Shown: piece after piece, positions 1 through 28,539 of the stretch
How positions within the stretch are numbered: the stretch's first letter is position 1
How the letters are laid out: each line of letters starts with the position of its first letter
Virus record (IMG/VR): IMGVR_UViG_3300005524_000018
Span: 1 to 28,539 of that record
Source of the DNA: a virus
Length of the DNA stretch: 28,539 nucleotides
Reading direction: 5' to 3' (one strand)
The notes under the pieces: model-generated
Databases searched by the model: none
The model's input: only the letters and a program-made list of their open reading frames with translations
Told to the model about the DNA's origin: nothing
Position numbers and translations under genes: made by a program

Positions 1-1
1 C

Positions 2-76
2 CTCCTCACCGCCGCCTGCACCACCATCTCGTCCCTCACCACCGTCCCCGCCCCACCCGGCCACACCCTCAGCTAA
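2..76 (+). CDS. 3' end of an unidentified upstream gene (partial)
   Basis: An open frame enters from the left edge and ends at TAA (74-76), giving 24 residues that end in PPGHTLS. The G/C-rich third positions match the neighbouring coding style. The fragment is too short to assign a family. In this position, just before a portal gene, a terminase-region gene or a small head gene would be usual, but nothing in the residues shows this. Confidence 0.4.
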   Translation, partial: LLTAACTTISSLTTVPAPPGHTLS

Positions 77-91
77 CCCCCCCCATCCCCC

Positions 92-120
92 CTGTCCCCG
101 GCTACGCGGCTGCGGGACAG
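92..120 (+). terminator. Weak hairpin between the upstream gene and the portal gene
   Basis: CTGTCCC (92-98) pairs perfectly with GGGACAG (114-120) around a 15-nt loop. It lies 15 nt after the upstream stop codon and ends 26 nt before the portal ATG. There is no T-run, so it may be a weak terminator or an mRNA structure in the portal leader. Confidence 0.3.
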
Positions 121-146
121 CGACCCGACCTGCGCGGAGGTGAACC

Positions 147-3100
147 ATGCCGTCTGCGGAAGCGATCCTCCGCGCCACCCACACAACCCCCGGCGCCACC
201 CCCACCCCGGCCCCCCAGGGCGGTACCCTGCACGCCCCCAGCTACGGCCAGTTCTCCCCGCTGGCTGCCAGCCTCGCGAACGAAACCAGCTACCGGAACG
301 TGTACGGGCCGTTCCTGCCCCGCCCCGCCCGCACCTTCACCGAAGGGGCGTTCGGCCCGTTCTCCCCCATCCTCCCCGTCCCCGTCGACGAACCCCCGCC
401 CGGCGCGGCGATGCCCGACCCGCGGCTGTTCCAGTACCAGGTCGGGTGGAACCTGCCCGTCGGGGAACCCGGCAGCGAGGGCCTGAAACTCGCCCCGTTC
501 TCCGCGCTCCGCTCCATCGCCGACCTGTACATCGTCGCCCGCCGCTGCATCCAGAAACGCAAAGACGAAATCAAAGGACTCGAATGGTCCATCGAACTCA
601 CCCCCGAAGCGGCGAAAACCTACCAAGGTGACCACGCCGCGATGCGGGACTTCGGGGAACGCAAAAACCAGGCCACCCGGTTTTTCCGCCGCCCCGACCC
701 CGACTACTGGACGTTCCAGTCGTTCCTCGAAGCCCTCCTGGAGGAAATCTTCGTCTACGACGCCCTGTCGGTCCTGTTCCGCCCCAAGTACGGCACCGGC
801 CTGCACCGGGGGCTCCTCGGCTCCGACCTGGACCACCTGTCCCTGATCCACGGCCCCACCATCCGCCCCCTCCTCGGCCTCCACGGTGAAGTCCCCGCAC
901 CCCCCGCCCCCGCCTACCAGCAGTACCTGTACGGGGTGCCCCGCTCCGACATCGCCGCGATGCTCCGCGACGACGACCTCCGCGCCGCCGGCCTGGCCGG
1001 CGCGGAACTCAACCGGTTCCGCGCCGACCAGCTGCTGTACGCGCCGATGACCACCCGCCGCTGGACCCCCTACGGGTTCCCCCCCGTCGAGCAGGCCCTC
1101 ATCCCCATCATGACCGGGCTGCAGAAACAGTCCTACCAGGCGGACTACTACAAAGAAGGCACCGTCCCCGCGGTGTACATCTCCCCCGGCGACCCCAACC
1201 TCACCCCCAACCAGATCCGGGAACTGCAGGACGCGCTGAACGCGATCGCCGGGGACCCCGCGTTCCACCACAAAGTCATCGTGCTGCCCCCCGGCAGCAA
1301 GGTGGAACCGCAAAAACCAGTGGACCTGGCGGACGCGTTCGACAACATCGTCATGACCCAGACATGCATGGCGTTCGACATTTACCCGATGGAACTGGGG
1401 ATCCTGCCGTGGATCAGCGCGGCCCAGCCCACCCCCGGGTCCACCGCGTCCCGGTACATGGCCCAGGCGGGGCAAACCATCCACCAGCGGCCCTCCACCA
1501 AACCGCTGCTGCTGTTCATCTCCGCGATCTTCAACTACGTGCTGCAGGAAATCTGCGGGCAGCATGACCTGCGGTTCGTGTTCGAAGGGCTCGCCGACCA
1601 GGACAAGGTCGCCGCCACCGAACTGGGCATCCAGCAGGTGCAGAACGGGATAGCGTCGATCGACGAGATCCGCGACAAACTCGACATGCCGCCGTGGGGG
1701 CTGCCGGAAACCTCCGAACCGGTGGTGTTCACTGCGCAGGGCCCGGTGCCGTTCAGCATGGCTCCCAACCTGATCGCTGCCGCCTACCAGCACCCCGCGC
1801 AACCCACCAGCAGCGGCCAGCACGACCCGGGGGAGGCGCCCCGCACCCGGCAGCCGCGGATACGCCGAGGCGGCCAGACCCGCCCCAACGGCACCCACCC
1901 CGCGCCGGTCGCCCCGCACCGGGAAGCTCTCACCCCCGCCCACTCCGCCGCCGCCGGGGTCATCCAGTCCCCCACCCCCCGCACCGGGGGAACCCGGAAC
2001 CGGTCCCCGGTCGCCGGGTCCAGGAAGAAAGCCGCCGCCGCGGAACTGGAAGCCCTCACGCGGCACCTGCGGAAAGGCCGGCTGATCTCCACCTGGCAGC
2101 CCCAGCACCTGCCTCCCCGCGCCCTGTCGATGATCGCGGAGGACGTCGCGAAAGGCGCCACCGTGGAAACAGCCGCCGCGCGCGCCGCCGCCACCTGCCT
2201 CCCCGGCATGGATGTGGACGATCTCCCCGGCCCCGGAGATGAACCCGGAGAAGAGACAGCGGGAAACGGTGAGGCGGTGGTGAAAACCGCCGCCCCGGGC
2301 CGGCACTGGCCTGGGTGGCGGCGTGACCTGGAACTGGTCGCCGCCTACACCGGGCGCGTGTCCGCAGCGTTCCGGAAAGCCACCCGGAAAGCCGCCGCTC
2401 TTATCCGCCGGTGGGTGGACGGCACTCTCCCCGTCACCGCCGCGGAACTCGCCGGCCTGATCGCCGCCGTGATACGGAAAACCCTCACCAAGGTGCTGCG
2501 GCGGCTGTGGCGGGAAGCCTGGCACCTCGGTCACGTCGCCGCCGCCGCCGCTGTCACCGGGCGGGAACCCGCGTGGGGGGCGTGGCGTCCCGGGGACGGC
2601 CGCACCATCGGGGTCGCCTACCCGCAGGCGCTGAACGCGTTCCTCGCCACCCACGGCGCCACCGTGCTCGCTGAGATCAGCGAAACCCGCACACAGGCTC
2701 TGCTGGACGCTCTCCGCACCCGCGACCCCCAGGAGGTGACCGAGCAGCTAGCCAGCCTCCTGTGGTTCCCCATGCGCGCCGAACTGATCGCTGTCACCGA
2801 GGTGATGGCCGCCCAGGGCGCCGCCGCGTTCCGCGAATACCAGCAGCAGCAGGTGGCGTACAAGCAGTGGGTGGTCGCGGACGCGGACGCGTGCCCGGTC
2901 TGCAAGGCGAACGCCGCGGAAGGCCCCATCCCCCTGTCCGCGGTGTTCCAAAGCGGTGACCTCACCGTCCCCGCCCACCCCCGGTGCCGGTGCGCTGTCC
3001 TCCCCGCCTGGGAACAACCCGAACCCGTGGTAGGTAAAACAGCCGCGGCGGAAGACCCGTCCCGGGCGGCGTTCCTGCTGCTCCGCGCCCCCGGTGACGA

Positions 3101-4385
3101 CCACAAGTGGCGGTACCTGCTGCAAAAACGCGACGACGGGACGTGGGGGCTGCCGGGGGGGAAAACCCACAGCGGGGAACACCCGTGGAACGCGGCGCTG
3201 CGGGAAACCACCGAGGAACTGGGGGACCTGCCCCCTGTCAGCCCCGCGCTGACACTGCACCACCGGGACAGCGGGGTGGACGTGTGGACGTTCACCGCGG
3301 AACTGGGCACCATGTTCACCCCCACCGTGGACGGCGCCACCCCCGGCGAAACCCACGGGTGGGGATGGTTCAAACGGAAAGAAATCACCCACCTCCCGTT
3401 GTGTCCCGGCATGGCGGCCCTGTGGGAACGCCTCGGTGAAGGCCGCGCTCTTAAAACCACCACCGTGGACCTGAACGGCCAGCCGCAGCACCTGTACTGG
3501 CCAGCCGGCGCCGGCGCACCCACCCCGGTCCCTCACACCGGCGACGGCACCCAGGTGCCCGGCGTACCCGCCGGGGGGGTTCCCGCCCCCACCCCCGGCG
3601 GCGCCCCGCCCCGCTGGGACGGGGACGAGGCAGCCGGGCAGACGTGGGGGACGCACGGACCCGGTGGGGTTACCACCGCCGGCCGGGCCGGCGGTTCCTC
3701 CGGCGGCGGCGCCGGCGACACCACCCCCACCCTCCGCACCCCCCACCCGCTGCCACCGCCGGGGGGGGACGACGCCACCGAACCCGGTCCCCGCACCCCC
3801 GGGCCGGCGGGGCCACGGCAGCAATGGCCAAACGGCACCGCCGGCGGCATGTGGCCGGCTGGCGGCCACACCACCCTCCAGCCCCCCGCCGCCCCCATCG
3901 GCGCCGACACCCCCCGCAGCCGGCCCCCCAGCCCGGTGGGGAAAGCAGGAGGCGCCGCCGACTACACCGACCCCAGCAGCGTCGAAGCCGAACACGTGTA
4001 CGTGCAGCTCGCGCACAACTTCCCCGCGAAAGCCATCCAGTGGGTGAAACGCGCCCGGTGGATCGGCCCCATCTGGGTGCCGTGGGACCGGGTCGACACC
4101 CACGACGAAGACAAGTGGGCCGCCACCCACCAGCCCGCCCGGGTCGCCGAGTTCGCCCGGGAAATCCGCGACCACCACGGCCACGTCCAGCCGTCCGTGC
4201 TGGTGCAGGAACCCGGCGGGGGGCGGGCGTTCATCGTCGACGGCCACCACCGGGCTCTCGCCCGCCGGCTGCTCGGGCAGAAAGTCCTCGCCTACCTGGG
4301 TGTCATCGACCCCGCGGACCGGGAAGCCGCCCTCGAAACCCACACCCACCAGATCCACCAGGGCGCCAGCCCGCAGAACCGATGA
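147..4385 (+). CDS. Giant portal protein fused to MuF-like, Nudix hydrolase and ParB/Srx-like domains (1412 aa)
   Basis: Start ATG 147 follows a strong GGAGGTGA site. Residues about 50-540 resemble a siphophage portal, the dodecameric DNA gate at the capsid vertex (YGFPPVEQAL, then IDEIRDKLDMPPWGLPET). A Pro-rich linker leads to a MuF/SPP1 gp7-like region (about 655-960) ending in the family signature CPVCKAN...PAHPRCRCAVLPAW. Residues about 970-1105 form a Nudix hydrolase with an intact box, G-x5-E-x7-RETTEELGD (about 1005-1028). A Gly/Pro-rich linker of about 160 residues precedes a ParB/sulfiredoxin-like region (about 1283-1412) with FIVDGHHRALARRLLG. Usual portals are about 450-550 aa, so this is a multi-enzyme fusion. 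The stop overlaps the next start (ATGA). The portal and MuF calls are firm from motifs and context. The Nudix call is firm from its box, but its substrate is unknown. The ParB-like role is inferred. Confidence 0.88.
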   Translation: MPSAEAILRATHTTPGATPTPAPQGGTLHAPSYGQFSPLAASLANETSYRNVYGPFLPRPARTFTEGAFGPFSPILPVPVDEPPPGAAMPDPRLFQYQVGWNLPVGEPGSEGLKLAPFSALRSIADLYIVARRCIQKRKDEIKGLEWSIELTPEAAKTYQGDHAAMRDFGERKNQATRFFRRPDPDYWTFQSFLEALLEEIFVYDALSVLFRPKYGTGLHRGLLGSDLDHLSLIHGPTIRPLLGLHGEVPAPPAPAYQQYLYGVPRSDIAAMLRDDDLRAAGLAGAELNRFRADQLLYAPMTTRRWTPYGFPPVEQALIPIMTGLQKQSYQADYYKEGTVPAVYISPGDPNLTPNQIRELQDALNAIAGDPAFHHKVIVLPPGSKVEPQKPVDLADAFDNIVMTQTCMAFDIYPMELGILPWISAAQPTPGSTASRYMAQAGQTIHQRPSTKPLLLFISAIFNYVLQEICGQHDLRFVFEGLADQDKVAATELGIQQVQNGIASIDEIRDKLDMPPWGLPETSEPVVFTAQGPVPFSMAPNLIAAAYQHPAQPTSSGQHDPGEAPRTRQPRIRRGGQTRPNGTHPAPVAPHREALTPAHSAAAGVIQSPTPRTGGTRNRSPVAGSRKKAAAAELEALTRHLRKGRLISTWQPQHLPPRALSMIAEDVAKGATVETAAARAAATCLPGMDVDDLPGPGDEPGEETAGNGEAVVKTAAPGRHWPGWRRDLELVAAYTGRVSAAFRKATRKAAALIRRWVDGTLPVTAAELAGLIAAVIRKTLTKVLRRLWREAWHLGHVAAAAAVTGREPAWGAWRPGDGRTIGVAYPQALNAFLATHGATVLAEISETRTQALLDALRTRDPQEVTEQLASLLWFPMRAELIAVTEVMAAQGAAAFREYQQQQVAYKQWVVADADACPVCKANAAEGPIPLSAVFQSGDLTVPAHPRCRCAVLPAWEQPEPVVGKTAAAEDPSRAAFLLLRAPGDDHKWRYLLQKRDDGTWGLPGGKTHSGEHPWNAALRETTEELGDLPPVSPALTLHHRDSGVDVWTFTAELGTMFTPTVDGATPGETHGWGWFKRKEITHLPLCPGMAALWERLGEGRALKTTTVDLNGQPQHLYWPAGAGAPTPVPHTGDGTQVPGVPAGGVPAPTPGGAPPRWDGDEAAGQTWGTHGPGGVTTAGRAGGSSGGGAGDTTPTLRTPHPLPPPGGDDATEPGPRTPGPAGPRQQWPNGTAGGMWPAGGHTTLQPPAAPIGADTPRSRPPSPVGKAGGAADYTDPSSVEAEHVYVQLAHNFPAKAIQWVKRARWIGPIWVPWDRVDTHDEDKWAATHQPARVAEFAREIRDHHGHVQPSVLVQEPGGGRAFIVDGHHRALARRLLGQKVLAYLGVIDPADREAALETHTHQIHQGASPQNR
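1239..1328 (+). repeat. Copy 1 of an exact 90-bp in-frame duplication (portal gene)
   Basis: These 90 bases are identical to 5817-5906, with mismatches beginning immediately on both sides. They encode portal residues 365-394 (30 whole codons, from NAIAGDP to KPVDL). The segment fits continuously into the portal-like sequence around it (...RELQDAL before, ADAFDNIVMTQ after), so this is probably the original copy. Confidence 0.97.
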
Positions 4386-4777
4386 CTGGGAACATCACGT
4401 TCACCGCGGCGGAACTAGCCGCCTACCTCGGTAAGTCCGCCCGCACCCCCGTCGTGTCCACCCAGCATCACCACCTCGGCCCGGAAGGACTGTGGCACAC
4501 CCCCGACCGGCACGTCCCCTACAAGCAGCAGCTCCCCGCGTACGTGCAGAACACGGCGCGGGCGCTCATGCGGGACCACGGGATGAGCGAGCAGGAAGCG
4601 ATCGCCACCGCGATCCAGGCGATCCGCGAATGGGCGCGGGGCCGCGCGTTCGGCGGGAAAGTCAAAGTCACCCCGCAGGTGCGGCGCGCAGCGAAACGCG
4701 CCCTGAAACAGTGGGCCAAGCTGAAAGCCACCCACCACGGTGACGGTAAGAGCAGTAAGAAAGGCACGAGCAGGTGA
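4382..4777 (+). CDS. Small basic helical phage protein of the head module (131 aa)
   Basis: ATG 4382 overlaps the portal stop (ATGA), indicating translational coupling. The 131-residue product has an N-terminal ITFTAAELAAYL helix, then LPAYVQNTARALMRDHGMSEQEAIATAI-type sequence followed by a WARG turn and a Lys/Arg-rich tail (KRALKQWAKLKA...KSSKKG). This helical segment, in which a short residual peptide is followed by an A-I-x-x-A-I helix, recurs in small actinophage head proteins and in protease-associated segments, but has no firm function. The basic end could contact DNA or the portal. No catalytic motif is visible. A longer frame opens upstream at 3644, but that part is an out-of-frame shadow of the portal gene. 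Confidence 0.75.
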   Translation: MTGNITFTAAELAAYLGKSARTPVVSTQHHHLGPEGLWHTPDRHVPYKQQLPAYVQNTARALMRDHGMSEQEAIATAIQAIREWARGRAFGGKVKVTPQVRRAAKRALKQWAKLKATHHGDGKSSKKGTSR

Positions 4778-5064
4778 GCCGCACCCGCAAAAACAAAAAG
4801 AAACACCCCACGGTCGTGCGGTGCGCGGAATGCGGGAAACCCGCTGACCGCACCCCCGCCGGGCTGCTCAGCAACGCCGCCGCGGCGCTCGCCGCGCTCG
4901 AGGACGCCGGTATCAGTGTGAAACTCCGCCACGACGCGGTCATCACCCCCGAAGGGTACGTGCTGCCGTTGCGTGGCAGCAAAGACGGCCGGTGGGTGGC
5001 GCGCACCAACTCCTACACCCCGTTCACCCCCCCGCCCCCCGCCGCTGACGACCTCGACGACTAA
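4774..5064 (+). CDS. Small hypothetical protein with one CxxC knuckle (96 aa)
   Basis: GTG 4774 overlaps the previous stop as GTGA. The product starts with a very basic stretch (SRTRKNKKKHP), then RCAECGKPADR, an Ala-rich helix (SNAAAALAALEDAG), a beta-like segment and an acidic end (AADDLDD). Only two cysteines form the CxxC, so it cannot bind zinc alone in the usual four-ligand way. It is co-transcribed between the portal and protease genes. Function is not recognised. Confidence 0.7.
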   Translation: MSRTRKNKKKHPTVVRCAECGKPADRTPAGLLSNAAAALAALEDAGISVKLRHDAVITPEGYVLPLRGSKDGRWVARTNSYTPFTPPPPAADDLDD

Positions 5065-5087
5065 CCAAACCCTGCCCCCTCACCCCA

Positions 5088-5104
5088 GCAAGGAGCTGTG
5101 TGGC
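5088..5104 (+). promoter_or_regulatory. Shared start-site motif, copy 1 (before the protease gene)
   Basis: The 17 bases GCAAGGAGCTGTGTGGC contain the Shine-Dalgarno core AAGGAG and the GTG start at 5100. The same 17 bases occur at the capsid gene start (8074-8090), and the 13-base core AAGGAGCTGTGTG also occurs at 13131-13143. The spacer is only 4 nt, and a second, out-of-frame GTG sits 2 nt upstream of the true start. Confidence 0.75.
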
Positions 5105-8027
5105 CGCGACCCTCACCGCCGGTCAGGAACTCATCCGGTTCAGTTTCCCGATCGAAAAATCCGAAGACACCACTGCTGTCAACCCGCTGGACGGCACCCC
5201 CGACATCGTGATCTGGGGGAAAGCCACCGACGGAACCGTGGACGGTGACCGGGAGATCGTGGACCCCGAGTGGAGCGCGAAAGCGCTCCGGGAATGGCTG
5301 GACACCGGCGGGAACGTCCGCATGGCCCACGACCCCCGCCAGCCGGTCGGCAAGGGCATGCATGTGGAGATCACCCCCGACGGGCATTACGTGAAAAGCC
5401 TCATCGCCGACCCCAAAGCCAAGCATTTCATCCGCATGGGGATCATCAGCGACTACTCGGTGGGTATCTCCAACCCCGACTTCCGGTACCGGGACCCCAC
5501 CCTCGACCCAGCCGGGAAAGCGGCCCGGATCATCACCGGCCGGCCGGACGGGTCAACCCGCATCTCCGAACTGTCCATCGTGGACCGCGGGTCCAACTTC
5601 AACACCAAGTTCCAGATCGCCAAGGCCGCCGCGGACGGCACCTGCGAGTTCACCGGGAAAGTGCTCGGCGGTGACCTGGACCCCAAGGGAGACACCGTGA
5701 CCGTGGACCTGCCCGCCGACGTGTCGGTGTCCGTGTCACCAGCGGACCTGGCGAAACTGGCCACGTTCCGCCGCAAGCTCGCCATGCAGCAGGCCGGCGC
5801 AGCCAAGGCAGCGACAAACGCGATCGCCGGGGACCCCGCGTTCCACCACAAAGTCATCGTGCTGCCCCCCGGCAGCAAGGTGGAACCGCAAAAACCAGTG
5901 GACCTGAACACCGGAACCAAGACAGCTGACCCGGACGTGGCGAAACGGGACTTCGACCCCAACGTCGGCGGCGGCGTGGACCGCGACAAGCTCCCCGACT
6001 CCGACTTCGCCGGCAAGCACCGCTCGTTCCCGATTGTCACACCCGAAGACGTGTCCGACGCGCTCCACTCGATCGGCCGCGCCGGCCCCGACAACTACAG
6101 CCCGGAAAAGCTGAAGAAGCGGATCCTCGCGATCGCGCGGCGGAAAGGCTTCCCCATCCCCGAATCCGACAAGCCGGGTGAGAAGGACACCAAGGGGAAG
6201 GCTGACGTCCCGGACGAGGTGAAGTGCGTCAAATGCGGCGGCGCGGGGGAGGTCGACGGGCAGCCGTGCCCGCAGTGCCGCCCCGCCCACACCGAAACCA
6301 CCCCCCCCGCAGGGGCGGACAAGACCACCGCTGTCAGGAAGAAGAAGTGCAAGGCGTGCGGCGGCACCGGCCACACCAGCGACGGGGACTCCTGCGCCGC
6401 TTGCGCCGGCACCGGCACCCGGGATGTCACCAAGAACACCGGGACCCACCACGCCAAACCGGCCCGCGAGAACAGCGAAACAAGCAAGAAGGGCAAGAAG
6501 GGCAAAAAGGGCAAAGGCGGGCTGCCGGAAGCGTTCATCGAGCATGAAAACCACCCCGGTGACACGGTGAAAGCCGGGAAACCCACCCCCGGGGAGCATG
6601 CGGTGGGCGCCGCCGAGCATGACATGCGGCCCGTCCCCCCCCACCGGGAACCCGACGGCGCGGAGGTGGAAGCGTTCGAAGACGACGCCCACATGCAGGA
6701 CGGCGACGCCCACGACCCCGTTGAGCAGCCCACCCCCCTGGAGAAACCAACCCTCGACGGGGACTGTGAGAAAGCCGCCCTGCTGCGGTTCAAGGCAGCC
6801 GGGGTCACCGACCCGGTCCTCGGGGTGCTGCATGACCTCACCTGCCCCGCCTACCACCCCGGTGACGTGGCACGCCACCACCCCACCGCCGACCTGGCGT
6901 CCCTGATCAGTGAAGAGTTCTGGGCGCGGAAAGCACTCGACGCGGTGTCGGTGATGCCGCTGCCGCAAGCCGCCCGCATCCACGGCATCGCCACCGCCGC
7001 GCGGGCGCTGAAAAACACCGACCCGGTGCTGCTCAACGACTGGCGGCTGGAAGCGCACAAGGCGTTCCGGGACGCCAATCCCGGCCCAGGGTCGTTCCCC
7101 ACCCCCGGGGAGGTCAGCCCACGCCGGTTCAGCCGGCCCATCCTCACCGCCGGGCACGCCGCAGACTCCCCCGGCAACACCCCCGGGGTGCACACCACCG
7201 GCGTGCACCCCGCCGCAGGGGATGTGACCGCCGCCCAGTTCACCCGCGGCCCGGTCACCGCCGGGCACGCCGCGGACTCCCCGGCGAGCAAAACCACCCC
7301 CGCCGGGGGTTACCCGCAGACACCGGGGGTGCCGCAGCCGGTGAACTACACGCACGTGGAGCACGCGAACGCCCGGCACGCCCTGCAGGTCATGCACGAC
7401 CACGTCGCGGAAACCTTCCCCGACGTGTGCCCCATGGCCCTGTCCCCCACCCCCCGGCCGGCACCCCACCCGGTGCCCGCAGCCCAGGGGGCCGGCGACG
7501 CGGCCCGGCGTGCCCGTAAAACCGCGAAAGCCGCCGCGAAAGCCGCGAAGCTGGAAAAAAAGCTCCGCAAAGCGCGGAAAACCGCCGGGATCACCCCCCA
7601 GAAGAAGGAGAAGGGGAAGAAAACAGATGCGGCGGATGCGGCGGTGGCGAAAACCGCCGGGTATGCCCCGCCGGCGCCGGATGTCACCAAGGCGGTCGGG
7701 GACGCCGTCGCCCCCCTCCTTGACTCCTACCAGGAGCTGCTCGGGAAGGTTGCCCGGCAGGAGAAGCTGCTGAAAAAGCAAACCCGGCTGCTGGACGCTC
7801 TCGCTGACCAGCCCGACCCGTCCACCGCAGCGTTCAAAGGCGTCGCGATCAACCCGCCTCAGGTTTCCGCGCGCCCGGCGGGCCCGCGGACCGTGGCCGA
7901 AGCCGCTGACCGTGCCCAGGCCACCCGCATGCAGCAGCTGCGTGAGCAGTGGCTGCGTGACCCCAACCCGGCGCAGCGGGAAGCTGCGGAACGGGAACTG
8001 TTCAAAATGGCCGGACTGATCCCTTAA
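5100..8027 (+). CDS. Prohead protease with scaffold-like C-terminus and DnaJ-like zinc fingers (975 aa)
   Basis: The protein would cleave scaffold and capsid during prohead maturation. Residues 1-180 look like an HK97/XkdF-type phage serine protease: MAHDP supplies candidate His77, DYSVGIS supplies candidate Ser120, and ISELSIVDRGSN closes the fold. Residues 240-269 are an exact copy of a portal segment. Residues about 297-352 (LPDSDFAGKHRSFPI... to ...ILAIARRKGFPIP) form a short helical module common in actinophage proteases. Residues about 374-443 hold CxxCxGxG-type zinc fingers, followed by a Lys/Gly tract. A long Pro/His-rich middle includes two TAGHAADSP repeats. The end is an Ala/Lys helix and coiled coil (about 800-925), suggesting a built-in scaffold, since no separate scaffold gene exists. 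Usual proteases are about 200 aa. The GTG start uses the shared motif. The protease call is likely; the scaffold role is inferred. Confidence 0.8.
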   Translation: MAATLTAGQELIRFSFPIEKSEDTTAVNPLDGTPDIVIWGKATDGTVDGDREIVDPEWSAKALREWLDTGGNVRMAHDPRQPVGKGMHVEITPDGHYVKSLIADPKAKHFIRMGIISDYSVGISNPDFRYRDPTLDPAGKAARIITGRPDGSTRISELSIVDRGSNFNTKFQIAKAAADGTCEFTGKVLGGDLDPKGDTVTVDLPADVSVSVSPADLAKLATFRRKLAMQQAGAAKAATNAIAGDPAFHHKVIVLPPGSKVEPQKPVDLNTGTKTADPDVAKRDFDPNVGGGVDRDKLPDSDFAGKHRSFPIVTPEDVSDALHSIGRAGPDNYSPEKLKKRILAIARRKGFPIPESDKPGEKDTKGKADVPDEVKCVKCGGAGEVDGQPCPQCRPAHTETTPPAGADKTTAVRKKKCKACGGTGHTSDGDSCAACAGTGTRDVTKNTGTHHAKPARENSETSKKGKKGKKGKGGLPEAFIEHENHPGDTVKAGKPTPGEHAVGAAEHDMRPVPPHREPDGAEVEAFEDDAHMQDGDAHDPVEQPTPLEKPTLDGDCEKAALLRFKAAGVTDPVLGVLHDLTCPAYHPGDVARHHPTADLASLISEEFWARKALDAVSVMPLPQAARIHGIATAARALKNTDPVLLNDWRLEAHKAFRDANPGPGSFPTPGEVSPRRFSRPILTAGHAADSPGNTPGVHTTGVHPAAGDVTAAQFTRGPVTAGHAADSPASKTTPAGGYPQTPGVPQPVNYTHVEHANARHALQVMHDHVAETFPDVCPMALSPTPRPAPHPVPAAQGAGDAARRARKTAKAAAKAAKLEKKLRKARKTAGITPQKKEKGKKTDAADAAVAKTAGYAPPAPDVTKAVGDAVAPLLDSYQELLGKVARQEKLLKKQTRLLDALADQPDPSTAAFKGVAINPPQVSARPAGPRTVAEAADRAQATRMQQLREQWLRDPNPAQREAAERELFKMAGLIP
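5817..5906 (+). repeat. Copy 2 of the exact 90-bp in-frame duplication (protease gene)
   Basis: Identical to 1239-1328 and also in frame, encoding protease residues 240-269. Here the segment sits between the protease domain and the DFAGKHRSFPI module and has no obvious structural fit, so this looks like the recipient copy. Confidence 0.97.
7144..7282 (+). repeat. Pair of short direct repeats inside the protease gene
   Basis: A 28-base segment at 7144-7171 recurs at 7255-7282 with one mismatch, 111 bases (37 codons) apart. It encodes TAGHAADSP in both copies. The two copies lie in a Pro/Gly/His-rich linker region of the long protease/scaffold protein. Confidence 0.75.
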
Positions 8028-8047
8028 CTCGCACACCCGCATTCCCG

Positions 8048-8064
8048 CCCGTGCCTGGCACGGG
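8048..8064 (+). other. Short hairpin before the capsid gene
   Basis: CCCGTGCC (8048-8055) and GGCACGGG (8057-8064) form a near-perfect palindrome, realistically a 6-bp stem with a CCTGG loop. It lies between the protease stop (8027) and the capsid start motif. It has no T-run, so it may be an mRNA processing or stability element rather than a terminator. Confidence 0.4.
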
Positions 8065-8073
8065 GTAACACAG

Positions 8074-8090
8074 GCAAGGAGCTGTGTGGC
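8074..8090 (+). promoter_or_regulatory. Shared start-site motif, copy 2 (before the capsid gene)
   Basis: The 17 bases are identical to 5088-5104 and include AAGGAG (8076-8081) and the GTG start at 8086. The capsid gene needs the highest translation of the head module, so reuse of this site fits a strong initiation signal. Confidence 0.75.
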
Positions 8091-9975
8091 AGATATTCTC
8101 ACCACCGGCGGGGAAACCGCCGTCACCGGCCCGGCCGCGGCGGAAGCCGCCGCCCAGGCCACCCGGTACACGCGGACCGGGCAGATGCTCGCCGACCGGG
8201 CGCAGAACCTGGTGAAAGGCGCCGGGTACATCGGGAACGGCAACGCCCCGCTACAGGACCAGGGGCTTATCCTCACCAAAGCCCACAACGTGGCCCTGTC
8301 GGTGCGCACCGAAAGTGACCGCGCCTACCGGGACACCGATTCTGTTATCAAAAGCATCAGCCCCGATTTCTGGCGTGCCAAACCAAACCTGTACCAGTCG
8401 GCGATGCTGGGGTCGCAGGCGCTGAAGTCGTTCACCGCCGGGAACCTGGGGCTGCCCGGGGTGCCGTTCGGGCTGGTGCCGTTCGACCTGCTCGCCCCCA
8501 GCCGGCTCATCTACCCGGTGTACACGGTGCTGCGGAACAAGCTGCCCCGCCCGCCCGGCCAGGGTGAAAGCCGGCAGGTGTACGGGCTGCTCGGCGTGTC
8601 CGGTTCCCAGACCGGCGGTCAGGGAGTCATGGACATCGCTATCCCCGAACTGGTCAACCCCAGCGGCGGGAACCTGTCCGGCACCAACTGGCCGCTGAAC
8701 CTTCCCCCGTCCGGGTCCCAGACCGAATACAAACTCAACGTCCCGTACAAGTTTTTCGGCATCACCGAGGCGCTTTCCTGGCTGGCCCAGTTCGAAGGCC
8801 AGGGGTTGGAGGACATGTCCTCCCTGGCGAACCTGGTGCTGCTGCAGGAAGCCATGATGGCGGAGGAGTACGCGATGCTGGCGCACTCCTCGCAGAAGAT
8901 CCCCACCCCGGGGGCGCCGGCGCTGACCGCGCGGAACGCCGGGTCGGGGGAGTCACCGCTGACCGGGGTCACCACGAACGTGTTCGTGGTGGTGACCGCC
9001 CTCAACTACTACGGGGAAACCGCCGCGTCCGCGTCCGCGTCGGTGGCTGTGTCGTCCGGGCAGGTGGTGGACGTGACGATCTCCCCGGTGCCGGGGGCGC
9101 AGCAGTACAACCTGTATGTGTCCACCGGGTCCACCGCCGGCACTTTCTACCTGATGGCCGGGGCGTCCCGGCAGAACGGCTCCGGCGGCACCACCGGCAC
9201 GATCACCTTGTACCGGGGCACCCAGACCGGCAACTCGGTTGGCGGGGTCCGGTTCACCCTGCAGGGGGCGCTTCCCACCTCCGGGGCGGAAGCGATGACC
9301 GCCGACTCCGGCACCGGCAGCCCCAACCGGATGGAAGGGATCATCCCCACCCTCACCGGCCTGTCAGCGTCCGGGTCCGGTCCCTACGCCAACGCGGTCG
9401 TTGAGGGACCGTCCATCTCCTGGCAGGGCGGGTACGTCAACCAGGCGGTCGGCACCCACCTGTCCTACAACGCCGTGTACGAGGCGCTGGACGGGCTGTG
9501 GGAAACCAACGGCATCAACAACGACTCCCCCGGCGCGTTCCGCGCCGACCCGGCGGAGATCCTCGGCGACGGCGGCGACATCATGCGCCTGTCCAACGAC
9601 GTGATCGCCCAGGGCGCGTCCACCAACTACCGGCTGTTCCTCGAGCAGTCCGACGTGCCCGGGGTGCGGGTCGGCGCGGCCGTGTCGGAGTTCCAGAACC
9701 CGATCACCCGGTCGGTGCTGAAGCTGGTTGTCCACCCGTGGATGAGCCAGGGCACCGCGCTGCTGATGACCTACCAGCTGCCGCAGACCTGGTCGAACGT
9801 GGCGAACGCGTGGGAGATGACCATGGTGCAGGACTACATTTCCGTGTCCTGGCCGGTGATCGACGCGTCGTTCCGGTACTCGCTGTTCTTCCTGGGGGCG
9901 CTTGTCGCGCACGCCCCGTTCTACAGCGGCATCCTGCAGGGGCTGCAGGTCAGTGACACCACACCCTTCCAGTAA
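8086..9975 (+). CDS. Major capsid protein with an Ig/FN3-like insertion (629 aa)
   Basis: This is the main shell protein, assigned from its place after the protease, its length, and capsid-like segments such as SAMLGSQALKSFTAG, a long helix around QEAMMAEEYAML, and the C-terminal PVIDASFRYSLFFLGAL. Residues about 266-400 form a beta-rich insert with the pattern of a fibronectin III/Ig-like domain (TNVFVVVTALNYYGET... and PGAQQYNLYVSTG). Such a domain would be exposed on the capsid surface. The start is GTG in the shared motif. A perfect 15-bp hairpin follows the stop, suggesting a separately stabilised or terminated transcript. HK97-like capsids are often 300-400 aa, so the added length is largely the insert and N-terminal part. 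The call rests on context and pattern, without a fold comparison. Confidence 0.8.
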   Translation: MADILTTGGETAVTGPAAAEAAAQATRYTRTGQMLADRAQNLVKGAGYIGNGNAPLQDQGLILTKAHNVALSVRTESDRAYRDTDSVIKSISPDFWRAKPNLYQSAMLGSQALKSFTAGNLGLPGVPFGLVPFDLLAPSRLIYPVYTVLRNKLPRPPGQGESRQVYGLLGVSGSQTGGQGVMDIAIPELVNPSGGNLSGTNWPLNLPPSGSQTEYKLNVPYKFFGITEALSWLAQFEGQGLEDMSSLANLVLLQEAMMAEEYAMLAHSSQKIPTPGAPALTARNAGSGESPLTGVTTNVFVVVTALNYYGETAASASASVAVSSGQVVDVTISPVPGAQQYNLYVSTGSTAGTFYLMAGASRQNGSGGTTGTITLYRGTQTGNSVGGVRFTLQGALPTSGAEAMTADSGTGSPNRMEGIIPTLTGLSASGSGPYANAVVEGPSISWQGGYVNQAVGTHLSYNAVYEALDGLWETNGINNDSPGAFRADPAEILGDGGDIMRLSNDVIAQGASTNYRLFLEQSDVPGVRVGAAVSEFQNPITRSVLKLVVHPWMSQGTALLMTYQLPQTWSNVANAWEMTMVQDYISVSWPVIDASFRYSLFFLGALVAHAPFYSGILQGLQVSDTTPFQ

Positions 9976-9991
9976 CCGCTGACCGCCCGGC

Positions 9992-10031
9992 CACGGCCCG
10001 GCACCCCGACGGCACTGGGTGCCGGGCCGTG
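9992..10031 (+). terminator. Strong 15-bp hairpin after the capsid gene
   Basis: CACGGCCCGGCACCC (9992-10006) pairs perfectly with GGGTGCCGGGCCGTG (10017-10031) around a 10-nt loop. It begins 17 nt after the capsid stop. It lacks a T-run, as is common for actinobacterial terminators, so it may terminate partially or protect the capsid mRNA 3' end. Confidence 0.8.
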
Positions 10032-10059
10032 CCTGTCCCGAGGAGGGAGTGGCCGAAGG

Positions 10060-10332
10060 GTGATCACCGCATCCCAGGTCAGTGTCGCCGCCACCCCGGT
10101 GGTGCTGGCCGACGTCCCGCCCGGCCCCTGCCAAGTGATCATTACCAACGGTGGCAGCACCGCCGTGTACGTGGGCACCAGCAGCCAGGTGACCTCCGGG
10201 AACGGGGCACCGGTACCGCCCGGTGGGGTGGTGACCTTCTCCGGATTCCCCGGGTCACGGGCCGTGACCTTGTGGGCGGTGGGGGAGTCCACCGCGGTGC
10301 CGGCCGGCGTGGTCACCGTGACGGGAGGCTGA
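10060..10332 (+). CDS. Small beta-rich structural protein, possible decoration protein (90 aa)
   Basis: GTG 10060 follows AGGAGG (10041-10046) with a long spacer, and a closer GAAGGG lies right before it. The sequence is nearly all beta-type: TPVVLADVPPG, IITNGGSTAVYVGTS, PPGGVVTFSGFPG, VTLWAVGES. This pattern (N-G-G-S-x-x-V-Y-V-G, P-G-G) recurs in short phage structural proteins of about 90-110 aa next to capsid genes. Its position right after the capsid gene suggests a capsid-associated or decoration protein, but this is inferred from place only. Confidence 0.65.
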   Translation: MITASQVSVAATPVVLADVPPGPCQVIITNGGSTAVYVGTSSQVTSGNGAPVPPGGVVTFSGFPGSRAVTLWAVGESTAVPAGVVTVTGG

Positions 10333-10333
10333 C

Positions 10334-10627
10334 GTGGGGACACGTGCGCATCTGCCGCCCGGCTGCGGCGGGTTCACCTGCGCGGACGGCACCCGTTACG
10401 ACACCAGACCCGGCGGCACCGTGACATTGGACGACCGGCACGCCAAAGCGCTCGCGGCCAGCCAGTACGCGGGCACCGGGTTCATCCGCGCCGAGTCGTT
10501 CACGATCGGCACCCGGGAAGGCCGCTGGTGCCGGCCGTGCCGGCGGCTGTGGCAGGCGTGGTCGGTGGTGTGCCCGCGTTGCGGGCACACCACCGTCCCG
10601 GAGCAAGACCTGACGGAAGGAACCTGA
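10334..10627 (+). CDS. Small zinc-ribbon protein (97 aa)
   Basis: GTG 10334 lies one base after the previous stop, with GGGAGG upstream. The protein has CGGFTC near its start and a classical C-x2-C-x10-C-x2-C ribbon (WCRPCRRLWQAWSVVCPRCG), which should bind one zinc ion. The acidic end is EQDLTEGT. It is the first of three consecutive zinc-finger genes between capsid and connector. Its role in the virion or in assembly is not known. Confidence 0.75.
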   Translation: MGTRAHLPPGCGGFTCADGTRYDTRPGGTVTLDDRHAKALAASQYAGTGFIRAESFTIGTREGRWCRPCRRLWQAWSVVCPRCGHTTVPEQDLTEGT

Positions 10628-10631
10628 ACCT

Positions 10632-11219
10632 ATGTCGTTGTATGCGCGCAGTGACCTGATGAGTGTCGCTGTGCCCAAAGACCGGGGGGGGTGCGGAGCC
10701 GGGCACAGCCGCCCGGTGACCCGCGGCGCTCCCGCACCTGTGTGGCGGCTCGACTGCCCCGCCTGCTGCGCCGCCCTGAAAGACGACCCGCTGTGGTCGG
10801 GGCGGCTGTCGGAGATCCCCGAAACCCCCGACGAGGAAGCCGCCCGCAAAGACTACGAGCAGCGGGGCGCGAAAGAACGCGACTACGTGCAGGCACTGGC
10901 GCTCGCGAAAATCGCGAACGTTCCGCTCCCGGAAACCCTGACGAGTGCCCTGACCGGGGTGCGGGCCCACATTCCCGTGGAGGGGACGCTGGAATGCCCC
11001 GCCGGGCATGAGGTGCCGGCGGGGAGCCGGTTCTGCCCCGAATGCGGTGCCCGCATGCAGCCCACCGCGCCGCGGTCACTGGAAGCCGGCGGCGGCGGGG
11101 AGGGTGAACCGGATCTGGGGTCGCTGCCGGCGGCGAGCCTGCGGAAAATGGCCCGCGACCGTGGCCTGGACGCCACCGGGCCGAAAACAGCGCTGATCGC
11201 CCGGCTGAAAGGCGCCTAG
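10632..11219 (+). CDS. Two-zinc-finger protein with SAP-like C-terminus (195 aa)
   Basis: ATG 10632 is preceded by GGAAGGAA. Two fingers share the same layout: C21-x3-H25-x16-C42-x2-C45 and C122-x3-H126-x8-C135-x2-C138. Between them is a charged helix (DEEAARKDYEQRGAKERDYV). The last 35 residues (LPAASLRKMARDRGLDATG, then KTALIARLKGA) match the SAP helix-extension-helix pattern known for DNA binding. The fingers plus SAP suggest a nucleic-acid-binding protein of the head-tail joining region; this is inferred from the motifs. Confidence 0.75.
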   Translation: MSLYARSDLMSVAVPKDRGGCGAGHSRPVTRGAPAPVWRLDCPACCAALKDDPLWSGRLSEIPETPDEEAARKDYEQRGAKERDYVQALALAKIANVPLPETLTSALTGVRAHIPVEGTLECPAGHEVPAGSRFCPECGARMQPTAPRSLEAGGGGEGEPDLGSLPAASLRKMARDRGLDATGPKTALIARLKGA

Positions 11220-11228
11220 GAGGGGCTG

Positions 11229-11426
11229 GTGGGGCGGCGCGGGTCACGGGGAATGTGCCGCCGGTGCGGCACCCGCCGCCGCGGGAACGCCGCCGCCGCG
11301 TCCCAGCCCGTCACCAGCTGCGCTGTGTGCGGCATCCCCGTGTGCGCCCGGCACATCGTGTGGGATGACCAGCGCGGCACCTACCTGTGCACGAAATGCG
11401 CACGCGGGGAGGTGAAAGCCGGGTGA
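11229..11426 (+). CDS. Tiny cross-brace-type zinc-finger protein (65 aa)
   Basis: GTG 11229 follows AGGAGGGG, which overlaps the preceding stop region. Eight potential ligands are spaced as C10-x2-C13-x17-C31-x2-C34-x4-C39-x2-H42-x11-C54-x2-C57, enough for two zinc ions in a RING/B-box-like or double-ribbon arrangement. The N-terminus is Arg-rich. The stop overlaps the next start (GTGA). It may be a small adaptor of the connector region. No family name can be given with confidence. Confidence 0.75.
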   Translation: MGRRGSRGMCRRCGTRRRGNAAAASQPVTSCAVCGIPVCARHIVWDDQRGTYLCTKCARGEVKAG

Positions 11427-12364
11427 CGCTTCCCGTGGGGCCGCTGACACCGTATGTGACCCCGGAGACGCTGCGGACCGCGCCGACCGGGATCGCGTGG
11501 GGCACCATCCCGCCGTGGCGGGACGCCACCCAGGAACAGCGGGCAGCGGAGATGGCGAACATCTGCGCCCGCGCCACCGCCCAGGCCGACGAGTACGTCA
11601 ACGGGCCGCTGCGCGCCACCTTGGACACCGAGGTGTACCACGGCCCGGATTTCCGGGTCACCTGGCAGCGGGCGACCGGCAACACGCGGATCGTGCTGCA
11701 ACGCTGGCCGGTGCTGTCGGTGGTGCAGGTGGAAACCTGCCCCGCGTCGGTGTGGCCCCGCACGTGGACACCCCTGCCGGCCGGGTGGGCGGAACCGGAA
11801 TACCTGCCCGCCGGGGTGTACGGCAGCGCCGCCCCGTCCGGCGCTGGCGGGGGCGGCCAGTCGGTCATCATCGGTCCCGGCGCGGCGGACTGGTCGCTGG
11901 GCCGGCAGGGGTGGGCGATCCGGGTCACCTACGTGAACGGGTGGCCGCACGCCGGGCTCACCGCCGGCGCCGCCGCAGGTGACACCTCGTTGCAGGTGGA
12001 TGACTGCACCGGGTGGGCGGTCACCTCCGGTGCCGGGGTGACCGGCGCGACCGGGGTTGTCAAAGACTCCGGGGCGCAGGAAGTGGTGCAGGTCACCGCC
12101 GCGTCCGCGCAAGCCGGCCCGGGGACGCTGACGTTGGCGGCGCCGCTGCGGTTCCCCCACCAGCCGGGGGTGGCGGTCACCACCCTGCCCGCCTCTGCGG
12201 AATGGGCGGTGATCTTGTTCGCGACCGCGCAGGCCCTCACCAGGGGAGCGACCACCACCACCGTGCAGGCGCTGAAACCCGCCACGCAAACCTCCGTCAA
12301 GCACGTCGACGACCTGTGCACCGAAGCGGAACTGCTGCTCAGCCCCTACCGGCGTGTCATCTGA
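11423..12364 (+). CDS. Head-tail connector (adaptor) protein with beta insertion (313 aa)
   Basis: GTG 11423 overlaps the upstream stop and follows GGGGAGGTGA. The alternative start at 11387 would run through the upstream gene and has no such site. The N-terminal helical part (TPYVTPETLRTAP, QEQRAAEMANICARATAQADEYV) and the C-terminal helices (SAEWAVILFATAQALTRG, LCTEAELLLSPYRRVI) fit the gp6/gp15-type adaptor that docks under the portal. Residues about 175-256 are a beta insert (TSLQVDDCTGW...EVVQVTA...LRFPHQPG) that resembles one in the major tail protein. Adaptors are usually 100-200 aa, so the insert explains much of the extra length. Confidence 0.7.
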   Translation: MTLPVGPLTPYVTPETLRTAPTGIAWGTIPPWRDATQEQRAAEMANICARATAQADEYVNGPLRATLDTEVYHGPDFRVTWQRATGNTRIVLQRWPVLSVVQVETCPASVWPRTWTPLPAGWAEPEYLPAGVYGSAAPSGAGGGGQSVIIGPGAADWSLGRQGWAIRVTYVNGWPHAGLTAGAAAGDTSLQVDDCTGWAVTSGAGVTGATGVVKDSGAQEVVQVTAASAQAGPGTLTLAAPLRFPHQPGVAVTTLPASAEWAVILFATAQALTRGATTTTVQALKPATQTSVKHVDDLCTEAELLLSPYRRVI

Positions 12365-12379
12365 CAGGAGGAAAACACG

Positions 12380-12538
12380 ATGGCTACCCGACGTCAGCAC
12401 GCGGCGGCACGCCGGCAGGCGCACACCACGCGGCGCCGCACCGCCATGCTTCCCCAGCCGGCGCCCGCCCGCACCGGCGGGGGGAAACCGCAACAGCCGC
12501 AGAAGGCGCAAAAACCCGCCGCGCCGCGTAAAGGCTGA
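12380..12538 (+). CDS. Very small, highly basic protein (52 aa)
   Basis: ATG 12380 is placed ideally behind AGGAGG (12367-12372), 15 nt after the connector stop, and the frame ends at TGA 12538, just before the next start at 12544. The product (MATRRQHAAARRQAHTTRRR at its start, then a Pro/Gln/Lys-rich tail ending APRKG) has no acidic residues. It resembles a nucleic-acid-binding tail or a small connector accessory. The excellent ribosome site and the exact fit between neighbours support translation. No family is recognised. Confidence 0.65.
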   Translation: MATRRQHAAARRQAHTTRRRTAMLPQPAPARTGGGKPQQPQKAQKPAAPRKG

Positions 12539-12543
12539 CCCTC

Positions 12544-13065
12544 ATGCCGGTGGCGTCGTGCCTCACCTACGTCAAAGGGCTCCTGGACGGGCTGCCGATG
12601 CCACCGGGAACCGGAGGCAACATGGCCGCCTACATTCTGCCTCCCGACCCGGACGAGGAAACCCAGGTTCCCACCGCGTACGTGTGGCCGTCGCAGTGGA
12701 AAGAAACCCGCGACCCGAAAACCGGCGGCACGGTGCCCCGCAACACCGGGTGGGACACCCCGTCGGGAACCAAATCCATCGTCCACACCCTCGACGTTTA
12801 CCTCACCTGGTTCCAGCCGAACGAAACCCCCGACCCGCGAAGCGACTCCCTGTTCCCCGGGATCGTGGACGCGGTGTGCGTGGCGCTGCGGACCGCCCCC
12901 ACCCAGGTCCCGGTGACCGACCCCTACACCGGGCAGCCGTCCACCCTCGTCAACATCGGTGAGGTCATCGACGGGAAAACCGGGCTGGTCGCTGTCAGCG
13001 ACGAAGTGTGGAACCGGCTTGATTCTCTCCTGACCGTCACGGTGTGGGAAATCTTCCGCGCCTGA
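12544..13065 (+). CDS. Putative tail terminator or tail completion protein (173 aa)
   Basis: ATG 12544 lies 5 nt after the preceding stop. The protein has an N-terminal helix (VASCLTYVKGLLDGLPM), a beta-rich centre (PTAYVWPSQWKETRDP, HTLDVYLTWFQPNE), a helix (FPGIVDAVCVALRTAP) and a beta end (LLTVTVWEIFRA). This alternation and the length match the tail terminator fold, which caps the tail tube and docks on the neck. Its position between the connector and the major tail protein agrees. The assignment is by pattern and position, without a decisive motif. Confidence 0.6.
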   Translation: MPVASCLTYVKGLLDGLPMPPGTGGNMAAYILPPDPDEETQVPTAYVWPSQWKETRDPKTGGTVPRNTGWDTPSGTKSIVHTLDVYLTWFQPNETPDPRSDSLFPGIVDAVCVALRTAPTQVPVTDPYTGQPSTLVNIGEVIDGKTGLVAVSDEVWNRLDSLLTVTVWEIFRA

Positions 13066-13082
13066 CCTGCTTCCCCCCTCCC

Positions 13083-13122
13083 CCGCCCCCTCCCGGGGCG
13101 GCATGTCCCTTCCCCTTTTTTT
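13083..13122 (+). terminator. Hairpin followed by pyrimidine tract and seven T
   Basis: CCGCCCC (13083-13089) pairs with GGGGCGG (13095-13101) around CTCCC. After a short pyrimidine-rich stretch comes a run of seven T (13116-13122), the most striking T-run of this GC-rich window. It lies right after the tail terminator gene. The distance from stem to T-run (14 nt) is longer than in a classical intrinsic terminator, so efficiency is uncertain. Confidence 0.5.
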
Positions 13123-13130
13123 GTCATGTG

Positions 13131-13143
13131 AAGGAGCTGTGTG
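13131..13143 (+). promoter_or_regulatory. Shared start-site motif, copy 3 (first gene of the tail-tube segment)
   Basis: AAGGAGCTGTGTG is the same 13-base core as at the protease and capsid starts, with the GTG start at 13141. It follows the terminator-like element, so this gene may begin a newly expressed segment containing the major tail protein. Confidence 0.7.
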
Positions 13144-13458
13144 CGGGCTACATACACCGGCCATCAGCGGCGCGTCTACCCCAGCTACCGGGATACGGGC
13201 ACCGGGACGACCCTGGTCGCTGACCCGGGCGGCGTGTACGACATTGAACCTGCCGCGTCCCGGTGGCCGCTGCCGCCGGTTCCCGCCGACCACCGGTTCA
13301 TCCCCGGCAATCCCCCCCCCAAGCCAGACAAGCCAGGCAAGCCAGCTGCCGGGAAAGCCGCTGACGGGCCCGCAGAGGCGAACCCAGAAAAACCAGGCAA
13401 AACGGGTGCCGGGAAGGCCGCTGACGGGCCGGGAGAGGTGAACAGCGATGGCAGGTAA
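13141..13458 (+). CDS. Small protein with tandem Lys/Pro/Gly repeats upstream of the major tail protein (105 aa)
   Basis: GTG 13141 uses the shared start motif. Residues 1-60 include a YTGHQRRVYPSY start and VYDIEPAASRWPLPP, similar in style to short actinophage proteins next to tail genes. Residues about 61-100 are two copies of a 20-residue unit of the type KPGK-x-x-AGKAADGP-x-E. The gene overlaps the major tail gene by 11 nt, indicating coupled translation. A strong start in front of such a short gene may mainly feed translation of the downstream tail gene. Function is not known. Confidence 0.65.
   Translation: MRATYTGHQRRVYPSYRDTGTGTTLVADPGGVYDIEPAASRWPLPPVPADHRFIPGNPPPKPDKPGKPAAGKAADGPAEANPEKPGKTGAGKAADGPGEVNSDGR
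13321..13440 (+). repeat. Imperfect 60-bp tandem repeat, two units
   Basis: 13321-13380 and 13381-13440 align without gaps with 49 of 60 bases identical by my count. Each unit encodes 20 residues, including AGKAADGP. It lies at the C-terminal end of the gene starting at 13141. Confidence 0.85.
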
Positions 13459-14698
13459 CAACATCCCGGTCGCGGTCGCCCCGTCCACCCAATCCTGGGT
13501 GGGGGTGGCGCGGGAGATGACCACCGGCACTGCGGTGCTCCCCACCAACGTCATCCCGCAGGACGCCAAATCCTACAAACCGGAAGACACCCCCAAGTTC
13601 CTGCCCGACGAGGCGATCCGCGGGTCGATGGCCCTCACCTACGGGCAGATCCTCGGCCCCGCCGACGCGACACTGAACTTCGGCGGCCCGGTGTTCCTCG
13701 ACACCCACGGGTTCATGCTGGACAACACGTTCGGGGACCTGTCCGCGACCGGCACCAGTCCCGCGAACACCACCACCTTGTCCGTCGGCACCACGGTGGG
13801 CGCCACCACCGCCACCCTCACCTCCGCCACCGGGTACACCGACGGCGCGTACGTGCAGATCGACACCGGCCCGGCCGCTGAGGTGGTGCAGCTGTCCGCC
13901 GCCCCGTCCGGGTCCACGATCACGTTCACCGGGTACCCGCTGCGGTTCCCGCACACCAGCGGCGCGACCGTCGCGACCGTGTCCGCCCCGTTCACCTCCA
14001 CGTTCGCTCTGCTGAACAGCGACCTCGGGTACGCGGGGGTGCCGGGGGCGCAGCCACCCACCCACACCCTCACCGACTACACGGCCCTCACCCCCAACGT
14101 GGGGGCCCGCAGCTACCCGTCAGCGTGCCTGTCGAAACTGGACTTCACCGGCAACGCTGAGCAGCTGCTGGAGGTGAAGTTCACCGGGAACTCGTGGCCG
14201 TCCGCGCCGGCGTCCGCGTCCCCGGTGAAATCCCTCACCGCCGTGGAACCGGTCGCCGCGTGGCAGTCCACCATCAAAATCGGCGGCACACCGGTGTATG
14301 ACATCGGTGACTGGGCGGTGTCGGTGACCCGGAAACTGCAGGCGTACTACACGGCGCAAGGGTCCAACATCCCGTTCATCATCGCCCGCGGGGAACTGTC
14401 CATCACCGGCACCCTCAACTTCACCGTCGCCGAAGACGAATCCGCCCTGTCGTACATGCTGGAAAACTCCCAGCCGTCGCTGTCCATCACCGTGTCGAAC
14501 GGGCAAACCGGCGCCGCGGAGACGTCGCTGACGTTCACCGCGTCCAGGGCGGCGTTCACCAAGTCCGCGCCCACCCGCAACTCGGTGCTGATCGGCTACG
14601 ACACCACCTTCGACTGTGTCGCCAACCCCACCGACGTGGGCGGCTCCGGTGGGATGGCGCCCGGCAAGTTCACCCTCGTGTCCTCCCTCATCTACTGA
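13448..14698 (+). CDS. Major tail protein, tail tube subunit (416 aa)
   Basis: ATG 13448 follows GGGAGAGGTGAA. The sequence is beta-rich with typical tail-tube features: an N-terminal GNNIPVAVAPSTQSWVGVARE, then DEAIRGSMALTYGQILGP, and a long C-terminal beta part ending APGKFTLVSSLIY. Residues about 107-180 are a beta insert (TTLSVGTTVGATTATLT...LRFPHTSG) resembling the connector's insert. Position directly before the chaperone pair and tape measure gene supports the call strongly. A very stable hairpin begins right at the stop. Length is above the common 150-250 aa because of the insert and extra C-terminal material. Confidence 0.85.
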   Translation: MAGNNIPVAVAPSTQSWVGVAREMTTGTAVLPTNVIPQDAKSYKPEDTPKFLPDEAIRGSMALTYGQILGPADATLNFGGPVFLDTHGFMLDNTFGDLSATGTSPANTTTLSVGTTVGATTATLTSATGYTDGAYVQIDTGPAAEVVQLSAAPSGSTITFTGYPLRFPHTSGATVATVSAPFTSTFALLNSDLGYAGVPGAQPPTHTLTDYTALTPNVGARSYPSACLSKLDFTGNAEQLLEVKFTGNSWPSAPASASPVKSLTAVEPVAAWQSTIKIGGTPVYDIGDWAVSVTRKLQAYYTAQGSNIPFIIARGELSITGTLNFTVAEDESALSYMLENSQPSLSITVSNGQTGAAETSLTFTASRAAFTKSAPTRNSVLIGYDTTFDCVANPTDVGGSGGMAPGKFTLVSSLIY

Positions 14699-14719
14699 CC
14701 GCCCCCGGGCCGGGGGCGG
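14699..14719 (+). terminator. GC-rich hairpin directly after the major tail protein stop
   Basis: CCGCCCCCGG (14699-14708) and CCGGGGGCGG (14710-14719) are perfect inverted repeats around one base, realistically a 9-bp stem with a 3-nt loop. It starts immediately behind the TGA. It could lower expression of the chaperone and tape measure genes relative to the abundant tail tube protein. Confidence 0.7.
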
Positions 14720-14734
14720 GGAAAGCGGGTATGC

Positions 14735-15091
14735 GTGCAACGTGTTGACCTTCCATCCGGGAACTGGGTGGAGTACCGCGACGACCTGAAAGCAGCGGAC
14801 AAGTTCGCTGTGCAGGAAGCGATCGTGTTCGACCGTGACGACAGCGGCCGGTCCCGCATCACCGGCGGCATGGAAAACAAGATGCGGAACGCTCTCCTCG
14901 AACGCATCATCACCGCGTGGAGCTACGAGGAACGCGCGGGGGTGCCGGTCCCGTCCCGGCACGTCGCGAAAGCCGGCTGTATCGGTGAGGTGATGGACAT
15001 CGACGACTACAACACGCTCGCTGAGAAGGTGGAACCGTTGCTCACCAAAATGAGGTGGACGGCCCCAAACCCTCCGAGTTCCGCCGCCTAG
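14735..15091 (+). CDS. Tail assembly chaperone G (118 aa)
   Basis: GTG 14735 is the first usable start behind the hairpin, with a weak GGGGAAAG site. The 118-residue acidic/helical protein (WVEYRDDLKAADKFAVQEAI..., MRNALLERIITAWSYEE, DDYNTLAEKVEPLL) matches the G-type chaperone that coats the tape measure protein during tail assembly. Its 3' end overlaps a -1 frame ORF and carries CCCAAAC in the correct phase, the classical arrangement for making a longer GT fusion. Confidence 0.8.
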   Translation: MQRVDLPSGNWVEYRDDLKAADKFAVQEAIVFDRDDSGRSRITGGMENKMRNALLERIITAWSYEERAGVPVPSRHVAKAGCIGEVMDIDDYNTLAEKVEPLLTKMRWTAPNPPSSAA

Positions 15092-15357
15092 TCGCGTTCC
15101 TGCGCACCGGGAAAGGCCCTCTCCCCGGGTGGGTGTCGGCGGAGATGCTGCTGAAAGACGAGTTCGCGGAAACCCGCGGCTGGCATCCCCGCCAGGTCGA
15201 TGACCTCACCCTGGATGAGCTGTACCAGCTTCCGTTGATTATCCGGGCGAAAGCGGAAGCCCGCCGCGAACACCCGGCCCCCCCGGCGGCGGGTGGGGCC
15301 GCCGGCACCCGGATCGTGGGGGGGACGATGGCCGCGTCCCGCAGGATGCCGCGGTGA
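14735..15357 (+). CDS. Tail assembly chaperone GT, by -1 frameshift; T part is ORF 15055-15357
   Basis: The T frame is open from 15055 to TGA 15357 and lies in -1 relative to G. A slip at CCCAAAC (15064-15070) would join the first 112 G codons to PSEFRRLVAFLRTGKG and onward, about 207 residues in total. T contains DELYQLPLIIRAKAEARRE, a helical segment of the kind that binds major tail protein in such systems. The GTG at 15055 has no good ribosome site, so independent T is less likely. The T end overlaps the next gene (GTGA). Confidence 0.75.
15064..15070 (+). other. Programmed -1 frameshift slippery heptamer CCCAAAC
   Basis: In the G frame the codons read gcC CCA AAC, exactly the X XXY YYZ form. 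Slipping one base back gives CCC AAA and continues into the T frame at 15070. The site lies 19 bases before the G stop (15089-15091). Confidence 0.75.
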
Positions 15358-15842
15358 CCCCGGCCCAGCTGCCCGGTTACCTGCGCGGGTTGCGGGACAC
15401 CGCAGCGGCGGCGGCGGCGCCGGCGGCGAACGCGATGGCGAACACGTTCCAGCATCATGTGCAGGACGTGACGTTGCGGGAATCGGGGTACCATCCGCCG
15501 TTCACCCGCACCCCCGCACCGCGCGGGGCGCCGCCGTCGCGGATCAGCGGGGACCTGCGGTCGTCCATCATGGTGCGTCCCGCGCATGGCATGGTCGCTG
15601 CGTCCGCGTCGGTGGCCCCGCACGTGATCTACGCGACGGTGCAAGAGTACGGGGCGGTGATCTCCGCCCGTAACCGCCGGTACATGCGGTGGCGGATGGA
15701 CGGCCGGTGGTGGTACCGCACCAGCGTGTACGTGCCGCCCCGGCCGTATATGCGGCCGGCGCGGGAAGCTGTCATCCGGGACGGCAGTGTGCGGCGCGCC
15801 GCGGTGTCTTCTTTCGCCGCCACGATGAGTTTCTACTTCTGA
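15354..15842 (+). CDS. HK97 gp10-like head-tail/tail completion protein (162 aa)
   Basis: GTG 15354 overlaps the T stop. Features typical of the HK97-gp10 family are visible: an N-terminal helix (LPGYLRGLRDTAAAA), a GDLRSSI turn, VAPHVIYATVQEYGA and the C-terminal PPRPYMRPAREAVI, where conserved Arg-Pro-x-Met-Arg-Pro-Ala sits. The family joins the neck or tail terminator. It normally lies before the major tail gene; here it sits between the chaperones and the tape measure gene, which is unusual. The tape measure gene starts 18 nt after its stop, in the same frame. Confidence 0.8.
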   Translation: MTPAQLPGYLRGLRDTAAAAAAPAANAMANTFQHHVQDVTLRESGYHPPFTRTPAPRGAPPSRISGDLRSSIMVRPAHGMVAASASVAPHVIYATVQEYGAVISARNRRYMRWRMDGRWWYRTSVYVPPRPYMRPAREAVIRDGSVRRAAVSSFAATMSFYF

Positions 15843-15860
15843 AAACCGGGGGGGTGGCCC

Positions 15861-18800
15861 GTGCCGGCGGAGGAACTTCCCGAAGTCACCCAGGTTTTCG
15901 AAGCGGACGCCACCCGGTACGTCGCCGGGGTGGAGGCGATGATCGCCGCGGCGGAGGCGTTCACCCGCGCGAACGAAGCCGCCCTGGTGTCGGTGGAGGC
16001 GTTGCACGCGGCGATCGACGCGCTGCCGGTGCTGCACGAGACGGTGATCCGGGTCCGGTACGAAACCGAAGGTGTGCCGACGGATGTGGCGGCGGCGATG
16101 ACAGCGGCAGCCACCGCCCGCACCACCACCGTCCCCGGGGGCGCCGAGGGGGGCACGGTGATCGTGCCGCCGGTCCCCGCCGAGGAGGCTGGGACGGCGG
16201 CTGCTGTGATAGACGAGGTCGCGGCTGCGGAAGCCCGCGCTGCGGCGGCGGCCCGGGCGCAAGCCGAATCAGCGGCGGCGGCGGCTGCGGCGGCGCGGGC
16301 ACTGACTGCGGAGGATCTCGCGCAGGCGGCGGCGGCAACAGCAGCGGCCGGCGCGGAACGGGACTTGTCCGCCGCCGTGGCCGAGACGGCTGCGGCGCAG
16401 GACGCCGCCGCCGCAGCGGCCCGGTTCGCCGCCGCCGAGGGGGCTGGGGGGGCTGGGGGGGGTGCTGCGGCGGCAGCCGCAGGCGCGGCGGCGGGAGCGG
16501 CGGGCGGCAGGAGAATTTTCGGCCTGTCCGCCAACGCTATTCACTGGATCATCTCCGGCACCGCCGAGTACTTGGCGGTGGCGATCCCCGGCGCGGTCGC
16601 CGCCGCAGCCGGCGCCCTCGTCATGTACCAGGGGGTGGTGGAACGCACCGGGGTGCGGATGCAAGCCCTCCGCACCGTCACCGAAGCGCTCGGCCCCGCG
16701 TTCGGGAAAACCGCCGGGGACATCCTCGGCACCGGGCACGCGCTGCAAGCCGCGCAGGACGCCGCGAACCCTATCGCCTGGTCCCTGCTCGGCAACATGA
16801 TCGACATCGCCCGCGCCCACCTGGGGAACTTCGCGCAGATGGGGACGCAGGTCGCGCAGGTGTTCCAGCGGTTCGCCGCCGAGGTGACCGTGGACATGAC
16901 CGGCGCGTTCGGCCACCAGCTGGAAGGGCTGCTCAGCAAAGCGGTCAGCGACTTCGTGGAGTTCGGGCAGATCCTCGGGAACGTGGGGCACGCGGTGCTG
17001 AACTTCGCGTCCGCGATGCCCGGGCTCGCGGAGCTGCTGCTGAAAATCGCGGACGCGATCAGCCGGGTCATCTTGTGGGTGTCGGAGATCCCCGCCCCGT
17101 TCATCACCGCCGCGATGGCGTTCGAAGAGTTCATCCGCTGGGGTGGGCTGCTCACCAGGGGGATCGGGGCGCTGCTGCTGGGGCTGGGGAAGCTGCTGCC
17201 GGAAGGCAGCGCCGCCGCGGAAGCCATGACCAGTGCGGGGAACGCCGCGAAAGCCGCCTCCACCGGGTTCTGGACGTTCGCCAGGTCCCTGGTCGTGTTC
17301 CTCGCCACCAGCCCTGCCGGGTGGGCGCTGGACGCCGTCGTGGCGATCGGCGTGTTCACGTACGCGGTTGTCACCGCAAAAGACCAAACCCAGCAGTGGG
17401 TCGCGTCGGTGAACCAGATGCTGGCGAAAGCCCCCGACATTTCCGTGATCAACACGACGGCGCAGGCGCTGACAGCCACTAACCGGCAGCTCGCCCAAGC
17501 GCAGGAAGTGCTGAGCACGAAAACCTCCGCGTGGGCGGCGATCACCTCCGGGGTGAGCCAGGACGTCAGCGCCCTGCAAACCGAACACCAGCACCTGATC
17601 ACCACGCTGGGCACCGAAGCCAGCGACGTCGGGTACATCTCTTCCACCTACAAGGTGAGTTTCGCCGCCGCAGTCGCGATCGCAGCCGCGTCCGGGGTGA
17701 AACTCACCCAAACCCTGCACGGCAATAGCCACGCCGCCCAGGTGGCCCGGCAGCAGATCGCCGCCCTCGTCACCGGGTACACCCAGATCGGGCAGGTCGG
17801 CGGGGCGCTCGGCGCGTCGATGAACGCTGTCAGCTTGCAAACCTCCCTGCAGAACACGCAGGTCAGCAAACTCAACTCGGCGTGGGATGCCTACTTCCAG
17901 ACCCTGACCGGCGGGACGTCGGCGCTTGCCGGTTTCTACTCCGACCTGGAGCAGATGGGGAACATCTCCACCACCACCGGCAGCAAGATCAGCGCTTTCT
18001 CCGGGTCAACGCAACTGTCGGTGTCACAGATCGCGCACGCCCTCACCTCGTTTTCCGGCCAGTCCGCGCAGGTGTGGCAGTCGTTCGACCAGTCAGTGAC
18101 CCAGGCCGGCACCACCTCCGACTGGCTGCGCACCGCGATGGCAGCCGGGGTGCTGTCCGCCGGGCAGTACACCGAGGCGATCAAAGGACTCGTCGCGCAG
18201 CTGATCCCGTACGCGTCCCAGTCGCAGGCAGCGCAAGGGGAGCTGATCGGCATCGCTCAGCAGGTCGACCCGAACATCACTAACTTCCAGCAGCTCACCA
18301 CCTGGGTGGGGAACACTACCACCGCGACCCATGGGCTCAACCAGGCGGTGGCGACCGCGACCACCAAACTCGGCGGTCTGAACAGTGTCGCGGCCACGTT
18401 CACCGGCACCTTGCAAACCGACGTGATCGGGGCGACCGCGCAGGCCGTCACCCGGCAGGCCGGGTTCGAAGCCCAGCTCGGCAGGGTGATCAACGCGTTC
18501 CGGTCCGGTGGCCCCCACAGCCGCGCGTTCACCCAGAACCTGTCCGCCCTGGATACGACGCTGCAGCATCTCGGGTTCACCCACCAGCAGGTCACCTCCT
18601 ACAACGGGGCGCTGATCAGCAGTATGAGCGGCGTCACGCAAGCCACACATCATCACGCCGCCGCAGTGCAAACCCTGGGCGCCAGCTACCAGAACAACCT
18701 GCACTGGGAGACCACCGGCACGCACCTGTCCAGGTTCCCGCAGGTCGCAGCGAACGACTGGCGGGTCCTCACCGTCACCGTGCAACGGTACGCGGAAGCG

Positions 18801-20336
18801 ATGGCCCGCTCCGTGACACAGTACGCCGGGGACATCGGCCGCACGTTCACCACCGTGTGGGATGACGTGTCGAAAACCGCGCAGTCGGTGTTCACCGGGG
18901 TCCGCCGCACCATCATCACCCCTATCGCCGGCGCGTTCACCGACGTGAAAAACACGATCGTGTCCGGGTTCGACTCGTGGTGGCGCACCCACGGGAAGGA
19001 ACTGGAACAACTCTGGCGTGTCACCTGGGACACGATCACCTCCATCTTCCGCGGCATCGGCGGTGTTCTCAGCAAAGACGCCCGCATCTTCTGGGACGGC
19101 CTGACCGCGGACGCGAGAACCGCGTGGGGTGCTCTTGAGCCGATCGTCCGGGCTGGCTGGGACGTGGTGGAAGGGGTTTTCCGGGCCGGGTGGGCGGTCC
19201 TGCGCGCGGTGTGGGCAGCCGGCTGGGACGCGATCAAAGGTGCCGCCCAGGTGGTGTGGGACGCGATCGAGGCGGCGCTGAAAATCGGCTGGGACACTCT
19301 TGTTGCCCTGTTCTCCGTCGCCCTGGACCTGCTGACCGGCCACTGGCATCAGGCGTGGGAGGACATCAAAACATGGGGTGAGCAGGTGTGGAACAACATC
19401 GCCGGGTTCTTCACTAATGCGTGGCACACCTTCGCGTCCACCGCGGCCAGCATCTGGCACATCATCGGCACTGACCTGGTGGACGGCCTGAAAAACGGCA
19501 TCATGCAAGCCGCCTCCGGGATCGCGAACTTCGTCCGCACCTACCTGGTGGACCCGATCGTGAACGCGGTCAAGCACTTCTTCGGGATCGCCTCACCCTC
19601 CACCGTCATGGCCGGGCTCGGGGAAAACCTCATCCACGGCCTCGTGCAGGGCCTGTCACATGACGCGCACACACTGGTCGGGAAGATTTTCGGGTCATGG
19701 CCGCAGGCGCTGGCCGCGGTGATCGGGAAGGGGCTCATCAACCTCGCGGAACTGCCCGCCAGCATGCTCGGGAAGATAGGGAACGTTCTCGGCGCTGTCG
19801 GCTCCGGCCTTGCGAAACTTCTCGGCATCGGCGGGGGCGGCAACGCGGGCGCGGTGGCGCTCGGCAAGCAGATGGCAGCCGCCTACGGGTGGACCGGCAG
19901 CCAATGGCAGGCCCTGTACTCGCTGTGGATGCGGGAATCCGGGTGGAACCCGTACGCGGTGAACCCCTCCTCCGGGGCGGCGGGGATCGCACAGTCCCTC
20001 GGCCACGGGCCGGTGCCGCTGGGGAACGCAGCCGCGCAGATCAGCTGGGGCCTGTCGTACATCCTGCAACGGTACGGATCCCCGTCGGCTGCGTGGGCGC
20101 ACGAGGTGGCCTACGGCTGGTATGACCAGGGCGGATGGCTGCAGCCGGGTTTGACGCTGGCGTACAACGGCACCGGCCGGCCGGAACCGGTGGGGGCTGC
20201 CGCGTCCCCGGTCGTTGAGGTGCATTTGCACGGGGACCTGGCGGATCAGCGGATATGGGACCGGTTGCAAGCCCAGACGTACCAGTTCAACACGCGGAAC
20301 GGCGGACGGCGCACCGGGGCGTGGATACCCGCCTAA
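15861..20336 (+). CDS. Tape measure protein with C-terminal lytic transglycosylase domain (1491 aa)
   Basis: This protein sets tail length, sits inside the tube and can help open the cell wall. GTG 15861 is the first start after the in-frame stop of the preceding gene; its ribosome site is weak. Residues about 70-220 are an extremely Ala-rich helical region. Hydrophobic segments follow (about 230-255, 370-400, 470-500). Residues 1098-1152 hold five 11-residue units (AGWDVVEGVFR, AGWAVLRAVWA, AGWDAIKGAAQ, VVWDAIEAALK, IGWDTLVALFS). The C-terminus has a transglycosylase pattern, MRESGWNPYAVNPSSGAAGIAQ in parts, with Glu1359 as the candidate catalytic residue, then YDQGGWLQPG and AYNGTGRPEPVG. 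By the usual 0.15 nm per residue, the tail would be about 220 nm long (inference). Confidence 0.92.
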   Translation: MPAEELPEVTQVFEADATRYVAGVEAMIAAAEAFTRANEAALVSVEALHAAIDALPVLHETVIRVRYETEGVPTDVAAAMTAAATARTTTVPGGAEGGTVIVPPVPAEEAGTAAAVIDEVAAAEARAAAAARAQAESAAAAAAAARALTAEDLAQAAAATAAAGAERDLSAAVAETAAAQDAAAAAARFAAAEGAGGAGGGAAAAAAGAAAGAAGGRRIFGLSANAIHWIISGTAEYLAVAIPGAVAAAAGALVMYQGVVERTGVRMQALRTVTEALGPAFGKTAGDILGTGHALQAAQDAANPIAWSLLGNMIDIARAHLGNFAQMGTQVAQVFQRFAAEVTVDMTGAFGHQLEGLLSKAVSDFVEFGQILGNVGHAVLNFASAMPGLAELLLKIADAISRVILWVSEIPAPFITAAMAFEEFIRWGGLLTRGIGALLLGLGKLLPEGSAAAEAMTSAGNAAKAASTGFWTFARSLVVFLATSPAGWALDAVVAIGVFTYAVVTAKDQTQQWVASVNQMLAKAPDISVINTTAQALTATNRQLAQAQEVLSTKTSAWAAITSGVSQDVSALQTEHQHLITTLGTEASDVGYISSTYKVSFAAAVAIAAASGVKLTQTLHGNSHAAQVARQQIAALVTGYTQIGQVGGALGASMNAVSLQTSLQNTQVSKLNSAWDAYFQTLTGGTSALAGFYSDLEQMGNISTTTGSKISAFSGSTQLSVSQIAHALTSFSGQSAQVWQSFDQSVTQAGTTSDWLRTAMAAGVLSAGQYTEAIKGLVAQLIPYASQSQAAQGELIGIAQQVDPNITNFQQLTTWVGNTTTATHGLNQAVATATTKLGGLNSVAATFTGTLQTDVIGATAQAVTRQAGFEAQLGRVINAFRSGGPHSRAFTQNLSALDTTLQHLGFTHQQVTSYNGALISSMSGVTQATHHHAAAVQTLGASYQNNLHWETTGTHLSRFPQVAANDWRVLTVTVQRYAEAMARSVTQYAGDIGRTFTTVWDDVSKTAQSVFTGVRRTIITPIAGAFTDVKNTIVSGFDSWWRTHGKELEQLWRVTWDTITSIFRGIGGVLSKDARIFWDGLTADARTAWGALEPIVRAGWDVVEGVFRAGWAVLRAVWAAGWDAIKGAAQVVWDAIEAALKIGWDTLVALFSVALDLLTGHWHQAWEDIKTWGEQVWNNIAGFFTNAWHTFASTAASIWHIIGTDLVDGLKNGIMQAASGIANFVRTYLVDPIVNAVKHFFGIASPSTVMAGLGENLIHGLVQGLSHDAHTLVGKIFGSWPQALAAVIGKGLINLAELPASMLGKIGNVLGAVGSGLAKLLGIGGGGNAGAVALGKQMAAAYGWTGSQWQALYSLWMRESGWNPYAVNPSSGAAGIAQSLGHGPVPLGNAAAQISWGLSYILQRYGSPSAAWAHEVAYGWYDQGGWLQPGLTLAYNGTGRPEPVGAAASPVVEVHLHGDLADQRIWDRLQAQTYQFNTRNGGRRTGAWIPA

Positions 20337-20354
20337 CTGTGGAGGAGACCAGGG

Positions 20355-20630
20355 GTGGCTGCGGAACCGCGAGACGACGGCACGGACCAGGAGAAGCCGG
20401 ACGTGGATGACACGGGACGCGATGAGCCGGGCGTGCAGGAGATCACCGGGACCGGCAGTTTCACATTGCCGCCAGCCCGGGGGACCCCGGAAGGGGCGTA
20501 CGGCTGGTATGACCAGGGCGCTTGTCTGCCGCCCGGCCCGCAGGACAAGGACGCGGCCACGCAGACCCGGTGGGGATGGTCCTGCATTCTGCAGCGGTAC
20601 GGGCCCGGGGGGGAGGTGGCGGGGCGGTGA
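20355..20630 (+). CDS. Small acidic protein sharing motifs with the tape measure C-terminus (91 aa)
   Basis: GTG 20355 follows GGAGGAGACC, 18 nt after the tape measure stop. The first 45 residues are acidic (DDGTDQEKPDVDDTGRDEPG). Then come AYGWYDQGACLPPG and RWGWSCILQRYGPGG, which resemble AYGWYDQGGWLQPG and SWGLSYILQRYG in the tape measure protein, but in the opposite order. A 22-base DNA stretch is identical (20499-20520 versus 20112-20133). It could be a remnant of a duplicated tape measure end or a real small tail protein. The good ribosome site and GTGA coupling to the next gene favour translation. Confidence 0.6.
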   Translation: MAAEPRDDGTDQEKPDVDDTGRDEPGVQEITGTGSFTLPPARGTPEGAYGWYDQGACLPPGPQDKDAATQTRWGWSCILQRYGPGGEVAGR

Positions 20631-21034
20631 GTTCGCTGTGGTATGACGCGGCATCGGAAGCCGCTGTCAACGCGGTGACCGCGTTGCTGAACGGCGGCAC
20701 GCTGAAAATCTACACCGGGTCGCAGCCGTCCCTGGATGGGGCACTGACCGGGACGCTGCTGGCGACGCTGACGTTCAGCCCCACCGCGTTCGGGTCCGCG
20801 GTCGCGTCGGGGGGGACGGTGACCGCCACCGCGAACACGATCACCTCCGCCACCGCGGTCGCGACCGGCACCGCCGGGTATTGCGCGCTGGTCACCTCCG
20901 GGGGGGCGACGGTGGCGACCGGGACGGTGGGCACGTCGGGGGCGAACCTGAACCTGAACTCGACGTCCATCACCTCCGGGGCGCCCGTGTCGGTTTCGTC
21001 GCTGACGATCACCCAGTCCCAGACCGGCACCTGA
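20627..21034 (+). CDS. Small beta-rich tail-associated protein (135 aa)
   Basis: GTG 20627 overlaps the previous stop (GTGA) and follows GGGAGGTGG. A longer version of the frame begins at 20522 but lies over the upstream gene. The product begins SLWYDAASEAAVNAVTALLNGGTLKIYTGSQP in parts and continues with Thr/Ser/Ala-rich beta strands (TATANTITSATAVATGTAGY). The type, with a Trp-Tyr-Asp helix followed by beta repeats, is recurrent in phages near tail genes. Exact role is unknown; a tail tip or fibre-associated part is plausible from position. Confidence 0.7.
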   Translation: MSSLWYDAASEAAVNAVTALLNGGTLKIYTGSQPSLDGALTGTLLATLTFSPTAFGSAVASGGTVTATANTITSATAVATGTAGYCALVTSGGATVATGTVGTSGANLNLNSTSITSGAPVSVSSLTITQSQTGT

Positions 21035-21056
21035 CAGCGGGAAGAGGAGGGTTGCT

Positions 21057-24000
21057 GTGGCGTGGTCTTTCGTCGGCTATACCACAGCAACCCCGGATGG
21101 CACCACGAGTGTTACGGTCAGCGTGCCGTCGGGGGTGCAGAACGGGGATTTCCTGCTGCTCGCCCTTGTCGGGTATTCCAGCGGGGTGCCGTCGGTGCCG
21201 TCCGGGTGGACGGTGCTGTACAACGAGTCGCTGCCGGCGCGCGCAGCGGATGGTTTCATCCTGGCGTGGCGGGTGGCGTCGTCCGAACCCGCCAGTTACA
21301 CGATCACGGACAGTTCCTCGATCTGGCCGTCCGCGGTCATGTACGCGGTGCGGGGGGGGGCGTCCAGCAGCCCGGTCGCCGGGTACAGCCTGCAGACCAG
21401 CAGCAGCTACCAGACCACCCTGAACCCGCCGTCCTACACGCAGAAGCAAACCGGCAGCCTGCTGATCTACGGGTTCGGGGGAGTCAACTCGGCGGGGTCG
21501 GGGGGCGGGGGGCTGGTGCTGCCGTCCCCGGCGTCGATGCTGGCGGGGTCGTCCACCGGGGATGTGAACAACACCCATGGTGGCAGTGACCTGGGGGTGC
21601 TGGCGTGCACAGCCACGGGGCCGGGGCCGGCGACGATCACCACCGGGGTGGATGAGGCCAACTCCGTCGTCGAGGTGGTCCCCGCCACCACCGCGGTCAC
21701 CGGTACCGGGTCGGTTGGGATGCCCGCAGCCGGTGTGGCCGGGACCGGGACGGTGGCGAACCCGGTCACCGGCACCGGGACCGGGGGGCTCGCCGCCCTG
21801 GGTGTGGCAGGGACCGGGACGGTGGCGAACCCGGTCACCGGTACCGGGTCGGTGGGGATGCCCGCGCTGGGTGCGGCGGGAACCGGGTCCAACGGCATCA
21901 GCCTCACCGTCCTGCAAACAGTGAACGGCGGTGTGCAGGACGACTACGGCCTGGACAGTGTCCCGTTCTCCCTGCGGCAGCCCGGCCGTTCCGCCCTGGT
22001 GGTGTTCGCCGCGTGGAACCTGGCGCACGGCACCGACCAGATGGGGGCCGCGGTCCCGGCTGTGAACGTCACCGATTCCGCGTCCAACCTGTGGTACCAG
22101 ATCGGGATCTCCCCCCCCATGGCCGGGGCCAGGTGCGCGATCTGGGTGGCGCCCACCGCCCGGCAGGTGGAATGGGTGAGTGTCGCCCTCACCGGGTGGG
22201 CGTACGCCACCAGCTACACCGTGTGCGAGGTCACCGGGCTGCCGCCGCTGCCCGTGGTGGATTTCACCGTCACCACCAGTAACCCGCAAACCAGCACCCT
22301 CACCCTGTCCGGTGTCACCAGCGAGTCTTCTGTCGCGTTCGCGGCGGCCTGCGCCGGGGACATCTCCGTCACCATGACCACCCCCCCCGCCGGGTGGGCA
22401 CAGATCACCGATCATTCGATCGGCACCAGCCCCTACGGGGCGCAGATCTGGTCGTACTGGCAAACCACCCCCACCGCCCCCGGCGCCACCGTGGACGCGT
22501 CATGGACCCTGTCCGCAGGAGTGCCGGCCGCCGCGGTGCTGGCCTGCATCCACGCCGCCCCAGCTATCCCGCAGCAGATCAGCCCCGATTTCCCGCTGCT
22601 GCAGCTGGAAGCCGCGTTCGGCGCCACCCCCGGCGACCCGTCCGCGTCGGTGGACTACACCTGGGACGGCCAGTACACCGGGTGGACCGACATCACCACC
22701 CGCGCCCTCGATAGTGCCGGGAACGCGAACATTACCTACTCGATGGGCCGCTCCTACGGGCTCGCGCAGGAGGAAGCCGGCACCCTGGAATGCGCCTTGT
22801 CGAACGTGGACGGCGCGTTCACCCCCGGCAACACCGCCTCCCCCTACTACTCGAACGCGCTGAACCCGAACATGGGCATGGAGGCCGGCACCGAAGGCTG
22901 GTCGGGACAGAACGGTGCCACGATCACCACCTCATCCCAGTACGCCTACACGGGTTCGTACAGCCTGCAGGTCACCCCGGACGGGACGACCGCCTACCCG
23001 GGCGTGTGGTCGGTGCTGGTGCCGGTGAACGTCAACTACCCGTACTCGGTGTCCGCCTGGTTCTACTGCCCTACCGGGTACGCGGCCGGCGCGGAAGTGA
23101 ACATCCTGTGGTATGACGCGGCCCAGGCGTACCTGAGCACGTCGTCGCCGCCGCAAGCTGTCCCGCTGCCCGCCGGGCAGTGGACCCAGGTCACTTTCAC
23201 CGGTGTCACCCCCCCGGCGGGGGCTGCGTACGCGGCGCTGGCCGCGCAGCTTTCCGGCACCCCCCCCGCGTCCGCGGTGTTCTGCGTGGACGAAGCCGCG
23301 ATCACCACCGGGTCTTCGGCGGTGAAAACCGGGCTGGTCACCCTGGAAACCCCGGTGCGGCTCACCTGCTGGTGGAACGGGACCCGTTACCCGCTGTGGA
23401 TGGGGTATGTGGAGTCGTGGCCGCAGGAGTGGCCGCACATGCCGCAGTGGGGTTTTTCGAAGATGACCGCCACCGACGCGGTCGGGGTGCTGTCCAGCGC
23501 CTACATGTACTCCGCGGTGGAAGGGGAAGTTCTCACCGCCCAGCCGTACGCCTACTTCCCGTGCAACGAGCAGTACTCCCTCGCCGAGGAAGGCTTGTAC
23601 ACGGTTTATATTCCCGCGGACGCGGGGGGTCTGACCGCGGTCAACTACGCGACCGGCAACACACGCACCGCCATCTACCTGGACGGGGAGTCCGCGCAGG
23701 TCAACACCGGTATGGCGGTCAACCTGCTGGGTGACTCCGCCACCGGGATGGGTACCAGCAGCTACCAGGCGCAGGATCAGTACGACCGGGGACCCGCGCT
23801 GGTGTACACCGACCCGGACCTGCCCGTCAACAGCGGCAGCAACGGGTTCACCGTCGAGTTCTGGTTCATCTACACCGACGAGTTCAGCAAGTGCACCATT
23901 TTGTCGCTGTGGGGTGGGCCGTCCGCGTTCATCGCATCCACCGCCCCCTACACGGCGGGCGGGTTTTTCAACGTGGACTTCAACAACGCCGGCCCGGGGA

Positions 24001-25139
24001 CCCTCAACATCGGCGCCGGGACGGACTATGTGAGTGTCCCCGGGTACGCGCCCGCCGCCACCCCCCAGCATCTGGTGATCACGTTCCCGCCCGGGGGGGG
24101 GGACGTGACCGTGTTCCTGAACGGGGTGGAAACCTCCACCACCGTGCAGGTCCCGGCGATCCAGCAGCTGCAGGCGGTGATCCTCGGCCCGGGCCGTTAC
24201 GCCTACGACGTCACCAAAGCCACCCCCTACTACGCGTTCAACTTCACCGCCGCGCATCTGGCGGTGTACGGGTACGTGCTCACCCCCACCCAGGTCGCCA
24301 ACCACTATGAGGCCGGCGCGGCGGGCTGGGCGGGCGCGACCGGGCCGCTGCGGTACGCGCAGGTGCTCACCTGGGCGCGGGTGGGGATGAAACGCGGCGG
24401 CCCGGCGTGGTTCCCCGCCTACGGGTGGGCGGAAACCACCCGCCTGTCCGAGGCGTACCAGATGGAAGGGTCCAGCGTCGCGGACATCCTCGCCCAGGTC
24501 ACCGGGTCGGAGGGGGGCCGCTGCTACGTGCAGCCGAACGGGTCGGTGACCTACCTGCAACGCTGGTCCGGGTACAACCGGTCCGGGACGGTGATCCTCG
24601 GCGACAACCCCCAGGTTGGGGAAATCCCCATGGAACCCGGGGTGTCGTACGGGTTCGACAACACCTACCTGTACAACGAGGTCACCTCCACCCAGGAACG
24701 CGGCCCCGCCCAGTACGTGACAATCACCCAGCGTGACCCGGCCAGCCAGGGCCAGTTTTTCAACCGGTCCGCCCTGTCGCTGCAGTCGTATGTGGTGTCC
24801 CCCTACGACGTGGGTGACGTGGTCACCTGGAACCTGGCCCGGTACAAGAACCCGTTCCTGTACGTCAAGCAGATCAGTGTGGAAGCGGCGTCGAAACCGC
24901 AGCTCGCGTTCCCCGCGCTGCTTGCGGTTGGCAACAACGACGTGGTCACCACCAGCCGGCGTCCCCTCGGCGGCGCACCGATCACCCAGACCGGGGTGAT
25001 CCAGAAAGTGAGCACGTCCATCGGCCCTGGCACGTGGCACATCACCTACACGGTGTGGCCGTACACCGCAGACGCGGCCGCGTTGCAGTCGGACGTGGCC
25101 CCGTACTCGCAGCTCGGCGGCAGCAACCTCCCCTGGTAG
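21057..25139 (+). CDS. Large multidomain minor tail protein with carbohydrate-binding-like and LamG-like domains (1360 aa)
   Basis: GTG 21057 follows GAGGAGGG. Two related beta domains (about 1-210 and 285-505) flank a Gly/Thr-rich 69-bp tandem repeat (about 216-278). Residues about 510-600 (DYTWDGQYTGWTDITTRAL, AGTLECALSNVDGAFTPGN) look like an actinophage minor tail core. Residues about 602-752 resemble a carbohydrate-binding jelly roll (MGMEAGTEGWSGQNG, then a WTQVTFTGVTPPAGA segment). Residues about 830-1085 resemble a LamG/concanavalin-type lectin (YFPCNEQYSL, FTVEFWFIYTDEF, VFLNGVETSTT, ANHYEAG). The C-terminus (SVADILAQVTGSEGGRCYVQ, YDVGDVVTWNLARYKNP) resembles tail hub proteins. Probably a tail-tip/adhesion protein binding host surface glycans (inference). 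Confidence 0.8.
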   Translation: MAWSFVGYTTATPDGTTSVTVSVPSGVQNGDFLLLALVGYSSGVPSVPSGWTVLYNESLPARAADGFILAWRVASSEPASYTITDSSSIWPSAVMYAVRGGASSSPVAGYSLQTSSSYQTTLNPPSYTQKQTGSLLIYGFGGVNSAGSGGGGLVLPSPASMLAGSSTGDVNNTHGGSDLGVLACTATGPGPATITTGVDEANSVVEVVPATTAVTGTGSVGMPAAGVAGTGTVANPVTGTGTGGLAALGVAGTGTVANPVTGTGSVGMPALGAAGTGSNGISLTVLQTVNGGVQDDYGLDSVPFSLRQPGRSALVVFAAWNLAHGTDQMGAAVPAVNVTDSASNLWYQIGISPPMAGARCAIWVAPTARQVEWVSVALTGWAYATSYTVCEVTGLPPLPVVDFTVTTSNPQTSTLTLSGVTSESSVAFAAACAGDISVTMTTPPAGWAQITDHSIGTSPYGAQIWSYWQTTPTAPGATVDASWTLSAGVPAAAVLACIHAAPAIPQQISPDFPLLQLEAAFGATPGDPSASVDYTWDGQYTGWTDITTRALDSAGNANITYSMGRSYGLAQEEAGTLECALSNVDGAFTPGNTASPYYSNALNPNMGMEAGTEGWSGQNGATITTSSQYAYTGSYSLQVTPDGTTAYPGVWSVLVPVNVNYPYSVSAWFYCPTGYAAGAEVNILWYDAAQAYLSTSSPPQAVPLPAGQWTQVTFTGVTPPAGAAYAALAAQLSGTPPASAVFCVDEAAITTGSSAVKTGLVTLETPVRLTCWWNGTRYPLWMGYVESWPQEWPHMPQWGFSKMTATDAVGVLSSAYMYSAVEGEVLTAQPYAYFPCNEQYSLAEEGLYTVYIPADAGGLTAVNYATGNTRTAIYLDGESAQVNTGMAVNLLGDSATGMGTSSYQAQDQYDRGPALVYTDPDLPVNSGSNGFTVEFWFIYTDEFSKCTILSLWGGPSAFIASTAPYTAGGFFNVDFNNAGPGTLNIGAGTDYVSVPGYAPAATPQHLVITFPPGGGDVTVFLNGVETSTTVQVPAIQQLQAVILGPGRYAYDVTKATPYYAFNFTAAHLAVYGYVLTPTQVANHYEAGAAGWAGATGPLRYAQVLTWARVGMKRGGPAWFPAYGWAETTRLSEAYQMEGSSVADILAQVTGSEGGRCYVQPNGSVTYLQRWSGYNRSGTVILGDNPQVGEIPMEPGVSYGFDNTYLYNEVTSTQERGPAQYVTITQRDPASQGQFFNRSALSLQSYVVSPYDVGDVVTWNLARYKNPFLYVKQISVEAASKPQLAFPALLAVGNNDVVTTSRRPLGGAPITQTGVIQKVSTSIGPGTWHITYTVWPYTADAAALQSDVAPYSQLGGSNLPW
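21702..21890 (+). repeat. 69-bp tandem repeat, about 2.7 units
   Basis: Unit 1 is 21702-21770, unit 2 is 21771-21839, and unit 3 is partial from 21840. Each encodes 23 residues, such as GTGSVGMPAAGVAGTGTVAN and so on. The stretch lies between two similar N-terminal domains of the 1360-aa tail protein and probably acts as a flexible linker. Confidence 0.85.
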
Positions 25140-25192
25140 CAGCCGCCCCCCTGAACCCAGCCAGTTCCGGAGAGAGAGAGAGGGGGTGGGGG

Positions 25193-27046
25193 ATGCCGGT
25201 GCCGCCGGGTGCGTGGCTGCAAGACGGGATGATCAGCGCCCAGCAGCTCAACACCGACCTGTACTCGTTCGACGGGACAGGGATGGCAGCCAACGGCATC
25301 TTGTTCCACACCCACCGGCCCGCGGTGCTCGAGGTGATGGGCGCGGGTGCGGCCACGGTGGCGGGGGCGGCGGTTAATTCCCAGCCGCGTGGTGTATGGT
25401 CCAACCTGGGGTCGTTCAAGGGCTTGGGGACCGCGTACGCGGTGCTGGACACCAGTGCCCTGTTCGGGCTGGGGTCCGACAACCCGGCCCAGTACGCCAC
25501 GTTCGAATCGGGGTATGTGGCGTCCACCCTGAACGGCACCGCGGGGGCGAAAAAAACCTCCGGCGGGTGGGTGCTGGCGTGGGTGTTCCCGTCCCTGGGT
25601 CACCCGTCGGCCCCCACCTCCCCCGGGACCGGGTGCGGGTTCTACCAGAAAGGAAGCCCTGTTTCCTACGGGGTGATCCAAACCGGGTCCACCAGCCGGG
25701 ATGACTGCCCGTTCTGCCTGGATTTGCTCAACACTGGGGGGGCGGTGTTCTCCCCGGCCGTGTTCTGCGGGTCCTCCAACGCGGCGGGGTTCTCCGTCGC
25801 GGCGAACGGCACCGGCACGTGCGGGGAGATGCCCCGCATGGGCGGGTTCTGGGTGTCGGTCAGCCAGGACGGCGCGGCCCTGACGGTCACCTCACCCCCC
25901 TCCATCCCCGTCACCTACACCCCCGCCACCCAGATCACCCAGGCCAGCTTCGGCAGCAACATCTCCGCCATCTGCAACTTCCTGAACTACCCGCCGTGCC
26001 TGCGGGTGTCCCAGCAGCTCACCACCACGGTGACCGCCGGCACGTACACGACGGTGCCGTTCACCGCCACCCCCAGTGTCGACAGTTACGCCGGGTTCAG
26101 CACAACGTCGTCCACGTACACGGTGCCGGTGTCCGGGGTGTACCTGGTCCACGCGAACGTGATCTTCTCCGGGAACTCCACCTCCGGGAACCGGGCCGCC
26201 TACCTGCTGGTCAACGGCACCCGGGTTTTCGGCGGCAACTATCTCGCGAACAGCCAGCAGTACATGGGCACCGGGACGCCCATCACCCGGATACTCGACC
26301 TGCGCGCCGGTGACACCATCCAGGTGGGGGTGTACTCCACCGCGTCCACCACGCTGGGTACCTACCCGTCCCGGCTGGTGGTGTGCTGGCTGTCGGCCCT
26401 CGGCTCCGGGCTGGGTTACACGGTTCCGGACACCACGTGGCGGTGGACGGCCGGCACCCCCGGCTCCCAGCTTCCCGCCCTGTTCACCCGCTACATCGGC
26501 AACGACCTGAACTTCCTGGTCAGCAAACCGTACGCGCTGGCGTACCAGGCCACCGCGCAGCCCCTCACCCTCGGCTCATGGACCGCGGTGCGCATGGACA
26601 CGGTGGCGGGGATGATCCACGGGTCACCGGGGGACAACTACGGCGGCTGGTCCACATCCCTGTCCGCCACCATCGGGGGCACTAAAGTGCCGGGGCTCGC
26701 CGGGTACCAGGCGAAAGTACCCGGCTGGTACCTGGTGTTCCACGAAACCAGTGTGACAGTGTCGCCGTCGTCCCCGGCGGAGGTTGTCGCGGGGATCATC
26801 TGCCCCACCTCCGGGGGCATTCCCCAGCCCACGGACTCTACCGGCACCCAGGTGGACTGGTACCAGCATGTGCAGTGCGGGGGACTGTCCGGCGGCCCCC
26901 CCGCCGCGACCGCGATCGGCTTGTACTACCTGGCGGCCGGGGAGTACGTGATTCCCGCGGTCATGCCGCAGGACAACCCGTCGTCCCCGTCAACCAGTAT
27001 TTCCAGTTACAACTCCTCGTTCGGCTGCGTCTGGGTCACCGCCTGA
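25193..27046 (+). CDS. Minor tail protein with two C1q-like beta domains (617 aa)
   Basis: ATG 25193 follows a long purine-rich stretch (GGAGAGAGAGAGAG and GGGGGTGGGG). The frame opens earlier (25034) but inside the preceding gene. The N-terminus (WLQDGMISAQQLNTDLYSFDG) is typical of actinophage tail proteins downstream of the hub. Residues about 272-400 resemble a C1q/TNF-like domain: YTTVPFTATPSVDSY, TYTVPVSGVYLVHANVIFSG, RAAYLLVNGTRVFGG, LDLRAGDTIQVGVYS. Residues about 456-617 look like a second domain of the same type (GWYLVFHETSVTV, YYLAAGEYVIPAV). Such domains trimerise and bind ligands in tail fibres. The function as adhesin is inferred. Confidence 0.78.
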   Translation: MPVPPGAWLQDGMISAQQLNTDLYSFDGTGMAANGILFHTHRPAVLEVMGAGAATVAGAAVNSQPRGVWSNLGSFKGLGTAYAVLDTSALFGLGSDNPAQYATFESGYVASTLNGTAGAKKTSGGWVLAWVFPSLGHPSAPTSPGTGCGFYQKGSPVSYGVIQTGSTSRDDCPFCLDLLNTGGAVFSPAVFCGSSNAAGFSVAANGTGTCGEMPRMGGFWVSVSQDGAALTVTSPPSIPVTYTPATQITQASFGSNISAICNFLNYPPCLRVSQQLTTTVTAGTYTTVPFTATPSVDSYAGFSTTSSTYTVPVSGVYLVHANVIFSGNSTSGNRAAYLLVNGTRVFGGNYLANSQQYMGTGTPITRILDLRAGDTIQVGVYSTASTTLGTYPSRLVVCWLSALGSGLGYTVPDTTWRWTAGTPGSQLPALFTRYIGNDLNFLVSKPYALAYQATAQPLTLGSWTAVRMDTVAGMIHGSPGDNYGGWSTSLSATIGGTKVPGLAGYQAKVPGWYLVFHETSVTVSPSSPAEVVAGIICPTSGGIPQPTDSTGTQVDWYQHVQCGGLSGGPPAATAIGLYYLAAGEYVIPAVMPQDNPSSPSTSISSYNSSFGCVWVTA

Positions 27047-27089
27047 CCACTGCTTTCTTGCCCGGCACCAGGTGTGAGGGGGGTGGGTG

Positions 27090-28539
27090 GTGGCGTCGCC
27101 GTATGTTCTGGACCCCACCCCGGTGCTTGCCTCCGGGGACCTGGCTGGCTGGTCCGCGTCCGGCGGGGTCATCCAGGCCCTGGTGGACACGTCCGCGCCG
27201 TCCCCGAACGCCTGGTCGGTGGAACTGACCGCCGGGGGGGCGTCCGGTGACCCGGCCATGGTGTCGCCGCCGTTCCCGGTCACCCCCGGCGGGGTGTACT
27301 ACATCGCGGGGAACCTGATGAGCCAGGCCCCCCTCACCGCCCAGGCCGGCCTGCTGTGGGCGGGCCCGGGGGGGCCGGTGATGCCGCCGCAGCCGTCCAC
27401 GTACACGGTGCCGCTGCTCGGCGGGGCGTGGCAGGCGTTCACCACGTTCTTCACCGCCCCGCCGGGGGTGTCGTTCGCGCAACTGTGGGCCGGGTTCGCC
27501 GCCACCAACCCGTACGTCACCCAGGTGCTCGCCGACGCGCCAGACGCGTACTGGCAGCTCGCCGACCAGGGCGGGTCAACCAGTACAGCGGACTCGTCGG
27601 GGAACGGCAACACCGGCACCCCCAGCAATGTCACGTTCGGGGCCGCTGGACCGGTTCCCGGTGTCACCGCAGCCGTGTTCAACGGCACCACCTCCCAGGT
27701 CACCACCGGTTACAACCCCGCATCCCCGGCGGTGACGGTGGAAGCCTGGGTGAACCTGAACGGTCACACGCAAACCGGGTCGCCGCGGATCGCCGCGAAC
27801 TCACTGACCGACGCCAACCCGGCCACGCAAGGCGGGTTCGAACTGTGGCTGTCGTCGGCTGGTGTGCCGCAGGTGAGTTTCGGTACCGGCACCGCAGGGG
27901 TGACAGTCGCGGCTACGTCCGCGTTGCCGGCCACCGGGTGGACGTACCTGGCCGCCACGTGGGACGGCACCACGGTCACGTTGTACGTGAACGGTGCCGT
28001 AGCCGCGACCGGTTCCCTGCCGGGGTCACTGCCCGCCGGCCCCAGCGACGTGGGGATCGGGTACAACCCCGCAGCGAACGGTGACTTCTTCGCCGGTGAC
28101 ATCGCCCAGGTCGCTGTCTACCCGGTTGCGCTGGACCCTGGCCGGGTCGCCGCGCACTACGCCGCCGTAGCCGCCACCGTCCCTGTCATCCCGGCCGGGA
28201 CTGTGCTGGAAGCCCAGGCGCTGGCCGTGTCAGCGGGACAGCCCGCAGCGATCCCGCCCGGTTCGATCACCAACGACCTGCTCGCCCCGAACGCGGTCGG
28301 TCCCGGGCAGATCGCGCCCGGCGCGATCGACGGGCAGACCCTCAGCAACATGACCGTCAACGGGCAGCAGATCAACTCCGCCGGGATCAGTTTGCCCGCC
28401 GGCCCCAACAACGCCATGCTGGTGTACTCCTCCGCCGCTCCCACGTCGGTGGAAACGTTCACAAGCTCGGGGACGTGGACGTGCCCCAACGGGGTGACGG
28501 TGGTGCAATGCGAATGCTGGGGGGGCGGCGGGGGTGGCG
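27090..28539 (+). CDS. Tail adhesin with LamG domain and Gly-rich end (partial, runs off the window)
   Basis: GTG 27090 (or the adjacent GTG 27087) follows GAGGGGGG; the frame stays open for 483 codons to the window edge. Residues about 1-140 are a carbohydrate-binding-like beta domain (GDLAGWSASGGV, WQAFTTFFTAPPG). Residues about 150-360 form a LamG-like lectin domain (DAYWQLADQGGSTSTADSSG, VTVEAWVNLNGH, TYLAATWDGTTVTLYVNG, GDIAQVAVYPVALD). Then repeats such as IPPGSITNDLLAPNAVGPGQ lead to FTSSGTWTCPNGV and CECWGGGGG, the start of the Gly-rich tail tip domain found in phage receptor-binding proteins. A receptor-binding role is likely from the domains and place. Confidence 0.8.
   Translation, partial: MASPYVLDPTPVLASGDLAGWSASGGVIQALVDTSAPSPNAWSVELTAGGASGDPAMVSPPFPVTPGGVYYIAGNLMSQAPLTAQAGLLWAGPGGPVMPPQPSTYTVPLLGGAWQAFTTFFTAPPGVSFAQLWAGFAATNPYVTQVLADAPDAYWQLADQGGSTSTADSSGNGNTGTPSNVTFGAAGPVPGVTAAVFNGTTSQVTTGYNPASPAVTVEAWVNLNGHTQTGSPRIAANSLTDANPATQGGFELWLSSAGVPQVSFGTGTAGVTVAATSALPATGWTYLAATWDGTTVTLYVNGAVAATGSLPGSLPAGPSDVGIGYNPAANGDFFAGDIAQVAVYPVALDPGRVAAHYAAVAATVPVIPAGTVLEAQALAVSAGQPAAIPPGSITNDLLAPNAVGPGQIAPGAIDGQTLSNMTVNGQQINSAGISLPAGPNNAMLVYSSAAPTSVETFTSSGTWTCPNGVTVVQCECWGGGGGG

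What the first reader, a model, noticed from the sequence alone, without database searches (positions are those of the whole stretch)
147..4385. Portal protein carries MuF, Nudix and ParB/Srx-like domains in one chain
Seen: one uninterrupted 1412-codon frame with a portal region, MuF signature (CPVC...HPRCRC), a complete Nudix box, and a ParB-like VDGHHRALA motif. Known: portal and MuF are separate in most phages, and MuF proteins can carry C-terminal effector domains. Inference: the portal ring could bring 12 copies of a nucleotide-processing enzyme and a ParB-like (possibly nuclease or NTP-binding) domain into the capsid. These might act on host nucleotides or defence signals after DNA ejection, or in maturation. 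This exact combination looks unusual to me.
Basis: partly seen in the sequence, partly recalled or inferred. Interest (0 to 1): 0.82.

Follow-up and report, generated by a model that had tools for sequence, protein, structure and literature searches.

The report
Phage portal carrying swappable enzyme modules
The ring protein through which this soil phage packs and ejects its DNA carries extra enzyme-like domains (a Nudix nucleotide-cleaving enzyme and a ParB/sulfiredoxin-type domain), and related phages swap, reorder and split off these domains, which suggests a toolkit carried in the virus head rather than a fixed structural part.

Summary
Window 147-4385 is one open 1412-codon frame with portal, MuF, Nudix and C-terminal ParB/sulfiredoxin (PAR) domains. 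The last two were modelled confidently (pLDDT 87) and match Nudix hydrolases (RenU, Z 17.4) and sulfiredoxin/ParB structures (Z 8-9). Nudix catalytic residues are intact.

Portal-MuF fusions and Nudix-portal or Nudix-MuF fusions are already published, and the isolates Mufasa8 and Sonali have portal-Nudix-MuF. A portal-MuF-Nudix-PAR chain was not found in phage isolates, but it recurs in at least 27 other distinct metagenomic viral contigs (PAR clustered at 95%).

Across 75 PAR clusters the modules behave as a kit. There are two separate Nudix lineages, and a 2H phosphoesterase or an ADP-ribosyltransferase appears in some. Order varies, and PAR is sometimes a separate gene. On a 63-portal tree the swappable module changes at least 14 times and module order at least 19 times. 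Type I Nudix boxes are intact in 56 of 56.

Best reading: a portal-based 'polyvalent' effector set made with the virion head and probably delivered with the DNA to act on host nucleotides or NAD/ADP-ribose signals. Delivery, substrates and PAR's activity are inferred. This is a new variant of a known kind.

The parts
147..4385 (+). Whole chain: portal-MuF-Nudix-PAR polyprotein, 1412 aa
   Evidence: same architecture in relatives
414..1754 (+). Portal domain (residues 90-536)
   Evidence: PF04860 E 1.8e-13; family HMM
2304..3008 (+). MuF domain (residues 720-954), with CPVC...HPRCRC at 2892-2993
   Evidence: phrog_2662 7e-63 through residue 957; family HMM; Pfam below cutoff in the window
3054..3461 (+). 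Nudix hydrolase domain, type I (residues 970-1105)
   Evidence: PF00293 E 6.7e-12; AlphaFold2 pLDDT 86.6; RenU Z 17.4
3159..3224 (+). Nudix box, catalytic residues complete (residues 1005-1026)
   Evidence: box intact in 56 of 56 type I copies
3471..3932 (+). Pro/Gly-rich linker between Nudix and PAR (residues 1109-1262)
   Evidence: length differs between the window and L004
3966..4382 (+). PAR: ParB/sulfiredoxin-fold domain (residues 1274-1412); DGHHR at 4239-4253
   Evidence: AlphaFold2 pLDDT 87.7; Srx/ParB/Noc Z 8-9; SerK profile hit 6e-4; DGHHR-type motif in 74 of 75 clusters
4382..4777 (+). Small gene starting in an ATGA overlap with the portal stop; carries a conserved 80-aa C-terminal domain ('CT') that is fused to the portal chain in some relatives (e.g. 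L004, L015)
5100..8027 (+). Next large head gene, judged a protease/scaffold-like protein from position and sequence (no family hit for that function)
8086..9975 (+). Probable major capsid protein
   Evidence: gene order and conserved homologues; phrog_13692, unknown function

Best explanation
A virion-head 'polyvalent' effector protein built on the portal. The N-terminal half is an ordinary portal plus MuF head protein (shown by homology). The C-terminal half carries a Nudix hydrolase and a ParB/sulfiredoxin-fold domain separated by a long Pro/Gly linker (fold shown by prediction). The chain would be incorporated at the portal vertex during head assembly, facing the capsid interior or freed from the portal by the head protease, and would enter the host with the DNA (inferred). 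In the cell the Nudix would hydrolyse NDP-X molecules, most plausibly ADP-ribose, FAD or NADH-like or defence-signal nucleotides, and PAR would act as an NTP-binding enzyme (nuclease, NTPase or kinase-like) early in infection (inferred). Relatives swap Nudix type, or use a 2H phosphoesterase or ADP-ribosyltransferase, as expected of host-facing effectors.
For: Domain identities. Modularity: in 75 PAR clusters, Nudix in 58, 2H in 12, neither in 9, PAR in the portal chain in 56. Two separated Nudix lineages, type II grouping with Mufasa8/Sonali at SH-aLRT 99. On a portal tree of 63, at least 14 module changes, 19 order changes and 9 PAR fused/separate changes. Type I Nudix box intact in 56 of 56. 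PAR sits with 2H and an ADP-ribosyltransferase exoenzyme directly after portal-MuF in L089 and L091. Published precedent: head-packaged Nudix, 2H and ART fused to MuF/portal (PMC9503650; PMC5512222). Nearest solved Nudix, RenU (33% identity), cleaves ADP-ribose, FAD and NADH (PMC4401782).
Against: No evidence that the protein is injected, or even that the modules stay on the virion portal. Nudix substrates are not predictable from sequence; RenU similarity is only suggestive. The PAR-based scan biases the census towards PAR. The change counts come from a quick tree of mosaic phages and from loci with limited flanks. No cultured phage was found to carry PAR.
Confidence: 0.55

Rival explanations
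1. The modules act late in the producing cell, not after ejection: made as a portal-linked precursor, they clean up nucleotides or defence signals while heads assemble, and are then removed or simply left on the portal.
For: They are encoded with head genes; in several relatives PAR or PAR-Nudix is a separate gene, so virion linkage is not essential.
Against: Most relatives keep them covalently on a structural head protein (56 of 75), which would be pointless if only cytoplasmic activity mattered; published MuF/portal effector fusions are interpreted as injected (PMC9503650, PMC5512222).
Confidence: 0.2
2. PAR is a head-assembly or packaging component (for example an NTP-sensing or DNA-processing domain at the portal), and only Nudix, 2H and ART are swappable effectors.
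For: PAR is more constant than the other modules; in the portal-based scan, not selected for PAR, 8 of 10 loci have it in or next to the portal chain; ParB/Srx domains are reported as NTPases and nucleases (PMC5512222).
Against: PAR changes position and fused/separate state repeatedly (at least 9 changes), is not seen in L030/L031, and sits with 2H and ART effectors in L089/L091.
Confidence: 0.15
3. Nudix and PAR are catalytically dead structural decorations of the portal or capsid interior.
For: Fused structural domains are common in phage heads (general knowledge).
Against: Nudix boxes intact in 56 of 56 type I copies and 27 of 30 type II hits, and the DGHHR-type motif in 74 of 75 PAR clusters, at down to about 40% identity; replacement by another Nudix lineage or a 2H enzyme.
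Confidence: 0.08
4. Assembly or annotation artefact joining separate genes.
For: Metagenomic contig; one odd exact 90-nt repeat nearby.
Against: Same single-frame chain in 27 other distinct contigs, full-length ones 1360-2179 aa, the longest with inteins.
Confidence: 0.02

Closest known systems
Arthrobacter phages Mufasa8 and Sonali gp3 (portal-Nudix-MuF)
   Same: Portal, MuF and Nudix in one about 1000-aa chain next to terminase and head genes; cultured
   Different: Nudix lies before MuF and is of the other lineage (type II); no PAR domain
Burkholderia phage Bcep1 gp18 (portal with C-terminal Nudix)
   Same: Portal-Nudix fusion, annotated as Nudix-like in GenBank
   Different: Head morphogenesis protein is a separate gene; no PAR; other Nudix branch
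Microbacterium phage portal-MuF fusions and MuF-VIP2 ART fusions (PMC7302621)
   Same: Portal fused to MuF; MuF fused to an effector
   Different: No Nudix or PAR reported in that chain in the passages read
Polyvalent proteins (Iyer et al. 2017, PMC5512222) and head-fused NAD/ADPr enzymes (PMC9503650)
   Same: Several effector domains in one chain, encoded with head genes; the same domain classes (Nudix, 2H, ART, ParB)
   Different: Here the chassis is the portal itself with long linkers; PAR is not shown to belong to the DdrB-like ParB group described there
ParB/sulfiredoxin superfamily (ParB, Noc, Srx, SerK, SbnI)
   Same: Same fold and DGHHR-type motif
   Different: No following HTH DNA-binding domain as in ParB/Noc; SerK Glu30 has no Glu counterpart in the profile alignment

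Membership tests
Phage portal protein | PF04860 above gathering score | tested here: met
   50.8 vs 39.1 bits, E 1.8e-13
MuF head protein | PF04233 match above cutoff in this protein | tested here: inconclusive
   19.5 vs 29.6 bits in the window; homologues in L022, L029 and L030 pass; phrog_2662 covers the region
Nudix hydrolase superfamily | Nudix fold and catalytic box residues | tested here: met
   PF00293 46 vs 21.1 bits; pLDDT 86.6; RenU Z 17.4, rmsd 1.9, 130 aligned; box complete apart from two hydrophobic positions
Nudix hydrolase superfamily | Hydrolysis of an NDP-X substrate | not testable with these tools
   needs biochemistry
ParB/sulfiredoxin fold superfamily | Fold and conserved G-H-R type pocket motif | tested here: met
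   Srx 6ky4 Z 9.1 rmsd 2.3 over 88; Noc 8.4, PadC 8.4; SerK profile 6e-4; DGHHR-type motif in 74 of 75 clusters
ParB partition protein | HTH DNA-binding domain after the ParB/Srx domain | tested here: not met
   The chain ends at residue 1412, right after the domain
Free serine kinase (SerK/SbnI) | Catalytic Glu (Glu30 in SerK) | tested here: inconclusive
   Aligned position is not Glu in the profile alignment, but the alignment is weak there
Polyvalent phage effector protein | Two or more effector-type domains in one chain encoded among virion genes | tested here: met
   Nudix and PAR in the portal chain; 2H and ART in relatives
Polyvalent phage effector protein | Packaged in the virion and delivered to the host | not testable with these tools
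   needs proteomics and infection assays
DdrB-like ParB domain | Extra helix with conserved Tyr and Asp/Asn at the end of strand 2 | not tested
   No DdrB sequences were compared here

The most novel reading that the evidence does not exclude
A large, uncultured phage lineage uses its portal protein as a plug-in chassis for delivering swappable enzymes (two Nudix types, 2H phosphoesterase, ADP-ribosyltransferase) that destroy or rewire host nucleotide and NAD-based defence signals, together with a previously undescribed ParB/sulfiredoxin-fold subfamily (PAR) that is the near-constant partner of these modules.
Probability: 0.3. Interest if true: 0.8.

Novelty: new variant of a known kind. Interest (0 to 1): 0.58.

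Why it matters
If right, the portal is not only a DNA gate but the base of a first-minute delivery system, and swapping of modules between close relatives gives a natural experiment for linking enzyme cargo to host defences such as NAD- or cyclic-nucleotide-based signalling. Cultured relatives (Mufasa8, Sonali) make the Nudix half directly testable. PAR appears to be an unannotated virion-associated family: no Pfam match in the window copy and no hit in 50,697 phage records.

Tried and rejected
DNA-level search of phage records: no match. PAR in cultured phages: no match with two queries. The portal chain in bacterial and archaeal genomes: none; PAR there: only five weak hits of 34-39% identity over short stretches, four archaeal and one clostridial, not taken as family members. 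L036's separate PAR gene was rejected as evidence of gene splitting: the junction looks like a single-base indel in an otherwise conserved linker; other splits (L070, L075, L081, L089-L091) were used instead, though their junctions were not read base by base; L036 was still scored as separate in the fused/separate count. Protease-processing idea: K-[GASTND]-A occurs in 30 of 59 linkers before modules against 5.9 in shuffles, and capsid homologues have a conserved K-S before a conserved segment, but most of the linker signal comes from related PAR and CT copies, so it is kept only as a lead. Assigning PAR as a serine kinase was not adopted, for lack of an aligned catalytic Glu. Three type II Nudix hits without a complete box are partial matches; in L038 and L112 an insert splits the domain, and in L038 the second half is seen to carry the box.
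Full report
What is there. Window 147-4385 is one uninterrupted frame of 1412 codons. From the N-terminus it has a portal domain (residues 90-536; PF04860 E 1.8e-13), a Pro/Ala-rich stretch, a MuF domain (720-954; below the Pfam cutoff here, but covered by the portal family phrog_2662 at 7e-63), a Nudix domain (about 970-1105; PF00293 E 6.7e-12), a Pro/Gly-rich linker, and a C-terminal domain (1274-1412) that I call PAR. The next gene starts in an ATGA overlap at 4382. The probable protease/scaffold (5100-8027) and capsid (8086-9975) genes follow.

Fold checks. An alignment of 22 PAR copies from the window and relatives gave a model with pLDDT 87.7; the best matches are sulfiredoxin (Z 9.1), Noc (8.4), PadC (8.4) and ParB (7.9). 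Its profile hits free serine kinase at 6e-4, and 21 of 22 members hit the ParB-like family phrog_1033. The Nudix model (pLDDT 86.6) matches M. smegmatis RenU at Z 17.4, 33% identity. RenU cleaves ADP-ribose, FAD and NADH (PMC4401782).

How common it is. Cultured phages: tblastn finds only portal-level relatives, up to 43% coverage. Of these, Mufasa8 gp3 and Sonali gp3 carry portal-Nudix-MuF. Separately, the Nudix query finds Bcep1 gp18 portal-Nudix and Nudix genes in the head clusters of Bm1, Chronis and QDWS. PAR has no hit in phage records. Uncultured viruses: scans of IMG/VR gave about 100 loci. After clustering PAR at 95% there are 75 representatives. Of these, 28 including the window have portal-MuF-Nudix(I)-PAR in one chain, and three more show MuF-Nudix-PAR cut by a contig end.

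Modularity. Across the 75, Nudix is present in 58 loci, a 2H phosphoesterase in 12 (four have both), and neither in 9; PAR is within the portal chain in 56. Orders include portal-MuF-PAR-Nudix, portal-PAR-MuF, portal-2H-PAR-MuF, portal-Nudix-PAR with separate MuF, and portal with a separate MuF-PAR-Nudix gene. The Nudix domains fall into two separated lineages; type II groups with Mufasa8 and Sonali (SH-aLRT 99), while the window has type I. On a quick portal tree of 63 sequences, the module state (Nudix I, Nudix II, 2H, none) needs at least 14 changes, module order 19, and fused versus separate PAR 9. In L089, PAR and 2H share a protein with an ADP-ribosyltransferase exoenzyme domain (E 4e-19), directly after portal-MuF; in L091 the PAR gene is followed by a 2H-ART gene (E 5e-19). 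Nudix boxes are intact in 56 of 56 type I copies and the DGHHR-type motif in 74 of 75 PAR clusters.

Caveats on the census. Most loci were found with PAR, so PAR's frequency is biased upward. In the portal-based scan, 8 of 10 loci carry PAR in or beside the portal chain. Locus flanks are 6-7 kb, so distant modules can be missed. Phage genes are mosaic, so tree counts are indicative. Domain order was read over all genes downstream of the portal start, and 'separate' PAR includes one locus (L036) whose split looks like a single-base indel and one portal (L030) with no PAR seen.

Interpretation. Frequent swapping between different enzymes with intact active sites argues against a structural role and for host-facing effectors. 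Published work describes Nudix, 2H and ART domains fused to MuF, portal or head protease and proposes injection (PMC9503650; PMC5512222); portal-MuF fusion is documented in Microbacterium phages (PMC7302621). The window protein fits that class, with the portal as the chassis. Shown: domain identities, modularity, conservation. Inferred: head carriage, delivery, substrates, PAR chemistry. PAR is not a ParB partition protein (no HTH follows it). Its fold relatives bind nucleotides (ATP, ADP, CTP or CDP complexes are among the PDB matches), so an NTP-dependent activity is the default guess.

Verdict. It is a new variant of a known kind, and the uncharacterised PAR subfamily and the extent of shuffling are the most interesting parts.

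Noticed in passing
window 5817-5906 and 1239-1328: The protease/scaffold-like gene contains an exact 90-nt copy of a portal segment (30 residues, NAIAGDPAFHHKVIVLPPGSKVEPQKPVDL). L049 has a diverged copy of the same portal region in a 968-aa ORF downstream at another position, and L022 has one in a small ORF. Recent duplication, portal-mimicking element or assembly error: unresolved.
   Followed up: partly
L004:6736-7869; L013 and L023 portal; L020 MuF: Portal and MuF domains of relatives carry apparent inteins, one splitting MuF just before its CRC motif in L020.
   Followed up: partly
window 8086-9975: Probable capsid protein homologues share a conserved N-terminal VKGAG segment and a K-S step before the conserved FTAGNLG...GLVPFDLLAPSRL segment, possibly the maturation cleavage site.
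   Followed up: partly
L089:5179-9987, L091:7878-11786: Large proteins downstream of portal-MuF combine 2H phosphoesterase and ADP-ribosyltransferase exoenzyme domains, with PAR in the same chain in L089.
   Followed up: partly
L024:6677-13165, L114:3934-9660: PAR sits in 2162- and 1908-aa proteins with almost no family matches.
   Followed up: no
window 10632-11219: Small protein with a zinc-ribbon-like motif and a C-terminal SAP domain (SAP E 1.2e-6, above cutoff) among the head-tail genes.
   Followed up: no
window 5100-8027, protein residues 417-445: DnaJ-type CxxCxGxG repeats inside the protease/scaffold-like protein (below Pfam cutoff).
   Followed up: no
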